Origin: Haloarcula japonica DSM 6131
GTDB lineage: Archaea; Halobacteriota; Halobacteria; Halobacteriales; Haloarculaceae
Reading direction: 5' to 3'
Assembly: GCF_000336635.1 (NCBI RefSeq)
Contig: NZ_AOLY01000039.1
Span: 291,036-355,035 of the forward strand
Length of the DNA stretch: 64,000 nt
The position numbers and the translations under genes are program-made. This document shows, one piece after another, positions 1-64,000 of the stretch; positions within the stretch are counted from its first letter, which is position 1, and each line of letters starts with the position of its first letter. The notes beneath the pieces are model-generated. The model saw only the letters and a program-made list of their open reading frames with translations, had not been told where the DNA came from and ran no database searches.

Positions 1-204
1 GTCGGTTCGCTGTTCGGGCCGCTGTTCGGCGCTGGCCTGTACCTGTACATCGAAAACATCGTCAGCGGGTTCGAGACGATCGGCCCGTTCTGGCACCTCA
101 TTCTCGGCATCGTGTTCGTCGTCGCTGTCGTCCTCTTCCCGAACGGTATCTGGGGCGGTATCGACTACGTTCGTGACATGGTCGTCGGAGGTGAAGACGA
201 ATGA
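1..204 (+). CDS. livM: Branched-chain amino-acid ABC transporter permease, C-terminal end (LivM-like, partial)
   Basis: Frame 1 is open from the first base to a TGA at 202-204, giving the last 67 residues of a protein whose start lies outside the window. The fragment holds a hydrophobic segment (LILGIVFVVAVVLFPNGIW) followed by a short charged tail. The FPNGIWG-type ending is characteristic of LivM-family inner-membrane permeases. The stop overlaps the ATG of the LivG-type ATPase by four bases, and a LivF-type ATPase follows, which supports the permease assignment. It would form half of the membrane channel importing Leu/Ile/Val or related amides. The exact substrate cannot be read from this fragment. 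Confidence 0.8.
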   Translation, partial: VGSLFGPLFGAGLYLYIENIVSGFETIGPFWHLILGIVFVVAVVLFPNGIWGGIDYVRDMVVGGEDE

Positions 205-959
205 CTGTCCTCAAAACCGAGCAACTCACCAAGCAGTTCGGCGGCCTCACGGCCGTCGACGAGGTAGATCTGGAGATAGAACAGGGCGAGGGGGTAAGCC
301 TCATCGGCCCCAACGGCGCGGGGAAATCGACGTTCATCAACCTCGTCACCAGGCGGCTCGAACCGAGCTACGGCGAGATCGCGTTCCAAGGTGATTCCAT
401 CATCGGGATGGACCCACACGAGGTCGTCCAGCGAGGGATGAGCAAGTCCTTCCAGACAGCCTCTATCTTCCCCGAGCTAACCGTCAAGGAGAACGCAACC
501 ATCGCGGCGCTGGCGGCCGAGCACGGCTCGTTCCGGTTCAACTTCTTCCGGAATCAGAACAGCTACCCGGCGGTCGATGAACTGGCGAACGAGGTCCTCG
601 AATCGGTCGGTCTGTACGGCGAGCGGGAGAACCAGGCTGATAGCCTCGACTACGGGAACAAGCGCCGGCTCGAACTCGGCATCGCACTGGCCGCCGAGCC
701 GGACATGCTGCTGATGGACGAGCCGACGGCGGGAATGTCGCCCGACGAGACGAAATCGACCGTCGACCTCATCAAGCGGGTCAAGGAGGAACTCGACCTG
801 ACGTTCCTGCTTGTCGAACACGACATGGAGATCGTCTTCGACATCTCCGACCGCATCGTCGTCCTCAACCGCGGATCGGTTATCGCGGAGGGGACGCCGA
901 CGGAGGTACAGAACGACCCCGCTGTGCAGGAAGCGTACCTGGGAGGTGTCGAGGAATGA
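201..959 (+). CDS. livG: Branched-chain amino-acid ABC transporter ATP-binding protein LivG-like
   Basis: This 252-residue protein is a cytoplasmic ATPase energising amino-acid uptake. Walker A is GPNGAGKST (about residues 36-44), Walker B is LLMDEPTAGM and the H-loop is VEHDM. The signature loop reads LDYGNKRRLE, the form used by LivG rather than classic LSGGQ. The C-terminal EAYLGG matches the LivG tail. It overlaps the permease upstream and the LivF gene downstream by four bases each, so the operon is translationally coupled. The periplasmic-type binding protein and LivH should lie upstream of the window. Substrate specificity is inferred from family only. Confidence 0.9.
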   Translation: MTVLKTEQLTKQFGGLTAVDEVDLEIEQGEGVSLIGPNGAGKSTFINLVTRRLEPSYGEIAFQGDSIIGMDPHEVVQRGMSKSFQTASIFPELTVKENATIAALAAEHGSFRFNFFRNQNSYPAVDELANEVLESVGLYGERENQADSLDYGNKRRLELGIALAAEPDMLLMDEPTAGMSPDETKSTVDLIKRVKEELDLTFLLVEHDMEIVFDISDRIVVLNRGSVIAEGTPTEVQNDPAVQEAYLGGVEE

Positions 960-1699
960 CGCTGCTCGACGTGGACAACATCAACGGCTACTACGGCGAG
1001 AGCCACATCATTCAGGACGTGTCGATGAACGTCGACGATGGCGAGATCACGGCCTTACTGGGCCGTAACGGGGCGGGGAAAACCTCGACGCTCCGGTGTA
1101 TCTCCGGGGCGACGCCCCCGGACGTCCGGAGCGGCACGATCCAGTTCGACGGGACGAATATCACAAACGAGCCGCCGGAGGATATCGCCGTCCGCGGCAT
1201 TTCGCTGGTCCCGGAGGAACGGCGCGTGTTCACTGACCTGACTGTCGCCGAGAACCTCCACCTCGCGGACACCGTCCGCAACAAGTCGAACACCTGGCGG
1301 CGGAAGCTCGATTTCCGCGACGAAGGGATGTCGACGGCGGAGATCTACGAGTACTTCCCGAGACTCGACGAGCGACGCTCCCAGAAGGCCGGCACGCTCT
1401 CGGGCGGCGAACAGCAGATGCTCGCCATCGCCCGCGCGCTCCACCAGAGCACCGACCTGTTGATGCTCGACGAACCGTACGAGGGACTGGCCCCGCAGAT
1501 CATCGAATCCGTCGAAAACGCCATCGAACGCATCAGTGAGGACGGCACGACCATACTGCTGGTCGAGCAAAACGCCGTGGCGGCGATGAAAATCGCCGAC
1601 CGGTGTTACGTGCTGGACCGCGGAGAAGTGGTCTTCGAAGGGCCCGCCGAGGAACTACAGCAGGATCAAGAAACGCGGGACAAATATCTGGGTGTCTGA
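956..1699 (+). CDS. livF: Branched-chain amino-acid ABC transporter ATP-binding protein LivF-like
   Basis: Second ATPase of the transporter, 247 residues. Walker A is GRNGAGKTS, the signature is LSGGEQQ and Walker B is LLMLDEPYEGL, followed by VEQN, the usual LivF H-loop variant in which His is replaced. A stretch near residues 100-125 (NKSNTWRRKLDFRDEG) looks like a lineage-specific insertion before the FPRL segment. The start ATG overlaps the livG stop, and the stop codon abuts the ATG of the thioredoxin-fold gene with no gap. Together with LivG it should form the nucleotide-binding heterodimer. Confidence 0.9.
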   Translation: MTLLDVDNINGYYGESHIIQDVSMNVDDGEITALLGRNGAGKTSTLRCISGATPPDVRSGTIQFDGTNITNEPPEDIAVRGISLVPEERRVFTDLTVAENLHLADTVRNKSNTWRRKLDFRDEGMSTAEIYEYFPRLDERRSQKAGTLSGGEQQMLAIARALHQSTDLLMLDEPYEGLAPQIIESVENAIERISEDGTTILLVEQNAVAAMKIADRCYVLDRGEVVFEGPAEELQQDQETRDKYLGV

Positions 1700-2383
1700 A
1701 TGTCGGAAACACAATCTGCCGAAGCGCTACTCGACGCACTGGAGTCGGAAGATGTCGTCGTCATCGACGCGGAAACGGACGAAGTCAGCACGACGAAAGC
1801 GTTCGAGGCCGACCGCGAGGTGTACTACGACACCTACGTGACGATGGGCGACGCGGAGTTCCACGAGTCTGTCGCCGAGGTATTCGGCCTCGGTTCAGCC
1901 GCCGAAGCGGCCGAGCGTGTCGACGAACTCGACGTGTCGCGCGAGGAGTTCGCCACGTTCCTGACCCTGCGGTCGAACGTCGAGGACTCCTACACCACCG
2001 CGGAACTGACGACGATGGCACAGATGGCGACCGAACTGGGGCCGGAGACGCCGGTCCCCGACGGCGTCGAACATCTGGACGACGACAGCTACGAGGCCTT
2101 CGTCGACGCCCACGACCGGTGTGTCGTTACCGTGTGGAAACTGTTCTGTGACCCCTGCGAAGCGATGAAAGAGCAGTTAGACGACGTGCTGGCCGCGTTC
2201 CCGGACGGCGTCCCGGTCGGCGGCGTCGCCGGTGAGCGGTCCCCGGAGTTCTGTCAGTCGGCCGGGGTCAACGCGGCGCCCGCGTTCGTGCTGTTCGAGG
2301 ACGGCGAACCCGTCGAGCGGATCACCGGCCGGACTGACCCGTCGGCGCTCGCCGCGCGGGTCGAAGAAGTGTACGGCAACTAA
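1700..2383 (+). CDS. Thioredoxin-fold protein at the end of the liv operon
   Basis: This 227-residue acidic protein starts on the base after the livF stop. The C-terminal 95 residues carry a thioredoxin-like domain with active site CDPC in LFCDPCEAMK, the cis-Pro region APAFVLFEDGEPV and a final helix. The N-terminal 130 residues are helical and acidic, with no domain I recognise. No signal peptide is visible, so it should act in the cytoplasm as a dithiol-disulfide oxidoreductase. Why it is coupled to an amino-acid transporter is not evident. The gene ends nine bases before the convergent universal stress gene. Confidence 0.8.
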   Translation: MSETQSAEALLDALESEDVVVIDAETDEVSTTKAFEADREVYYDTYVTMGDAEFHESVAEVFGLGSAAEAAERVDELDVSREEFATFLTLRSNVEDSYTTAELTTMAQMATELGPETPVPDGVEHLDDDSYEAFVDAHDRCVVTVWKLFCDPCEAMKEQLDDVLAAFPDGVPVGGVAGERSPEFCQSAGVNAAPAFVLFEDGEPVERITGRTDPSALAARVEEVYGN

Positions 2384-2391
2384 CTGCGGCG

Positions 2392-2790
2392 TTACTCTTC
2401 TTCGCCGCTGCAGACCAGCACGGACCGGTCCGTGCCCAGAATCACGCTCTGTGTGACGCTGCCGAACAGCACCTTGCCCGTCGGCGTCCGCTTGCGGCCG
2501 GCGACGACGATCATGTCGGCGTCCTGCTCGTCGGCCAGTCGAAGGATCGCGTCGGCCGGCTCGCCGCTTGACTCTTCCAGAGCCACCTCGACGCCAGCGT
2601 CCTCGAGGACTTCTCGTGCCCGGCGCACGGAGGCCACCTGATCGACGGACGCGCCTTCGGGGTTCTCCTCGAAGTCGTGTAGCAGCGTGACACGGACCTG
2701 GCTTGCGTCCATCGGAACTTCGGTTATCGCTTCCGCGATGGCAGTCCCACGAGCCTCACTTTTGTCTATCCCAGCGACAATTTCGTACAT
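2392..2790 (-). CDS. Universal stress protein (UspA family)
   Basis: A 132-residue single Usp domain. It begins with strand MYEIVAGIDKSE, has acidic DEQDADMIVVAGR, and ends with the nucleotide-loop motif TGKVLFGSVTQSVI that marks ATP-binding Usp members. An in-frame TTG at 2817 would add nine residues, but the ATG at 2790 puts the first strand at the usual distance from the terminus. An A/T-rich element at 2843-2850 suggests transcription starting around 2820, leaving a short leader. The biological trigger is unknown. Confidence 0.88.
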   Translation of the reverse strand: MYEIVAGIDKSEARGTAIAEAITEVPMDASQVRVTLLHDFEENPEGASVDQVASVRRAREVLEDAGVEVALEESSGEPADAILRLADEQDADMIVVAGRKRTPTGKVLFGSVTQSVILGTDRSVLVCSGEEE

Positions 2791-2898
2791 GCTCGCTTCA
2801 TCCGTAGGACGGGCCAACCCTTAGTTCTGGCCCGGATTTCGAATATAAATCATCAAAATCACGCCGGGTATCACAGCTCGCAGGTCGGCGCGGCGGCG

Positions 2899-4311
2899 TC
2901 AGTCGCCGAACGGCCCCATACCGCCGCCACCCATGCCGCCCATACCGCCGCCACCGCCGCCACCGCCCTGCTGCATCTGTTTCATCATCCGCTCCATGTC
3001 GCCGTCGCCCATGCCCTGGAACTGCTTGAGCATCTGCTCCATCTGCTTGTGCTGCTGGAGGAGTTCACGCACCCGCTCCTCGGGCTTGCCGGACCCACGG
3101 CAGATACGCCTGGTCCGGGACTGGCCGACGACGCGGGGGTTCTCCAGTTCCTCTTCTGTCATCGAGTCCATGATGACGTCGAAGTCCCGCATCCGCTCCT
3201 GGGTCACATCCATCGCGTCGTCCGGGAGCTGGTCCATCAGTCCGCCGCCCAGACCGGGGATCATGTCCATCACCTGGTCGAGCGGCCCCATGTTGTTCAT
3301 CGTCTGCATCTGCTTGCGCATGTCCTTGAGAGTGAACTGCCCCTCCAGCATGTCCTCGGGGTCCCAGTCCTCCTCGTCGCCTTCCTGGGTTTCCTCCATC
3401 GCACGCTCGACCCGTTCGGTGAGCTGTTTGAGGTCGCCCATGCCGAGCAGTCGGGAGATGAACCCGGAGGGCTCGAACCGCTCGATATCCTTGACGGTCT
3501 CCCCGGAGCCGAGGAAGGCGATGGTTGAGTCCGTCTCGTTGACGGCGGCGAGCGCGCCCCCACCTTTCGCCGTCCCGTCGAGCTTCGTGATGACGACGCC
3601 GTCGATGCCGATAGCGGCCTCGAAGTCGGCGGCCTGGCTCTTTGCGCTCTGGCCCATCGCCGCGTCCAGCACGAGCAGGTCCCGGTCCGGCTGGACCTCT
3701 TGCTCGATGCGCTCGATCTGTTCGATAAGCTCCTCGTTCAGGCCGTCACGGCCCGCCGTGTCTACGATGCGAACGTCCGCGTTCTCCGTCGCTTCCAGCC
3801 CGTCGCGGGCGATCTTCACCGGGTCGTCCTCGTCGGGGTCGCCGTAGAAGTCCACCTCGGCGCGCTCGGCCATCTCCTTGGACTGGTCGTACGCGCCGGG
3901 TCGGTCCGTGTCGGTCTGGATGATGGCCGGCCGGAGCCCTTTCGTCGAGAACCACCACGCCATCTTCGCGGCCGTCGTCGTCTTCCCTGAGCCGTACAGG
4001 CCGGCGAGCATGATGGTCTGCTCTTCCAGCGGAAGTTCGGTCGACTCGCCGACGAGGTCGACCAGTTCCTCGTAGACGATTCGCAGGACCCAGTCCCGCG
4101 GCGTCGTGCCCGCCGGGGGTTCCTCCTCCAGCGCCCGCGTCTCAATACTGTCGGAGAGATCCTGAACGAGCCCGACGTCCACGTCGGCCTGCAGCAGCGA
4201 CCGCTGAATCTCCTTGACGATGTCCTCGATGTCCTCCTCGGAGAGCCGGGACTTCCCCCGGAGGTCATCAAGTGTCCCCCGGAGCGAACTCCCAAGATCG
4301 TCGAGTACCAT
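2899..4311 (-). CDS. srp54: Signal recognition particle protein SRP54 (Ffh)
   Basis: A 470-residue SRP GTPase that binds 7S RNA and signal sequences and targets ribosomes to the membrane. Domain order is the N domain (1-95), the G domain with [16 protein letters not shown] and [10 protein letters not shown], then a methionine-rich M domain from about 310 with the RNA-binding [12 protein letters not shown] segment. The tail is very rich in Gly and Met ([18 protein letters not shown]). The receptor FtsY is encoded about 7 kb away on the same strand. The start is the ATG at 4309-4311, with a TTTAC-type element about 30 bp upstream, consistent with a near-leaderless mRNA. Confidence 0.97.
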
Positions 4312-4572
4312 TGTTAGCGCGAGATACGCGACGGCGCGGGTAAAGGCTTGTTGTCATGCTGTCGCCCGCTAACCGCTGGGATGGCTGCCGTATCCGTTCG
4401 GTTGGGGTTGATTCGCTCACTGCTATCGGAGCGAGGCAGCATGCCAGGTCCAGCCCACTTTTCCGACCATCTTCGGGCGGGACGTGGTATCTGTGTGGAC
4501 AGCATCTGCATGATTAATTCCACGCCTACCGGTGGCGAAAGGGTCAAAAGGTCGAACCGACTGGTCGACAAT

Positions 4573-5481
4573 ATGGGCGTTCTCGGGCAGCTCGGATTCA
4601 TGATCACCTTTCTTTCGGTGGGCGTCGCCGCCGGCCACCTCGGGCTGTTGACCGAGCGACGGACGGATATCCTCACCACACTCGTCTTTACTGTCGCGCT
4701 GCCGGCACTCATATTCCGGTCCACGTATGACCGCCCGCTACGGGAGATCATTTCGCCGGCGCTGCTCGGGGGGTTCTGGACCGTCATCGTGCTGACGGTC
4801 CTCCTGGGCTGGCTCGTCCACCGACGACTGGAATCGGCGAGTCGCCGGAGCGTGTCGGTCGTCCAGTCGTACCACAGCAACATGGGGTTTCTCGGCCTCC
4901 CGCTGGTGGCGGAAACGATGGGTAGCGACGCGACGGCCGTTGCCAGCGTCATCCTCGGGATCGGCGCACTCACACACGTCCCGGTGACGGTGTTTCTGCT
5001 GGTCCGCATCAACGGCAGCGACGCCTCGCTGCTGGGCGAGTGCAAGAAGCTCCTCACAAACCCGGTACTCATCGCGCTCGGGGCCGGTATCGCGGCGTCA
5101 GTCCTGTCGGTGTCGGTCCCGGAGACACTCGTCCGGGCGCTCGCGCTGCCGGCGGAACTAGCGCTGCCCGTCGCGTTGCTGTGTATCGGCGCGACGCTGG
5201 ATACGGACCTCCCGCTGTCGGACGTACAGGAGACTGCCAGCGTGGTCGGGCTGAAGGTGCTGTGGATGCCGGCGCTGGCGTGGCTGGTCTACTCTTCGCT
5301 ATCGATGGACGCGACGGCGCTCGGCGCGGCGGTCGTGATGTTCGGCGCACCCACCGCCGTCTCGACGTACGTCTACACGACGGAGCTGGGCGGGGACGCG
5401 GCGTTTGCCTCACTGAACGTCTTCACCTCGACGGTGGCCTCCATCGGAACGCTCTCCGTGCTGATCTGGCTGTTCGGCTGA
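4573..5481 (+). CDS. AEC family (auxin efflux carrier-like) transporter
   Basis: A 302-residue integral membrane protein with about ten predicted helices in two halves, as in the AEC/BART superfamily. It opens with GQLGFMITFLSVGVAAGHLGLL and contains the QSYHSNMGFLGLPL core motif typical of the family. The frame stays open 75 codons upstream, but that stretch is hydrophilic and the ATG at 4573 fits the family length. A run AAAAGG about 25 bp upstream may be the TATA element. Substrates of archaeal AEC proteins are mostly unknown; organic-anion efflux is the usual guess. Neighbouring genes give no further clue. Confidence 0.85.
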   Translation: MGVLGQLGFMITFLSVGVAAGHLGLLTERRTDILTTLVFTVALPALIFRSTYDRPLREIISPALLGGFWTVIVLTVLLGWLVHRRLESASRRSVSVVQSYHSNMGFLGLPLVAETMGSDATAVASVILGIGALTHVPVTVFLLVRINGSDASLLGECKKLLTNPVLIALGAGIAASVLSVSVPETLVRALALPAELALPVALLCIGATLDTDLPLSDVQETASVVGLKVLWMPALAWLVYSSLSMDATALGAAVVMFGAPTAVSTYVYTTELGGDAAFASLNVFTSTVASIGTLSVLIWLFG

Positions 5482-5529
5482 CGCCCCGCCGTGGCCACGC
5501 TTTTGCCCGCCGACGCCCCCACCGACGAT

Positions 5530-5904
5530 ATGGGCTATCATCAGATCGACCCACAGGACCTGCCGGAAGCCGAGGACTACCCCTGTGACCGGCGCGGTAT
5601 CTCCGACGCCGCCGAACTCCACGCGGTGCACGCGGCCACCTACGAGATGGCACCCGGCGAGGACCTCTCGCGGGCCTACCACTACCATGAGACGCGCGAG
5701 GAACTGTTCTACGTGCTCGACGGCACGCTCCACGTCGAAACGCCCGAGGGAGAGTACGTGGTCTCGTCCGACGAAGCGTTCGTCGCCGAACCGGAAAGCC
5801 CACACCGCGCGCACAACCCGGCCGACGCCGACGAGTCGGTAACCGTCCTGGGTGTCGGCGCGCCACCGACCGACATCGCGCGGCCGTACGACCCGGACGC
5901 GTAG
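5530..5904 (+). CDS. Cupin-domain protein
   Basis: A 124-residue single cupin barrel. Motif 1 has the metal-binding pattern HYHETREELFYVLDG (two His and a Glu) and motif 2 ends with SPHRAHNP, giving the fourth ligand. It should bind a divalent metal, but catalytic activity cannot be inferred. The ATG at 5530 is preferred over an upstream GTG at 5491, because a CTTTTGC element at about 5500-5506 lies 26 bp before the ATG, consistent with a leaderless mRNA. It lies between an AEC carrier and KDPG aldolase on the same strand, each with its own promoter-like element. Confidence 0.82.
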   Translation: MGYHQIDPQDLPEAEDYPCDRRGISDAAELHAVHAATYEMAPGEDLSRAYHYHETREELFYVLDGTLHVETPEGEYVVSSDEAFVAEPESPHRAHNPADADESVTVLGVGAPPTDIARPYDPDA

Positions 5905-5959
5905 CGAGTGGTCCGGCGGTTCAGACACGCTTTTCAGCCACCCCATCACAGTTGCGCCC

Positions 5960-6610
5960 ATGACGAGCAAACAAGCGGTACAACAGGAACTGGTCGACAG
6001 CGGCGTGACGGCGGTCCTGCGTGGAATTCCCGAGGACAAGATGGTCGACGTGGCGACAGCCGTCCACGAGGGCGGCGTCACGGCGCTGGAACTGACGGCC
6101 GACGCGAAGCGCTGCTCGGACATGATCGCTGCCGTCGACAAGGCGCTCGACGACACCGATGCCATCATCGGGGCCGGCACGGTCATGGACGCCGCCGCCG
6201 CCCGAAACGTCATTGAGGCCGGGGCGGAGTTCGTCCTCGCACCGAACCTCAACGAAGAGGTCATCGACGTGTGTAATCGCGAGGGAGTCCTCGCTATCCC
6301 GGGCGTCATGACGCCGACGGAGGCCGCCGACGCGATGGAAGCGGGCGCGGACATCCTGAAGATGTTCCCGGCAAAAACGGTCGGACCGGACCACATCGGC
6401 GCGCTCCAGGGGCCGCTCGGTGACGTCCCGATTATGCCGACCGGCGGCGTCTCGACCGACAACGTCGACGAGTTCTTCGATGCCGGCGCGGTCGCCGTCG
6501 GCGCGGGCTCGGCGCTAGTCAACTACGAAGCCATCGAGAACGACGACATGGACGGGGTCCGCGAACAGGCCGCGGCGTTCGTCGACGCCGTCGAGGCCGC
6601 CCGAGAGTAG
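5960..6610 (+). CDS. kdpgA: 2-dehydro-3-deoxy-phosphogluconate (KDPG) aldolase
   Basis: A 216-residue class I aldolase of the Eda family, splitting KDPG into pyruvate and glyceraldehyde 3-phosphate in the Entner-Doudoroff route. E44 (TALELT) and K134 (DILKMFPAKT) align with the catalytic Glu45 and Schiff-base Lys133 of E. coli Eda. GAGTV at 71-75 and the phosphate-binding PTGGVSTDN are also present. The ATG at 5960 has a CTTTTCA element 26 bp upstream, suggesting a leaderless transcript. It resembles bacterial Eda rather than the archaeal KdgA lineage. A DgoD-like sugar-acid dehydratase is encoded at 42282-43457. Confidence 0.92.
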   Translation: MTSKQAVQQELVDSGVTAVLRGIPEDKMVDVATAVHEGGVTALELTADAKRCSDMIAAVDKALDDTDAIIGAGTVMDAAAARNVIEAGAEFVLAPNLNEEVIDVCNREGVLAIPGVMTPTEAADAMEAGADILKMFPAKTVGPDHIGALQGPLGDVPIMPTGGVSTDNVDEFFDAGAVAVGAGSALVNYEAIENDDMDGVREQAAAFVDAVEAARE

Positions 6611-6617
6611 CAACAAT

Positions 6618-6639
6618 CTCACCTAGCCGGTGAGAAAAA
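6618..6639. terminator. Hairpin between convergent genes, likely terminator
   Basis: CTCACC at 6618-6623 pairs perfectly with GGTGAG at 6629-6634 across a five-base loop, and AAAAA follows at 6635-6639. On the minus strand this gives a T-run just after the lipoprotein gene, then the hairpin. It lies in the 51-bp gap between two converging genes and could end transcription from either side. Confidence 0.6.
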
Positions 6640-6661
6640 GATCCGGTACGGCGCGGCCGGC

Positions 6662-7138
6662 TTACTCTTCGGTTTCGTTCGCGGTCGTTTCGTTGCCTGT
6701 CTCGTTCCCGGTCGTACCGGTCTCATTGCCGGGCAGTTCAGTTTCGTTGCTAGGTATTTCGGTTTCGTTACTGGGTATGTCCGTTTCGTTGCCCGGAATA
6801 TCCGTCTCGTTACCAGGCATTTCTGTTTCGTTGCCCGGGACCTCGGTATCGTTTTCGGGTATGTCGGTCTCGTTTCCGAGGGTGTCAGTCTCGCTTTCGC
6901 CGAGTTCCGTCTCGGTCTCCATTCCGGTTTCTTCCTCGGTCTGGATCTCAGTCTCGGCCTCTGTCTCTTCTTCGGTCATCATGTCGGTCTCTTCTTCCGT
7001 GGGCGTGCCCGGCCCCTCCGCGCCGCCACCGGGCGTCTCCGTCCCGCTGCCGTCGGAACCGCCACAGCCAGCGAGGGCCACGAGTGTGCCGCCCGCGAGT
7101 TTGAGTACGTTCCGCCGAGATTTGATCGGTCGTTCCAT
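6662..7138 (-). CDS. Tat-exported lipoprotein with heptad-spaced N-glycosylation sequons
   Basis: A 158-residue protein. R8-R9-N-V-L-K begins a Tat-type signal, and LAGC at 22-25 is a lipobox with C25 as the lipidation site, so the mature protein is a surface lipoprotein. After a Gly/Ser linker and an acidic Thr/Glu stretch (46-85), residues 89-154 are a degenerate seven-residue repeat of the form (D/E)-I-P-G-N-E-T. Asn of an N-X-T sequon falls at 89, 96, 103, 110, 117, 124, 131, 138 and 145, exactly every seven residues, then at 149 and 154. There is no folded domain. A spacer or glycan-display role is inference. A TTTATGAA element lies about 30 bp upstream. Confidence 0.8.
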   Translation of the reverse strand: MERPIKSRRNVLKLAGGTLVALAGCGGSDGSGTETPGGGAEGPGTPTEEETDMMTEEETEAETEIQTEEETGMETETELGESETDTLGNETDIPENDTEVPGNETEMPGNETDIPGNETDIPSNETEIPSNETELPGNETGTTGNETGNETTANETEE

Positions 7139-7687
7139 AGCGTTTCACCCAAGACCATCGGGGCAGTTTATGAATTACCTGCTAAGCGTCTGACGGAGAG
7201 CTGACAGAACTGGTTAGCCACACCCGAAGTCAGGGCCGGACCTCGGGGCAGGCATAAACTGTCCCACTCAGGCCATGATTGGTCGAGCGGCAGTATCAGA
7301 TTGAGCTGCTCGGCGGGTCTCGCGGGGGAATACGGCTCGTAACGAAGCGGAGTTCGGTGTGCAACGCAAGGGGACTGCAAACGAGCAGTAACCATCCGGC
7401 TCACACTGCCGGGAGATTCTTATCCGACGCATAGTTCACGCCATTGCCGGAGTCGGCGAACGGGACAATCGCTTCGCTCTCCGTCTCGTGAGGGTTGTTT
7501 CCGCGGTTGGTTCCACGGGAAAGGCAGCCGGGCCGGCCATCTGCGACCACCGGCGTCGACAGTTCACACACAGCGGGTCCGGACAGGGTCGCCTTACCAT
7601 CGGCTTCACGGTCAAAATCCGCTCGACCGCAGCTTAGCTACGGTATAACGTCACTGGAACGTACGGGAGAACCGCCTCTCGTTCCAG
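7139..7687. other. Gene-poor interval of about 550 bp
   Basis: I find no convincing coding frame here; candidate frames on both strands are short, lack haloarchaeal codon bias and do not resemble known families. I looked for tRNA T-loop signatures and for SRP or RNase P RNA core motifs and saw none. The right end holds an inverted repeat (7653-7688) at the 3' end of the F420-dehydrogenase-like gene. The left end contains the lipoprotein promoter. The remainder could be a regulatory region, a non-coding RNA or decayed sequence. Confidence 0.5.
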
Positions 7688-7688
7688 T
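7653..7688 (-). terminator. Inverted repeat at the 3' end of the NirA/FrhB-like operon
   Basis: ACTGGAAC at 7653-7660 is perfectly complementary to GTTCCAGT at 7681-7688, and inside it GAGA (7667-7670) can pair with TCTC (7677-7680), leaving a six-base bulge. It overlaps the stop codon of the minus-strand flavoprotein gene. It could be a terminator or mRNA-end stabiliser; no strong T-run follows, so the call is tentative. Confidence 0.4.
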
Positions 7689-9286
7689 CAGTGGTCGCTC
7701 TCGTGTGGATGGAGTTCGGTTCCGTAGTTCGCGGCGTGGTCGGCGTAGTCGATGAACCGGGGGGCGTCGGGGTCGAAGGGTCGTTGCAGCGCGTCGAAGG
7801 CCTTCTTCTTGTCCCAACCCTGTAGCTTGCCGACGGCGGAGCGGTCTTCGAGGTCGTGGTAGTCCAGGTCGGGCTCGGTCAGCTCCCAGGCCCGCAGGCC
7901 GGTTTCGGTCCGGACGATGACCGAGGAGTACTCGTCGCTGGATCCGACGGAACCGACTGTGAGGTCGGCGCAGTAGCCCGTGAAGTCGGCGCACTCGTCA
8001 CAGCCCTTGAGCGCGGCGTCGTGGAAGTTCTCCACATCCTCTTCCAGGAGCATCTCGCCGTCCTCGCCGTACACCATCATCTTCCCGTGGAGCACGTCCA
8101 TCTTGCCGATGTCCGCGCGGTCAATGCCGCGCTCCTCTTCGATGAGTTCGCCGATGAGCGAGTAGTAGTTGAAGTTCTTCGTGCACATCAGCGCGATGGT
8201 GTAGTCGATGGCGCGGACGCCGTCCTCCTGGGCGGCGTAGTCCCAGTCGAAGTCCTGCAGGGCGCGGATCCCCTCGATTTCACAGGGCGTGCCGACCAGC
8301 GCGAGCGAGGCCTCAGGCAGCGGCACGTCGAGTTTGTGCTCCCATTGCGTGAGGTCGAGGTTGCCCAGCGCGAGCGTCTGGTTGTAGAAGCTCCCGGCGT
8401 TCTCGATACACTCCTCGGGCGTCGTTGCGAGGAACGATTCGGCTTTCCACTCGGCGTCGTCGCTCTCGGTGGCGATGAGCGCGCCGTCGATTTCACCGGC
8501 TTCGAGCAGGTGACACAGCACCGAGGTCACGAGGCCGCCGTCCTGTGCGTTCTCGCGCCAGTGGTCCTCGACCTTCGCGGAGAACTCCGTGATGGGGTCG
8601 CCAGCGCCTTTGACGTTGTCGTCGCCGCCGGTGATCTTCCACTGGCGCTCGTAGCGGAGGCCGCCGCGGGGGCACATGTCCCAGCACAGCGAGCAGCCGG
8701 TGCACATCTTCACGAGTTTCGGCAGGTCGTCGTCGCCGATGCCGATGGAGTCGCTGGGACAGGCCGCGACGCAGGTCCCGCACTGGATACAGCGGTCGTC
8801 CTGGATGACGGCCTCGTCGAGTTCCATGAACCACGTCTTGCCCTCGGGCTCCTCGATATCGCTCATCTCCGAACGGATACCGTAGCCGGGCGTGTCGAGG
8901 TCGACGCCGTCGGGGACGTCGACCCGCTCGTCGGGCCGGCCGTCGTCGACGTTCTGACTGGACCCCGTCGCCGGTTCGGTGAACCGGATGGGCTTGAGTT
9001 TGCCGTCCGGTTCGACGTTCGCCGCGCCGGTCCCACCGTCCGGGCGGACCCGGCGCTCCTCGGTGTGGCCGTGACCGCTGTCGCCACCGCTACATCCGCA
9101 ACTGGTCCCGCAGCCACAGTCGTCGTCTTGCCCGTCGTCCGGCACGCCGGGCATGGGCCGGCCGCCGTCGGTCACCAGCGGCGGGTCGGTATCGGTGCGG
9201 TCCGCAGGAGGATCAGGCGTCGACTCGGCGAACTCGGGCGCAACGTCGGCCGGCGCGACCTGCCGCCAGAAACGCCGGTCAGTCAT
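7688..9286 (-). CDS. FrhB/FpoF-like F420-dehydrogenase beta-subunit family iron-sulfur flavoprotein
   Basis: A 532-residue protein. Two ferredoxin-type motifs (C166, C169, C172, C176 and C195, C198, C201, C205) predict two [4Fe-4S] clusters. The C-terminal half has the FrhB family pattern: VGTPCEIEGIRAL, LMCTKNFNY, and GCDECADFTGYCADLTVGSVG, where the FAD/F420 domain and a Cys-bound cluster sit. An unusual low-complexity N-terminus holds C57, C59, C63 and C65 (CGCGTSCGC). The ATG at 9286 overlaps the stop of the NirA-like gene by eight bases, so translation is coupled. It probably passes electrons, possibly from F420H2, to that reductase; this is inferred from context. Confidence 0.85.
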   Translation of the reverse strand: MTDRRFWRQVAPADVAPEFAESTPDPPADRTDTDPPLVTDGGRPMPGVPDDGQDDDCGCGTSCGCSGGDSGHGHTEERRVRPDGGTGAANVEPDGKLKPIRFTEPATGSSQNVDDGRPDERVDVPDGVDLDTPGYGIRSEMSDIEEPEGKTWFMELDEAVIQDDRCIQCGTCVAACPSDSIGIGDDDLPKLVKMCTGCSLCWDMCPRGGLRYERQWKITGGDDNVKGAGDPITEFSAKVEDHWRENAQDGGLVTSVLCHLLEAGEIDGALIATESDDAEWKAESFLATTPEECIENAGSFYNQTLALGNLDLTQWEHKLDVPLPEASLALVGTPCEIEGIRALQDFDWDYAAQEDGVRAIDYTIALMCTKNFNYYSLIGELIEEERGIDRADIGKMDVLHGKMMVYGEDGEMLLEEDVENFHDAALKGCDECADFTGYCADLTVGSVGSSDEYSSVIVRTETGLRAWELTEPDLDYHDLEDRSAVGKLQGWDKKKAFDALQRPFDPDAPRFIDYADHAANYGTELHPHESDH

Positions 9287-11018
9287 CGTCGGCCACCTCC
9301 CCGCGACCGCTGCCATCCCCGTGTGCGACGCCACCGACGACGTTGGCGTCGGCCCGCTGCATCACCGCGCGGAGCCGGTCGTTGCCGACGCGACGGCACC
9401 ACTCGTAGAACCGCTCGCCGTTGTCCCTGTCGTCGGCGTAGGCCTCGAACAGCTCCTCCAGCGCCGGAATGACGGCGTCCGCCGGGACGGCGTGTTCGAC
9501 CCAGTCGAGGAACTCGTTATCCGCGCCGAGGCTCCCGCCCAGGCCAAAGTCCATCCCCTCGACGATATTGTCACCTTCTTCGTTGGTGGTCCCTTCGGGA
9601 TCGTCGACCTGCACCGTCTCGCCCCGGAAGCCGATGTCGGCGATCTGTGGCTGGGCACAGGAGGCCGAGCAGCCGGACATGTGCATCCGGACCACGTTGA
9701 TTTCCTCGGGCACGTCGATGCGGCGGTCGAGCGCCTTCGCCCACCGGCGGACGCGGTTTTTCGTCTCGATGATACCGTAGTTGCAGAACTCCGAACCGGT
9801 GCAGCCGACGGCTCCACGCGAGAACGGGCCGGGGTCGGGCTGGTACTTCCGGGCGAACGGCGTGTTCAACAGATCGCCGAGGTTTTGCTCGGGAACGTGC
9901 GTGACGAGGAAGTTCTGGTCAGTTGCTAGCCTGACTGAGGCGTCTTCGGTGCCGTACTCCCTCGCTGCGTGGGCCGCCCGCCGGAACTCGTCGCCGCCCA
10001 TCCGGCCGGCGATGACGTTGAAGCCGACGTACTTCAGGCCGTCCTCGCGCTGGTCGTGGACGCCGACGTGGTCGCCGCGGTACCCCTCCGTGAGGTCGGT
10101 GCCGCGGGTCGGAAGGTCGACGGCACAACGGTCCCGGACTGCTTCCTCGAATTTCTCCGCGCCCATCTGCTGGACCAGATAGCGCATCCGGCAGACGCCG
10201 CGGTTGTTGCGGTCGCCCAGTTCCTTGAACGTCTGGGCGACGGCCCGACAGAATTCGACGGTGTCCTCCGGCGGCACGAACACGTCGAGGTCCGAGGCCA
10301 TCCGCGGCCCGTCCGAGAGGCCGCCGCCGACCCTGACGTGGAAGCCGTAGTACTGCTCCCCGTCGATTTCGCGACGAGCAGGCGTCAGCCCCACGTCGTT
10401 GATCTGGGACTGGGCGCAGTCCTGTCGGCAGCCGGTGATCGTCAGCTTGAATTTCCGTGGGAGGTTCGCGTACTCCCGGTTCTTCGTGAAGAACTCCGAG
10501 ACGGCGTCGACCACCGGCTGGGCGTCGAAGCACTCGTGGCCGTCCAGGCCGGCGGCGGGACAGCCGAGCACGTTCCGGGCGGAGTCGCCACAGCCCTGGA
10601 CCGTCGTCAACCCGACCTCGTCGTAGCGCTGCCAGATCTCGGGCACGTCCTCGATCTCGATCCAGTGCATCTGGACGTCCTGCCGGGTCGTGATGTCGAG
10701 AAAGGCGTCACCCCAGATGTCGTTCTGCTCCTCGCCGCCGAATTCCTCGGGCGCGGTGGCGTACTCATCGGCCACCTCGCCGATGACTTCGGCCTGCTCC
10801 GGCGAGAGATAGCCCCCCGGGACCTTGGTCCGCATCATGAAGTAGCCGTCCTGGCGGCCGTGGGCGTACAGCCCGGCCCACTTCAGCCGCTCCCACTCGC
10901 CGTCACCGGCCCGGGCCTCGATCTCTTCGAAACTCAGCTCCTCGGCCGCGTACCGCTCGACGTCCTCGATGACGTCCAGCGGGTGCTTCTCCTGTTTCCA
11001 TCGTTCAACTGTGTTCAT
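9279..11018 (-). CDS. nirA: Siroheme / [4Fe-4S] nitrite (or sulfite) reductase, NirA/NasD-like
   Basis: A 579-residue assimilatory-type reductase performing six-electron reduction of nitrite or sulfite. The siroheme-cluster ligands are visible as C406-x5-C412 (GCTGSEFC) and C450-x3-C454 (SGCSASC). Two ferrodoxin-like half domains each precede a reductase domain, with GCGDSARNVLGCPAAG and TITGCRQDCAQSQ in the first. The ATG at 11018 has A/T-rich promoter-like sequence at 11045-11060. No nitrate reductase or nitrite transporter adjoins it here, so nitrite versus sulfite cannot be settled from context. The downstream FrhB-like gene overlaps it and is a candidate electron donor. Confidence 0.9.
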   Translation of the reverse strand: MNTVERWKQEKHPLDVIEDVERYAAEELSFEEIEARAGDGEWERLKWAGLYAHGRQDGYFMMRTKVPGGYLSPEQAEVIGEVADEYATAPEEFGGEEQNDIWGDAFLDITTRQDVQMHWIEIEDVPEIWQRYDEVGLTTVQGCGDSARNVLGCPAAGLDGHECFDAQPVVDAVSEFFTKNREYANLPRKFKLTITGCRQDCAQSQINDVGLTPARREIDGEQYYGFHVRVGGGLSDGPRMASDLDVFVPPEDTVEFCRAVAQTFKELGDRNNRGVCRMRYLVQQMGAEKFEEAVRDRCAVDLPTRGTDLTEGYRGDHVGVHDQREDGLKYVGFNVIAGRMGGDEFRRAAHAAREYGTEDASVRLATDQNFLVTHVPEQNLGDLLNTPFARKYQPDPGPFSRGAVGCTGSEFCNYGIIETKNRVRRWAKALDRRIDVPEEINVVRMHMSGCSASCAQPQIADIGFRGETVQVDDPEGTTNEEGDNIVEGMDFGLGGSLGADNEFLDWVEHAVPADAVIPALEELFEAYADDRDNGERFYEWCRRVGNDRLRAVMQRADANVVGGVAHGDGSGRGEVADDD

Positions 11019-11223
11019 CGGTGGCACACCACAATTTAGTGTGTATTGATAATGAATAACGGACGACTTCAACGCGCCCCTGCCGGCGAAAACGACCACA
11101 CCTCCCTTTATTAGGCAATATTCACCGCCTTATTCGCGGTGCTGTCTCGTCGGACTAGCGCGGACTCTCTTGATTTGACACAATCAGGGCCGACAGGAGC
11201 CGCTCATGCCACGGAGGTAGCAG

Positions 11224-11232
11224 CAAAAATAA
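11224..11232 (-). terminator. T-rich terminator after ftsY
   Basis: Reading the minus strand, TTATTTTTG follows the ftsY stop by about 17 bases. Archaeal intrinsic termination commonly uses such U-tracts without an obligatory hairpin. The remaining 11019-11223 holds the nirA promoter and an unexplained hairpin, CACCGC / GCGGTG, at 11123-11141. Confidence 0.5.
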
Positions 11233-11248
11233 CCGCGAAGTCCGAGGC

Positions 11249-12535
11249 CTACTCGCCGATGAGGCTGTCCACGATTTCCTCGGGGTCGAACGGTTCGAGG
11301 TCGTCGTAGTCCTGCCCGGTCCCCAGGAAGAGAATCGGCTTCCCGGTGACGTGGGCGACGGAGATCGCCGCGCCGCCCTGCGGGTCGGCGTCGGCCTTCG
11401 TCAGAATCGCCCCGTCGATCTCGGCCGCGTCGTTGAACTCGCGCGCCCGGTTGACGGCGTCCTGGCCCGCGACCGCCTCGTCGACGAACAGCGTCATGTC
11501 CGGGTCGATGTTGCGGTCGATCTTCTCCAGTTGGGCCATCAGGTCGTCGGAAGTGTGGAGTCGGCCGGCCGTATCGCCGAGTACCACGTCGATGTCGTTG
11601 GCCTTGGCGTACTCGACGGCGTCGTAGACGACCGCCGTCGGGTCCGACCCCTGCTCGTGGGTGATGATCTTCTTGCCGAGGTTCTCGGCGTGCTTTTCGA
11701 GTTGCTCGTTCGCGCCGGCGCGGTAGGTGTCGCCGTTGGCGAGCACCGTCGAGAGCCCGCGCTCCTCGAAGTACCGGGCGAGTTTCGCGATCGAGGTCGT
11801 CTTGCCGACGCCGTTGACGCCGGTGAACACGATGGTGACGGGCTTCTCTGCCTGCTGGACGCGCTCGTCGAAGTCGAACTGGCCGACGTTGATGACGTCG
11901 TACAGCGACTCCCGGAGCGCGTCCCGGACGAGGTTCCCCGTGCTGGAGAGCCGTCGTCGGGTCTGGCCCGTGAGGTTCTCCTTGACGCCGTCGAGAATCT
12001 CGTTGGCGACGCTCATCTCCACGTCGCTCGACAGCAGCGCCAGTTCGAGGTCGTCGAGGTGGCTCTGCAGGTCTTCCTCCTCGATAACCGTCTTCCCGGT
12101 GGCCATGAGCTTCGCCTTCGCAGCGAGGCCGCGGCCGCCGTCGTCCCCCTCTTCGGACGACGAATCGGCTTCAGACGCCGAGTCCGCCTCGGTCTCCGTG
12201 GCGTCGTCAGACTGCGAATCTTCGTCGGGGACCGCATCCCCGTCTTCGGCTGCCGGAGCCGACGCTGTGGCTGGCTCACCTATCGCCTCGGAGTCCGCCG
12301 ACGGCGGTTCAGCGTCAGCCTGTGGCTGCTCGGTTTCGGCTGCCGGTTCCGCCGTGTCGCCGTCGGACGGCTGCACGTCCGTCGCGGGCTCGGATTCAGT
12401 CGGCTGATCGGCAGGCGCTTCCCCGTCCGCCTCGTCGGCGTCCGGTTCATCCTCGGCTTCGAGCGCATCGTCGTCGACGTCTTCCTCGACGTCACTCGTG
12501 AACCCGCTGAGTTTGTCCTTCAGTCCGTCGAACAT
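11249..12535 (-). CDS. ftsY: Signal recognition particle receptor FtsY
   Basis: A 428-residue SRP receptor GTPase. Residues 1-130 are an extremely acidic, Ala/Glu/Asp/Ser-rich domain thought to contact the membrane in haloarchaea. The NG domain follows, with GVNGVGKTT (G1), DTAGRLHTSDDLM (G3) and TKADADPQGG (G4-G5). It pairs with SRP54 at the membrane to hand ribosomes to Sec. It lies six bases downstream of the prefoldin alpha gene and belongs to the LX-pfdA-ftsY operon. The acidic region is longer than in most bacteria but usual for halophiles. Confidence 0.97.
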   Translation of the reverse strand: MFDGLKDKLSGFTSDVEEDVDDDALEAEDEPDADEADGEAPADQPTESEPATDVQPSDGDTAEPAAETEQPQADAEPPSADSEAIGEPATASAPAAEDGDAVPDEDSQSDDATETEADSASEADSSSEEGDDGGRGLAAKAKLMATGKTVIEEEDLQSHLDDLELALLSSDVEMSVANEILDGVKENLTGQTRRRLSSTGNLVRDALRESLYDVINVGQFDFDERVQQAEKPVTIVFTGVNGVGKTTSIAKLARYFEERGLSTVLANGDTYRAGANEQLEKHAENLGKKIITHEQGSDPTAVVYDAVEYAKANDIDVVLGDTAGRLHTSDDLMAQLEKIDRNIDPDMTLFVDEAVAGQDAVNRAREFNDAAEIDGAILTKADADPQGGAAISVAHVTGKPILFLGTGQDYDDLEPFDPEEIVDSLIGE

Positions 12536-12541
12536 GCGGCC

Positions 12542-13006
12542 TTACTCGTCTTCCTGCTCTTGCTGTTGCATCATCTGCTGCATCTGCTGCTGTTGCATCT
12601 GCTGGGCCTGCTGTTCGAGCTCCTCCATCTCGGTCTCGACTTCGGCCTTCTCTTCCTGCAGGTCGCTGATGTGGTCGTCCAGCGTTTCCTTCTTGGTTTC
12701 CAGCGTGCTGACAGCGCCGTCCTGCTCGCGCTCCGCGGAGTAGCCGCCGCCGAGGGAGACGACGACCTCGTCGATGTCCTCGATAGTCGCGCGGATGTAG
12801 GCGTCCCCGCCGAGCGGGACCTGCACCGTGGAACCGGAGTCCAGCGTCTCGATGGCCTCGATAGCCTCGTCGATGTCAGTCTGCTTCTCGCGGAGGCGTT
12901 CGATCTCCTCATCGATGGCATCGACTTCCTGCTCCATCTGCTCGATCTCCTGTGCGACCTGCTGCATCTGACCGCCACCGCCGCCACCGCCGCCACCGCC
13001 CATCAT
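12542..13006 (-). CDS. pfdA: Prefoldin alpha subunit
   Basis: A 154-residue chaperone subunit. Two long coiled-coil helices (about 15-45 and 95-150) flank a beta-hairpin region (TVQVPLGGDAYIRATIED), the alpha-class prefoldin layout; two alpha and four beta subunits form the jellyfish-shaped hexamer. The N-terminus is a run of ten glycines after MM, encoded by a GGN simple repeat near 12970-13000, and the C-terminus is Gln/Met-rich. Its ATG overlaps the stop of the ribosomal protein LX gene (ATGA). The neighbours match the conserved archaeal order. Confidence 0.95.
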   Translation of the reverse strand: MMGGGGGGGGGGQMQQVAQEIEQMEQEVDAIDEEIERLREKQTDIDEAIEAIETLDSGSTVQVPLGGDAYIRATIEDIDEVVVSLGGGYSAEREQDGAVSTLETKKETLDDHISDLQEEKAEVETEMEELEQQAQQMQQQQMQQMMQQQEQEDE

Positions 13007-13176
13007 GCTGCCACCTCCTCGATCGTGATCTGCGTACGCTTGAGGTTGTGCTGGGAGCCGAAGTCGCTGTAAACGCGCTCCTCAGCGACGTTCTCGTTTG
13101 GCGCGTCGACCTCCTTCTCGAACTGCTGTGGGCCGTCTCGGGCCGGGAAACTACCGCGAACAGTGTACGTGCTCAT
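13003..13176 (-). CDS. rpl18a: Ribosomal protein L18Ae (LX)
   Basis: A 57-residue large-subunit protein of the archaeal L20a/LX family, recognised from MSTYTVRGSF and the C-terminal FGSQHNLKRTQI. The frame is open upstream, but the ATG at 13176 gives the standard LX N-terminus. It is followed with overlap by prefoldin alpha and then ftsY. A perfect 6-3-6 palindrome lies 22-37 bp upstream, over the likely TATA box. In many archaea this gene directly follows aIF6; here two small zinc-ribbon genes separate them. Confidence 0.93.
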   Translation of the reverse strand: MSTYTVRGSFPARDGPQQFEKEVDAPNENVAEERVYSDFGSQHNLKRTQITIEEVAA

Positions 13177-13198
13177 ACACGCAGATGCGGGCAGGGCA

Positions 13199-13213
13199 GG
13201 GAAGTATCTTCCC
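13199..13213. promoter_or_regulatory. Palindrome over the LX-pfdA-ftsY promoter
   Basis: GGGAAGTATCTTCCC has six-base perfect arms around TAT. On the minus strand its centre reads GATACTTCC, which is the best TATA-like element upstream of the LX start at 13176 (about 31 bp). A factor binding the palindrome would compete with TBP. This is an observation only; no regulator is known to me. Confidence 0.35.
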
Positions 13214-13325
13214 CTTCCGCCTTTTTCGAGTATCGCAGCTACCCGCAACAGAGCCGAGAAACACTCACCGCTATTCGGTCCGATCCGGCGGCATCCGAAC
13301 CACCCAGAAACAGACGTTCCAGCTC

Positions 13326-13463
13326 CTATTCACTGGGTTCTGGTGCGTACACCATATCACCGCCACACTCCGGACAGGACGGGCGGAGTACACCTGTCGA
13401 GTAGTCGCACTTCCGGCAGACGAGACTGTTCTGGTCTTCCGCGGATGGTGTTCGCTGGACCAT
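13326..13463 (-). CDS. Small zinc-ribbon protein, 45 residues
   Basis: An ATG at 13461-13463 on the minus strand opens a 46-codon frame ending at TAG 13326-13328. The product holds two CxxC knuckles, LVCRKCDY and SCPECGGD, spaced as in a zinc ribbon, and an acidic tail. An AATAATATGG element lies about 30 bp upstream, so a leaderless transcript is plausible. It is transcribed divergently from another small zinc-ribbon gene 96 bp away, and both sit inside the otherwise conserved ribosomal/SRP cluster. Function unknown; many such haloarchaeal micro-proteins exist. Confidence 0.75.
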   Translation of the reverse strand: MVQRTPSAEDQNSLVCRKCDYSTGVLRPSCPECGGDMVYAPEPSE

Positions 13464-13521
13464 GTATGACATTTGGGAACACACCATATTATTCTTTGAC
13501 ACGAAGTATCATGGTCGGTAA

Positions 13522-13541
13522 CCCCGACGGGTTTGTCGGGG
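13522..13541 (+). promoter_or_regulatory. Hairpin just before the 54-residue zinc-ribbon gene
   Basis: CCCCGAC at 13522-13528 pairs perfectly with GTCGGGG at 13535-13541 across the loop GGGTTT. It ends 18 bases before the ATG at 13560. If the transcript starts near 13510 it forms a strong G/C stem in the leader and could affect translation. It could equally be a binding site in DNA. Confidence 0.4.
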
Positions 13542-13559
13542 CAGTCCCAACATGGGGCC

Positions 13560-13724
13560 ATGAGCGAGACCACCTACCGGTGCCAGTGCGGTGCGACGCT
13601 GCGGTTCAGGCAGGACCTGACGCTGGACCGTGGCGTGACCAGCCGGTCCTGGGCGTGTGGTGACTGCGGACTGCCCGTTCCGGGCGTGGTGGCGGAGAAG
13701 CTCAGCCACCAGCATCCGTCCTGA
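13560..13724 (+). CDS. Small zinc-ribbon protein, 54 residues
   Basis: A 54-residue protein starting MSETTYRCQCGATLRF with a second knuckle WACGDCGLP, so one four-Cys zinc site (two CxC/CxxC pairs) is likely. A TTG at 13533 would add nine residues and is less likely. It ends 20 bases before the convergent aIF6 gene. The insert between knuckles is basic (RQDLTLDRGVTSRS), which could suit nucleic-acid or protein contacts. No family assignment possible by eye. Confidence 0.75.
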   Translation: MSETTYRCQCGATLRFRQDLTLDRGVTSRSWACGDCGLPVPGVVAEKLSHQHPS

Positions 13725-13744
13725 GCGGTGAAAGAGAAATCGCG

Positions 13745-14410
13745 TCAGTCGATGTAGCCGAGCGCCTGATCGATACGGCCCAGTTCCGGGCCGGAGGTGT
13801 CCGAACCGCAGACGTAGCCGTGGTCGTTGGCGAGCAGCCCGGAGCCGACGAGCGGCCCACCGTAGTTGATGGTCCCGATGTCGGCCGGAACGTCGAGGAT
13901 ATCTTCAAGGGCGTCGAGTTCGCCGTCGGTGGCCTTCGGATGGCAGAGCACGCCCTTGTTGGTGGCGACGGCTGCGGTCCCGACGGTCGTGACGCCGGCG
14001 ATGACGCCGCGTTCGACGGGCACGTCCAGCCCGTCCCTGATCGCCTGCACGGCGTCTCTGGGGAGGTCAGGGTGGACGTATGCGCCGTAGTCGTTACAGC
14101 AGACGACGTTGCCGGCGGCGTTGATCCGGCCGGGGAGCCGCGTCACGGGCACGTCGACGACGTCCTGAATCCGTTCGATCTCGGTCTCGCGGACGCGCTC
14201 GGAGACGACCAGCCCGTTCTCGTTACCGGTCGCGAGCGCGCCGACGGTCCCGGAGCGGCCGACGGTGGTCGGCACGGCCGGAACGCCGAGTTCGTCGCTC
14301 AGGTCGTCGAGCAGCGATTCGTCTAAGTCTGGGCGAACCAGCACGCAGTCGTCGGTCGCACGGGCGAACACACCCACGTACGACGACCCGGAGAAAGCCG
14401 CGCGGAGCAA
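13745..14410 (-). CDS. tif6: Translation initiation factor aIF6
   Basis: A 221-residue ribosome anti-association factor that binds the large subunit. The five-fold repeated alpha-beta motif is visible as related blocks, including [35 protein letters not shown] and [16 protein letters not shown]. Length and sequence match archaeal/eukaryal eIF6. The start ATG at 14410 lies two bases beyond the L31e stop at 14413, so it is co-transcribed with L39e and L31e. The gene ends next to the zinc-ribbon pair. Confidence 0.95.
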
Positions 14411-14412
14411 CG

Positions 14413-14691
14413 TTACTCTGCGGTCTCTGCTTCGACGATGGCTTCGCCCTCTTCCTCGAAGCGGGCGGCGCGAACACGGATCTTGCTCGGCGTGTTGGCG
14501 CGGCCGCGGGCCCAGGCCGCCTCGTTGATGGAGGGGTCCAGACGAACGGCGTCCTCGTCGACAGAGAAGTGTTTGGCGAGATGCTCGCGGATGAGGATCA
14601 TCGCCTTGTCTGCGCGCTTGTGGTTCGGTTCGGCTCGCGCGTCTCGGAGCGGTACGGTGACGACACGCTCCTCGAAGTCACTGGCGCTCAT
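14413..14691 (-). CDS. rpl31e: Ribosomal protein L31e
   Basis: A 92-residue large-subunit protein. The core contains [29 protein letters not shown] and the conserved [10 protein letters not shown] segment, as in archaeal L31e. The tail is acidic ([14 protein letters not shown]). Its ATG overlaps the L39e stop by one base (TAATG), showing translational coupling. It lies in the L39e-L31e-aIF6 run. Confidence 0.96.
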
Positions 14692-14843
14692 TATTCGTCA
14701 GTGTCGTTGCGCCGCCAGTGGCGTCGTTTGTGGTTGCGCTGGACCTCGCGGTCCGTCTTGAGCATGACCCAGGCCGGGACTCGACTGTTCTGGTTGTCGA
14801 GTTTGGCCAGTCGCTTCTTGGTAGCCTTCGATTTCTTACCCAT
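14691..14843 (-). CDS. rpl39e: Ribosomal protein L39e
   Basis: A 50-residue basic protein lining the exit tunnel. It reads [20 protein letters not shown] and then [12 protein letters not shown] and a basic [10 protein letters not shown] tail, the classic L39e pattern. The ATG is at 14841-14843. An AATTTAAACC element at 14867-14877 is centred about 29 bp upstream, an excellent haloarchaeal TATA box for the operon. Together with L31e and aIF6 it follows archaeal gene order. Confidence 0.96.
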
Positions 14844-14966
14844 GGTATGGTGCTTGTTCCGTGCCGTGGTTTAAATTCCTTCCTTTTCGAACCAGTCACA
14901 GCCCGTTATCAGCGGCTGTAACTGCGGACGTAGAACTAAGTAGAGAATATCCCTGATTATCAAAGG

Positions 14967-15482
14967 ATGGAGCGCCGGAGATTCCTCCAGACGATCGGTG
15001 TCGGTGCAACAGCCGTCGGCTCGGGTTGCATGGGCGGCGGCGGTGAGGTCGTCGTCAGCGTACAGCAGGACGTCAGAGTCAATCCGCACGAAGCGTGGAT
15101 CAGAGAGGAGATCCCGGACGTATCCGACCCCGGCGGAGAACTACAGTATATCGTCAAATCGGACACCCCGTTCAGCGTGTACTTTTTCACTGACCGCGAG
15201 CAGTTCGGGCAGTACGACACGTTCATCAAGGGTCGGGAGCCCGACGAGACACCGCCGGGAAACCCCGAGTTCAGCCAGACAGCGGTCCAGCCGGAGGGGT
15301 CGGATATTTATAAAGCGTCCACGGATGACGGCGGCGCACGGGAGTCACTGGACGAGCCCGGGCCGTACTTCTTCGCCGTCGACCACTCGAACTACCGGAT
15401 GGAAACACGCGTCGATGACTACGATGACCCGCTGAAGGCCTTTGTCGACCTCACCGTCATCCGGAACAAGCTCCCCTTCTAG
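14967..15482 (+). CDS. Tat-dependent lipoprotein, unknown function
   Basis: A 171-residue protein starting MERRRFLQTIGVGATAVGSG, then C21: a twin-arginine signal plus lipobox GSGC. The mature part predicts a compact beta-rich domain (QYIVKSDTPFSVYFFTDREQ, then YFFAVDHSNY), resembling secreted domains found only in haloarchaea. It should be anchored outside the membrane. A GAATATCC-type element at about 14945 fits a leaderless start. The stop overlaps the convergent ZIP gene by four bases, so the two mRNAs are complementary at their ends. Confidence 0.8.
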   Translation: MERRRFLQTIGVGATAVGSGCMGGGGEVVVSVQQDVRVNPHEAWIREEIPDVSDPGGELQYIVKSDTPFSVYFFTDREQFGQYDTFIKGREPDETPPGNPEFSQTAVQPEGSDIYKASTDDGGARESLDEPGPYFFAVDHSNYRMETRVDDYDDPLKAFVDLTVIRNKLPF

Positions 15483-16291
15483 ACGAACGCCAGCGGCACC
15501 ATCGCCAATACGCCGACAGCGACGCCAGTGAGTAGTTCGCGTTTGCCCCCACCCGGCAAGCCGTCCCCGTACTCCAGCGCTTCGGGGACGAACTCCGTGA
15601 GCACGAGATACACCATCGCTCCGGCGGCGAAGCCGAAGCCAAACGGGAGGAATGCCTTCGCCAACGTGACGAAGTAGTACGCGATAACGGCCCCGACCGG
15701 CTGTGGTAGTGAGGAGAACACCGCCCACCAGACCATCTTCCACTCGCTGACACCCAGTGAACGGAGTGGGATAGCGATAGCAGTGCCTTCCGGAATATTG
15801 TGGATGGAAATGGCGACCGTCATGAACACCGCAAGCAGCGGGACAGACACGCCGATGATGCCGACAGCGGATTCGGGCGTGGCCGACTCCAGCCCGAGTT
15901 CCGCGAAGGAGACGCCGACAGCGACGCCCTCCGGGAAGCTATGGACGGTCAAGATACCCAGAATCAACAGGAGCTTGGTGAAATCCGCCTGTTCGAACTG
16001 CTTGGGCGACTGGTCGAAATCGTCTAACAGTTCGTGTGCTACAGCGACGAGCGCGACCCCAGCCAGAACACCGGGGACCATCAGCACTGGCGACCCGTAG
16101 GCCAGCCCCTCCCGGACAAGTCCGAACAGCGAGGCAGCAACCATGATCCCCGAGGCAAGCCCCCACAGCAGGACGTTCCATCGGTCGGAGAACTCGTCGA
16201 CCAGAAAGAACGGGATCGCACCGAGTCCGGTGGCGAGTGCCGTGAGCAACCCAGCGACGAACACGAAAGCAACGTTCTCGACGGCGACCAT
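15479..16291 (-). CDS. ZIP family divalent-metal transporter
   Basis: A 270-residue membrane protein with eight predicted helices. The two metal-binding helices carry HSFPEGVAVGVS and HNIPEGTAIAIP, the TM4/TM5 signatures of ZIP proteins; a loop has acidic residues and few His. It should import Zn, Fe or Mn. A DtxR/IdeR-like box sits at 16337-16356, upstream of a TATA-like GATAAAAA (16314-16321) that is 27 bp from the ATG, so repression by a metalloregulator is plausible. It overlaps the lipoprotein gene tail to tail. Confidence 0.9.
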   Translation of the reverse strand: MVAVENVAFVFVAGLLTALATGLGAIPFFLVDEFSDRWNVLLWGLASGIMVAASLFGLVREGLAYGSPVLMVPGVLAGVALVAVAHELLDDFDQSPKQFEQADFTKLLLILGILTVHSFPEGVAVGVSFAELGLESATPESAVGIIGVSVPLLAVFMTVAISIHNIPEGTAIAIPLRSLGVSEWKMVWWAVFSSLPQPVGAVIAYYFVTLAKAFLPFGFGFAAGAMVYLVLTEFVPEALEYGDGLPGGGKRELLTGVAVGVLAMVPLAFV

Positions 16292-16336
16292 ATCGGTACT
16301 ACACCGCTCGGACCGATAAAAATTGTCACTAACCTG

Positions 16337-16356
16337 ATTGTTTTGGCTGACCTAAA
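16337..16356 (-). promoter_or_regulatory. DtxR/IdeR-like metal box upstream of the ZIP transporter
   Basis: On the minus strand the site reads TTAGGTCAGCCAAAACAAT, an imperfect inverted repeat. By hand alignment 13 of 19 positions agree with the IdeR/DtxR consensus TTAGGTTAGGCTAACCTAA as I remember it. It lies just upstream of the TATA/BRE region of the transporter. The rest of the 16292-16544 gap shows no gene; an A/T-rich stretch at 16470-16505 is unexplained. Confidence 0.5.
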
Positions 16357-16544
16357 CGGCTACCAGTACGCTGTACATAGCTACTCAGGTGCCTAATTGC
16401 CGGCCTTAACGCGGTTACCGGCCATGCTACAGCAGTCCCAGCGCCGTTGTACGACTTCTAACAGACATATGATAATAAATACCCATCGGCACTGTCCAAA
16501 TATAACTCACACCGGTACAGTCGTCTGGCTGTGACGGGACACAC

Positions 16545-17108
16545 TCACAGCGACACCGAGTCGACAGTCCGATACGTCGGTCCGTCGGGCCCCAGTTCAC
16601 TCTCTTTCAGCCTGATTTCCTCGACCTGCAGGCATCCCACATCGGGATCATCATCCTGGACAGCGTCCTGTACCGTTTCCTTGCCGCCAGCGTGGTCCAT
16701 CCTGGCGATGGTCGCGTGCGGCGTGAACTCGTGGTCCTCCGGATCGAATCCCGTCGCGACGGTCCGATTTTCGACAGCTTCCTGCAGCGCGGTCAGTTCC
16801 GCATCACCGTGCCCATCGCGGACACCCACCCAGACGACGCTGATGTAGGACAGCGACGGAAAGACGCCGAGGCCACCGAACTCGACTTCGAACGGCGCAA
16901 CGCCGCTGTCTTCGACCGCTGTTTCGAGGGCGGCGACGATATCGGTAACTCGGTCCGGGTCAGTGTCTCCCAGGAACTGCAGCGTGACGTGGGCTTGCTC
17001 GGGGTCGGTCAGCCGAAGGCCGGAGACGCCGTCGAAGCGGTCCTGTACGCTCTCGATAGCGTCTTCGAGGCCGTCCAGGTCGATGCTGACGAACAGGCGC
17101 TTTGCCAT
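16545..17108 (-). CDS. thpR: RNA 2',3'-cyclic phosphodiesterase ThpR (2'-5' RNA ligase family)
   Basis: A 187-residue 2H phosphoesterase. The two catalytic HxT motifs are HVTLQFLG (about residue 45) and HATIARM (about 130). It opens MAKRLFVSIDL, the usual start. It hydrolyses 2',3'-cyclic phosphates and can join 2'-5' ends; its cellular substrates, perhaps in tRNA splicing, are uncertain. The frame is open further upstream, but the ATG at 17108 is the family start. A CTTTCTT element lies about 30 bp upstream. Confidence 0.9.
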   Translation of the reverse strand: MAKRLFVSIDLDGLEDAIESVQDRFDGVSGLRLTDPEQAHVTLQFLGDTDPDRVTDIVAALETAVEDSGVAPFEVEFGGLGVFPSLSYISVVWVGVRDGHGDAELTALQEAVENRTVATGFDPEDHEFTPHATIARMDHAGGKETVQDAVQDDDPDVGCLQVEEIRLKESELGPDGPTYRTVDSVSL

Positions 17109-17151
17109 GGCTAGCGGTTCCGATTGGGTCCGCAAGAAAGCTACGACGGGA

Positions 17152-17550
17152 TCAGTGACTGCTGTGGTCTGGAGCTGTACACCACCGCCAGATGCCGTGT
17201 CCGAGCCCGAGCGCGACCAGTGCGAGCGCGACGCCGAAGAGAGCGGGGATGGCGGTGTCGGGAAGTAGACCGAGGGATAGCCGGGCGAGGATTGCCGCCA
17301 CAATCAGGAGAGCCACCCGCGCTCGTTCACGGGTCGTCTCTGCCGGACTGGAGACCCAGCGCCATAACGCCGAGAGCTGAGGGTAGTAGTGGCCAGCGAG
17401 AGCCGCCAGAACGACCGTTCCAGCAACGCCCACTCCAGCGGCGGGCAGTGACAGCGGGGCCTCGTTCGAGGTGATAGCGGCCCAGCTAACGACCGCGAAC
17501 ACACCCCCGAAAAAGACGAGCAACGCGTCTACTGCCAGCGGGTCTCGCAT
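17152..17550 (-). CDS. Small membrane protein, unknown
   Basis: A 132-residue protein with four hydrophobic segments (about 8-28, 34-52, 78-95, 100-120) and short loops. It has no motif I recognise. It starts at 17550; an AGATTTAGG element lies about 28 bp upstream, and the divergent TPR gene has its own CCTTAACC element, so the two promoters share an 84-bp gap. It ends 43 bases before ThpR on the same strand. Coding is supported by G/C-rich third positions and an uninterrupted membrane topology. Confidence 0.7.
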   Translation of the reverse strand: MRDPLAVDALLVFFGGVFAVVSWAAITSNEAPLSLPAAGVGVAGTVVLAALAGHYYPQLSALWRWVSSPAETTRERARVALLIVAAILARLSLGLLPDTAIPALFGVALALVALGLGHGIWRWCTAPDHSSH

Positions 17551-17634
17551 AGCTGCGAATCCGACCGCAGGACACCTAAATCTTCACGAGCCGTGGACGT
17601 AGCCCTTAACCGGATTGGCCGTCAATCAGAAGGT

Positions 17635-18363
17635 ATGACAGACAACGACGACGATCACGCCTTCTCCGAGGGGCAAGGGTTCGACGACCCCTATGAGGGG
17701 TTCGACCTCGAACCGCCGGAGTTCGAGGTCGACCCGGACAAGGTCGACCCAGTCGACTCCCGAGTCGTCACTGACCTACTGGACCAGCGGAACATCTCCT
17801 CTGACGCCGTCGATCCCGGGCAACTACTCGATGTCGGCCTGGAGTACATGCACATCAACCGCCACGAACAGGCCGCAGAGACATTCGAACGCGTCGCCCA
17901 GTACACGGACGAAGACCGGCTCACACAGGAGGCTTGGACGAACAAGGGCGCGGCCCACGCGGAACTCGAAGAGTGGGACGCCGCTATCGGCGCGTACAAG
18001 GAAGCCCTCAACTTCGACGAGGAGTCCGACCACGCCGCCACGGCGGAGACGAACCTCGCGTACGCGCTCTGGAAGTCCGGCCGCTCCGAGCAGGCGCTCG
18101 AACACGCCGAGCGCGCTGTCGAAATCGATCCCCGCTTCGGCGAGGGCTGGTACAACCGCGGCTTCTTCCTGCTGGAACGCGGGCTGGCCGACGAGGCCAT
18201 CGACGCGTTCGACAACGCCGTCCGCCTCGGCTTCCGCAACGCCGACGTGCTCGAAGAGAAGGCCCGCGCGCTCGAAGAAGTCGGCGAGTTCGACCGCGCC
18301 GAGGAGTTGGCCGAGGAAGTCGACGAGATGCGCGAGGAGGCCGAACAGCAACTGCTTGAATGA
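17635..18363 (+). CDS. TPR-repeat protein
   Basis: A 242-residue cytoplasmic protein. After an acidic N-terminus (1-55), residues 70-225 form about four TPR units, e.g. EAWTNKGAAHAELEEWDAAI, WKSGRSEQALEHAERAVEID and WYNRGFFLLERGLADEAIDA. Such arrays bind peptides or build scaffolds. The ATG at 17635 has CCTTAACC about 27 bp upstream, consistent with a leaderless mRNA. The stop overlaps the DUF424 start (ATGA), so the two proteins are probably made together. Partner unknown. Confidence 0.88.
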   Translation: MTDNDDDHAFSEGQGFDDPYEGFDLEPPEFEVDPDKVDPVDSRVVTDLLDQRNISSDAVDPGQLLDVGLEYMHINRHEQAAETFERVAQYTDEDRLTQEAWTNKGAAHAELEEWDAAIGAYKEALNFDEESDHAATAETNLAYALWKSGRSEQALEHAERAVEIDPRFGEGWYNRGFFLLERGLADEAIDAFDNAVRLGFRNADVLEEKARALEEVGEFDRAEELAEEVDEMREEAEQQLLE

Positions 18364-18650
18364 TCCTCAACGAACGCGACACCGACGAGGGGTTGCTCGT
18401 CTCCGTCTGTGACCCCGACATCATGGGCGAAACGTTCGAGAACGGCCCCGTATCACTCACCGTCAACGAGGAGTTCTACGGCGGCGAAACGGCTACCGAA
18501 GACGAAATCGTTGACAGTCTCGCGCGCTGTTCGGTCGCCAACATCGTCGGCGACGACGCCGTCAATGTTGCCGTCGAACACGGCTTCGTCGACGAGGAGA
18601 ACGTCCTCGATCTGGGCGAGACGCGCCACGCACAACTGCTCTGGATGTAA
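18360..18650 (+). CDS. DUF424 domain protein
   Basis: A 96-residue protein of the archaeal DUF424 family, recognised from GLLVSVCDPDIMGETFENG, LARCSVANIVGDDAVN and GETRHAQLLW. Members are small conserved archaeal proteins of unknown biochemical role, sometimes suspected to work in translation. Translation is coupled to the TPR gene by a four-base overlap. Coding and family are secure; function is not. Confidence 0.88.
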   Translation: MILNERDTDEGLLVSVCDPDIMGETFENGPVSLTVNEEFYGGETATEDEIVDSLARCSVANIVGDDAVNVAVEHGFVDEENVLDLGETRHAQLLWM

Positions 18651-18713
18651 CTGCGGTCACTACTGGAAGCCCCGACCCCGACAGTCTTTGCGTACGCCCA
18701 TCGAGAGATACGT

Positions 18714-19181
18714 ATGTATTCCCGAGACCACGCTATTGTCTCTGCAGTCGTCGGGGCTACCGGCGTCGTCGTTCTGCCGATTCCCCTCCCCTGGTGGGCC
18801 GCCGTCGGCTACGCGGTCGTCGTCGGCGTCGCTATCGATTTCGACCACTTCGCCGTGGCCCGACTGGAAACTGGCGACTGGGCCGCGCTTCGGCGCTGCC
18901 TCCGAAACCCGAAGATCGCGGTGCTCGACCAGGAAGATATCTTCGACCCGCAGGACCTCTGGCCGCTCCAGCGGCTTCTCAGCCATCACCTCATCGGCGG
19001 CGTGGTCGTGTTCGGCCTCTGGCTCGTCTCCGAGCCGCTGGCGCTGTTTACCGCCCTCGTCCTCTACGCCCACGTCCTCGGGGACCTCGTCTGGGACAAC
19101 TACCTGCTCGAGACTTATCGGGAACAGCACGCCAGGGCCGCCGAATCCGTGTCCGACGACGACTCGGAACCGGCCGAATGA
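18714..19181 (+). CDS. YdjM-like membrane-bound metal-dependent hydrolase (DUF457-type)
   Basis: A 155-residue protein with three or four membrane helices and His/Asp pairs typical of this family: RDHAIVS at the start, AIDFDHFAVA near 45, SHHLIGG near 90 and AHVLGDLVWD near 122. These could bind a metal at the membrane face; an enzymatic activity is not established. GTCTTTGCG about 27 bp upstream fits a leaderless ATG at 18714. It stands alone between DUF424 and sufS. Confidence 0.78.
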   Translation: MYSRDHAIVSAVVGATGVVVLPIPLPWWAAVGYAVVVGVAIDFDHFAVARLETGDWAALRRCLRNPKIAVLDQEDIFDPQDLWPLQRLLSHHLIGGVVVFGLWLVSEPLALFTALVLYAHVLGDLVWDNYLLETYREQHARAAESVSDDDSEPAE

Positions 19182-19250
19182 CCGCCGCTATCGGACGGAG
19201 TTCTAGGTGAACCGAAGGAATGTTGCCTGTTGAGCCACTGCATAGAACCA

Positions 19251-20498
19251 ATGGGACACGCTGAATCTGACCTACTGGACGTGGAGCGTATCCGTGAGGA
19301 TTTCCCCATCCTCCAGCGCGAGTTCGACGGCGAGCAGGTGGTGTATCTCGACAACGCGGCCACCACACAGACGCCCGAGCCGGTCGTCGAGACCATCGCG
19401 GACTACTACCGGACGACCAACGCCAACGTTCACCGCGGCCTCCACCAGCTCAGTCAGGAGGCCAGCGTCGCCTACGAGGACGCCCACGACCGCGTCGCCG
19501 AGTTCATCGGGGCCTCCGGCGAGCGCGAGGAGATCATCTTCACCAAGAACACCACCGAAAGCGAGAACCTCGTCGCCTACGCCTGGGGCCTGAACGAACT
19601 CGGTCCCGAGGACGAAGTGGTGCTCACGGAGATGGAACACCACGCCTCGCTGGTCACCTGGCAGCAGATCGCCAAGAAGACCGGCGCGACCTGTCGCTAC
19701 ATCAGCGTCGACGAGGACGGCACGCTCGATATGGACCACGCCCGCGAGGTCATCACCGACGACACAGCGATGGTCAGTGTCGTCCACGTCTCGAACACGC
19801 TCGGCACGGTCAACCCCGTCTCGGAACTGGCGGACATCGCCCACGACCACGATTCCTACATCTTCGTCGACGGCGCACAGTCAGTTCCGAACCGCCCGGT
19901 CGACGTGGAGGCCATCGACGCCGACTTCCTGGCCTTCTCCGGGCACAAGATGGCCGGCCCGACCGGCATCGGCGTCCTCTACGGCAAGAAGCACCTGCTG
20001 GAGGAGATGGAGCCGTACCTCTACGGCGGCGAGATGATAAAGAAAGTCACCTTCGAGGACGCCACCTGGAACGACCTCCCCTGGAAGTTCGAGGCCGGCA
20101 CGCCCGTCATCTGCCAGGGTATCGCGCTGGCTGAGGCCTGTGACTACCTCGACGACATCGGGATGGAACGGATCCAGCGCCACGAGGAACAGCTCGCCCA
20201 GTACGCGCTGGAACAACTCCGGGACGAGGGCGACGTGGAGACGTACGGCCCAGCCGCGGGGACGGAACGGGGCGGTCTGGTCGCGTTCAACCTCGATTCG
20301 GTCCACGCCCACGACCTCTCCTCGATTCTCAACGACTCCGCCGTCGCCATCCGCGCCGGCGACCACTGCACCCAGCCCCTCCACGACAAGATGGGCGTCC
20401 CGGCATCTGCGCGTGCTTCCTTCTACATCTACAACACGCGCGAGGAAGTGGACAAGCTCGTGTCGGCCATCGACGACGCCCGACAGCTGTTCGCGTAA
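19251..20498 (+). CDS. sufS: Cysteine desulfurase SufS
   Basis: A 415-residue PLP enzyme (class V aminotransferase fold) taking sulfur from cysteine. VYLDNAATTQTP starts the fold, SGHKMAGPTGIG contains the PLP lysine, and DHCTQPLH contains the persulfide-carrying Cys in the short loop typical of SufS. A TTG seven codons earlier is less likely than ATG 19251. The scaffold/sulfurtransferase SufU follows on the same strand at 21250, separated by an opposing phosphatase gene. It should feed Fe-S cluster assembly. Confidence 0.93.
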   Translation: MGHAESDLLDVERIREDFPILQREFDGEQVVYLDNAATTQTPEPVVETIADYYRTTNANVHRGLHQLSQEASVAYEDAHDRVAEFIGASGEREEIIFTKNTTESENLVAYAWGLNELGPEDEVVLTEMEHHASLVTWQQIAKKTGATCRYISVDEDGTLDMDHAREVITDDTAMVSVVHVSNTLGTVNPVSELADIAHDHDSYIFVDGAQSVPNRPVDVEAIDADFLAFSGHKMAGPTGIGVLYGKKHLLEEMEPYLYGGEMIKKVTFEDATWNDLPWKFEAGTPVICQGIALAEACDYLDDIGMERIQRHEEQLAQYALEQLRDEGDVETYGPAAGTERGGLVAFNLDSVHAHDLSSILNDSAVAIRAGDHCTQPLHDKMGVPASARASFYIYNTREEVDKLVSAIDDARQLFA

Positions 20499-20613
20499 TC
20501 GCACGCTCAGGTTTTCAGACGTATATCACCCGGAGTTCGCCTATCGAGTTTCGGAGCGACATAGAATCGCCGTATCGTGTCACTGTCTATAACTTGATAC
20601 GAGATAGCTGGAG

Positions 20614-21240
20614 TCACCGGTCTGCAGCGAGATAGATGACGGCTAGCTCGTAGAGTGCGGGGTTCGGAGTCGCAATCGGCCGAGCCGTCCGTACGCTCGC
20701 CAGAGCATCGAAAAGCGGCCGCTCCTCTTCGGCAGCGAGCGCCGTTGCAATCAGCGTCGAACTCCGGGAGACGCCGGCTTTGCAGTGGATCAGCGCCGGG
20801 CCGTCCGCTCTGACGAAGCGCCGGGCGGTATCGACGGCCGCCTCGAACGCCGCCCATTCGTTGCCCGAGCCATCAATAAGCGGATGGTGGGCAGTCGTGA
20901 GGGGGTAGGCCCCGCTCGTTGCCGAAAGCACGTGTTCGAAGGACTGGTCGTGTACCTCGGGCCGTGCTGCGTGTTTGTTGCCGAGATACAGCGCCCGGTC
21001 GCCGATCTGGCGGATCACCGGCTCGTCGCTGACGAACCCCACGGGTCGAACGGCGTGGTCGGTCAGAGACGGAGCGTTGTTCTCTCCCACAGATTGACAG
21101 ACCGAACAGCGACAGTAAATACTGTCTACTGGCAGAGGGGAATCTACCGATTCTCTCAGGCAGTCAGGGCACTCGTCCGCGAGACAGCAGACGTGCGAAC
21201 CGATACCTCGGAACGCTTTTCCGACTGACAGCCGTATCAT
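20614..21240 (-). CDS. Dual-specificity-type protein phosphatase
   Basis: The C-terminal 140 residues form a cysteine-dependent phosphatase with the P-loop HCKAGVSRS (H152, C153, R159 counting from the ATG at 21240) and FEHVLSATSG earlier. It would dephosphorylate proteins or other phospho-substrates in the cytoplasm. The N-terminal 50 residues hold seven Cys (CCLADECPDC, CRCSVC), which might be a zinc ribbon or non-coding sequence: a GTG at 21090 lies 26-28 bp after a TATTTA within a palindrome, so the true protein may be only 158 residues. With the long start only nine bases separate it from the sufU ATG. Confidence 0.78.
   Translation of the reverse strand: MIRLSVGKAFRGIGSHVCCLADECPDCLRESVDSPLPVDSIYCRCSVCQSVGENNAPSLTDHAVRPVGFVSDEPVIRQIGDRALYLGNKHAARPEVHDQSFEHVLSATSGAYPLTTAHHPLIDGSGNEWAAFEAAVDTARRFVRADGPALIHCKAGVSRSSTLIATALAAEEERPLFDALASVRTARPIATPNPALYELAVIYLAADR
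21112..21125. promoter_or_regulatory. Palindrome ACAGTA-AA-TACTGT at a likely phosphatase promoter
   Basis: Perfect six-base arms flank AA. On the minus strand its centre reads GTATTTAC, a good haloarchaeal TATA element, and 26-28 bases downstream lies a GTG (21090) in frame with the phosphatase domain. It could be both promoter core and operator. It falls inside the coding region if the upstream ATG is used. Confidence 0.45.
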
Positions 21241-21249
21241 AGTTCAATT

Positions 21250-21678
21250 ATGGGTATCGGTGGCTCGGACATGTACCGGCAGCAGATCCTCGATCACTAC
21301 AAGAACCCCCGGAACTACGGGGAGATCGAGGACCCGACGTTTACCCACATCGGCGAGAACCCGATGTGCGGCGACGAGATACGGATGGATGTCGTCCTCG
21401 ACGAGAACGAGGAGACCATCGAGCAGGTCGCCTTCCAGGGCGACGGTTGTGCCATCTCCCAGGCCTCCGCGTCGATGCTCTCACAGGAGCTGGCAGGGAT
21501 GGCGGTCGAGGACCTAGAAGCGATGGACCGCGACGATATCACAGAGATGCTCGGCGTCGACATCTCACCGATGCGCGTCAAGTGTGCCGTCCTCGCCGAG
21601 AAGGTGGCACAGGACGGCGCGGAGATTTACTTCGGCGAGAAGGATATCGACCGGACGACGACTGAAGACGACGACTGA
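21250..21678 (+). CDS. sufU: Fe-S assembly scaffold / sulfur acceptor SufU (NifU N-terminal-like)
   Basis: A 142-residue SufU-type protein. MYRQQILDHYKNPRNYG is the family N-terminus, and the three metal/sulfur cysteines are in NPMCGDEI, GDGCAISQASASM and RVKCAVLAEK with the Asp of CGDE. It takes sulfur from SufS and/or holds a nascent cluster. An ATG seven codons later (21271) is also possible. The acidic C-terminal tail is haloarchaeal. It is on the same strand as sufS about 750 bp downstream. Confidence 0.93.
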   Translation: MGIGGSDMYRQQILDHYKNPRNYGEIEDPTFTHIGENPMCGDEIRMDVVLDENEETIEQVAFQGDGCAISQASASMLSQELAGMAVEDLEAMDRDDITEMLGVDISPMRVKCAVLAEKVAQDGAEIYFGEKDIDRTTTEDDD

Positions 21679-21763
21679 TACTGTCGGCTGTAAGCCAATT
21701 GTGTGAGACGCAGCCACATACCGCCAGTATTCTTTTCACACTACGCTGTCCACCGCTCGGTCT

Positions 21764-22525
21764 ATGCCAGACAACGAGTGGGACCCCGACGACTACGACG
21801 GTGGCCACGGCTTTGTCGCCGAGTACGGAACGGATGTGGTCGAACTGCTGGACGCCCAGCCGGGCGAACGCGTCCTCGACATCGGCTGTGGAACCGGGCA
21901 CCTGTCCGCCGAAATCGCCGACTGTGGCTCCGATGTGGTCGGCATCGACACCGCCGAAGAGATGGTCTCCCAGGCTCGCGAGAACTATCCCGACCTGACG
22001 TTCGAAGTGGCCGACGCCCGCGAATACGACCCCGGCGCGTTCGACGCCGTCTTCTCGAACGCCGCTCTACACTGGATTCCCAGCGAGGACCATGACGCCG
22101 TCCTGTCAATGGTCGCCGATGCGCTGACTGCGGACGGCCGCTTCGTTGCGGAGCTTGGCGGTCAGGGAAACGTCTCGCAGATCGAAGCAGCTGTACGGGC
22201 CGAACTCGCTGACCGGGGCTATGAAGCTGAGAACCCGTGGTACTTCCCACGTCTCGGCGAGTATGCGTCGCGTCTCGAAGCACACGGTCTAGAGGTCACT
22301 GCGGCGTGGCTGTTCGACCGGCCGACCGCGCTTGAGGGCGGGACAGCGGGCCTGCGCGAGTGGATCGAGATGTTCGGCGATACGGTGTTAGCCCCTGTTG
22401 CGGGACACGAGCACAAGGCCATTCTTGACGGGATCGAGGAGCGCCTGCGGCCAGACCTGTACGATGCTGAGACCGAGACGTGGACCGCTGACTACCGGCG
22501 ACTCCGGTTCGTCGCCAAGCGGTGA
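21764..22525 (+). CDS. Class I SAM-dependent methyltransferase
   Basis: A 253-residue methyltransferase with motif I VLDIGCGTGHLS, acidic VVGIDTAEEMV, motif II FEVADAREYD and motif IV DAVFSNAALHWIPS. The ALHWIP signature recalls trans-aconitate/malonyl-ACP methyltransferase-like and UbiE-like proteins, but substrate is undetermined. ATTCTTTT at about 21728-21735 lies some 30 bp before the ATG. No operon partner; it converges on pitA. Confidence 0.87.
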   Translation: MPDNEWDPDDYDGGHGFVAEYGTDVVELLDAQPGERVLDIGCGTGHLSAEIADCGSDVVGIDTAEEMVSQARENYPDLTFEVADAREYDPGAFDAVFSNAALHWIPSEDHDAVLSMVADALTADGRFVAELGGQGNVSQIEAAVRAELADRGYEAENPWYFPRLGEYASRLEAHGLEVTAAWLFDRPTALEGGTAGLREWIEMFGDTVLAPVAGHEHKAILDGIEERLRPDLYDAETETWTADYRRLRFVAKR

Positions 22526-22551
22526 GAATATCGCGGCCGGCCCGGAGGCAG

Positions 22552-24561
22552 CTACGCGAGGAAGACGTGGCGCGGTCGGTCGGCCAGCACGTCCCGCCCC
22601 CAGTCGACCGTCTCCGAGAAGTCGTCAGAGCGGAAGAAGGCCATCGCGTCCTCCTGTGAGTCCCACTGGCTCGCGATGAACATGTCGTTCTCGTCGTCGT
22701 GATTGAATAGCAGCGAGGTCTCACGGTGGCCGTCCATCTCTTCAAGCAGGCCGCCGACGGTGTCGAACTTCTCGATGAAGTCCTCATGATACTCGGGCTT
22801 GACCGTGTAGAACATCCCCATCGTCCCGAAGCCGTCGCCCTCGCCGTGGCGGCCGACGACGCCGGGGAGGTCGGTGAGGTAGTCGCTGGCGGTCTGGGCG
22901 GCGTCTTCAGTGTCCCACAGCGATGCGACGGCCGAGACATCGCCGTCGGCGTCGCCGTACACCGTGGTCTGGACGTGCGTGTCGTAGCGGTCGAACGCAC
23001 TCCGGAGGTCCGCGACCTCCTCGTCGAGGGTCTCCGCGTCAGCTTCGGAGTACACCACGAGGGCGTACACGTCCTCGCCGTGCGGTTGTCCGGCGTAGAC
23101 GCCCGCGGATTCGAGCGTCTCGCGGATCGACTGGGACGATTCAGCGGTCTGGGCGTCGCTATTGTCCACGGTCTCGTCACTCTCTGTACTCTCGCCGAGG
23201 GAGCCACCGAGCTGTTCTTCGATGCCGTCAATGTCCTTCAGGAACCCGGCTGCTGTCTCGGCGGCGTCTTTCGCCGTCCAGATGCTGACGACGTACGTCT
23301 GGCCGCTGTCGGCACGCACTGCCGTCCGGACGTGGCGGTCGTAGTGGTCGAAGCTCTCGCCCAGTTCCGAGACGTCGTCGACGATGTCCTCCGCGTCGGC
23401 CGAGGAGTGGAACACCAGCGCGTAGTCACCGGCGTCGTACGCGTCGCCCTCGTGCAGCCCCAGCCGACCGAGTCTCTGTGCGGCGTCGTCGACCTCTTCG
23501 AAGTCGGCCGAAACGTCAGGCCGACCGCCCGAGCTACTAGAGGAACCCGAGTCGTCTTCGTCGGCCGACTCCTCGGAATGCGGATGGTCGCCTTCGCTGG
23601 CACTCCCGGGATGGGTCCCACCGTGGCTGCCGGTGTCGCCACCGGCGTGTGTCTCTGCCTGTGCGTCGCTCGCAGTCGACTCTTCGGTGTGGCTGTGGCT
23701 CGCGCCGGCACCGGCCGAAGCGTGCTCGTGTTCCGCAACGTCTGCCGGCGTCTCCGGAACCGCTCCCTCGTCGGTCGGGACCCGCTGGCCGGCCAGGACG
23801 GCCGGTAGCTCCGACGGGTCGAACTTCCGGCCGACGTAGAAGGGGCCGAACTCGGCGAACTGCGAGGTCGAGGGGTCGAATCGCATCTCGGTCAGCAGCT
23901 CCTTGATGTGGCGCATGTCGTCGCTCCAGAGCGTGATGCCCCACTCCCAGTCGTCGAAGCCGATGGAGCCGGCGATCATCTGGTTGACGTCGCCGCCGTA
24001 GGTGCGGCCGATGTCGCCGTGGCGCTTGATGTGGGCCGCCCGCTCCTCGAAAGACGTGTCGTACCAGTTCTGGTCGGGCTGGCGGCGCTTGCTCATCGGG
24101 TAGAAGCAGACGAACTCCTCGTCGGGCACGTCGGGGTGGAGCCGGGCCTGAATGTACTGGGCCAGCCCGGAGTCGTCGTCGACCTCGCCCTCGAAGTACT
24201 CGCGGGACTTCTCGGTGTAGCCCGAGGCCTCCGTCACGGAGACGTAGGAGAACTCCTGCTCGGTGAAGGCAGCGAACTCCGTCTGCTCGAAATGGCGCTC
24301 GGCCGCATCGAGGTCGCCCATCGTCGGCCGCAGGTGGAGGATCATGATGTCGGCCTTGTGGCCCATGACGGTGTACACCGCCGTCTGGCCCGCCTCGGCG
24401 TCTTCAACGGCTTCGTAGGCGTCGAGGAAGCCGATCCCCTCCGAGAGCGCACGATCGCGGACCCGCTGGGGAGCCTCGCGCCAGGCGTCCCAGTCGATAC
24501 TCCGGCAATCGTGCAGCGCGTACCAGCCCTCTTCGGTGGCTGGCGGCTTGCGTTGATCCAT
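22552..24561 (-). CDS. pitA: PitA-like chlorite-dismutase-family / monooxygenase fusion protein
   Basis: A 669-residue fusion matching haloarchaeal PitA. Residues 1-250 are a chlorite-dismutase/HemQ-like heme domain; H181 in KRHGDIGRTYGG is the candidate proximal ligand. Residues 265-345 are a low-complexity His/Gly/Ser/Asp linker. Two related blocks of about 80 residues follow (about 365-446 and 487-567, each with Y-A-L-V-x-x-S/H and SLWD/SIWTA-K/E-D-A-A-x-T-A). A C-terminal antibiotic-biosynthesis-monooxygenase ferredoxin-like domain (575-669, FYTVKPEYHEDF, IASQWDSQEDAMAF) ends it. Heme binding is expected; the reaction is uncertain. ATG 24561 is chosen over 24600 by family start. Confidence 0.9.
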   Translation of the reverse strand: MDQRKPPATEEGWYALHDCRSIDWDAWREAPQRVRDRALSEGIGFLDAYEAVEDAEAGQTAVYTVMGHKADIMILHLRPTMGDLDAAERHFEQTEFAAFTEQEFSYVSVTEASGYTEKSREYFEGEVDDDSGLAQYIQARLHPDVPDEEFVCFYPMSKRRQPDQNWYDTSFEERAAHIKRHGDIGRTYGGDVNQMIAGSIGFDDWEWGITLWSDDMRHIKELLTEMRFDPSTSQFAEFGPFYVGRKFDPSELPAVLAGQRVPTDEGAVPETPADVAEHEHASAGAGASHSHTEESTASDAQAETHAGGDTGSHGGTHPGSASEGDHPHSEESADEDDSGSSSSSGGRPDVSADFEEVDDAAQRLGRLGLHEGDAYDAGDYALVFHSSADAEDIVDDVSELGESFDHYDRHVRTAVRADSGQTYVVSIWTAKDAAETAAGFLKDIDGIEEQLGGSLGESTESDETVDNSDAQTAESSQSIRETLESAGVYAGQPHGEDVYALVVYSEADAETLDEEVADLRSAFDRYDTHVQTTVYGDADGDVSAVASLWDTEDAAQTASDYLTDLPGVVGRHGEGDGFGTMGMFYTVKPEYHEDFIEKFDTVGGLLEEMDGHRETSLLFNHDDENDMFIASQWDSQEDAMAFFRSDDFSETVDWGRDVLADRPRHVFLA

Positions 24562-24642
24562 AGATATCGATTGCAGGTCGACAGTAAGGAAACTTCTCAT
24601 GTCGTTCCGGGAGGGCGACTTCTGGGCCAGCAGTTCAGGCTA

Positions 24643-24656
24643 TGTTTTTATTATTC
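24643..24656. promoter_or_regulatory. Shared A/T promoter element between pitA and sppA
   Basis: TTTTTATTATTCAG lies in the 123-bp gap between the divergent genes. Rightwards it would place a transcript start near 24678, seven bases before the sppA ATG. Leftwards the same bases read AATAATAAAAA and would start transcription near 24620, in the pitA leader. No second good TATA element is visible in the gap. Confidence 0.45.
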
Positions 24657-24684
24657 AGACGTGACAGCGAATCGACGTTGTCGC

Positions 24685-25611
24685 ATGAATAACCCCATCG
24701 ATAGACGGGTCGCAACTGCCCTCCAGTCGTACACGGTACTTGCGGTTATTGCCATTCTCATTGGTGCCGCCGTCGTACCGTATGCGGCGTCGGTCGCCGA
24801 GGGTGATGAACAGTACGTCGCTGTAGTGAATATCGACGAAACGATTTCCAGTTCTAGCTCACAGGACACGGTACAGAAGCTCCGCGAACTCCGCAGCAAC
24901 GAGTCAGTCGAAGCGGTCGTCCTCCGGATATCGAGTCCCGGTGGGAGCGCCGCCTCCAGTGAGTCGATGTATCTGGCCGTCAAGCGACTCTCAGCGGAGA
25001 AGCCGGTGTACACGAGCGTCGACCAGTATGCCGCCTCCGGCGCGTACTACACCGCGGTCCCGAGCGACCGCATCTACGTGACGCCGGCCAGCCTCGTTGG
25101 CCACGTCGGCGTCATCGGAACCGCGCCGAGTGATGGCCTGAGTTCCGCCGCCACCACTGGCCCAGACAAGGCCCATCGAGGGATGACGCGCGACGAATAC
25201 TACGCCAGCCTCGAATCCATGAAGCGGGCCTTCGTCGGTGCGGTCATGACTGAACGCGGTGACAGACTCAACGTGTCCCGTGAGACTGTCGCTGAAGCGT
25301 CAGCCTATCAGGGCGGTCGCGCAGTCCAGACCGGCTATGCGGACGAAGTCGGTGGACTCGAAGCCGCAATAGCCGGCGCGGCCGAAGCCGCTGACCTCTC
25401 GGAGTATCAGGTCGTGTACCACAACCCCGCGGACTCACAGGGGCTGTTACTCCTCAGCGGCGGAAGTGGAGCCAGTGGGAACGCAACCATCGCCGCCGAA
25501 GGCACACCGTACACGTTCCAGGGCGTCGACACAGTCCACTTCCTCATGATATACGGCACGCCGGAGAATCAACAGGTCGTCTACAACAGCACCGCACAGG
25601 GAGGTGCCTGA
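24685..25611 (+). CDS. sppA: Signal peptide peptidase SppA-like (S49 family), membrane anchored
   Basis: A 308-residue protein. One N-terminal transmembrane helix (about 15-37) anchors an extracellular S49 domain. S118 (QYAASGAYYTA) and K162 (GPDKAHRGMTRDE) match the Ser/Lys dyad of short SppA proteins; ISSPGG near 83 and SLVGHVGVIG near 136 are further family blocks. It degrades cleaved signal peptides or other membrane peptides. The adjoining DUF4350 gene starts one base after the stop, so the pair is an operon. It shares its promoter region with pitA. Confidence 0.9.
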   Translation: MNNPIDRRVATALQSYTVLAVIAILIGAAVVPYAASVAEGDEQYVAVVNIDETISSSSSQDTVQKLRELRSNESVEAVVLRISSPGGSAASSESMYLAVKRLSAEKPVYTSVDQYAASGAYYTAVPSDRIYVTPASLVGHVGVIGTAPSDGLSSAATTGPDKAHRGMTRDEYYASLESMKRAFVGAVMTERGDRLNVSRETVAEASAYQGGRAVQTGYADEVGGLEAAIAGAAEAADLSEYQVVYHNPADSQGLLLLSGGSGASGNATIAAEGTPYTFQGVDTVHFLMIYGTPENQQVVYNSTAQGGA

Positions 25612-25612
25612 A

Positions 25613-26713
25613 ATGTCAGCTGATAGCGTAAGTTCGAGTCCAGTCATCCGAGCAGGGTTCTTCGTCGGGATACTCGTCCTCTCGGTGATTGTCGGTACCG
25701 TCGCAATCGGTGGCGGCACACAATCAGCTCCCGATGTAAGCCAGGCGAACGCCCCGTCGTTCAACAGCGGTGAGTCCGTTGCGACTCCGGCAGACGAGAG
25801 CGGTGACCTCTCGATGTCGGCCGACGCGTCCGGGAAGGTCGTCGTTATCGACGTCGCTCACGCCGGCGACATCGACCGCGAAGCGCTCACACCGCTTGTG
25901 TCGACCCTGACTGAGAACGGAGCGACAGTGCGCTACCACGTCGGTGAGCGACAGAGCGGGAGCCCGCTCAACGAGTCACTGCGTTCGGCTGACGCCCTCA
26001 TCGTTCTCGGTGCGGAACAGCGCTACACCCAGAGTGAACTGAACGGCCTCTCGGCGTTCAGCGACGCAGGCGGTCGCGTGCTCTTGGTGAATGAGCCCTC
26101 GCAGGCGAGTACCGCGGGATTGGGACTGCTCAGGCCGGCCGCCACTGAGAGCGTGACCATGCCGATGGCCCCACTGGCGAGCCAGTACGGTCTCTCGTAC
26201 GGGAACGGCTACCTGTACAACATGCACGAGTACGACACCAACTACCAGAACGTCTACGCCACGCCGACGGGCGATACGGAACTCACAGCGGGCGTCGACC
26301 GAACGGTCTTCTACGCTGCGATACCCGTTCATGGCGGTGACACCGCGCTCACGACGACGGAACAGACGACGCTCTCGAAGACCCGGCGACAGGACACGTA
26401 CGGCGTCGTTGCCCGCTCGGGGAACGTCGTCACCGTCGGTGACACGAACGTTTTCACGCAGGAGTTCCTCTACCGGGCCGACAACGAGCAACTGGTCGGG
26501 AACCTGCTTGACTTCCTCGTCACGGGCGAGAAATCCCCCGAAGACGCACCACAGACCGCGGACTCCGGCCAGTCTAGACCTGGCGGATCGCTCCCCGGTA
26601 CCGGAGCGGTCGGTGGCGGCGCGTTGCCGTCCGAACCGGGTTCAACCCCAACTCCAGGGCCGGATTCAACCCCAACTCCCGAACCGAACGAGACCATGAG
26701 ATCCGACCAGTAG
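25613..26713 (+). CDS. Secreted/membrane DUF4350-type protein
   Basis: A 366-residue protein with an N-terminal membrane segment (about 13-33), then an extracellular domain. The DUF4350 core is visible as VVVIDVAHAGDIDREALTPL, ADALIVLGAEQRYTQSELNG and GRVLLVNEPSQ, an unassigned glutamine-amidotransferase-like fold. The tail is Pro/Thr/Ser-rich with a direct repeat (STPTPGPD / STPTPEPN). An upstream GTG at 25604 is possible but overlaps sppA. It is probably co-expressed with SppA; function unknown. Confidence 0.8.
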   Translation: MSADSVSSSPVIRAGFFVGILVLSVIVGTVAIGGGTQSAPDVSQANAPSFNSGESVATPADESGDLSMSADASGKVVVIDVAHAGDIDREALTPLVSTLTENGATVRYHVGERQSGSPLNESLRSADALIVLGAEQRYTQSELNGLSAFSDAGGRVLLVNEPSQASTAGLGLLRPAATESVTMPMAPLASQYGLSYGNGYLYNMHEYDTNYQNVYATPTGDTELTAGVDRTVFYAAIPVHGGDTALTTTEQTTLSKTRRQDTYGVVARSGNVVTVGDTNVFTQEFLYRADNEQLVGNLLDFLVTGEKSPEDAPQTADSGQSRPGGSLPGTGAVGGGALPSEPGSTPTPGPDSTPTPEPNETMRSDQ

Positions 26714-26785
26714 GGCATCACCGCCCGCTTTCGTCGAGGATACCGACAGAATAACGCAGCAATTGCCGAACCGCGGCGAGTGCAG

Positions 26786-27103
26786 TCAGTCGTCGAGATC
26801 GAACACGCGGCGCAGTTCACGCTCGATCTCGTCGATGTATTCGGAGAGCACAGCGTCGAGTTTCTCGTCGTCGACGATGACAGCCGAGAGCCGCTCGGTC
26901 GGGTTCTCCGGCAGTTCGACACTAAACTCACCGTCCTCGTAGAACGGCTCCGACTCGTTGAGGATCTGCTGGTCGATAGCGTGGACCAGCTCGGAGTCGT
27001 ACGTGTCGTTCATCCGCTCGAAGGCGTTCTTGTAGGCCTTCTGCAGTTCCGGGAAGTAGTTCGCGTACTTGTCCTCGAACTTCTCGGGATCGAACTCTGT
27101 CAT
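26786..27103 (-). CDS. Conserved haloarchaeal protein (DUF5783-like)
   Basis: A 105-residue very acidic protein (MTEFDPEKFEDKYANYFPEL...) with helical N- and C-terminal parts and a Pro-rich middle (VELPENPTERLSAVIVDDEK). I recall it as a single-copy haloarchaeal family labelled DUF5783, from memory only. TCTTTATCC about 30 bp upstream suggests a leaderless ATG. It is followed on the minus strand by nothing close, and converges on the DUF4350 gene. Function unknown. Confidence 0.75.
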   Translation of the reverse strand: MTEFDPEKFEDKYANYFPELQKAYKNAFERMNDTYDSELVHAIDQQILNESEPFYEDGEFSVELPENPTERLSAVIVDDEKLDAVLSEYIDEIERELRRVFDLDD

Positions 27104-27145
27104 TGCCAGAACGGTACGGGGCCGGGGATAAAGATGGCCCGATAT

Positions 27146-27379
27146 TCAGCGTTGTATCGTGCGTGCGTCCTTTTGCGGGAGATACATGGTGAGGTACGCG
27201 ACGAAGCAGATGCCGAAGATGCCACCCAGGACGAGAAAGACGCGGATGTCTAGCCCGGCGATAGCTGCGATAATCTCCTGTAGTGTCGTCCGTGGGTTCG
27301 CGAAGCCAAACGTCTCAGTGTAGGCTAGCAGGCCGGCGACGACAACGAGTGCGATATCGAACAGGCCCCGAGAGTCCAT
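27146..27379 (-). CDS. Small two-helix membrane protein
   Basis: A 77-residue protein with two hydrophobic helices (about 7-25 and 44-66: VFLVLGGIFGICFVAYLTMY) and a basic C-terminus. AGCTATACG about 28 bp upstream supports expression from ATG 27379. It lies between the DUF5783-like and RecJ-like genes on the same strand with gaps of 40-100 bp. No function can be assigned. Confidence 0.65.
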   Translation of the reverse strand: MDSRGLFDIALVVVAGLLAYTETFGFANPRTTLQEIIAAIAGLDIRVFLVLGGIFGICFVAYLTMYLPQKDARTIQR

Positions 27380-27475
27380 CGTGGAGTGTTCGGAGAAGCG
27401 GACGTATAGCTTTTATTGCTGATACTGACAGTCACTGTCGTCGGTCGGCCTGCCGCTTAGTTTGCTACGTTTCGA

Positions 27476-28939
27476 CTATGATACTTGTTTGCTGATAATC
27501 TCGTCGGCCGCCTCGATGAACGCCGACTCCTCGCCGGCTGGGATGGTCGCGCCCGCCGCAATGTCGTGGCCGCCGCCGTCACCGCCGACGGACTGTGCGG
27601 CGTCGCGCATCACGACCGAGAGGTCCACGCCTCGGCCGACGAGCGGGCCGGTCGCCCGCGAGGACACCTTCGTCTCGTCTTCGTCAGTGGTGGCGAACGC
27701 GATGATGGGTTTGTCCGAATCGACGCCGTCGGTCCCTAGGGCCATCCCGGCGACGATACCGACGATGGTCTCGCGGATGGCGTCGCCGGCGTCGAACCAC
27801 TGGACGGTCCCGGCCTGTGTGACGCCGCGCTCCTTGACGAGCGTGAGTCCCTCCGAGAGGTTCCGGCGGTGGTTCGACAGCAGTGTCCGCGCCCGTTCAA
27901 GCGGCGCGTCGCGCTCGCCGAGACAGACCGCTAGTCCCACGTCCGCCCGCTCGTAGCGGGCCGTGGCGTTCAACAGCGTCGAGAACTCGCTCGCGTCCCT
28001 GAGTTCCGTCCCGCGCGGTTCCGCGGTCAGCGTGTAGGTCGTGCCGATGAGTGTCTCTATCTTGTCCGCCGGGACGCCACGCTTGACGGCGCGCTGGACC
28101 AGCCCGCTGGCGACAGTCTGGCGCTCGTCGTCGGAAAGGTCCGCCCACGTACGCCAGTCAGCGTCAGCTTTCAGGTCCAGCCCGAGGCCTTCGAGGAACC
28201 GCGTCGCGCCGGCCTGATCGTTCGAGATGCCAGGTATCGGGACTTCGGTCGCGTACTCAAGCAGTTTCGGTAACGGTCGGGTCTGTTTGCCGTACAGCGA
28301 GAGATCGGTCCCCTCCTCCAGCACGTCAGCGTCGATGCCCTCCTCGACAAGGCCGGCGTTGGCCCCGACGAGTTCGCCGCCGACGGCCTGCATGTCACCC
28401 ACAGCGCCGACGACTGCCAGCGCGGCGAGGTCGCGGTTGTCCGTCCCTTCGGTCGAGAGCGCGCGGGCGAGGACGTACGCCGCGCCCGCACCCGAAAGCT
28501 CCGACGCCCCGTTGATGCCTTCGGGGAGCGGATTGAGATGCGTCTCGAAGTCGGCGTAACCGTCAGTGTCGACGACCGCATCGGGGTGGCAGTCGTCCGG
28601 GTCCGACGGCTGGTGGTGGTCAGCGATGATTGCCTCGAAATCGCCGGCGGCGACGTGCTCGGAGATAACGTCTAGCTGGCCCGACCCGAAATCCGTGAAC
28701 AGCACGGTGTCGTACTCGCGGGTCGCGATGCTCTGGATTTCGGTGGCATCGAGTTGCTTCTTGAACACGGTCTCGACGGGAATACCGGCCCGCGACAGCG
28801 CCGCGGTAGCGATGGCGGCGCTGGTCAGCCCGTCGGCGTCGATGTGGGAGGCCAGCAACACGCGGTCGGCCGCCCGGAGTCGGTCGGCACAGGCGGCCGC
28901 GCGGTCGGCGAGCGCTGGAACGGGCCCGGTCGTAGTCAT
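27476..28939 (-). CDS. recJ: RecJ-like single-stranded DNA exonuclease (DHH/DHHA1)
   Basis: A 487-residue DHH-family phosphoesterase of the archaeal RecJ/GAN type. Motifs: ASHIDADGLTS (I), LFTDFGSGQ (II), IIADHHQPS (III), VGAVGDMQ (IV) and the DHHA1 motif GGDGGGHDIAAGA near the C-terminus. It degrades single-stranded DNA in replication-associated repair, often with the GINS/CMG complex. A strong GTTTTTATG element lies about 28 bp before the ATG at 28939. Confidence 0.92.
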   Translation of the reverse strand: MTTTGPVPALADRAAACADRLRAADRVLLASHIDADGLTSAAIATAALSRAGIPVETVFKKQLDATEIQSIATREYDTVLFTDFGSGQLDVISEHVAAGDFEAIIADHHQPSDPDDCHPDAVVDTDGYADFETHLNPLPEGINGASELSGAGAAYVLARALSTEGTDNRDLAALAVVGAVGDMQAVGGELVGANAGLVEEGIDADVLEEGTDLSLYGKQTRPLPKLLEYATEVPIPGISNDQAGATRFLEGLGLDLKADADWRTWADLSDDERQTVASGLVQRAVKRGVPADKIETLIGTTYTLTAEPRGTELRDASEFSTLLNATARYERADVGLAVCLGERDAPLERARTLLSNHRRNLSEGLTLVKERGVTQAGTVQWFDAGDAIRETIVGIVAGMALGTDGVDSDKPIIAFATTDEDETKVSSRATGPLVGRGVDLSVVMRDAAQSVGGDGGGHDIAAGATIPAGEESAFIEAADEIISKQVS

Positions 28940-29014
28940 CGTACCGGTGATAGGTGCGCTCCGGCATAAAAACGTTCAGACGCGCTGGCAGTCGTACCAG
29001 ATCGACCGACCCCG

Positions 29015-29551
29015 TCAGGCGACCTCCCGCTGATCGCTGAGCGTGACCGTCCGGTCGGCTGCCTCGACGGTCGTTCGAATGGTTATCCAGCCGTCCGCCT
29101 GTTCGATAGCGTACGCGTCGCCGAACGACAGGTCGACGCGCCGAGTCGTGGTGTAGGACCCCTCCGATTCAAGTGAACCCACGTCCTCGGAACCCTCCCA
29201 GACCACGTCGCCATCGGTCGAATTCCCCGCGTAAATACGCGTGTAGACGGTGACATCCGCCGCCGGGCTGTTCTGCTGGTTTGTCAGCGTCGAGTTCACG
29301 TCTCGACAGGTCCGGCCACACTCCTCGATGGAGTCGACACTGAACGCGAACGGCGGGGTGCTTGCCGCGCCACCGTCAGAATCAGTATTGTCAGTGTTTG
29401 AGGTGGCTTCGGTGGTCTCCGTCGGGAACTCCGACAGGTCCTCGCCACTGCTTTCCGCCTGGAACGGGCCGAGGCCGGCGACGAACGCGCCGCTGACACC
29501 CGCGAGCAGGAGCACGACAGCGCCGCCGATGGCGAGTAGCCTTCCGTTCAT
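29015..29551 (-). CDS. Secreted haloarchaeal protein, unknown
   Basis: A 178-residue protein with an N-terminal membrane helix (about 6-28), a Thr/Asn/Asp-rich spacer (35-65), and an extracellular beta-rich domain. In it CGRTC provides two cysteines that could form a disulfide, and VNSTLTNQQNSPAADVTVYTRIY resembles FxLYD-like extracellular domains. Its ATG lies four bases after the stop of the next gene upstream, so the pair forms an operon. Function unknown. Confidence 0.75.
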   Translation of the reverse strand: MNGRLLAIGGAVVLLLAGVSGAFVAGLGPFQAESSGEDLSEFPTETTEATSNTDNTDSDGGAASTPPFAFSVDSIEECGRTCRDVNSTLTNQQNSPAADVTVYTRIYAGNSTDGDVVWEGSEDVGSLESEGSYTTTRRVDLSFGDAYAIEQADGWITIRTTVEAADRTVTLSDQREVA

Positions 29552-29555
29552 CAGT

Positions 29556-29810
29556 CTACGTCCCGGCCCCTGTCGCCGCCCCGCTCACGTCCCGGCCGGG
29601 GCTGTCGTCGCTCCCACCAGCGAGGAACTCCTGAATCGCTTCGATAATCGGTGTCACAAAATCAGGAACCTGATCCGGGAAGCCGCCTGGCGGGCCGACG
29701 GCGTTCCGCGCGTCGGCCCCGCTTGCTGTGGGTAGGGTCGTGTCAGCGCCGGTGAGGAGAGTCAACGCCAGCACTAGCGTACCGACCGTGCGCAGTGTGG
29801 TCCGTGTCAT
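29556..29810 (-). CDS. Small secreted protein
   Basis: An 84-residue protein with a signal-peptide-like start (TVGTLVLALTLLTGA), a short helix (FVTPIIEAIQEFLAGG) and a Gly/Ser/Asp tail. ATG at 29810 follows an in-frame TTG. It precedes the 178-residue secreted protein by four bases, suggesting co-translation and perhaps a surface complex. A GATTTTACC element at about 29857 could be the promoter, leaving a leader of some 20 bases. Confidence 0.62.
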   Translation of the reverse strand: MTRTTLRTVGTLVLALTLLTGADTTLPTASGADARNAVGPPGGFPDQVPDFVTPIIEAIQEFLAGGSDDSPGRDVSGAATGAGT

Positions 29811-29925
29811 CAACGCCTATTGGTTGCTTCCGGCATCCATCAAGTAGTCAGACGGTAAAATCGAATAGCCACGGGTTTCCGTTGTTGTGACCGATTAACC
29901 CCGTATTAAATCGAGTAGTACCCTG

Positions 29926-29935
29926 TTATTATAAT
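29926..29935 (+). promoter_or_regulatory. TATA box of the pspA transcript
   Basis: TTATTATAAT, an excellent archaeal TATA element, is centred about 26 bp upstream of the ATG at 29958, not of the pspA ATG at 30026. The predicted transcript therefore begins at the mini-ORF. Confidence 0.65.
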
Positions 29936-29957
29936 GCCTACAGTCATACGAAGTGAC

Positions 29958-30029
29958 ATGAGTGTTGTCACGACCGAGCCGCAGTCGGAATCGCTTCGAG
30001 TTCCTGTCCGACCGGAGCAGTCTCGATGA
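29958..30029 (+). CDS. Leader mini-ORF coupled to pspA (23 codons)
   Basis: An ATG at 29958 opens 23 codons ending in TGA at 30027-30029, overlapping the pspA ATG by the sequence ATGA. The peptide starts MSVVTTEPQSESLRVPV and is Ser/Arg/Pro/Glu-rich. A TATA box sits at the distance that would make this ATG the 5' end of a leaderless mRNA. Ribosomes would start here and reinitiate at pspA. A 24-codon open frame can occur by chance in G/C-rich DNA; the TATA placement is what makes it notable. Confidence 0.45.
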   Translation: MSVVTTEPQSESLRVPVRPEQSR

Positions 30030-30751
30030 GTCTGCTCCGACGGTTCGCGTTCGCAATCCGCGCCAAGCTCAACGCCCTTCTCAGTCGGACTTCGGACCCG
30101 GCGGCGGAGCTTGACTACTCATACGAACAGATGCGGGACGAACTGCAGGACGTGACCCGCGGTATCGCCGACGTGACGACCCAGAAGAAACGCTTAGAGA
30201 TCCACCGAACTCGGTTGCGGTCGAACGTCGAGAAACACGACACGCAGGCCCGGGCCGCCCTGCAGGAAGGGCGTGATGACCTCGCACGCCGGGCGCTGGA
30301 AAAGAAGCAGGTGAACGTCAGCCAGATAACGGAGCTGACGGGCCAGATTGACGACTTACAGGAGACACAGGACCGGCTGGTCGGCAAGCGGGCCGAACTC
30401 AGCAGCCAGATAGAACAGTTCCGGACGAAAAAAGAGACGATGAAAGCCCGCTATCAGGCCGCCGAGGCATCGGCGCGGGTCTCGGAAGCGTTTACCGGCG
30501 CTGGCGATACGATGGCCGACGTGCACCGCTCCATCGAGCGCGCGACGGAGCGCACGGAGCAGATGGAGGCGCGCGCGGCCGCGCTGGAAGAACTCGAAGA
30601 GAGCGGCCAGCTCGAATCCGTGCTCGACGAGGGCGACTCTATCGATCAGGAACTCGACCGCCTCTCCAGCGAGCGGGCGGTCGAAAACGAGCTAGCGACG
30701 CTACGGGCAGAGATGGACGAGCGTGAGGCCGTGGAAGAAGCCGCAGAATAG
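30026..30751 (+). CDS. pspA: PspA/IM30 (ESCRT-III-like) membrane-stress protein
   Basis: A 241-residue almost entirely helical protein of the PspA/Vipp1 family. An amphipathic N-terminus (LLRRFAFAIRAKLNALL) is followed by long coiled coils with ALQEGRDDLARRALEKK, the conserved hairpin tip region. Such proteins polymerise on damaged membranes. No other psp gene is adjacent. Translation may depend on the overlapping 23-codon leader. Confidence 0.9.
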   Translation: MSLLRRFAFAIRAKLNALLSRTSDPAAELDYSYEQMRDELQDVTRGIADVTTQKKRLEIHRTRLRSNVEKHDTQARAALQEGRDDLARRALEKKQVNVSQITELTGQIDDLQETQDRLVGKRAELSSQIEQFRTKKETMKARYQAAEASARVSEAFTGAGDTMADVHRSIERATERTEQMEARAAALEELEESGQLESVLDEGDSIDQELDRLSSERAVENELATLRAEMDEREAVEEAAE

Positions 30752-30782
30752 CTCGGGCAGGCGTCGAAACTATACAGAGCCG

Positions 30783-31580
30783 TTATTCGTGGTGTGTCGG
30801 AGCGGCAGCTTCGACGGCCTCGCAAGCCAATGCCTCGAAGTCGGCCTGGTCGGGAACGACATCGACGTCGATGCCGGCGGCTTCGGCCGTCTCCTGCGTC
30901 GGCTCGCCGATAGCGCCGACGGTCGCTTCGTTCAGTCCATCGATAGCGGCCTCGCGGACCCCGCGCTCGGCGGCCGCATCGAGGAAGTGCTCGACCGTGA
31001 GTGAGGAGGTAAACAGCGCCGCGTCGAGGTCGCCGTCGGCCGCCAGGTCCGCTGATTCGCCCGACCCTTCTGGCCGGACCAGCCGGTACAGCACGGTTTC
31101 GTGGACATACGCGCCGGCGGCCTCCAGTCCGTCGGTCAGCACCGCGGAGCCGTGGTCCGACCGGGCGACTTCGACCTTCGTGCCGTCGACTGCGTCGGCC
31201 AGGGCGTCGACCAACCCCGACGAGGAGTACTCCGCGGGGATGACGTCGACGCCGTAGCCGGCCTCGTGGAGCGCCTCGGCGGTCGACTCGCCGATGGCAC
31301 ACACCGTCGCCTTGCCGGGGTCCCAGCCGGCTTCGGCGGCGAGTTCGACACCGGTCTTGCTCGTCAAGACGACGAAGTCGGCGTCGGTGCGGGGTGTGAC
31401 TCGGTCGTCGTCATCGCCATCGGCTGTATCACTGTCCTCGGCCGCCGTCGCCGGTTCGACGGCCAGCATCGGGTCCGGAACCGGGTCGGCACCGAGCGAT
31501 TCCAGCAGTTCGACCGCGTCGTCGAGACGCTCGTCGTCGGGGCGGAAGGCAGCCACGCGCAGGCGCGGTTCCTCGCGCAT
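30783..31580 (-). CDS. hemD: Uroporphyrinogen-III synthase HemD
   Basis: A 265-residue enzyme closing hydroxymethylbilane to uroporphyrinogen III with ring-D inversion. The family has little sequence identity; here the two Rossmann-like halves are recognised by DFVVLTSKTGVELAAE, CAIGESTAEALHEAGY and AALFTSSLTVEHFLDAA. A variable acidic insert lies at 50-70. ATG 31580 overlaps the SUMT stop (TGATG), placing it last in the hemC-SUMT-hemD operon. Confidence 0.9.
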   Translation of the reverse strand: MREEPRLRVAAFRPDDERLDDAVELLESLGADPVPDPMLAVEPATAAEDSDTADGDDDDRVTPRTDADFVVLTSKTGVELAAEAGWDPGKATVCAIGESTAEALHEAGYGVDVIPAEYSSSGLVDALADAVDGTKVEVARSDHGSAVLTDGLEAAGAYVHETVLYRLVRPEGSGESADLAADGDLDAALFTSSLTVEHFLDAAAERGVREAAIDGLNEATVGAIGEPTQETAEAAGIDVDVVPDQADFEALACEAVEAAAPTHHE

Positions 31581-32341
31581 CAGTACCCCTCCAGAAACTC
31601 TACCACCCGTTCGCGCTCGCCGGCTACCTCGCCGATGACGGTGATAGCGGGCGGTTCGATACCGGCCTCGTCGCGGACCGAGACGATAGTGTCGAGCGTG
31701 CCGGTGGCGACCTGCTGGTCGGGCCAGGTCGCCCGCTCAATGAGCGCGACTGGCGTGTCGGGGTCCATGCCCGCGTCACGCAGGGCCTCGGTGTACTGGG
31801 GCAGTTTGCCGACGCCCATCAGGACGACGAGCGTGCCGCCGGTCGCCGCGAGCGCGTCCCAGTCGACAGCGGACTCGTCCTTCGTAGGGTCCTCGTGGCC
31901 CGTGACGAATGAGACCGAGGACGTGTAATCGCGGTGCGTGACCGGAATTCCGGCGGCTTCCGCGCCGGCGATTGCGCTCGTGATGCCGGGGACGATTTCG
32001 ACCGGAATCCCGTTGTCCGCGAGATGGGCCAGTTCCTCGCCACCGCGGCCAAAGACCGTCGGGTCGCCGCCTTTCAGCCGGACGACGGTGTTGCCCTCTT
32101 CGGCTAGTTCGACCAGCCGGGCGTTGGTGTACTCCTGTGGCGTCCACTCGCCACCGGCGCGTTTGCCCACGTCCTCGCGTTTCTCCTCGGGGATCATCCC
32201 GATGATTTCCGGGCCGGGGAGCTTGTCGTGTAACACCACGTCGGCCTCCTCCAGCAGGCGCTTTGCCTTGACCGTCAACAGGTCCGGGTCGCCGGGGCCG
32301 GAACCGACCAGATACACCTTTCCAGGGGCGGCGTCCGTCAT
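31580..32341 (-). CDS. cobA: Uroporphyrinogen-III C-methyltransferase (SUMT)
   Basis: A 253-residue SAM-dependent enzyme methylating C2 and C7 of uroporphyrinogen III to precorrin-2, the branch toward siroheme, cobalamin and archaeal heme. Signatures: VYLVGSGPGDPDLLTVKA, RLKGGDPTVFGRGGEE and TRVPVTH-type ITSAIAGAEAAGIPVTHRD. It overlaps hemC (ATGA) and hemD. Its product feeds siroheme for the nirA-type reductase encoded about 20 kb away. Confidence 0.94.
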   Translation of the reverse strand: MTDAAPGKVYLVGSGPGDPDLLTVKAKRLLEEADVVLHDKLPGPEIIGMIPEEKREDVGKRAGGEWTPQEYTNARLVELAEEGNTVVRLKGGDPTVFGRGGEELAHLADNGIPVEIVPGITSAIAGAEAAGIPVTHRDYTSSVSFVTGHEDPTKDESAVDWDALAATGGTLVVLMGVGKLPQYTEALRDAGMDPDTPVALIERATWPDQQVATGTLDTIVSVRDEAGIEPPAITVIGEVAGERERVVEFLEGY

Positions 32342-33492
32342 TCCTCGTCCTCCTCCCGCGCCGTTGAAGCGTCGTCGTCCGCCCCCGTCGAGTCTCGCTT
32401 GGCCTCGGCGATGAGGTCATCAGCACCCTGCTCGGCGAGTTCCGCCGCGAGGTCCTGTGCCGCGTCGATGTGGTACTCGGCCGGGATGTCGCGGCCAACT
32501 GAGACTTCCTCTGTGCCGTCCTGTGAGAGGACGCGCACTCGCGTGTGGACGACCCCGCCTTCCAGGTGGGCGTGGACGCCGATTGGCGCGACGCAGCCGC
32601 CACCGAGATCTTCGAGAATCGTCCGCTCGACGGTCGTCTCGACACGCGTTTGAGGGTCGTCTAGCCGGTCCTTGATATCCAGCGCGAGGTCGCCATCGAC
32701 GGCGGTCACCGCCAGCGCGCCCTGGCCCGGAGCCGGCACGAACTGGTCTGGGTCGAGGTCGGCCATGCCGACGTAGCGCGTGAGGCCAGCCCGGTGGAGT
32801 CCCGCCTTCGCCAGCACGATAGCGTCGTATTCTACGTCCGGGTCCCGCTCCATCGCCCGCCGCTCGAATTCGGTGAGGTCGTCGAACCACTCCTCGACCG
32901 TGCGGTCGTAGGGGTGTTCTTCTTCTTCGTCGGTGTCGGGGTCGCCGGCGTTGCCCTTCCGCTCCTGTTCGGCCTCGTGGCGCTCCTGGTGTTCCTGCTG
33001 GAGCGACGGGGCCAGCAGCTTCGCGATGCGCGTGTCGACGTTGCCCCGGAGCGGTTCCACGGTGAGATCGTCGCGCTCGGCAAGCAACTGCGCCTTGCGT
33101 CGCAGGCTAGACGTGCCGACGGTCGCGCCGTCCGGCAGTTCATCGAGCGAACGGCCGTCGGGCGTCACCAGCACGTCCTCGGCGGCGGCCCGCTCGGGAA
33201 CCGCCGCGACGACGAGTCGGTCGGGCCGTTCGGTCGGCATGTCCTTCATCGAGTGGACCGCCGCATCGAGTTCGCCGTCGAGCACCTTCTCGTCGAGGCT
33301 GCGAACGAACGCGCCGGTCTTGCCCAGTCGGTGGATGAGTTCATCCCGTATCTGGTCGCCCGTCGTCTCCACTTCAACAAGTTCAACCGACAGTCGGCGA
33401 CTGCTCAGCGAATCCCGAACCGTCGCCGCCTGGCGCAACGCGAGGTCCGATCCCCGGGTCGCCAGTTGCAGTGTCTCCCCGCGTGTTGTCAT
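32338..33492 (-). CDS. hemC: Porphobilinogen deaminase HemC with acidic insertion
   Basis: A 384-residue hydroxymethylbilane synthase. RGSDLALRQA, KDMPTERPD, GTSSLRRKAQL and the cofactor cysteine in GGGCVAPIGVHA are all present. It is longer than the usual 310 residues because of an insertion at about 165-215 (QQEHQERHEAEQERKG followed by DTDEEEEHPYD) and an extra acidic tail. A GTTTTTACG element about 28 bp upstream fits a leaderless start at 33492. First gene of the hemC-cobA-hemD operon. Confidence 0.94.
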   Translation of the reverse strand: MTTRGETLQLATRGSDLALRQAATVRDSLSSRRLSVELVEVETTGDQIRDELIHRLGKTGAFVRSLDEKVLDGELDAAVHSMKDMPTERPDRLVVAAVPERAAAEDVLVTPDGRSLDELPDGATVGTSSLRRKAQLLAERDDLTVEPLRGNVDTRIAKLLAPSLQQEHQERHEAEQERKGNAGDPDTDEEEEHPYDRTVEEWFDDLTEFERRAMERDPDVEYDAIVLAKAGLHRAGLTRYVGMADLDPDQFVPAPGQGALAVTAVDGDLALDIKDRLDDPQTRVETTVERTILEDLGGGCVAPIGVHAHLEGGVVHTRVRVLSQDGTEEVSVGRDIPAEYHIDAAQDLAAELAEQGADDLIAEAKRDSTGADDDASTAREEDEE

Positions 33493-33548
33493 ACACGACA
33501 GTCCTCGGTCAGCGCGTAAAAACGCACTTCTTCGCCGATTCGATGTCG

Positions 33549-33821
33549 CTACGCAGTCGTCTCAGCGAACACAGTTCCGAGCACGCACTGCGAAAGGAAT
33601 CCCCCAACAAATGCCGTCACGCCGCCGGCAACGAGGGCAAAGTCGATCAGTCTGTTGAGCATGTCGATGGGACCGACGCTGATTGTGAGGACTACGTACG
33701 CGTGCAGGAGCACATACATGGTCGGCAGAAAGACCGCCGTACAGAGCACGCCGGCAGCCGTCGCACGTCGAATGACCGGCGGAGCACGTCTAACGACCGG
33801 GAGGGAACTGGTCAGGGCCAT
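33549..33821 (-). CDS. Small membrane protein, unknown
   Basis: A 90-residue protein with two or three hydrophobic helices (about 22-48 and 58-82). No motif is recognisable. CTACAAAACC about 24-28 bp upstream is a plausible promoter. It lies between hemC and carS on the same strand but outside their coupled operons. Confidence 0.6.
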   Translation of the reverse strand: MALTSSLPVVRRAPPVIRRATAAGVLCTAVFLPTMYVLLHAYVVLTISVGPIDMLNRLIDFALVAGGVTAFVGGFLSQCVLGTVFAETTA

Positions 33822-33885
33822 CGAATGCGGTTTTGTAGAGAATACACATAGTTCTGTGGTGTAGCCCGTGAGTCGCCACGGCGCC

Positions 33886-34431
33886 TTACCACGGCTCGTT
33901 TTTCAGGCCAAGCAGGTAGGCGATGCCGTTGGTCACGACGTGTAACACCGGCGTCGCGACGACAACGACGACCAGCACCGGGAGCGTGAACGTCTCGGTG
34001 AACCACGACGGCGCGGCCATGAGCGCACAGAGCAACGCTCCGACGACGAAGTCCAGCTGGTCCAGCCCCGGGAACGCGGCCCCGCGCTCACGGCCCGTCC
34101 GGCGTTTGAGGAAGGACGCGCCGATGTCACCGAGCATCGCGCCGAAGGCGAGTCCGAGTCCCGCACGGAGCGAAAACGTCGGGAGGTCGGCTCCCAGTGC
34201 AGCGCTCACGCTGGGTTCGACCTGTGTCAATGCGAGCGCGAGTGCCGTCCCGGCGGCGGTGCCGATGAGCGTCCCGCGCCAAGTCTTGCCGTCGCCCAGC
34301 ACTCGCCGCCCGCCCCACGTCCGGCCACCGTCTATCGGTCTGCCGCCGCCAGCGAGTACCGCGGCGTTGTTCGGAATGTACGCCGGCAACATCGCCCACA
34401 GCGCCCAGACGACAGTCTCGACCGTCTCCAT
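33886..34431 (-). CDS. carS: CDP-archaeol synthase CarS
   Basis: A 181-residue membrane enzyme joining CTP to unsaturated archaetidic acid, a key step of archaeal lipid synthesis. The family motifs [14 protein letters not shown] and [19 protein letters not shown] then FPGLDQLDF are present among four or five helices. The frame runs upstream to 34608, but ATG 34431 starts [20 protein letters not shown], the family N-terminus, with GATTAAGACG about 28 bp upstream. The 34432-34648 gap has no gene. Confidence 0.94.
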
Positions 34432-34629
34432 ATCCCCGCCGTCTGCCCGCGTCGTCTTAATCTGTGTGGCTCGCCGTTGCAGTATGTGTCTGCATGTCTG
34501 TGAATACGTAGAGCCAGAAAGCCCCAGAGCCATGGACTCGGCCCCTTTCAGTCCACCCGTTCCGGCTGTTGAACACAGAGACGGCGACCCACACAGACGC
34601 GTCCACACCTGTGGCTAGTCACGAATCTA

Positions 34630-34638
34630 AAAAGGTCG
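34630..34638 (-). terminator. T-rich terminator after nfu
   Basis: Reading the minus strand, CCTTTTTAG follows the nfu stop by about ten bases. No hairpin is needed in archaea. Confidence 0.45.
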
Positions 34639-34648
34639 AAAACTGGCT

Positions 34649-35023
34649 TCAGAACGGCGCTTCGGGGCCTTCGTCTTCGTCGCCGCCGACGTCGCCGCCG
34701 CGGGACTCGCCGGGGAAGGACGGGCTCATGCCGCCGCTGCCGCCGGACATCCCTTCCTGCTGGTCCATCCCGGTGCGCGCGGTGACCTCGTTGATCTCCG
34801 GGATCTCCTTGGTCATGCGCGTCTTGATGGCCTGGATGGTCATTGGCGAGATGCCACAACCGGAACAGGCGCCGCCGAGGCGGATCGTGACGCTGCCTTC
34901 CTCGCGGTCGATCTCCTCGATGGCCGCGCTCCCGCCGTGCATCTGGATCTGGGGGAAGTTACGGCGCAGGAAGTTCGTGATTCGCTCGCGCAGGTCGTTG
35001 GCGTCCTCTGTCTCAGTGCTCAT
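34649..35023 (-). CDS. nfu: NifU C-terminal domain (Nfu-type) Fe-S protein
   Basis: A 124-residue protein with a single Nfu domain: MHGGSAAIEEIDREEGSVTI and the cluster-binding CxxC in GACSGCGIS. It carries assembled [4Fe-4S] clusters to apo-proteins. The C-terminal 45 residues are Gly/Met/acid-rich and disordered. The ATG at 35023 is chosen; a frame extension to 35071 lacks homology. Complements SufS/SufU encoded 14 kb away. Confidence 0.9.
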   Translation of the reverse strand: MSTETEDANDLRERITNFLRRNFPQIQMHGGSAAIEEIDREEGSVTIRLGGACSGCGISPMTIQAIKTRMTKEIPEINEVTARTGMDQQEGMSGGSGGMSPSFPGESRGGDVGGDEDEGPEAPF

Positions 35024-35168
35024 AGTGAATTGTATTCCGTCCCGGGAGGGCTTAGACCTTTGGACTAACATCTATATGACGGGCGAGAAACCGCGACCCA
35101 CCGGCACCCGCTCGTAGTTACCCCGACCATACCTGAAGCTTCTACGGGCGGGGCGAGTATCCCGTCGT

Positions 35169-35693
35169 ATGACACCCGCCGCTGACGAGACACGGCTGTT
35201 CGAGTGTGAGACCTGCGGCGGCGTCGGCATCGGGCACAACCGCCCGACCTGCTGTGGCGACTCGATGACCGGAGTCGGGACGACGGAGACGGCAGTCAGT
35301 AAGCCGTCCCTCGAAACCCTGCTGCAGACCGTCTTCGACATGTCCGGCACCGAACTGGACGTCTGTCTCTGCGTGATGGAAGGGGGTGAGCTGACGGTGA
35401 CAGCACTGGCCGAGCAGATCGGCTACGAACGGAGCGTCGTCGCGCGGCATCTCAACCACCTCGCCGACCTCGGCGTCGTCGAAAAGCGCCGACGGATCAG
35501 GCCGGAGGGGGGCCACGTCTACGTCTACACGCCACAGCCACCCGAAGTGGTTCGAGAGCGGCTCCGCGGGGAGTTCCTGTCGTGGGTGCGGCTGGCAACT
35601 GCGCAGCTGGACGACCTGCAACGCGAGAAGGTCGAGGCGATAGCCGACGCCGAGACCGACGAGCGCCAGTGGACTGTGTTTCAGGAGCAGTAG
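35169..35693 (+). CDS. Zinc-ribbon / winged-helix transcriptional regulator
   Basis: A 174-residue protein. The N-terminal 35 residues hold CETCGG and TCCGD knuckles, a probable zinc site. Residues 55-125 form an MarR/TrmB-like winged helix (LTVTALAEQIGYERSVVARH is the recognition region, GGHVYVYTPQPPEVV the wing). The C-terminal helix may dimerise. GAAGCTTCTACGG centred 26 bp upstream suggests a leaderless mRNA. It is separated by seven bases from the convergent membrane-protein gene. Target genes unknown. Confidence 0.8.
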   Translation: MTPAADETRLFECETCGGVGIGHNRPTCCGDSMTGVGTTETAVSKPSLETLLQTVFDMSGTELDVCLCVMEGGELTVTALAEQIGYERSVVARHLNHLADLGVVEKRRRIRPEGGHVYVYTPQPPEVVRERLRGEFLSWVRLATAQLDDLQREKVEAIADAETDERQWTVFQEQ

Positions 35694-35700
35694 CGGAGCG

Positions 35701-36174
35701 TCACAGCCGGTCCGCTGTCACGGCGTAGACGCCGCCGAGAACGGAGCCGTAGACGACGTGCCACAGCAGCGATGGCGGCGCGAAGTTCGGGAACGGCGGC
35801 GAGGCTGGCGAGCCGACCGCGCCGAGCCAGACTGGCATCACGAGCGCGGCGAAGACGGCCCACGTGACGACGCCCCAGCCGACGCCGAGACCGAGCAGTT
35901 TCCCGGACGAATCCGTGTGCAGCAGACTCGCCAATCCGGCGAACATCACGCCCATCACGGCCCCGTGCGAGAGGTGGACGACGAGGCCGGCCCCTGGACT
36001 CGGCGGCGGTGCGAGCCCGTACAGGGACGGGATTGCGACGGCGAGCGTCGGCGGATTCATCACCAGTATCAGCGCACCCATAACGGCACTCCCGGCGATG
36101 CCGCCGAAGACGCCGGCCTTCCAGTTGCCGGTACCGAGATCGTACGTCTGCGTCGTTTCTGTCGTTATTGACAT
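35701..36174 (-). CDS. Four-helix membrane protein, haloarchaeal
   Basis: A 157-residue membrane protein with four helices (about 20-42, 62-85, 95-118, 135-152). It has a HLSHGAVMG motif in the second helix and HVVYGSVLGG in the fourth, giving paired His residues in the membrane that could bind a cofactor or metal. GCTCTTTTGC about 26 bp upstream marks a leaderless start. Function unknown. Confidence 0.7.
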   Translation of the reverse strand: MSITTETTQTYDLGTGNWKAGVFGGIAGSAVMGALILVMNPPTLAVAIPSLYGLAPPPSPGAGLVVHLSHGAVMGVMFAGLASLLHTDSSGKLLGLGVGWGVVTWAVFAALVMPVWLGAVGSPASPPFPNFAPPSLLWHVVYGSVLGGVYAVTADRL

Positions 36175-36321
36175 GCAGGTGAACGGTCACGCTGTCTAGC
36201 AAAAGAGCCGGCGTGGCTGTTCAGCAACGTGCCACGACCCCGCAAGAACTTTACACCGACTCTGGCCGGCATGGCCAGACAGGCAACCAACTTTCAAGCC
36301 GGGGCCGGACGGACAGGTGGT

Positions 36322-36894
36322 ATGGCAGACTCCGACACGGTGATGGCTCGGTTCGATACCCCGGACATCGACGACCTCCCAGAGGACCTGCAGGAGCGCA
36401 TCGCGGAGGAAACCGAGCGCGCCGGCTTCACGCCGAACATCTTCCCGGCGATGGCGTATCGACCCTCGCATTTCCGGGCGTTTTTCGCGTACCACGACGC
36501 CCTGGTCGAGGAGACGGCGCTCGAACGTGAAGAGGTCGAGATGATAATCGTCGCCGTCAGCGGCGTCAACGACTGCCTCTACTGCGTCGTCGCCCACGGC
36601 GCGCTGCTGCGTATCTACGCCGACGCACCCAAGCTCGCCGAGCAGGTCGCCGCGAACCATCGGACAGCCGAGATCAACGAGACACACACGGCGATGCTCG
36701 ATTTCGCGGTGAAACTGACCGAATCGCCCGCCCGTATCGAGGACGCGGACCTCGAACGGCTGGAGGACCACGGCTACAGCCGCCGCGCTATCTGGGACAT
36801 CGGCAGCGTCGCTGCCTTCTTCAACCTCTCGAATCGCCTCGCACAGCTCGCCGACATCCGCCCGAACGACGAGTTCTACGACCTGGGCCGGTGA
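36322..36894 (+). CDS. Carboxymuconolactone decarboxylase / AhpD-like peroxidase-related protein
   Basis: A 190-residue AhpD-fold protein of the peroxidase-related (YciW/PA0269-type) group. C85-L-Y-C88-x3-H92 in NDCLYCVVAHG is the redox and proton-relay motif. It also has NIFPAMAYRP near the N-terminus. It should act as an alkylhydroperoxidase-type antioxidant. ATG 36322 is chosen: an ACTTTCAAG element is centred about 29 bp upstream. Confidence 0.87.
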   Translation: MADSDTVMARFDTPDIDDLPEDLQERIAEETERAGFTPNIFPAMAYRPSHFRAFFAYHDALVEETALEREEVEMIIVAVSGVNDCLYCVVAHGALLRIYADAPKLAEQVAANHRTAEINETHTAMLDFAVKLTESPARIEDADLERLEDHGYSRRAIWDIGSVAAFFNLSNRLAQLADIRPNDEFYDLGR

Positions 36895-36918
36895 TGCGGC
36901 CGGCGGCTGGCTGCGCTC

Positions 36919-37086
36919 TCACGCCGCCTCGGCGGGCTGCACCGAGCCAGCGCCACACTCCGGACAGGTCAGGCCCTCGACCGTCGCCGCGCGCTGTGCG
37001 AACTCAGTCCCGCAGTCGCCACAGCGGAACCTGTACTGTCGCTCTCCGGAGCCGAACAGCTCGGAGACCGTGTCAAGCACACCCAT
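36919..37086 (-). CDS. Small zinc-ribbon protein, 55 residues
   Basis: A 55-residue protein, MGVLDTVSELFGSGERQYRF then CGDCGTEF and CPECGAGSV: a zinc ribbon of the FmdB/rubrerythrin-like kind. The start ATG is 37084-37086; GATTTTGGGG lies about 27 bp upstream. Related one-domain proteins are common in haloarchaea. It converges on the AhpD-like gene with a 24-bp gap. Function unknown. Confidence 0.78.
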   Translation of the reverse strand: MGVLDTVSELFGSGERQYRFRCGDCGTEFAQRAATVEGLTCPECGAGSVQPAEAA

Positions 37087-37229
37087 ACTAGTACACTCAG
37101 CGTCGAAGCCCCAAAATCTTCCGGCTGAGATACATCTTCGACGGGGTTTGATACATATAGCATACGTCACAGCGCATATCTATACACCTAGTAGTTCTGG
37201 TCTTGCCTATCAGGGGCATCCACAGATGT

Positions 37230-37367
37230 ATGAGCGAAACACTCTACCTGATGCAGAAAGACAGCGAAACGCGGATCGAGGTCGACACCGACGGCTACGA
37301 CCGGATCATGGAGAACGGCAACGTCGTCGGCCACCACATGAGCAACCCCATCGTCAAACTGACGTAA
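37230..37367 (+). CDS. 45-residue conserved-looking small protein
   Basis: ATG 37230 opens a 46-codon frame to TAA 37365. The product starts MSETLYLMQKDSETRIEVDT and ends SNPIVKLT, with alternating polar and hydrophobic residues predicting beta strands. It is G/C-rich at third positions with no cysteines. A TCTATACACC element at 37179-37187 would give a 20-base leader. It precedes twy1 by 79 bases on the same strand. No family known to me. Confidence 0.6.
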   Translation: MSETLYLMQKDSETRIEVDTDGYDRIMENGNVVGHHMSNPIVKLT

Positions 37368-37446
37368 GCTCGACGCAGTTCCGAGTCATCGCTGCTGACG
37401 CACAACATCCGGGAGTTTTTGCCGCTGGCTGTCGAAGCCGACTGCA

Positions 37447-38427
37447 ATGAGTGACGCCGACGGCGGTCCGAAGCAGGTCTCGGACCCGGCCTACCACAGC
37501 GAGAACCACACGGCCGCCCAGACCTGCGGCTGGACGAAAAACGCCCTGCGCGGGGAGGGGAAGTGTTACAAGTACATTTTCTACGGCATCGAGTCCCACC
37601 GCTGCATCCAGATGACGCCGGTCGTGAAATGCAACGAGCGCTGCGTCTTCTGCTGGCGCGACCACGCCGGCCACGCGTACGAACTCGGCGACGTGGAATG
37701 GGACGACCCCGCGGCGGTCGCCGACGCCTCCGTGGAACTCCAGCGGAAACTCCTCTCCGGCTTCGGCGGCAACGACGAAGTCCCACGCGAGGTGTTCGAC
37801 CAGGCGATGGAGCCCCGGCACGTCGCTATCTCGCTGGACGGCGAACCCACGCTCTACCCGCACCTGCCGGAACTCATCGAGGAGTTCCACGACCGCGACA
37901 TCACCACGTTCCTCGTCTCCAACGGAACTAACACAGAGATGCTGGAGCGGTGTGACCCGACCCAGCTGTACGTCTCCGTCGACGCCGCCGACCGCCAGAC
38001 GTTCGATTCGACGGTGCAAGCGATGGAAAACGACGCCTGGGACTCACTCATCGACACGCTGGACGTGCTGGCCGAGAAACACGACACCCGCACCGTCATC
38101 CGGACGACGCTGGTCAAGGGCCACAACATGCACCACCCCGAGTGGTACGCGGCGATGTGTGACCGGGCCGACGCGGACTTCGTCGAGATGAAGGCGTACA
38201 TGCACGTCGGCCACTCGCGGGGCCGTCTCGACCGGGATTCGATGCCCGACCACAGCGAGGTCCGCGAGTTCACACAGGAGATGGGCGAGTACCTGCCCGA
38301 CCACGACGTGCTGAAGGAGGTCGAAGATTCCCGCGTGGCGATGCTCGCCGAGGACGAGAACACGTGGGTCCCGAAACTGGAGAAGTCGAGCGAGTTCTGG
38401 GAGCAGGATTCGCTCGTGGAATACTGA
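37447..38427 (+). CDS. twy1: 4-demethylwyosine synthase Twy1 (Taw1), radical SAM
   Basis: A 326-residue enzyme condensing N1-methylguanosine of tRNA-Phe with pyruvate to make the tricyclic wyosine precursor. The radical-SAM cluster is C62-x3-C66-x2-C69 (CNERCVFCW). C27, C40 and C53 match the second [4Fe-4S] cluster characteristic of archaeal Taw1. Later ISLDGEPTLYPHL and HVGHSRGRL are further family blocks. GTTTTTGCC about 28 bp upstream indicates a leaderless ATG at 37447. Confidence 0.95.
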   Translation: MSDADGGPKQVSDPAYHSENHTAAQTCGWTKNALRGEGKCYKYIFYGIESHRCIQMTPVVKCNERCVFCWRDHAGHAYELGDVEWDDPAAVADASVELQRKLLSGFGGNDEVPREVFDQAMEPRHVAISLDGEPTLYPHLPELIEEFHDRDITTFLVSNGTNTEMLERCDPTQLYVSVDAADRQTFDSTVQAMENDAWDSLIDTLDVLAEKHDTRTVIRTTLVKGHNMHHPEWYAAMCDRADADFVEMKAYMHVGHSRGRLDRDSMPDHSEVREFTQEMGEYLPDHDVLKEVEDSRVAMLAEDENTWVPKLEKSSEFWEQDSLVEY

Positions 38428-38568
38428 CGGTATCGTGCGACAAGAGACCACCATCACAGCAGTGTGACGGAGTCGAACGTGTTAGGCGGCGGTTTAAATT
38501 GTATCCAGCATGAACGGAAAGACGCGCTTCTGCTACCAACCCCGTACCAGTTTTTCTCCGTTCCAAAA

Positions 38569-38584
38569 GTGGAATGCATTCCAC
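38569..38584. promoter_or_regulatory. Perfect 16-bp palindrome, probable RbkR operator
   Basis: GTGGAATGCATTCCAC is its own reverse complement. It ends seven bases before the TATA-like TATGCTTATC (38591-38600), which is 26 bp from the rbkR start. Archaeal RbkR proteins are known riboflavin regulators controlling their own operon, so autoregulation through this site is a natural inference. A second TTTAAATT element at 38493-38500 could drive a longer transcript. Confidence 0.65.
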
Positions 38585-38624
38585 CTTCGGTATGCTTATC
38601 CGGCGGGAATCCCTATTGCAGTGC

Positions 38625-39323
38625 ATGGCTGAATCAACGGGACAGGGCGTCGGTCGGGACGAACTGGCGACGCTGAAACTGCTCGCCCTCGACGGTGCGC
38701 TCGACGAATCGACGAAAGTGTCCTGTGCCGACCTCGCCGAACGGTTGGACGCCTCGAACCAGACCGCCTCACGGCGGCTCCAGCGGCTCGAAGACGCTGG
38801 ATTGCTGGCCCGGGACATCGTCAGCGACGGGCAGGAGGTGGAGCTAACTGGCGACGGTGAGCGCCGCCTCCAGTCTGAGTACGCCGACTACCGGCGCATC
38901 TTCGAATCTGACGCCAGCGTCGATCTGACCGGCGTCGTTACCTCGGGGATGGGCGAGGGTCGCCACTACATCACGCTACCGGGCTACATGGAACAGTTCA
39001 TCGAGCGGCTGGGGTACGAGCCGTTCGCGGGCACGCTCAACCTCGAACTCACGGCCGAGAGCGTCCGCAAGCGAGCGCGGATGAGCGCCATCGAGCCGGT
39101 CACCATCGAGGGCTGGGAGGACGACGAGCGGACGTACGGCCCCGCGTACTGCTACCCCGCCTCGATAGAGGGCAGCGACGGCGAGTACGAGCCGGCCCAC
39201 GTTATCGCGCCCGAACGGACCCACCACGGCGAGGAGCAACTCGAAGTGATCGCACCCGAGAAGCTCCGTGGCGTGCTGGAACTGGCCGACGGTGACGAGG
39301 TGATCGTGCATGTCTCGGAGTGA
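38625..39323 (+). CDS. rbkR: CTP-dependent riboflavin kinase fused to HTH regulator (RbkR/RibK)
   Basis: A 232-residue two-domain protein. Residues 10-85 form a winged helix ([20 protein letters not shown]). Residues 95-232 form the archaeal riboflavin kinase that uses CTP, with [24 protein letters not shown] and [20 protein letters not shown]. It makes FMN and senses riboflavin status. An ATG 17 codons upstream (38574) lies within the palindrome and is rejected. The stop overlaps ribB by 14 bases. Confidence 0.94.
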
Positions 39324-39984
39324 GGAAACCGCCGTTGATGCCGACAGTGTGGCCGACGCCGTCGCCGCCTTCGCCCGCGGCGAACCGGTGCTGATCCACG
39401 ACGCCGCCGACCGCGAAGGCGAGACCGACCTTATCTATCCGGCCGGCGCTGTCTCCTCCGAAGCCGTCGCCCGGATGCGCAACGACGCCGGCGGCCTCAT
39501 CTGCGTTGCGCTCTCGGACCGCGTTGCCGAGGCGCTGGAGCTACCGTTCATGCAAGAGGTCCTCGACCACCCGACGGCGGCCGACCACGACCTCGCCTAC
39601 GACGAGCGCTCCTCGTTCTCGCTGACGGTGAACCACCGCGACACGTTCACCGGCATCACCGACGACGACCGCTCGCTGACGATTCGGGAACTGGCTGCCG
39701 TCGCGGCGGACCCGGACCCGGACGTGTTCAGCGACGCCTTCCGGTCGCCAGGCCACGTCCACCTCCTCCGGGCGGCCCCGGACGGCCTTTCCGACCGCGA
39801 AGGTCACACTGAACTCGCGCTCGCGCTCGCGGCCGCGGCCGACCTGCCCGAGGCCGCCGTCGTCTGTGAGATGCTGGACGACGAGACCGGCGCGGCGCTG
39901 CCCCCGGCGGCGGCGCGGGCCTACGCCGAGCGTGAGGGACTGGTGTACGTCGAAGGCGCAAGCCTGCTAGAACGGTTCGACTGA
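39310..39984 (+). CDS. ribB: 3,4-dihydroxy-2-butanone 4-phosphate synthase RibB
   Basis: A 224-residue enzyme converting ribulose 5-phosphate to the four-carbon riboflavin precursor. [11 protein letters not shown] carries the metal/substrate acidic residues, and DFSVTVNHRDT-like [15 protein letters not shown] and [10 protein letters not shown] are the family blocks. ATG 39310 overlaps rbkR, so the two riboflavin genes are an operon probably controlled by the palindrome upstream of rbkR. The 39985-40122 gap holds no gene. Confidence 0.94.
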
Positions 39985-40122
39985 AACTGGCGGCTGTAGC
40001 TGAGACATAATAGTCGCCACTCCGTAGCGCCAGGATTGTTGAGAGACCGGCATCCAACAGTATGAGAAGTGGGCAGCTACTGTTTATCGCCGATAGTCAC
40101 GGAACCGGACCGAGGTTGCAAG

Positions 40123-40353
40123 TCAGAAGGGTGTATCCGCCGCCGCTGCAAGTTGTCTGAGACCGCTGGCGACGAGGTACAGCGCCGCTCCAGTGAGCAA
40201 CGCGATACCCATGGCCCGAGAGAGCCCGGGGACCGGTGATTCGACGACACCGGAGAGATTGCGCGTGATGACCTCGGCCTGAATCAGGAGCAGGCCCAGC
40301 GGCAGCAACAGGACAGCGACGCTACGGTGGAGCGACCGCTTCAGCGAGGACAT
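40123..40353 (-). CDS. Small membrane protein, two helices
   Basis: A 76-residue protein beginning MSSLKRSLHRSVAVLLLPLG, with helices at about 10-28 and 48-66. ATG 40353 has CGCTTTAGTG about 28 bp upstream. It is divergent from ilvE. No function can be assigned. Confidence 0.6.
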   Translation of the reverse strand: MSSLKRSLHRSVAVLLLPLGLLLIQAEVITRNLSGVVESPVPGLSRAMGIALLTGAALYLVASGLRQLAAAADTPF

Positions 40354-40463
40354 GTACAGTGCGGAGGGCCAGATTTCACTAAAGCGTTTGTGGTCGGCGG
40401 GGCAGTCCCCTATACTGGACATCCGAGGCAATGCGATCCTGACCCACGGGGTATCGTCAACAC

Positions 40464-40470
40464 TCTTAAC
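40464..40470 (+). promoter_or_regulatory. TATA-like element of the ilvE transcript
   Basis: TCTTAAC is centred 26 bp before the ATG at 40493 and about 100 bp before the ilvE ATG. It predicts that transcription starts at the mini-ORF, not at ilvE. Confidence 0.55.
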
Positions 40471-40492
40471 CACGGGAATCAATGGGGTAGAT

Positions 40493-40570
40493 ATGACACA
40501 CGACGAGACAGCAGGAGGCATCACTCGCTGGCATCGAGACTGTCGACGTACCGGAGGGGTCGTGCGATGA
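40493..40570 (+). CDS. Leader mini-ORF coupled to ilvE (25 codons)
   Basis: ATG 40493 opens 25 codons ending TGA at 40568-40570, overlapping the ilvE ATG as ATGA. The peptide begins MTHDETAGGITRWHRDC and ends GGVVR. It has only one Ile and two Val codons, so it does not look like a classic branched-chain attenuator. The TATA-like element is correctly placed to make this the first codon of a leaderless mRNA. Chance remains possible because stops are rare in such G/C-rich sequence. Confidence 0.45.
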   Translation: MTHDETAGGITRWHRDCRRTGGVVR

Positions 40571-41499
40571 GCGACCGTCCGGAGATGTTCGAGGGGACCG
40601 AGCGTATCTGGATGGACGGCGAGTTCGTCGACTTCGAGGACGCACAGACCCACGTTCTCACGCACGCGCTGCACTACGGCACCGGCGTCTTCGAGGGTGT
40701 CCGCTGTTACGACACTGAACAGGGGCCGGCCATCTTCCGCTGGGAAGAACACCTCGACCGCCTGTACAAGTCCGCAAAGCCCTACGACCTCGACATCGAG
40801 TTCACCAAGGACGAACTCACTGAGGCGACGACAGAACTCATCGCGTCGGAAGGGTTCGAGTCGTGTTACATCCGCCCCATCGTCTACTACGGCTTCGACT
40901 CGCTCGGCGTGAGCCCGAAAGACTGTCCGACGAAGACCACCATCGCAGCGTGGCCGTGGGGCGCGTATCTAGGCGAGGAAGCGCTGGAGGAGGGCGTCGA
41001 CGTGATGGTGTCGTCGTGGCGTAAGCACGCCTCCAGCCAGATTCCGACCAACATCAAGACCACGGGGCTGTACGTCAACAGCATGCTCGCCGGCGAGGAG
41101 GCCCGCCGCAACGGCTACACCGAGGCCATCGTCCTGAACAAGGAGGGTAACGTCGCCGAAGGCCCGGGCGAGAACATCTTCATGGTCCGGGACGGCGAGA
41201 TCTACACCCCCGGATTGGCCGAGAGTATCCTCGAAGGCATCACCCGCAACACCGCAATCACGCTTGCCGAAGAGATGGGGTACACCGTCCACGAGGAGGC
41301 GACTATCTCCCGCGGTGAGCTATACACCGCTGACGAACTGTTCTTCACCGGGACAGCGGCGGAGGTCACGCCCATCCGGAGCGTCGACGACAACGAGATC
41401 GGCGAAGGGACGAAGGGGCCGGTCACCGACGAACTCCAGTCGGCCTTCTTCGACGTGATCGAGAGCGGCGACCGCGAAGAATGGTTCCACTACGTCTGA
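40567..41499 (+). CDS. ilvE: Branched-chain amino-acid aminotransferase IlvE
   Basis: A 310-residue class IV PLP aminotransferase making Leu, Ile and Val from keto acids. MDGEFVDFEDAQTHVLTHAL, HYGTGVFEGVR and NIKTTGLYVNSMLA (with the PLP lysine in NIKTT) plus EGPGENIFMV are the family blocks. The frame is open upstream to 40327 without homology; ATG 40567 is the family start. Translation probably depends on the 25-codon leader that overlaps it. Confidence 0.94.
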   Translation: MSDRPEMFEGTERIWMDGEFVDFEDAQTHVLTHALHYGTGVFEGVRCYDTEQGPAIFRWEEHLDRLYKSAKPYDLDIEFTKDELTEATTELIASEGFESCYIRPIVYYGFDSLGVSPKDCPTKTTIAAWPWGAYLGEEALEEGVDVMVSSWRKHASSQIPTNIKTTGLYVNSMLAGEEARRNGYTEAIVLNKEGNVAEGPGENIFMVRDGEIYTPGLAESILEGITRNTAITLAEEMGYTVHEEATISRGELYTADELFFTGTAAEVTPIRSVDDNEIGEGTKGPVTDELQSAFFDVIESGDREEWFHYV

Positions 41500-41518
41500 C
41501 GGTCGCTGAGCGGCGCTG

Positions 41519-42178
41519 TTAATCGTCCGCGATCTCTTCCTCGTCCGCGACCGGTATCGGCGTGGCGTTGCTGCGGTCGGTGTCGCCGAAGCCGGCACTG
41601 AGGATGCGTGTCAGGGCTTCCTCGACGCGTTCATCGATTTCCTCGTAGCGGTGCGGTTCGACCTCAACGACGTAGCCGGTCGTGATGTTCGGCGCTGTTG
41701 GCAGGAAGAGCACGTCACGGCCGTCGTCAGTCGTCTGCCCCGTTTTGAACGCCGTCATCCGCATCCCGTCCCACACTTCGAGTTTCACCGGCGCTTGGAG
41801 GTCTTCGGTTCCCCCGACAGCCGTCTCGACCGCCATCTTCGAGGCGTTGTACACCACCCGGAGCCCGGGGACGTGGTTCATCGCGTCGTCGATGGCCCGT
41901 TCGACGATGTCCCCGAAGGCCGTCCGCATCAGATAGCCGATGGAGAACACGATGAGGACGAAAATGATCAGCGTCGTGAACACCCGTGCGAGTTCGACAG
42001 ACGGCTCTCCCGAAGGGAGTCCAAGCGCCGACAGCAACTGGCTGTCGATGGCGTCGATGACCGCTGCGGACGCGAGAATCGAGTAGAGATAGAGAATGAC
42101 GTACGCTGTCACCAGAAGCGGCAACAGGATAATAAGGCCGCTCGCGAAATCGCGCTTCCACGACGTTGAGGAGGCCAT
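41519..42178 (-). CDS. DUF502 membrane protein
   Basis: A 219-residue protein with two N-terminal helices (about 12-38 and 65-88) followed by a soluble beta-rich DUF502 domain: VPGLRVVYNASKMAVETAVG, FKTGQTTDDGRDVLFLPTAP and TTGYVVEV. Family function unknown. GCTCATATCC about 27 bp upstream of the ATG at 42178 is the likely promoter. It converges on ilvE. Confidence 0.88.
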   Translation of the reverse strand: MASSTSWKRDFASGLIILLPLLVTAYVILYLYSILASAAVIDAIDSQLLSALGLPSGEPSVELARVFTTLIIFVLIVFSIGYLMRTAFGDIVERAIDDAMNHVPGLRVVYNASKMAVETAVGGTEDLQAPVKLEVWDGMRMTAFKTGQTTDDGRDVLFLPTAPNITTGYVVEVEPHRYEEIDERVEEALTRILSAGFGDTDRSNATPIPVADEEEIADD

Positions 42179-42281
42179 ACAGATATCTATCGGGCGCGGG
42201 ATATGAGCGCTTTCCTTTACTGTGTGAACTACTACTCACACGGTTTCTGACGGAGGAGTGTGACGGGAACCACCGCTGCGG

Positions 42282-43457
42282 CTACCACTCGGCGACGCTG
42301 CCGTCGTCGTGTCGCCAGACCGGGTTGTGCCAGTCGACCTCCTGTTGGGACTGTTCCCGGAGGAACGCCTCGTCGATGTCGATTCCGAGGCCAGGGTCGG
42401 TGGGCACGGTGACGAACCCGTCCTCGTAGTCGAACACGGACGGGTCTTCGAGGTAGTCCAGCACGTCCGTCGTCTCGTTGTAGTGGATGTTGATGCTCTG
42501 CTCCTGGATGAGTGCGTTGGGCGAGCAGGCATCGACCTGCACACACGAGGCCAGCGCGACCGGACCGAGCGGACAATGGGGGGCCATCGCTACGTCGTAG
42601 GCCTCGGCCATCGACGCGATCTTGTACACCTCGGTGATGCCGCCGGCGTGGGAGAGGTCCGGCTGGATCACGTCGACGGCGCCGTCCTCGAACACCTCCT
42701 TGTAGTCCCACCGCGAGTACATCCGCTCGCCGGTCGCGATGGGAATGTCGGTGTGGGCCGCGAGCGCCGGCAGCGCGTCGTTGTGCTCTGGCAGCACCGG
42801 CTCCTCGATGAACATCGGCTCGTGGGGCTCTAGCGCGGACGCCAGGCGCTTGACCATCGGCTTCGTGACGCGGCCGTGGAAGTCGACGCCGATGTCGACC
42901 TCGGGACCGACGGCCTCTCTGACCTCCCGGAGGCGAGTCGCGGCGGCCTCGACCGCCGCCGGGTTGTCGACGCGCTCGATTTCGGGCGTCGCGTTCATCT
43001 TCAGCGCCGTGAACCCGGCGTCGACCTGCTCCTGTGCGGCGCTGGCCACGTCGGATGGCTCGTCGCCGCCGATCCACTGGTACACCCGAATCCGGTCCCG
43101 GGCCTGGCCGCCAAGTAGCTGGTGGACCGGCGCGCCGAGTTGCTTGCCCTTGATGTCCCACAGCGCCTGGTCGATGCCGGCGATAGCGGACATCAAGACC
43201 GGGCCGCCGCGGTAGAAGCCACCGCGATACATCGCCTGCCAGTGGTCCTGAATGTTCTCAGGGTTCTTCCCAACGAGATAGCTGTCCAGCAGTTCCTCGA
43301 CGCCCGCACGCACCGTATGCGCCCGTCCCTCAACAACGGGCTCGCCCCAGCCGACGGTGCCGTCGGCCGTCTCCAGTCGGAGGAAGAGCCAGCGGGGCGG
43401 CACCTCGAACAGTTCGTAGTCGACGATGCGGTTGCCGCTCGCGTCCTCGGCTGTCAT
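42282..43457 (-). CDS. Sugar-acid dehydratase, DgoD-like (galactonate/gluconate dehydratase family)
   Basis: A 391-residue enolase-superfamily enzyme. Near-identical blocks to E. coli DgoD are visible: PPRWLFLRLET, GWGEPVVEGRAHTV, GGPVLMSAIAGIDQALWDIK, DFHGRVTKPM, FIEEPVLPEH, PDLSHAGGITE and the ending RHDDGSVAEW. Metal ligands lie in DFHG, IEEP and GERM. It should dehydrate D-galactonate or D-gluconate to the 2-keto-3-deoxy acid. Close likeness to a bacterial enzyme suggests old transfer. ATG 43457 overlaps the stop of a 31-codon leader; TGACAC palindromes lie upstream. Confidence 0.88.
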   Translation of the reverse strand: MTAEDASGNRIVDYELFEVPPRWLFLRLETADGTVGWGEPVVEGRAHTVRAGVEELLDSYLVGKNPENIQDHWQAMYRGGFYRGGPVLMSAIAGIDQALWDIKGKQLGAPVHQLLGGQARDRIRVYQWIGGDEPSDVASAAQEQVDAGFTALKMNATPEIERVDNPAAVEAAATRLREVREAVGPEVDIGVDFHGRVTKPMVKRLASALEPHEPMFIEEPVLPEHNDALPALAAHTDIPIATGERMYSRWDYKEVFEDGAVDVIQPDLSHAGGITEVYKIASMAEAYDVAMAPHCPLGPVALASCVQVDACSPNALIQEQSINIHYNETTDVLDYLEDPSVFDYEDGFVTVPTDPGLGIDIDEAFLREQSQQEVDWHNPVWRHDDGSVAEW

Positions 43458-43549
43458 TTCAACGTCCCCCAGACTGTGTCATGTGACTTAGTCTCACGGA
43501 AAGCGCTACGTGGCGGTTCAAGACGCTCTACGGCGATTTTTCCGCTCAT
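43454..43549 (-). CDS. Leader mini-ORF coupled to the dgoD-like gene (31 codons)
   Basis: On the minus strand ATG 43549 opens 31 codons ending AAATGA, whose TGA overlaps the dehydratase ATG. The peptide begins MSGKIAVERLEPPRSAF and is basic. A CTAAATAA TATA element (43571-43578) is centred 26 bp upstream of this ATG, not of the dehydratase. It is the longest of three such leaders in the window. The second half overlaps a 22-bp imperfect palindrome at 43472-43493. Confidence 0.5.
   Translation of the reverse strand: MSGKIAVERLEPPRSAFRETKSHDTVWGTLK
43472..43493. promoter_or_regulatory. Imperfect palindrome with TGAC core upstream of the dgoD-like gene
   Basis: A 22-bp inverted repeat with arms GACTGTGTCA and TGACTTAGTC, eight of ten positions complementary. 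TCATGTGAC within it (43479-43487) recurs at 43546-43554. It overlaps the predicted mini-ORF, so it would be downstream of the transcript start. Confidence 0.4.
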
Positions 43550-43564
43550 GTGACAGACCATAGG

Positions 43565-43589
43565 TGACACTTATTTAGTCGTTGTGTCA
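43565..43589. promoter_or_regulatory. TGACAC inverted repeat around the TATA box
   Basis: TGACAC at 43565-43570 and GTGTCA at 43584-43589 flank CTAAATAA (reverse strand) by a few bases each side. A regulator bound here would cover the core promoter. The same TGAC/GTCA words recur downstream (43472-43493, 43546-43554). Confidence 0.45.
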
Positions 43590-43650
43590 TTCCCAAAGCG
43601 TCCTCAGCCGCCAATATCCCGCTCAGCCCTCGAATTGAGTGCCGATGACC

Positions 43651-44535
43651 CTACCGCTCACGATGGCGCTCCCACGTGCGGACGAGCCCGGCAAGCGTCT
43701 CGTTCACGGGCACCGGTTCCGTCGCGGTATCGACGACGTAGCCGTTGATGGCGTCTATCTCGGTTTGCTGACCGGCCGAGATATCCTGATACATCGACGA
43801 GTGATTGGCGGCGGTGTCATCGACGACACGCTCGACGAGCGACACCGCACGCTCGTCGGGGAGGTCGATGTCCTGTTCGCGGGCAACAGCAGCTGTCTCA
43901 CGGGCGGCGTCCGCGGCGATAGCGTCGGCCGGCGGGTCGGCCAGCGCGCCGTTCTCCACCCGGGCGAGCGCCGTCACCGCGTTGATGCCGGCATTGACCG
44001 CGAGTTTCTCCCAAAGGCGGGTCGGCATGTCCGCCGCGACGGTCGTCTCGATGCCCGCTGCACGGAACGCCGCTCCGACATCGTCGGCGACTGCGGACCG
44101 GCCGCCGTTGCGGTCCCCCAGCACGATTTCGCCGCGGCCGGTGAACGCGACGGTACCCGGCTCTCGAAGTCGCGCGCCGTAGGAGCACGTCCCTGCCAGC
44201 ACCGGACAGTCGAGTTCGGCGGCCAACTGCGACTCGTTGCCCATTCCGTTCTGCAGCGAGAGACAGGCGTCGAGGGCGCAGTCCGCGAGGTCCGTCGCAA
44301 CGGCGGCGGTGTCGTAGGCCTTGACCGTCACCAGTGCGAGGTCGGCACGGTCCGGCACCACCGTCTGTGCGTTCGGGTGGACCCGAAACTCCTCGGTCCC
44401 GACGACGGAAAGGCCACGCTCGGTAACGGCGCTCACGTGTGGCTCGCGGCCCACGAGCGTCACGTCGTGTTCGCGGGCGAGCAGGCCACCGACGAGGCTG
44501 CCGAGGCTCCCGGCTCCGACGACGGCGATATCCAT
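43651..44535 (-). CDS. panE: 2-dehydropantoate 2-reductase PanE
   Basis: A 294-residue NADPH-dependent ketopantoate reductase for pantothenate/CoA synthesis. The N-terminal Rossmann fold begins MDIAVVGAGSLGSLVGGLLA; LSLQNGMGNE and LWEKLAVNAGINAVTALAR carry the catalytic Lys and Asn regions. The frame is open to 44967, but ATG 44535 is the family start; a GGTTTTTGTC element lies about 28 bp upstream. It ends about 100 bp before the dgoD-like promoter. Confidence 0.92.
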   Translation of the reverse strand: MDIAVVGAGSLGSLVGGLLAREHDVTLVGREPHVSAVTERGLSVVGTEEFRVHPNAQTVVPDRADLALVTVKAYDTAAVATDLADCALDACLSLQNGMGNESQLAAELDCPVLAGTCSYGARLREPGTVAFTGRGEIVLGDRNGGRSAVADDVGAAFRAAGIETTVAADMPTRLWEKLAVNAGINAVTALARVENGALADPPADAIAADAARETAAVAREQDIDLPDERAVSLVERVVDDTAANHSSMYQDISAGQQTEIDAINGYVVDTATEPVPVNETLAGLVRTWERHRER

Positions 44536-44623
44536 ACCGACGAGCAGGGACGGCCCGGACAAAAACCCATCACCGGCAGGCGAAATCAGCACGCACTTGG
44601 CTGTGAGTGGTGAACCAACGAGT

Positions 44624-45181
44624 ATGGGCGACTCCGACGACGCCGAGGCAGTAGTTCGGGCCATCGACGAAATCGGTATCGACCGACTGACCGAGACAAT
44701 CGTCACGGCGTGGGAGGGCATCGGTGGCGGCGTCAAACCGGGGCCGACCTGGCCGGAAGACGAAACCAGGCGTGGGTTCGAACTGGCCGACCCCGACGAG
44801 GCGGTCGGGCTGGACGTGCTCGCAGCGGTGCTGGACGCGTCACCGCGATCCCCCGCAAAAGCGTTCGTCCACCTCGGTGTCGGACGGCGAGACACCCCCC
44901 AGCACGAACGGTTTGCTGTCGAGACACTCGCGGGCCACACCGACGTTTCGGCTACCGATACACACACGACTGGGACGGTGCCGATGACGGCAGAGACGTT
45001 CGACGCGCTGGCGCGAGTCTATGGGGGGACACTGGTGTACGTCGTCATCGGTGACGAGGACGGACGGGCGATTCTCGAACTCGACTGGACGACGCTCCGG
45101 TTCTCGCTCCCGCCGTCGGCCGCCGAGACAGTACAGGAGACAGTCGGACTGGCCGTCGCAGAGCGATTCGAGCAGACGTAA
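44624..45181 (+). CDS. Haloarchaeal protein of unknown function
   Basis: A 185-residue acidic protein starting MGDSDDAEAVVRAIDEIGID. It has an alpha-helical N-terminal third and a beta-rich C-terminal half (GTLVYVVIGDEDGRAILELD). I recognise no domain. ATG 44624 lies 88 bp divergent from panE. Codon bias is strongly haloarchaeal, so it is surely coding. Confidence 0.7.
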   Translation: MGDSDDAEAVVRAIDEIGIDRLTETIVTAWEGIGGGVKPGPTWPEDETRRGFELADPDEAVGLDVLAAVLDASPRSPAKAFVHLGVGRRDTPQHERFAVETLAGHTDVSATDTHTTGTVPMTAETFDALARVYGGTLVYVVIGDEDGRAILELDWTTLRFSLPPSAAETVQETVGLAVAERFEQT

Positions 45182-45229
45182 TCACTGCCACGTATACGGT
45201 CGGTGGTTCCAGACAGCCACCGAGCCGTC

Positions 45230-45532
45230 TCAATCTTCCTGCCAGTAGTAGATGTCCTCTTTTGGCGCGTTGCAGGACGGGCATTCGTCGGGGATGTCCT
45301 CTATCTGTCCCATTTCGCCGCATTCCCAGCAGCGCCACATCAGTTCGGCCTCGCCCGCGGCCCCGGCGCTGAGATGCTCGCTCGACATCGCTTCGATGCC
45401 GTCCTCGACCGTGACGTAGAACCCGTGTTCGTCGAACCCGCGGATGGTTCCGAGTTCGTTACCGTCCTCGTCGTACACCGTCTGTCCGAACGAATACTCC
45501 TCGCTTTCGATGTTCGTTGTCATGTCAGCCAT
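45230..45532 (-). CDS. Rubredoxin-like zinc/iron-ribbon protein
   Basis: A 100-residue protein. An N-terminal beta-rich segment (FGQTVYDEDGNELGTIRGFD, a PRC-barrel-like strand pattern) is followed by a rubredoxin-type knuckle pair: WRCWECGEMG and DECPSCNAPKEDIYYW. The spacing and APKEDIYYW tail resemble rubredoxin-like domains of rubrerythrins, binding Fe or Zn. CATTTAACAC lies about 31 bp upstream. Function unknown, electron transfer possible. Confidence 0.8.
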   Translation of the reverse strand: MADMTTNIESEEYSFGQTVYDEDGNELGTIRGFDEHGFYVTVEDGIEAMSSEHLSAGAAGEAELMWRCWECGEMGQIEDIPDECPSCNAPKEDIYYWQED

Positions 45533-45650
45533 ACATAGAGCTAGTCGGTCCGAGATGTGTTAAATGCTAGCGTGAGCCGAGAATTGCATGATCAACGAGC
45601 CGACCGAGGGAGAGAAGATCGCCCAGTCAGCCCCTGAGACGCCTGCGTCG

Positions 45651-46859
45651 CTACCGCGAGAACAGGCTGTTGTGGACCGGCGCGAAGTCGCTCTCCTGGG
45701 AGTCCTCGACAACCGAGTCGGTGACGGCGTTGCCGTCGACGCCGGCATCGAGGAAGTCCGCGAGCGGTGGCCCGACGTTGTCCGGTTCGACCAGAAACGC
45801 GTCGTGGCCGTGGTCGGAGTCGATGACGTGGTGGGCGACGTTCGCCTCAGCCTCCCGAAGCGAGTCGGCCAGTGCCTCGGCCTGCTGGGTGGTGAAGTGC
45901 CAGTCGGCGGTAAAGGACATCACCAGCGCGTCGCCATCGAAGGCCGCCAGTGCGTTCGCGTCGGACTCGAACCCGGCGGCGAGGTCGTAGTTGTCCATCG
46001 CACGGGTCAGGTAGAGGTAGCTGTTGGCGTCGAAGCGCTCGGTGAACTTCTCGGCGTTGTAATCGAGGTACGACTCCACGTCGCGGTACGGGAAGAACGC
46101 GCCCGCGGCGTCAGTCGGGAACGTGCGAACGGCATCCCGGCCGGCGGCGCGGCGGCCGAACCGCCGCTCCATCGACGCCTTCGAGAGGTACATCACGTGG
46201 CCCAGTTGGCGGGCCAGCGCCAGGCCGTCGCTGGGCGGGTCCTGGTCCTCGCCGTAGTAGTGGCCCTGGTTCCAGTTCGGGTCGGTCGTGATGGCTCGCC
46301 GGGCGATGGCATCGAGCGAGAGGCACTGTGTGTCCAGTCGCGCGGCCGCGGCGATGGGAACGATACGGTCGACGTGGTCCGGGTGGCGCTTAGCCCACTC
46401 CAAGACGTTCATGCCGCCGACGCTGCCGCCGACGACGGCGTGGAGGTGCGGAATCCCGAGTTCGTCAAGGAGTGCTCGCTGGGCTTCAGTCCAGTCTGTG
46501 ACGGTGACCGGCGGGAAGTCAGTGCCGTAGGGCTCACCCGTCTCCGGGTTCTCGCTTTTCGGTCCCGTCGAGCCGTAACAGGAGCCCGGGACGTTCGCAC
46601 AGACGACGTAGTACTCCGTGGTGTCGATGGCCTTGCCCGGCCCGACGATGTCGTCCCACCAGGCGCGGGCCTGATCGGCACTGTCGACCCGGTCGCGGCC
46701 GGCGACGTGGGCGCTGCCGGTCAGGGCGTGACAGACCAGCACCGCGTTGTCGCCGTCGAACTCCCCGTAGGCCTCATAGGTAATTTCCAGATCCGGAATC
46801 GTCTCCCCGCAGTCGAACTCGAACTCACCGAGCGAGACGGTGTCGTGGTCGACGTTCAT
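45651..46859 (-). CDS. metX: Homoserine O-acetyltransferase MetX
   Basis: A 402-residue alpha/beta-hydrolase acetylating homoserine for methionine synthesis. S146 in [10 protein letters not shown] is the nucleophile; the usual Met after Ser is Val. [29 protein letters not shown] and the C-terminal [10 protein letters not shown] supply the oxyanion and catalytic His regions. ATG 46859 overlaps the metY stop (ATGA), so the pair is one operon. A longer upstream frame is excluded by that overlap. Confidence 0.94.
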
Positions 46860-48142
46860 GTCACGCGGTCGATTGTAGCGTCGATGTCTGCGATGATGTC
46901 CTCGGGGTCCTCGATGCCGACGCTGAATCTGAGGAGGTCCGGCGTGACGCCGCTGGCGCGCTGTTCTTCCTCGCTGAGTTGGGCGTGAGTGGTCGAGGCC
47001 GGATGGATGACCAGCGTCTTGGCGTCGCCGATGTTGGCGAGGAACTGGGCGAGCTCCGTCTCCTCGCAGAACCGTCGGCCGGCGTCGTAGCCGGCTTCCA
47101 GTCCGAACGTAACGATGCCGCCAAATCCGCCGGAGAGGTACTGCTGTGCCAGGTCGTGGGTCTCGTGGCTCTCCAGTCCGGGATAGGTGACCCAGGCGAC
47201 CTCGGGGTGGTCTTCGAGGTGCCGTGCGACGGTCATCGCATTCTCGCAGTGGCGGTCCATCCGCAGGGAGAGCGTCTCGGCACCTTGGAGGGTTGCCCAG
47301 GCGTCGAAGGGCTTCTGACCATCGCCAAGCGAGCGGAGCGCGCGCTGGCGGGCGGCGACGGAGAAGGCGCGGTCCCCGAAGGCATCGGTGAAGTTCTTGC
47401 CGAAGGCCTCGTTCTCGCCGCCCAGCTCCGGGAACTTCTTGGGATACTCGTCCCAGGGGAAGGAGCCGCCGTCGACGAGGACGCCGCCGACGGTCGTCCC
47501 GGAGCCGTGGATCCACTTCGTCGTCGACTCCCAGAGGAGGTCGACACCGTGGTCCAGCGGGTTACAGAGCGCCGGCGTTCCGAACGTATTGTCGACGAAG
47601 ACGGGCACGCCGTGGTCGTGGGCCACCTCTGCGATTTCCTCCATCGGCGGGGTGACCAGCGAGGGGTTGCCGATGGTCTCGAAGTGGACGTAGGCCGTGT
47701 CCTCGTCGATGGCCTCGGCGTAGGCGTCCGGGTCGAGCGTGTCGACGAACCGCGTCTCGATGCCCCGCCGGCTGGCGGTCTTCGAGAAGTACGAGTGCGT
47801 TCCGCCGTAGATAGAGGAGGCCGTCACGATGTTGTCGCCGTTGGCCGCGAGGACGAACGTCCCGGCGTCGAGCGCAGCCATCCCCGACCCCGTCGCGACG
47901 GCGTCGACGGCGTTTTCCAGCGACGCGATGCGGTTTTCGAGCATCCGCACTGTCGGGTTGTCGAACCGCGAGTAGACGTTGCCGTCGTCATCTAGGGCGT
48001 ACCGGTCGGCCGCGGTGTCGGCGTCCTCGAAGACGTACGACGAGGTCTGATAGATGGGCGGCGCGCGTGCCCCCGTCGCCGGGTCCGGCTCCTCCTGGCC
48101 GGCGTGGACACAGCGCGTCCCGAATCCGTAGTCGTCAGTCAT
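46856..48142 (-). CDS. metY: O-acetylhomoserine aminocarboxypropyltransferase MetY
   Basis: A 428-residue PLP enzyme of the Cys/Met metabolism family, condensing O-acetylhomoserine with sulfide to homocysteine. [19 protein letters not shown] opens it, and [16 protein letters not shown] contains the PLP lysine; [20 protein letters not shown] is family typical. It is upstream of and overlaps metX. A GTTATAG element about 31 bp before ATG 48142 is the likely promoter. Sulfide could come from the NirA-like enzyme if that is a sulfite reductase. Confidence 0.94.
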
Positions 48143-48285
48143 GTGTGGTATGCATATATCTCTAGCTATCTATAACTCAGAGTTACGGCAATACTCTCTT
48201 ATTGTGGTGGTATGACACGGAATCAGTTCGCCTGCCGGCGGAACCGAGGGAGAGGGTATTTGTCGGTGGCTGTCTACACGCCGGT

Positions 48286-49239
48286 ATGGACCACGACACT
48301 GCCGGACGAACCAGCCGACAGATCCTCGACGCCGTCGGCAGTGCCGTCATCGCTGACGACCACTTCCTCGAAACCGTTATGACCGGGATCCTCGCTCGGG
48401 GGCACGTCCTGCTGGAGGACGTGCCGGGCACGGGCAAGACGCTCACCGCCCAGTCGTTCGCGACGGCGCTCGACCTCTCGTTCAAGCGGGTGCAGTTCAC
48501 GCCGGATCTGCTCCCGTCCGACATCACCGGCTCGAACGTGTTCAACGAGGCCACCGGCGAGTTCGACTTCCAGCCCGGCCCCGTCTTCGCCAACGTCGTG
48601 CTGGCCGATGAGATCAACCGCGCCCCACCCAAGACCCAGGCCGCGCTGCTGGAGGCGATGGGCGAGAAACAGGTGACCGTCGACGGCGTGACCCACGACC
48701 TGCCCGAACCGTTCTTCGTCATCGCCACACAGAACCCCGTTGAGCAGGAGGGTACCTTCGGCCTGCCCGAGGCCCAGCGGGACCGCTTCATCGTCAAAAC
48801 GTCGATGGGCTACCCCGACTTCGGCGGCGAGCGCGAACTCATCGACCGGCGGGCCGACCGTACGGCCCAGGCCCCGAGCGTCACCAACGTCATCGACGGA
48901 GAGCGGCTGCCGGCGCTGCAGCGGACCGTCGAATCGGTTACCGTCGACGGCACGCTGCGGGACTACGTCGTCGAACTCGGCCGCGCCACCCGCGAGGACG
49001 ACCGCGTGGACGTCGGCGTCTCGCCCCGTGGCATCCAGCGGCTGTTCGAGGCGACCCGCGCCGCCGCGGTCCTCGACGGCCGCGACTACGCCGTCCCGGA
49101 CGACGTGAAGAGCGTCGTCGAGGAGGCGTTCGCCCACCGACTCGTGCTGACCGCCGACGCGGGCGTCCGCGGCGTCGACCCGGTGACCGTCGTCGACGAC
49201 GTGCTGGACCGCGTCGAGGTGCCGGCCGTCAGCCCCTGA
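48286..49239 (+). CDS. MoxR-family AAA+ ATPase
   Basis: A 317-residue MoxR ATPase. Walker A with K51 in EDVPGTGKTLTA, Walker B VVLADEINRAPPKTQAALLEAMGE-type block and sensor TQNPVEQEGTFGLPEAQRDRF are all present. MoxR proteins are chaperones that work with DUF58/VWA proteins to mature or activate partner complexes. GGTATTTGTC about 27 bp upstream indicates leaderless ATG 48286. It faces the end of the DUF58/transglutaminase operon with a 42-bp gap. Confidence 0.93.
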   Translation: MDHDTAGRTSRQILDAVGSAVIADDHFLETVMTGILARGHVLLEDVPGTGKTLTAQSFATALDLSFKRVQFTPDLLPSDITGSNVFNEATGEFDFQPGPVFANVVLADEINRAPPKTQAALLEAMGEKQVTVDGVTHDLPEPFFVIATQNPVEQEGTFGLPEAQRDRFIVKTSMGYPDFGGERELIDRRADRTAQAPSVTNVIDGERLPALQRTVESVTVDGTLRDYVVELGRATREDDRVDVGVSPRGIQRLFEATRAAAVLDGRDYAVPDDVKSVVEEAFAHRLVLTADAGVRGVDPVTVVDDVLDRVEVPAVSP

Positions 49240-49281
49240 GCGTTTCGGGGCCGCCCGGTGGCACAGGCGCTCCAGCGGTCG

Positions 49282-50895
49282 CTACCGTATCGCAGCCACC
49301 AGCGCCAGCACGGCGACGATACAGACTACGAGGCCTGCCACGGCGACTGACGGCTCGACAGCAATAGAACCACGAGCGACGCTGGAGAAGCCCAGTGTCG
49401 CCGCCGCGCCGACGCCGCCGACCGCGACGGTTCCACCGGTGTGGACGATCTCGGTGCGGCGCGTCGCGGCCCCGGTACCGACTTCGTGTCCCAGCGTCAT
49501 CCCGAAGGAACCGGCGTCCCAGACGACGACCGCACCGATCAGCCCCACGAGCACCAGCCACGTCGGAGGGTCGAGCGTCGCAGCAAAAGCGCTCGCACCG
49601 AACAACCCGGCGGCGGCGAGCGTGACGCCCGCCGTCCGTTCGCGGAGGTAGCTTGTCGCCAGCGCCACCCAGAGCTGTCCAACTGCGCCGACGACGAAAA
49701 ACAGCGCTACGACGGCCAGTGCCAGCGTGACTGTCTCTGGGCCGTACACGTCCAGTATCGGAACGAAGAGCTGTTCGACGGCCGCGGCGGCCGGCGTCGT
49801 CCGAAGCGCCGTCTCGATGGCATCGACTGCCGGCCCCGCGACTGCAACCACGCCGAGCGTGATGACACCGCCGCCAACGTAGGGCGCGAGGACGGTCCCG
49901 ACACGGTCGGCCGAACTCTGAACCGTCCGCCGGAGGAACCAGACAGCGACCGAAACGGCCGTCCCGCTGAGGAACAGCCACCAGAGGAGGCCACGGAGGC
50001 CCGGGGCGGCCGTGACTGCGACGATGAAGTCGTACAGGACACGCGGGAGCAACGCGGCCATAGACTCCTGGCCGAGGCCGAGTTCGAACAGGCCGGCGAC
50101 CGGAGCGACCAGCAGGGCGAGCCGCCCCGTCCACCGCAGCGTCCGCTCGACGGCGTCGACGGTCCCGCCGAGGTCGGGCGCGTCGCTCGTCTCCGGGACG
50201 AGTTCGGCCAGCGGTAGAGAATCGACGCCCCGGGCCAGCGCCGCGGCGGCGAGGGCGAGCAACAGGCTGAAGATAGCGATATGCGTTCGCCCAGGGACCG
50301 GGTCGAACACCGGCCCCAGCACCCGAGTGAGGGCCTCGCCGGTCAGTTGCTGGACACCCGGAGTCCCGGCGTTTGACTGCAAGAAGTCGACGGCACCCCG
50401 CGTGAACAGCACGAGGGCAACGGCGAACGGAACAACGGTCGTCCGCACGACGACGCCGCCGTAGGTCTCGACCCGCTCAGTGTCGACGACGCCGCGGGTG
50501 GCCGCGGTCGCGCCGAAGACAGCGGTCAAACAGCCCAGGACGACGAACACCTGCGACAGCAGCGTGACGACCGCCGGTCGGATGGCGGCCTGCGAGGCTG
50601 CAGGGAACAGTTCGGCACCGAGCGAGACGACCGTCCCACCGGTGGCGACGGAAAGCCCGACGGCGACTGGGAGTGCGAGGACACTGGCCAGTACGGTCCC
50701 GACCGCCTGCCAGCGGTCCCAGCCGCTCAGCCACAGCGATAGCGCCAGCACGACGCCGGTCGCCGTACCGACGAGGGCTGCCCGGTTGGCGGAGACGGTT
50801 CCCAGCAGTCCCGCGACCAGCAGCGCTGTCACGCCGACGACGATAGCGAGGCTGGTCCGGGGCATCCGGGTCGAGAGTGTGGTGTGGTCGTCCAT
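49282..50895 (-). CDS. Polytopic membrane protein of the MoxR/DUF58 module (DUF7519-like)
   Basis: A 537-residue protein with about 12 hydrophobic helices and no recognised motif. I recall haloarchaeal homologues in the same genomic position labelled DUF7519, from memory. It is the last of four minus-strand genes: transglutaminase, 195-residue protein, DUF58, this one, each separated by at most three bases or overlapping. It may be the membrane platform of the complex. Function unknown. Confidence 0.8.
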   Translation of the reverse strand: MDDHTTLSTRMPRTSLAIVVGVTALLVAGLLGTVSANRAALVGTATGVVLALSLWLSGWDRWQAVGTVLASVLALPVAVGLSVATGGTVVSLGAELFPAASQAAIRPAVVTLLSQVFVVLGCLTAVFGATAATRGVVDTERVETYGGVVVRTTVVPFAVALVLFTRGAVDFLQSNAGTPGVQQLTGEALTRVLGPVFDPVPGRTHIAIFSLLLALAAAALARGVDSLPLAELVPETSDAPDLGGTVDAVERTLRWTGRLALLVAPVAGLFELGLGQESMAALLPRVLYDFIVAVTAAPGLRGLLWWLFLSGTAVSVAVWFLRRTVQSSADRVGTVLAPYVGGGVITLGVVAVAGPAVDAIETALRTTPAAAAVEQLFVPILDVYGPETVTLALAVVALFFVVGAVGQLWVALATSYLRERTAGVTLAAAGLFGASAFAATLDPPTWLVLVGLIGAVVVWDAGSFGMTLGHEVGTGAATRRTEIVHTGGTVAVGGVGAAATLGFSSVARGSIAVEPSVAVAGLVVCIVAVLALVAAIR

Positions 50896-50897
50896 GG

Positions 50898-52286
50898 TTA
50901 CACGCTGAACAGGTCCGCGAGCGAGGCCCGCAGCGCCACGTCGATGGGGCTGTCGAGGTCCCAGTCGATGACGGTCGCGCCGGACAGTTCGGCCCGCTGG
51001 AGGCGAGCGGCGCGTTCGGTGCTCGCGACAGCCGCACCGAGCGAATCCCCGCGGGCCAGCGACGGACTCACGAGCGTCGTCGGGTAATCGCGGACCGCGA
51101 GTGACGACACCAGCGAGACGGGCCAGTCGTCGGCGGCCGGCGAGAACACGACTACCTGCGCGGTCGGCGGGAGCCGAGCGAGCACGGCGAGCAGGTCCGG
51201 GTCCTCGATGGTGCCGCCGTCGGCCGTCGTCACCCTCGCAGCTTCGCCCCGAGGCTGCTGTGGGGACTCGTCCTCAGACGCATCAGCGTCATCGGCCGTG
51301 TCGGTGTCTGACTGCCGGGCCGCGGCGCGGCCCACGCTGTCGAACACCTGCCTCGCGTGGGCGGCCGCGTGACCGCCCGAAGCGTCGACCCACGCCAGCC
51401 CGTCGGGACCGAGGCCGCCGGGGACATCCGCTTCGGCCAATCCGACGGCACAGACGCTCGCGACGACGCTGGTCCGGGAGAGCGCATCGAACAGACGCTC
51501 GGCGGCGTAAGCCGATAGTTCGGCTCCAGTCGGGAATCCCGGCTCCGGCGTCACGTGGGCCGGCGGCCGCGCATCCACGACCAACACCGTTCTGACGGCC
51601 TGTTCCTCCCGATAGTCGATAGTCGTCAGTTCGTCGGTCTTGGCGTAGCGCCGCCAATCGATGCGGTTGACCGGGTCACCGGGCTGGTAGCTCCGCGTCG
51701 AGTGGAACTCAAGCCCGCTTCCGCCGGTGTCGGTCGGAAGTGTGCCCGCCCGCGGGAGCGTCGCGTCGGCCATCGGCACCTCGGAGACGGTGTTCGAGCA
51801 GGTCAGGGACCCGTCGCCGGCCACGGGCAGGTCGACGGTCACCTCGTCGCTGGCCGACAGCGTCCGCACCCGCACCGCGGCGGTGTCGAACGTGTAGGTC
51901 CCGCGCTTTGCCATCACGGCGTAAGATAGCGTCGCGCTCTCGTCGGGCCGTAGCGACGTACAGAGCCGCGGCGACCCCTCAACGACGGCCAGTTCCTCGG
52001 GCACGCCGTCGATGACCCGTACATCGGTCAGCGAACTGCTACCAGTGTTTGTGAGGGTGAGTTCAACCGCGACCGGCTCGCCCGGCGTCGGCTGTGCGTC
52101 AGAAACGGACCGAGCTGCTTGCAAGTCGGTTCCCGCCGGTAGCCGCGAGAGCGCACCGTAAGCCACGTATATGAGCGGGATTGCGGTCGCCGCGAGCAAC
52201 AGCGGCTCGGCAGTCAACAGCGAGACGCTAACGAGAAACAGCGCGGCCGCGAGGCCGCCGCTCCAGCGCCGCACGCGGCGGTGCAT
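50898..52286 (-). CDS. DUF58 protein
   Basis: A 462-residue protein. Two N-terminal helices (about 8-40) precede a beta-sandwich (VAVELTLTNTGSSSLTDVRV), then the DUF58 core STRSYQPGDPVNRIDWRRYA followed by the VWA-like VLVVDARP. DUF58 proteins partner MoxR ATPases. The C-terminal region holds a 30-residue acidic insert (DTDTADDADASEDESPQ). Two bases separate it from the following gene; it is in the same operon as the transglutaminase. Confidence 0.9.
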   Translation of the reverse strand: MHRRVRRWSGGLAAALFLVSVSLLTAEPLLLAATAIPLIYVAYGALSRLPAGTDLQAARSVSDAQPTPGEPVAVELTLTNTGSSSLTDVRVIDGVPEELAVVEGSPRLCTSLRPDESATLSYAVMAKRGTYTFDTAAVRVRTLSASDEVTVDLPVAGDGSLTCSNTVSEVPMADATLPRAGTLPTDTGGSGLEFHSTRSYQPGDPVNRIDWRRYAKTDELTTIDYREEQAVRTVLVVDARPPAHVTPEPGFPTGAELSAYAAERLFDALSRTSVVASVCAVGLAEADVPGGLGPDGLAWVDASGGHAAAHARQVFDSVGRAAARQSDTDTADDADASEDESPQQPRGEAARVTTADGGTIEDPDLLAVLARLPPTAQVVVFSPAADDWPVSLVSSLAVRDYPTTLVSPSLARGDSLGAAVASTERAARLQRAELSGATVIDWDLDSPIDVALRASLADLFSV

Positions 52287-52288
52287 CG

Positions 52289-52876
52289 TCAGCGCTCACC
52301 TCCGGACACCTGCTCGATAGCATCGACCGTCCGGCGGATGCGGCGGCGGCGCTCGCTCTCCGGGTCAAGCCATAGACGGAGCCGGGCCAGCAGCGACTGC
52401 GGTTCGTCCGGAGCGAGCAGCGCCGCCGCGACGGCGTCGTCGGTCCACGTCCCAGCACGCACTGCCTGGTGGGCGGACGCCTGCGAGACACCGGCTCCGA
52501 TAGCATAGGCCGTCGTCGCTGCCGCGGTGAGGCGTTCGGTAACCGTGTCCATCGCCGCGTCGTCGCCAGCGACGGCGTCGTCGATGGCCGTATCGATGTC
52601 AGCAGCGAATATCCGTCTCTCCGTCGCTGTCACGTCTTCCGGCGGACTGTCGACGGCCACGTCGAAGGCGGTCGATGAGCCACCACCGAGCCAGCCGGCG
52701 AGGACCGCATAGAGCCCAACGGTCAGACTTCCGGCGAGGAGGGCGGTCGTCGGGGCAACGTTACCGAACACGGCGACCAGCGACTCGCCAGCGGCCGTCG
52801 GTGCGAAAACAAGGGAGGCCGCGACCGCGGTTGCCAGCAGCCCCACAGTCCCGAAAACGACCGTTCGTAGGCGCAT
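52289..52876 (-). CDS. Two-helix membrane protein of the MoxR/DUF58 module (DUF7269-like)
   Basis: A 195-residue protein with two N-terminal helices (about 5-28 and 40-65) and a cytoplasmic helical domain (ERRIFAADIDTAIDDAVAGD... RRRIRRTVDAIEQV). Start 52876 overlaps the transglutaminase stop by one base. Homologues I remember as DUF7269 sit in the same order in haloarchaea. Function unknown. Confidence 0.8.
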   Translation of the reverse strand: MRLRTVVFGTVGLLATAVAASLVFAPTAAGESLVAVFGNVAPTTALLAGSLTVGLYAVLAGWLGGGSSTAFDVAVDSPPEDVTATERRIFAADIDTAIDDAVAGDDAAMDTVTERLTAAATTAYAIGAGVSQASAHQAVRAGTWTDDAVAAALLAPDEPQSLLARLRLWLDPESERRRRIRRTVDAIEQVSGGER

Positions 52877-55653
52877 CAGGCCCGCCTCTCCGTCGCATCG
52901 TCAGTATCGTTGGTCGCGCTGGACTGTTGCCCGGCGGCCGCCTCGATGTGCCGGATGGCGTCCTCAACGGCCGCGACGTGCTCCTGTGGGTCCCGCTGGC
53001 CGTACTCGACCGCCCGGAAGGCGTCCCGGACCGTCCGAACCGCGGCCGGCGGGAGGCCGTCGCGTTCGATGGCGTGGGTCGCGATTTCGCCGGGCGTCCG
53101 CGTCCAGTACCGCCGAAGGGAAACGTGGGTCAGGAAGCGCGTCCACGCCTCGCGGATGGTGACGCGAGCCGCAGGCGTTCCGTTGCCACCGTTTGATTCA
53201 GTTGTGGAGACCGCTGCTGCCGCATCGCTGGCTGCGTCTTCGGCTGCTGCAAGGCGGTCAGTGAGCCACGCTCGCAACGCTTCGAGCAGCGCCGCCGGCG
53301 ACCGGTGCCCGGTAAGCAGGTCACGGAGCGCCGTGGCAGTGAGTCCGAGTCGCGTTCGGAAACGACCCAGCAGATCATCGGTAACCACCGCAACGCCGAC
53401 AAGCGCCCCGACGGCGAGTTCGCGTGCGGCCCGTATCCATTCCCATATCGTCCCCGGCGTGACGTTCTGCCGTCGAGCGCCGACAACCGTCCCGGCGAGG
53501 AGAACGCCGAAACCCAGCACGACGCCCGCGGCGTTGACGAACAGGCCGCTGACGGTCGTCGTGGCCGTCTGGCCGTACTTCGAGACCGTAATCGTGGCAC
53601 TGGCCGCGAGCGGCATCCTGACCGTCACCTGACCGGCCGCGCCGGTCCGTGCCGTCGGCTCGCCGCCGAGTGTAACTGTGGCGTTCGTGACCGGGTCCCC
53701 GCCCATCGTCGCGTTCACCGTCTGGCCAGCGACGGGGAAGGCCAGTGGGAGCGACGGCGACGTTGCTACGGAAAGCCGTTCGAGTACGACAGTCGTGTTA
53801 CCGCTGACGGCGTCGCGCTCGACGGCAACCGAGACGTTGCCGGGTTCGGTCGGGAGTACGACCGTTGCCCGCCCCTGCCGGTCCGTCGTCGCCGTCTGCT
53901 CGCCATTGAGCAAGACATCGCCGTCCCGCACCGGCACACCGTCGACGGTCGCGGTGACAGTTACCTCGCCGCCGGTGACCTGTTCGCCGGTGATGCTCAC
54001 CGACGCGGTCGTGTTCAGTTCGTAGCTCGCATTCGTCGACTGCTGGGCCTGCGGGCCGGTCACAGCGAAGGCGCGAGTGCTGTCACGCGGGACCGACGGA
54101 GCGACGAGCGAATCCGTGTCACCGGATGCATCGACAGTGATCGTCAGTTCGGCTTCGTAGGGAACCGTCCCGGAAACGGTGCCGTCCGGCCCCGTCGTGC
54201 CCACCCGCTCACCGTTGAAGTACACGTTGGCTCCCTCGACCGGTGCGCCGTCACGGGTCACCGTCGCAGCAACCGCCGCGCCCGGCGTCGCCGTCCGGTT
54301 GAGTTCGATGACGAACTCGCCGGACTGCGAGACCGTCTGTCCGTCGCCCGAGTCGCCGGTGCCGTCGTTCTCACCGGTCCCGTCTGTACCCGTCTCAGTG
54401 CCCTCGGTTCCGCCGCTGTCAGATTCCTGCCCAGCCCCGCCAGTCGGGGCTTCGGTCTGTGGCTCGTCCGTCGGCGTCCCGACGGCGAACTCCTCGTCAG
54501 GGCTTCCGGACTCGGCAGCGCTGTAGTCCTGGCTACTGTTTTGCATCGCCTGCTGTTCGGACGCCAGGCGCTCCTGCCCCGGCGTCGGGTCAAACTTCAC
54601 CCAGCCGACATCCTCGAAGTACACCTCGACCCACGCGTGGGCGTTCATGCCGCGAACGGTGTACTGGTTCTGGCCGGTCCGCTCGCCGGTCGAGTAGCCG
54701 ACGACGTAGCGCGCCGGGATGTCCTGACTCCGCAGCATCACCACCATCGACGTAGCGAAGTACTCGCAGTACCCCTCGTCCATCTGGAAAATGAACTCCG
54801 AGGCCACGTCGTCCTCGGGCGGCTGACTGACGTTCAGCGAGTAGTTCTTGTTCGCCTCTAGCCACCGCTCGATGGTCGCCGCCGTCTCGTACGGCGAGTC
54901 GCTGTCCTCGGTCAGCCGGTCGGTGAACGGCCCCACCTGTGCCGAGGTCGACGCCGGGACGCCCGTGTATCGCGATTCCACGGTATCGGGGTAGTCCCGG
55001 CCGCTCGTCCGCAGCACTTCCGGGTCGTCGGGAGGTGTCACGCTTGTCGCGCTGTATGTCGTTCCGGCAGGGAGCGGTCGCTCGGACGTGACCGCGCCGT
55101 ACTCGGTGACCATTACGTCGTCACGGGACACCGATTTCGGCCGCCAGACGGTCGGCAGTGACGTGGCGGACTTGGCCAGTCGCACCTCGTAGTCGACCGT
55201 CGTGTCGGCCATCCCGTCGACCGCCATCGGCCCCTCGTAGGCCTGCGGGTCCGCGCGTCCGTCCCACCCCGTACCGGTGTACGTCTCGTACGCGCCGGTC
55301 CGCCAATACGCCGGCTCAGAACTCGTGACGGTGAAATGCGGGTCTGTCTCCTGTGACTGATACGGGCTGCCGTCGCCGCCAATCGAGCCCCCGACATCGG
55401 TCTGGCTCCCCGGGTTCAGCGCGCCGAGTTGGCCGCCGCTGCCGCCGGCTGCGGTCCCGCCAGCCTCCCCGAACGGGTTCTCCTGCGGGAGCGGGACAAG
55501 AGACTCTAGCGGGCTCTGTGTCCCACCAGGTGCCAGAATCGGGAGCGTCGCCGCTGCCAGCACCACGGCCACGACACACACGGCGGTGAGGAGGACACGG
55601 AGGTAATCCCGGTCTGCCGATACGTCGTCGAACGGCGAGTCGTCGGAGCCCAC
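52876..55653 (-). CDS. Membrane-anchored transglutaminase-like protein with Ig-like domains
   Basis: A 925-residue protein. One N-terminal helix (about 19-40), an extracellular region, then a transglutaminase-like protease fold with catalytic C296 (EGYCEYFA), H339 (NAHAWVEV) and D355 (KFDPTPGQ). A Gly/Thr/Glu-rich linker (380-450) leads to three carboxypeptidase-regulatory-like beta domains (e.g. APVEGANVYFNGERVGTTGP). A second helix near 725 and a cytoplasmic DUF4129-like tail end it. The start is GTG 55653; a GATTTATGC element supports it. First gene of the module. Confidence 0.9.
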   Translation of the reverse strand: MGSDDSPFDDVSADRDYLRVLLTAVCVVAVVLAAATLPILAPGGTQSPLESLVPLPQENPFGEAGGTAAGGSGGQLGALNPGSQTDVGGSIGGDGSPYQSQETDPHFTVTSSEPAYWRTGAYETYTGTGWDGRADPQAYEGPMAVDGMADTTVDYEVRLAKSATSLPTVWRPKSVSRDDVMVTEYGAVTSERPLPAGTTYSATSVTPPDDPEVLRTSGRDYPDTVESRYTGVPASTSAQVGPFTDRLTEDSDSPYETAATIERWLEANKNYSLNVSQPPEDDVASEFIFQMDEGYCEYFATSMVVMLRSQDIPARYVVGYSTGERTGQNQYTVRGMNAHAWVEVYFEDVGWVKFDPTPGQERLASEQQAMQNSSQDYSAAESGSPDEEFAVGTPTDEPQTEAPTGGAGQESDSGGTEGTETGTDGTGENDGTGDSGDGQTVSQSGEFVIELNRTATPGAAVAATVTRDGAPVEGANVYFNGERVGTTGPDGTVSGTVPYEAELTITVDASGDTDSLVAPSVPRDSTRAFAVTGPQAQQSTNASYELNTTASVSITGEQVTGGEVTVTATVDGVPVRDGDVLLNGEQTATTDRQGRATVVLPTEPGNVSVAVERDAVSGNTTVVLERLSVATSPSLPLAFPVAGQTVNATMGGDPVTNATVTLGGEPTARTGAAGQVTVRMPLAASATITVSKYGQTATTTVSGLFVNAAGVVLGFGVLLAGTVVGARRQNVTPGTIWEWIRAARELAVGALVGVAVVTDDLLGRFRTRLGLTATALRDLLTGHRSPAALLEALRAWLTDRLAAAEDAASDAAAAVSTTESNGGNGTPAARVTIREAWTRFLTHVSLRRYWTRTPGEIATHAIERDGLPPAAVRTVRDAFRAVEYGQRDPQEHVAAVEDAIRHIEAAAGQQSSATNDTDDATERRA

Positions 55654-55887
55654 GTCGGATTACCGTATCGTCCCGGCGCTGTCGGCATAAATCTGCTGTC
55701 AGCGGCGGGGACGGTGAGACCTGGCGTCTCGTTCTATCGTCTGGAGCGCCACATCGACAGCAAATAGACATCCAGAGATTCACTAATCGGCGTTAGCTAG
55801 GCCGTACAGTTCAGGTATTGACGAATACGTACGGTTCAGACAGCTATTATAAGCGGTTATTGCGAGCGACCGGGCAGCCATGCATGC
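55654..55887. promoter_or_regulatory. Divergent promoter region
   Basis: This 234-bp gap holds GCATAAATC (55685-55693) for the transglutaminase operon and CTATTATAAGC (about 55844-55854) for the beta-helix gene. Three ATGs in CATGCATGCATG at 55880, 55884 and 55888 are in different frames; only 55888 leads the beta-helix protein. I see no further gene. Confidence 0.55.
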
Positions 55888-57222
55888 ATGACCATTGACA
55901 GGAGCGGCACCGGTACTGGGTCACGACAGTCGGGCTGGCAGGCGTCACGTCGGTCCGTGCTGTCGAGTATCGGTGCTGCAGCAGGTATCGGACTATTCAG
56001 CGGCGACGGGCAGGCACAGACGGGGGCTGGACTGTCAGGGGCGGGAGCGCTGTACCTCGTCACGACGGGAGCGGGCCAATCAAACGGGAACGGCAGCGGA
56101 AACGGGACGGAGTATCGTGTCCTTGCTGCCGGCGGCAGCGTCGCGTTCTCGACCGGCGGTACTGCCGATGAGGCATTCCAGTATGCCTTCGACAACGTCC
56201 CGGACAGCGGCGGGGCCGTTATCGCTAGCGCCGACACCTTCCGCTTTGGTGGGCCAGCGACGATGGGCGACAACACCGCGCTGACCGGCCAGCAGGGGAC
56301 CCGCTTCGTCGCGTCACAGACGGGAACGGGCGAGGACCCCGCGCCGTCGGAGTCCCAGTCGAACCCGCTGCCGGCCGGCCACGACATCGTTCGCGTGCGT
56401 GGTGACAATACTGCCGTCACTGGCATCGAATTCGACGCCAACGGAACGCAACTGGACAACCAGGCCGTTCAGGCTGACGAGTGCGACGGCGTTTACATCG
56501 CCCGCAACCGAACGGTGAACGGCTTCCAGATGGCGCTGTCGTTCACGCGGTGTACCGGCGTGACGGTCGAGCACAACGAGGTCATCAACCCGAACTGGTA
56601 CGGCATCACCAGCCGGGCCGCCCCGACCGGCAGCGACCGGGACCTCCGGCAGTCCAGCGACGTTGTCATCGCCGGAAACCGCGTCGTCGGCGTGAAGTTC
56701 AACAACATCGCCCCGTACAACGTCTCGAACTTCGCCGTCGTGGGCAACGTCGCCGTCGACGGCGGCCACAGCCTCATCGCCTGCTCGCCGGCCCAGCGCG
56801 GAACTATCGTCGGAAACGTCTGTCGGGACCTGACCGAGTTCGCACCCGACCCCGGCGGCGAGGCGGGCATCGAAATCGAGTACAAGGAGACCCACCTCCG
56901 AGACGAGGTGGCCGGGACCCCCGAAGCCCGGTCGTCCGACATCACCATCTCGGGCAATCAGGTCGACAACTGCCCGGTCGGCATCCTCGCTCGAACAGTA
57001 CCGGCAGATGCGGACAACACTGACGCACGGGCCGAGGAGCGACCGTTCAGTTTCACGATTACTGGCAACACCGTCAGCGACGCGTCGGCGGCCGGCATCC
57101 GGCTCCGGTCGGGCGACGCGGGCGTAGTGGCGACGAACACGGTTCGGAACGCCGGGACTGCAGTCGACATCGACGAGGAGTTCACCGCAAGCATTGAGCA
57201 AGGGTTGAACGTAACCCGGTAA
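55888..57222 (+). CDS. Tat-exported right-handed beta-helix protein
   Basis: A 444-residue protein. S-R-R-S-V-L-S near residue 22 and the following hydrophobic stretch make a Tat signal. The mature part contains repeated strands of a pectate-lyase-like parallel beta-helix (e.g. NTAVTGIEFDANGTQLDNQA, DVVIAGNRVVGVKFNNIA, ITISGNQVDNCPVGIL). Such folds bind or cleave polysaccharide, but no catalytic set is visible. It has no lipobox or membrane anchor, so it is secreted or surface-bound. Function unknown. Confidence 0.82.
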   Translation: MTIDRSGTGTGSRQSGWQASRRSVLSSIGAAAGIGLFSGDGQAQTGAGLSGAGALYLVTTGAGQSNGNGSGNGTEYRVLAAGGSVAFSTGGTADEAFQYAFDNVPDSGGAVIASADTFRFGGPATMGDNTALTGQQGTRFVASQTGTGEDPAPSESQSNPLPAGHDIVRVRGDNTAVTGIEFDANGTQLDNQAVQADECDGVYIARNRTVNGFQMALSFTRCTGVTVEHNEVINPNWYGITSRAAPTGSDRDLRQSSDVVIAGNRVVGVKFNNIAPYNVSNFAVVGNVAVDGGHSLIACSPAQRGTIVGNVCRDLTEFAPDPGGEAGIEIEYKETHLRDEVAGTPEARSSDITISGNQVDNCPVGILARTVPADADNTDARAEERPFSFTITGNTVSDASAAGIRLRSGDAGVVATNTVRNAGTAVDIDEEFTASIEQGLNVTR

Positions 57223-57279
57223 CGGCGGTTCGAGCGGGGGTTGTAAGATATAAACCGCCGGCACGCAAACGACACAGCA

Positions 57280-57555
57280 ATGACTGACGACGAGGAGACG
57301 GTCCAGTGCTGGCTGGTCGAACGCTCCAGTTTCGGCGACGAGCGGATGGTGACGCTCATCTACGCGCCCCCGGAGGGCGACCGCCACCTGACCAAGCAAC
57401 TCTCGCCGAACCTGCTCAGGCGCAAGCGGATCACGGCAGCCACCGACGTCGAACCCGAGCGGCTCGAACCCGTCAACGACGAGGAGACGCGGGAACGATA
57501 CGCCACAGAGGCCCAGCGGATGGCCGAGCGCCACGACCCCGACGCCGAAGTGTAA
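57280..57555 (+). CDS. Conserved haloarchaeal small acidic protein
   Basis: A 91-residue protein starting MTDDEETVQCWLVERSSFGD with a beta-rich N-terminal half (RMVTLIYAPPEGDRHL) and a basic middle (SPNLLRRKRITAA). GATATAAACC centred 27 bp upstream is an excellent TATA element with leaderless ATG. It stands alone before the ABC exporter genes. Function unknown. Confidence 0.72.
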   Translation: MTDDEETVQCWLVERSSFGDERMVTLIYAPPEGDRHLTKQLSPNLLRRKRITAATDVEPERLEPVNDEETRERYATEAQRMAERHDPDAEV

Positions 57556-57650
57556 GCGAGCGTTTCGACAGCTACGGCCCGTCTATCGAGTTTTTTGATT
57601 GATAACTGGAACACGAAAGACTATACACGCGGCCGTCACAAACGCGCGGT

Positions 57651-58589
57651 ATGGCAGCGATAGAACTGGATGGCGTCACCAAGCAGTTCGGAAGCCTCAC
57701 CGCGCTGCAAGGGGTCGACCTCACCGTCGAGGAGGGCGAAATCTTCGGCTTCCTCGGCCCGAACGGGGCCGGGAAGTCGACGACGATCAACATCCTCCTG
57801 GATTTCGTCCGCGCGACCGACGGGTCGGCGACGGTGCTCGGCCACGACATCCACGAAGAACCGAAGCGAATCCGTGCCCGCACTGGAGTCCTCCCCGAAG
57901 GCTACGACGTGTACGACCGGCTCACCGGTCGGCAGCACCTCTCCTTTGTCATCGAGTCGAAAGACGCCGACGAGGACGCCGACGAACTGGCTGAACGAGT
58001 CGGCATCGCCGACGCTATCGACCGCAAGGCCGGCGGCTACTCCAAGGGGATGCAACAGCGCCTCGTCTTGGCAATGGCGCTCGTTGGCGAGCCCGACCTA
58101 CTCATCCTCGACGAGCCAACGACCGGGCTGGACCCCAACGGAGCCCGCCTGATGCGGGAACTCATCCGCGAGGAGAACGAGCGCGGCGCGACCGTCTTCT
58201 TCTCCAGTCACATCCTCGGCCAGGTCGAGGCCGTCTGTGACACGGTCGGCATCCTCCAGGACGGCCGCCTCATCGCGAAAGACAGCGTCGCCGGGCTGCG
58301 CGAGGCCGCCGCCGGGGACACCGTCCTCCGCGTGACGCTTGCCGACGGCGACGGCACCGACGCCGCGGTCGCGGCTATCGAGGGGCTCGACGAGGTGTCG
58401 ACGGTGACCGCAGACGGAACGACGCTCACCGTCGGCTGTGACAGCGACGCGAAGATGGCCGTGCTCAACGCTGTCGAGGAAAGCGGGAGCGAGGTCGCCA
58501 ACTTCGAGACCGAGGAGACCTCGCTCGATGAAGTGTTCGCCGCCTACACCGAGCAACAGGAACAAGAACAGGCGGAGGTCGACGCATGA
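57651..58589 (+). CDS. ABC transporter ATP-binding protein
   Basis: A 312-residue ABC-2-type exporter ATPase with GPNGAGKST, YSKGMQQRL and LDEPTTGLDPNG. A C-terminal 80-residue extension (LRVTLADGDGTDAAVAAIEG and EVANFETEETSLDEVFAAYT) is typical of the NosF/CcmA-like group. ACTATACAC centred 27 bp upstream indicates a leaderless ATG. It overlaps the permease gene (ATGA). Exported substrate unknown. Confidence 0.9.
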   Translation: MAAIELDGVTKQFGSLTALQGVDLTVEEGEIFGFLGPNGAGKSTTINILLDFVRATDGSATVLGHDIHEEPKRIRARTGVLPEGYDVYDRLTGRQHLSFVIESKDADEDADELAERVGIADAIDRKAGGYSKGMQQRLVLAMALVGEPDLLILDEPTTGLDPNGARLMRELIREENERGATVFFSSHILGQVEAVCDTVGILQDGRLIAKDSVAGLREAAAGDTVLRVTLADGDGTDAAVAAIEGLDEVSTVTADGTTLTVGCDSDAKMAVLNAVEESGSEVANFETEETSLDEVFAAYTEQQEQEQAEVDA

Positions 58590-59590
58590 GCGCCGAACAG
58601 AACCCCATCAAGCGGTTCCTCGGCGACGTAGATACGAGTATCAAGAACTCCGAGTTCGCCGACTGGTACCCGATCTCCAAAAAGGAGTTCCGCGACACGG
58701 TCCGTTCGCCGTGGATCTGGGTGCTCTCGTTTATTTTCATCGTCCTCTTCGCGCTCCCGGCACTGCTGGGCCTGTATTTCAACATCGGCCAACAGTTCGC
58801 TGAGGCCGGCGCATCGCTGACGACGGATGCCTACGTCCGGTTCGCACTCCCGATCGCAGCGCCGCTGCTCCCCGCGGTCGCCATCGTCATCGGCTACGCC
58901 GCAATCGCCCGGGAGAGCGAGCGCGGCTCACTGAAGATACTGCTGTCGCTCCCGTACACGCGCGGCGAACTGCTCGCCGGCAAGTTTGTCGGCCGGAGCG
59001 CGATCACGCTCATTCCGGTCACAGTCGGGCTCCTGACGACGCTACTAGTGATACTCCCCTCGGAGATCGAAATCGCGTGGGAGTCGTTCCTGCTGTTCGC
59101 ACTCGCGACGATGGTATATGGGGTCGTGTTCACGGCGTTCGCAATCGGCCTCTCGGCGGCGCTGAAAACCGCACGCCGGGCGATGGCAGCGTCGCTCGGG
59201 ATTTACGTCTACCTGCAAGTGTTCTGGTCGAACCTCGGGGCAGGCCTCGGAAATCTGCTATCGGACCACGCGAACATCGGTGAAGTGACCCAGCTCCACG
59301 TCGAACTGTTCGTTTCGCTCCTGAGCCCTATCGCAGCGTACCGCACACTCGTTCAGGAGGTCTTGCAGGGGACGCCGATCCGGTCGCGACTCCTGCTCAC
59401 GTCGAGTCCGCAGGTGACGTGTGAGGAGATGCTGGGTGGAACACTCGAGGTGACACAGACCGGTGCCGAGTGTACCAACGCCGCCTTGCCGCCCCAGTAC
59501 AGCACTGTCGCAGTTATCGGCTACCTCCTGCTATGGCTGGTCGTCCCGCTGGTCGCCGGCTACTACGTCTTCGAGAACAAGGACCTGTAA
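58586..59590 (+). CDS. ABC-2 type transporter permease
   Basis: A 334-residue membrane protein with about six helices. KKEFRDTVRSPWIWVLSFIF opens the domain, and the ESERGSLKILLSLPYTRGEL loop is the NosY/ABC-2 signature that contacts the ATPase. An extracellular loop holds two cysteines (about 275-296) that could form a disulfide. It overlaps the ATPase gene. The 59591-59756 gap holds nothing recognisable. Confidence 0.88.
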   Translation: MSAEQNPIKRFLGDVDTSIKNSEFADWYPISKKEFRDTVRSPWIWVLSFIFIVLFALPALLGLYFNIGQQFAEAGASLTTDAYVRFALPIAAPLLPAVAIVIGYAAIARESERGSLKILLSLPYTRGELLAGKFVGRSAITLIPVTVGLLTTLLVILPSEIEIAWESFLLFALATMVYGVVFTAFAIGLSAALKTARRAMAASLGIYVYLQVFWSNLGAGLGNLLSDHANIGEVTQLHVELFVSLLSPIAAYRTLVQEVLQGTPIRSRLLLTSSPQVTCEEMLGGTLEVTQTGAECTNAALPPQYSTVAVIGYLLLWLVVPLVAGYYVFENKDL

Positions 59591-59756
59591 CGCGTCGCTG
59601 TCGGCTGCCTCGTTCTGGCGACGCTTTGCAGCCGGAACAAACGGCGATAGCAACAGTCGGAACGGGTACCAAACCGATTGCCTGCCGACGGCGACCGGAC
59701 GCGTGTTGGTTCACAACGGTTCCGACAGGGAGTGCCATAGCGTCACAACGGATGCG

Positions 59757-61952
59757 TCACTCGGGAAACTCGACACCGGTGATTTCGAACCGAGCGCCCC
59801 CGTCCTCGCTGTCGGTGACGCGGATCTCCCAGCCGTGGATTTCGGCGATCTGTCTGGCGATCCGGAGCCCGAAGCCGGTCCCGTCCTCGGCGGTCGAGTA
59901 GCCCGCCTCGAACACCTTCTCGCGCTCGTCGGCGGGGATACCCGGGCCGTCGTCGGACACGTAGAACCCCGTCCCGTCGTCGAGGAGGCCGACCGTAACG
60001 GTTACCCCCGGGCCGCCGTGTTCAATCGCATTCCCGAAGAGGTTCTCGAACAGGCCCGACAGTCGGTCGCTGTCGGCCTCGACGATCCACTCCCGGTTCC
60101 CGTCGGCCGCATACCGTAGCTCGGCGGCTTCGTCGCCGTCCGCGACGATCTTCCAGGCGGCGTCGGTCGTCTCCCGGAAATCGACGGGCTCTGTCACCTC
60201 GATATCGACTCCCTCGCGGGCCAGCCTGAGGACATTGTCGGCGATGTCGTTCATCCGCTGGAGCGCGTTATCGAGCGAGTCCAGATGCACACTGTCACAC
60301 TCCTCGCGAGCGAGCATTAGTCGGCTGCGAGCCACCTGTAGCGGATTTTGAAGATCATGAGAGACGACACCAGCAAACTCTTCGAGGCGCTCGTTTTGCC
60401 GGGCCAACTCCCGTTTTTGCTCCGTCAGGTCCGTGATGTCTCGAAAGGTCCACAGCCGACCGAACCGCGTCCCGTCCTCGGCAATGACGGGTGCCGTATA
60501 GCGGTCGAACACGCGACCGTCGGCGAGTTCGAGTTCGTCTCTGGCAGTCATCTCGGGGTGTTCATACAGTGCCTCGACATCCACGCGAAACGCCTCCGGT
60601 TCGGCGACTTGCTCCATTGCCCACCCCAGAGCGACTTCCTCGTCGCCACGTTCGACAATGTCCCGCGGGATGTCCCACATATCGACGAACCGTTCGTTGT
60701 AAGAGACGATGGTATCGTCTTCGTCGACGACGAGTATCCCGTCGATCACCGCCTCCTGCTGTGCTTTGAGAACCGACCGCTGCCTGGCGATTTCCATCTC
60801 GTGTTCCCGCTGCTCGGTCACTTCGCGGGTGACACCGACCACGCCCTCGACCGTCCCATCGATCACAAGCGGCGTGAGCCGGTACTCCAGCACCTCGTAT
60901 CCGTGTCCGGGGAACTCGCCGCTCACCTCCCCGCGGAGTTCGTCGCGTTCACCGTCGATTAGGTCCTGGTAGGGGTCTCCTTCGTACTCGCTCCGGATTT
61001 TCGGCAGGAGGCTGCTCGGTTCCCCTTCCAGTTCCTCTCTCGTCGATCCGTAGAACGACGCTAGATACTCATTGACGAGGTCGAACCGCCCCTCCGTGTC
61101 GTAGATGCAGGCCGATTCCGGCATCGTGTTTACCATCCGCTTGTATCGCTCCAGTTTACGCTCTCGCTCCCGGAGGTCGGTGATATCCATGATGAAGCCC
61201 TCTAGTGCGTCCGGTTCGTCCGCTTCCCCCGGTACTCGGTGTCCGTGTTCCCACATCCACTTCTCGGTGCCATTGTTAGTGATAATCCGATAGGTCACCT
61301 CGAACTCGTCCTGAGCCGCGAGCGCGTCCTGGACTGTCTCCCAGATCCGGTCGCGCTCCTCCGGATGGAGCACGTCACCCCAGGCAACCTCCCCGGTTTC
61401 GAAGTCTGCAGCCGTGTAGCCGGTGAGCGGTTCGATCTCGCCCTCGACGGTTTCCATCGGCCAATCAGGTGCGTTGAGGCGGCGATAGACCATCCCCGGA
61501 AGGCTGCTGATGAGCGACTCCAATCGCCGGGTTCGCTCGTCGAGTTCTCGCCGGGACCTGCGTGCGCCGACGGCGTTGCAGATCCGGTTCGCGAGCAGTT
61601 TGTACTGCTCGGTGCCCGAGCCCTTCTGGAGGTAGTCGGTCACGCCAGCAGAGATCGCGTCGCTCGCGATCTCCTCGGAGCCTTTCCCGGTGTAGAGGAT
61701 GAATGGGAGGTCACCGTGGTCCTCACGAACGGTTTCGAGGAACTCGATTCCGTTCTGGCCCGGCATGTCGTAGTCCGAGACGATACAGTCGAATCGCTCC
61801 ACGGAGAGTCGCTCTATCGCCGAATCGACACTCGTCGCGGTCTCGATACACAATCGGTCGTCCTCGTGTTCGAGTACCGTCGCCGTCACGTCCACGAGGT
61901 CCGAATTGTCGTCGACATGAAGAACGCGGACTGTCTCACCGGCGAAGTCCAT
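59757..61952 (-). CDS. Hybrid sensor histidine kinase: receiver - PAS x3 - HisKA - HATPase
   Basis: A 731-residue cytoplasmic kinase. Residues 1-120 are a receiver with D14/D15, phospho-acceptor D60 (IVSDYDMPG) and the K in YTGKGS. Three PAS/PAC units span about 150-275, 285-395 and 405-515; the first PAC has TEKWMWEHGHRV. The kinase has H532 in VVSHDLQNPLQ, N-box LFENLFGNAIEH, G1 SDDGPGIP and G2 GTGFGLRIA. No membrane helix occurs, so it senses internal or redox/light signals. ATG 61952 begins the receiver; 16 residues further upstream are unlikely. Confidence 0.92.
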   Translation of the reverse strand: MDFAGETVRVLHVDDNSDLVDVTATVLEHEDDRLCIETATSVDSAIERLSVERFDCIVSDYDMPGQNGIEFLETVREDHGDLPFILYTGKGSEEIASDAISAGVTDYLQKGSGTEQYKLLANRICNAVGARRSRRELDERTRRLESLISSLPGMVYRRLNAPDWPMETVEGEIEPLTGYTAADFETGEVAWGDVLHPEERDRIWETVQDALAAQDEFEVTYRIITNNGTEKWMWEHGHRVPGEADEPDALEGFIMDITDLRERERKLERYKRMVNTMPESACIYDTEGRFDLVNEYLASFYGSTREELEGEPSSLLPKIRSEYEGDPYQDLIDGERDELRGEVSGEFPGHGYEVLEYRLTPLVIDGTVEGVVGVTREVTEQREHEMEIARQRSVLKAQQEAVIDGILVVDEDDTIVSYNERFVDMWDIPRDIVERGDEEVALGWAMEQVAEPEAFRVDVEALYEHPEMTARDELELADGRVFDRYTAPVIAEDGTRFGRLWTFRDITDLTEQKRELARQNERLEEFAGVVSHDLQNPLQVARSRLMLAREECDSVHLDSLDNALQRMNDIADNVLRLAREGVDIEVTEPVDFRETTDAAWKIVADGDEAAELRYAADGNREWIVEADSDRLSGLFENLFGNAIEHGGPGVTVTVGLLDDGTGFYVSDDGPGIPADEREKVFEAGYSTAEDGTGFGLRIARQIAEIHGWEIRVTDSEDGGARFEITGVEFPE

Positions 61953-62110
61953 AGTCTTCCAATTACTATAGGCATACGCGAACAAAATAGGTAGGGTCAA
62001 GAACAGACATAGACACGAAACGGATGATAGCGTGACCGGTTGGTTCGAGCGTGTCCGACCACTATCGCTACCGCCGAGGGCGGCTCACTCGGGACCGTTC
62101 GACCCGCCTC

Positions 62111-64000
<1,890 letters not shown>

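Follow-up and report, generated by a model that had tools for sequence, protein, structure and literature searches.

A conserved siroheme reductase–FrhB-like gene pair in Haloarcula japonica, probably encoding a two-subunit F420H2-dependent assimilatory sulfite reductase

A pair of haloarchaeal proteins, the α and β subunits of an F420H2-dependent assimilatory sulfite reductase (aFsr), was proposed in 2012 by Susanti and Mukhopadhyay (PMC3448663), and the β subunit was aligned again in a later study (PMC9295563). As originally described, and as found here, the two genes are adjacent and encode an aSir-type siroheme reductase and a free-standing homolog of the N-terminal half of F420-dependent sulfite reductase (Fsr-N). 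A search of the literature readable without subscription returned no report of a biochemical or genetic test of aFsr, F420H2-dependent activity included. The role of F420 in haloarchaea has been called enigmatic, only one reaction that depends on it having been reported (PMC8305020); aFsr, if confirmed, would partly answer how these organisms use F420 and form sulfide.

One such pair lies in the window, the whole stretch of 64,000 nucleotides of Haloarcula japonica DSM 6131 DNA that was analyzed. A sequence-only reading had suggested that the pair may constitute a split Fsr-like system. The idea itself is not new, but it is supported by the linkage of the two genes, the membership of β in the FrhB family, its intact FAD and cluster motifs, and the presence in the genome of cofD, a gene of F420 synthesis; on these grounds the two proteins are probably the subunits of aFsr. 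The locus is a real and widely conserved member of the predicted family. The analysis adds to the 2012 proposal the substrate residues, the contrast with paralogs, a survey of linkage, a rhodanese-fused clade, matching trees, and three extra cysteines.

Both genes are on the minus strand, with the reductase gene preceding the FrhB-like gene. The α gene (9279–11018; 579 amino acids) begins with ATG at 11018 and has its stop at 9279; an in-frame GTG at 11099 is a less likely start, since relatives begin with MNTVExWKQEKHPLD. Its product is a NirA/aSir-type siroheme/[4Fe-4S] reductase, as the sequence-only reading had it, and matches the Pfam families NIR_SIR (6e-56) and, in three stretches, NIR_SIR_ferr. 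The β gene (7688–9286; 532 amino acids; ATG at 9286, stop at 7688) encodes an FrhB/Fsr-N-like putative F420H2 dehydrogenase subunit, assigned from its PDB matches and from Pfam matches to Fer4_21 (4e-10), FrhB_FdhB_N (2.5e-20), and FrhB_FdhB_C (2e-32). The start of β lies within the end of α, and the overlap of eight bases noted earlier was recovered exactly (ATGACTGA, 9286–9279, minus strand); it may couple translation of the two genes. The pair is situated between ftsY (11249–12535) and srp54 (2899–4311), with ftsY and a prefoldin gene on its 5′ side and srp54 on its 3′ side.

The β gene is the only one with an FrhB_FdhB_C domain in the H. japonica genome; Haloferax volcanii, a laboratory strain included as a control, gave no match to this domain. 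Among 98 relatives, its own genome counted, 33 FrhB-type genes are distributed over 29, and every one of the 33 has a NIR_SIR gene directly upstream on the same strand. A scan of the collection yielded 240 relatives; in the best 80, all haloarchaeal, a siroheme reductase gene was present upstream of the FrhB-like gene in 79 of the 80 named loci. The linked pairs fall into two clades, A and D, and span many genera, with gene starts that overlap or abut; overlaps of 8 or 11 bases between the α stop and the β start are seen at 26 of the 27 clade A loci. Both the reductase tree and the FrhB-like tree join clades A and D against the rest, which indicates that the pairing is older than the A/D split. 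Several rows of the reductase tree had untrimmed N-termini, and, judged by the supports, its main clades do not rest on those columns. The pairing of α and β is thus beyond chance. One FrhB-like gene without an adjoining siroheme reductase was found (L155:3740-5155) in Halobacteriales archaeon YIM A00010, where it is the second copy, and such an orphan would be expected if the two proteins were co-transcribed but acted separately, the FrhB-like one serving another F420 reaction. Given linkage across many genera and both clades, and corresponding clades in the two trees, separate action is extremely unlikely.

SRP54 and FtsY matches each occur close to the two genes at 53 of the 112 loci of clades A and D, a count that includes some duplicate genomes and in which both queries may match the same gene; none was found in clade D. 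The clustering of neighbor families that prompted this direct check mixed real and antisense open reading frames and was used for no other purpose.

The β subunit has the two ferredoxin clusters and the FrhB-type C terminus previously ascribed to it. The ferredoxin domain (Fer4_21; 8663–8812, minus strand) carries Cys166, 169, 172, and 176 and Cys195, 198, 201, and 205, and all eight are invariant in 16 sequences of clades A and D. The FrhB core (7880–8584, minus strand), delimited by Pfam and alignment, contains the QDGG FAD loop at residues 248–251 and the ligands of a third [4Fe-4S] cluster, Cys335, 368, 429, and 432. In the alignment, the loops of β correspond to 24QDGG, 71–77, and 131–138 of FrhB, and its cluster cysteines to C104, C134, C192, and C195 (positions from PMC3591093 and PMC3930138), so that the FAD loops and all 12 cluster cysteines are retained. 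The flavin pocket expected from the sequence-only reading is therefore intact in its QDGG motif, flavin loops, and cluster cysteines; in the flavin loop, the position of FrhB Lys75 is taken by Phe, and the F420-reducing enzyme 8riu also lacks this lysine. The N-terminal tail of β (8837–9286, minus strand) is acidic and poorly conserved. It bears a cysteine cluster, CGCGTSCGC; similar clusters occur in many but not all clade A relatives and in none of clade D.

The best PDB matches of β are the Fsr structures 9tn7 (E = 7e-39) and 7np8 (3e-37), and by sequence and fold search its nearest solved relatives are the N-terminal halves of Fsr and an F420-reducing CODH component. The AlphaFold2 models were poor (pLDDT 52 for β and 62 for the other, from shallow alignments) and were used for fold retrieval alone, with distances and interface left unread; the β model retrieved only FrhB-family structures at E < 0.001, with F420 enzymes ranked at the top. 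Against the NCBIfam models for FpoF, β scores 114 bits for a cut-off of 475 (NF040616) and 109 for 444 (NF006808), and it is also far under the cut-off for FrhB. In the phylogenetic comparison with Fsr-N, FpoF, and FrhB that had been suggested, aFsr-β forms its own long-branched, fully supported clade in the FrhB-family tree, with no clearly supported nearest sister, and placement inside any of the three was not supported.

The FrhB family includes a plant enzyme, HCAR, that does not use F420, so membership is no proof of F420 use. Known assimilatory siroheme reductases of the α type take their electrons from ferredoxin. For haloarchaea, the use of F420 has scarcely been documented (PMC8305020). 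It is thus conceivable that β feeds a sulfite reductase from another donor, for example reduced ferredoxin. Such an arrangement is unlikely in view of the F420 enzymes that are the closest relatives of β in both searches and of cofD in the genome, and an FAD subunit would be superfluous for a ferredoxin-fed reductase. F420H2 is the likely donor to α-β, as judged from these sequence features. In the scheme that we infer, α and β would form a complex in which F420H2 gives a hydride to the FAD of β. Electrons would then leave singly through the FrhB-type [4Fe-4S] cluster and the two ferredoxin clusters, which would substitute for free ferredoxin and deliver them to the [4Fe-4S]-siroheme center of α. 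There, six electrons would convert sulfite, the presumed physiological substrate, to sulfide for cysteine synthesis.

The α subunit has the following residues of NirA-type sulfite reductases: two arginines, K-x-K, the active-site cysteine, and CX5C...CX3C. The last of these provides the ligands of the siroheme-coupled [4Fe-4S] cluster, Cys406, 412, 450, and 454 (9657–9803, minus strand), which are invariant in an alignment of 101 sequences. The substrate-binding K189-x-K191 (10446–10454, minus strand) is of the sulfite type, as opposed to the K-x-N of nitrite reductases (NiR); a tobacco NiR chain with Lys instead of Asn is the engineered N226K mutant. Cys143 (10590–10592, minus strand) aligns with the active-site cysteine of Mycobacterium tuberculosis NirA, a sulfite reductase that has this cysteine and KxK in common with α, and is Gly in nitrite-type paralogs. 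Tyr51 (10866–10868, minus strand), invariant in the linked reductases, is replaced by Phe in nitrite reductases from plants and from nas clusters. It may be the equivalent of Tyr69 in the Tyr-Cys pair of M. tuberculosis NirA, in a stretch that gave no alignment to 1zj8.

These residues divide the three siroheme reductases of the H. japonica genome. The α subunit has PRKFK, Cys143, and Tyr51, and the reductase at 48–50 kb of contig C5 has PRKFN, Gly143, and Phe51 and is accompanied by a NasA-type molybdopterin oxidoreductase and two NarK transporters. The third, at 404 kb of contig C39, is also of the sulfite type, so aFsr is not obviously essential in this organism. In the 101-sequence alignment, the combination Y/C/K/K was found in all 27 linked reductases of clade A and all 45 orphan reductases of group B, and F/G/K/N in all 23 nas-type reductases of group C; the six sequences of clade D retain the tyrosine and KxK, with a mixed cysteine position. 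Among the named loci, all 77 that could be read have the sulfite-type set. Group B, which has no FrhB partner, shows that such a partner is not needed wherever the sulfite-type residues occur. In several near-complete genomes (G033, G044, G081, G093, and G063), the clade A enzyme is the only sulfite-type reductase detected. Such a clean split among the paralogs of one genome offers a simple rule for re-annotating haloarchaeal "nitrite reductases." One nas-type reductase (L100; G062:C2:481639-482103) contains an in-frame TAG, which could reflect either an inactivated gene or a sequencing error.

The sequence-only reading had left the substrate as nitrite or sulfite. Sulfite reductases frequently reduce nitrite as well. 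Some Fsr enzymes do so (PMC9295563, PMC10202398). The best PDB matches of α are plant NiR, the nearest by sequence, and M. tuberculosis NirA, with the C-terminal half of Fsr a weak match, and its top NCBIfam score is to ferredoxin-nitrite reductase, although its 390 bits fall short of the 594 required. The pair could then be an F420H2-dependent nitrite reductase that serves to assimilate nitrate or to detoxify nitrite. This is very unlikely, since every linked clade A copy has K-x-K rather than K-x-N together with Y51 and C143, the nitrite-type paralog of this genome adjoins NasA and NarK at a separate locus, several genomes contain the pair and no detected nas-type reductase, and sister clade D bears rhodanese domains. 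Nitrite as the main substrate was rejected on the active-site residues and the location of the pair outside a nas cluster. Sulfite is the likely substrate of the linked reductase, favored by the residues, the context of the paralogs, and the rhodanese fusion.

Three further cysteines, Cys153, Cys197, and Cys201, were located by alignment in the N-terminal, noncatalytic half of α (10416–10562, minus strand). All three are present in 87 of the 101 sequences and none in the other 14. By their spacing from R148 and K189/K191, they appear to match three of the four cluster-ligand positions of Fsr, and a second Fe-S or other metal site in this half of α is possible.

The six linked reductases of clade D (L045, L057, L063, L066, L070, and L071) are ∼800 residues long, with two tandem N-terminal rhodanese domains, and each is followed by an FrhB-like gene. 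Rhodanese frees sulfite from thiosulfate, and the tandem fusion points to sulfite derived from this source. A reductase-rhodanese fusion has been noted before, unconnected with FrhB (PMC11237513), and a rhodanese/thiosulfate route was previously suggested for haloarchaeal sulfide, the PAPS path being reported absent (PMC3402447). A clear PAPS reductase (CysH) match was found in only 2 of 98 relatives, which makes co-occurrence uninformative as a test of sulfate assimilation. Both matches (G080:C37:6352-9373 and G092:C83:52288-55267) belong to one family and adjoin a siroheme reductase. A broader proposal, speculative and on balance doubtful, is that many haloarchaea use F420H2 as a dedicated reductant for assimilating sulfur and that the rhodanese-fused form uses thiosulfate directly. 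In clade D, the rhodanese domains would release sulfite, and the attached siroheme domain would reduce it with electrons from the FrhB-like subunit. If so, the rhodanese-fused form would represent a new, thiosulfate-reducing variant, and F420 would gain a defined role in haloarchaea.

Compared with known systems, β has the features by which aFsr-β is recognized, an FrhB core and two N-terminal ferredoxin [4Fe-4S] motifs. Analogous to β, the N-terminal half of group I Fsr (7np8 from M. jannaschii, 7npa from M. thermolithotrophicus) combines ferredoxin clusters, FAD, and the FrhB cluster. In contrast, Fsr is one polypeptide, where two open reading frames are found here, and its reductase part is a Dsr-like single half with an inserted ferredoxin domain, whereas α is an aSir-type, two-half protein lacking Fer4. 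The ferredoxin-dependent sulfite reductase NirA of M. tuberculosis (1zj8) shares with α the fold, the aligned cysteine, and KxK but lacks Cys153, Cys197, and Cys201. It is not known to have an FrhB partner. The NasA/NarK-linked NirA on contig C5 belongs to the same superfamily and is 39% identical to α but, unlike α, is of the nitrite type (F/G/KxN) and has no FrhB partner. FrhB, FpoF, and other free-standing FrhB-family subunits have the FrhB core and the FAD and cluster ligands in common with β, and FpoF, like β, has ferredoxin clusters. The β subunit differs from FrhB and FpoF in forming a separate clade and in scoring far under their model cut-offs.
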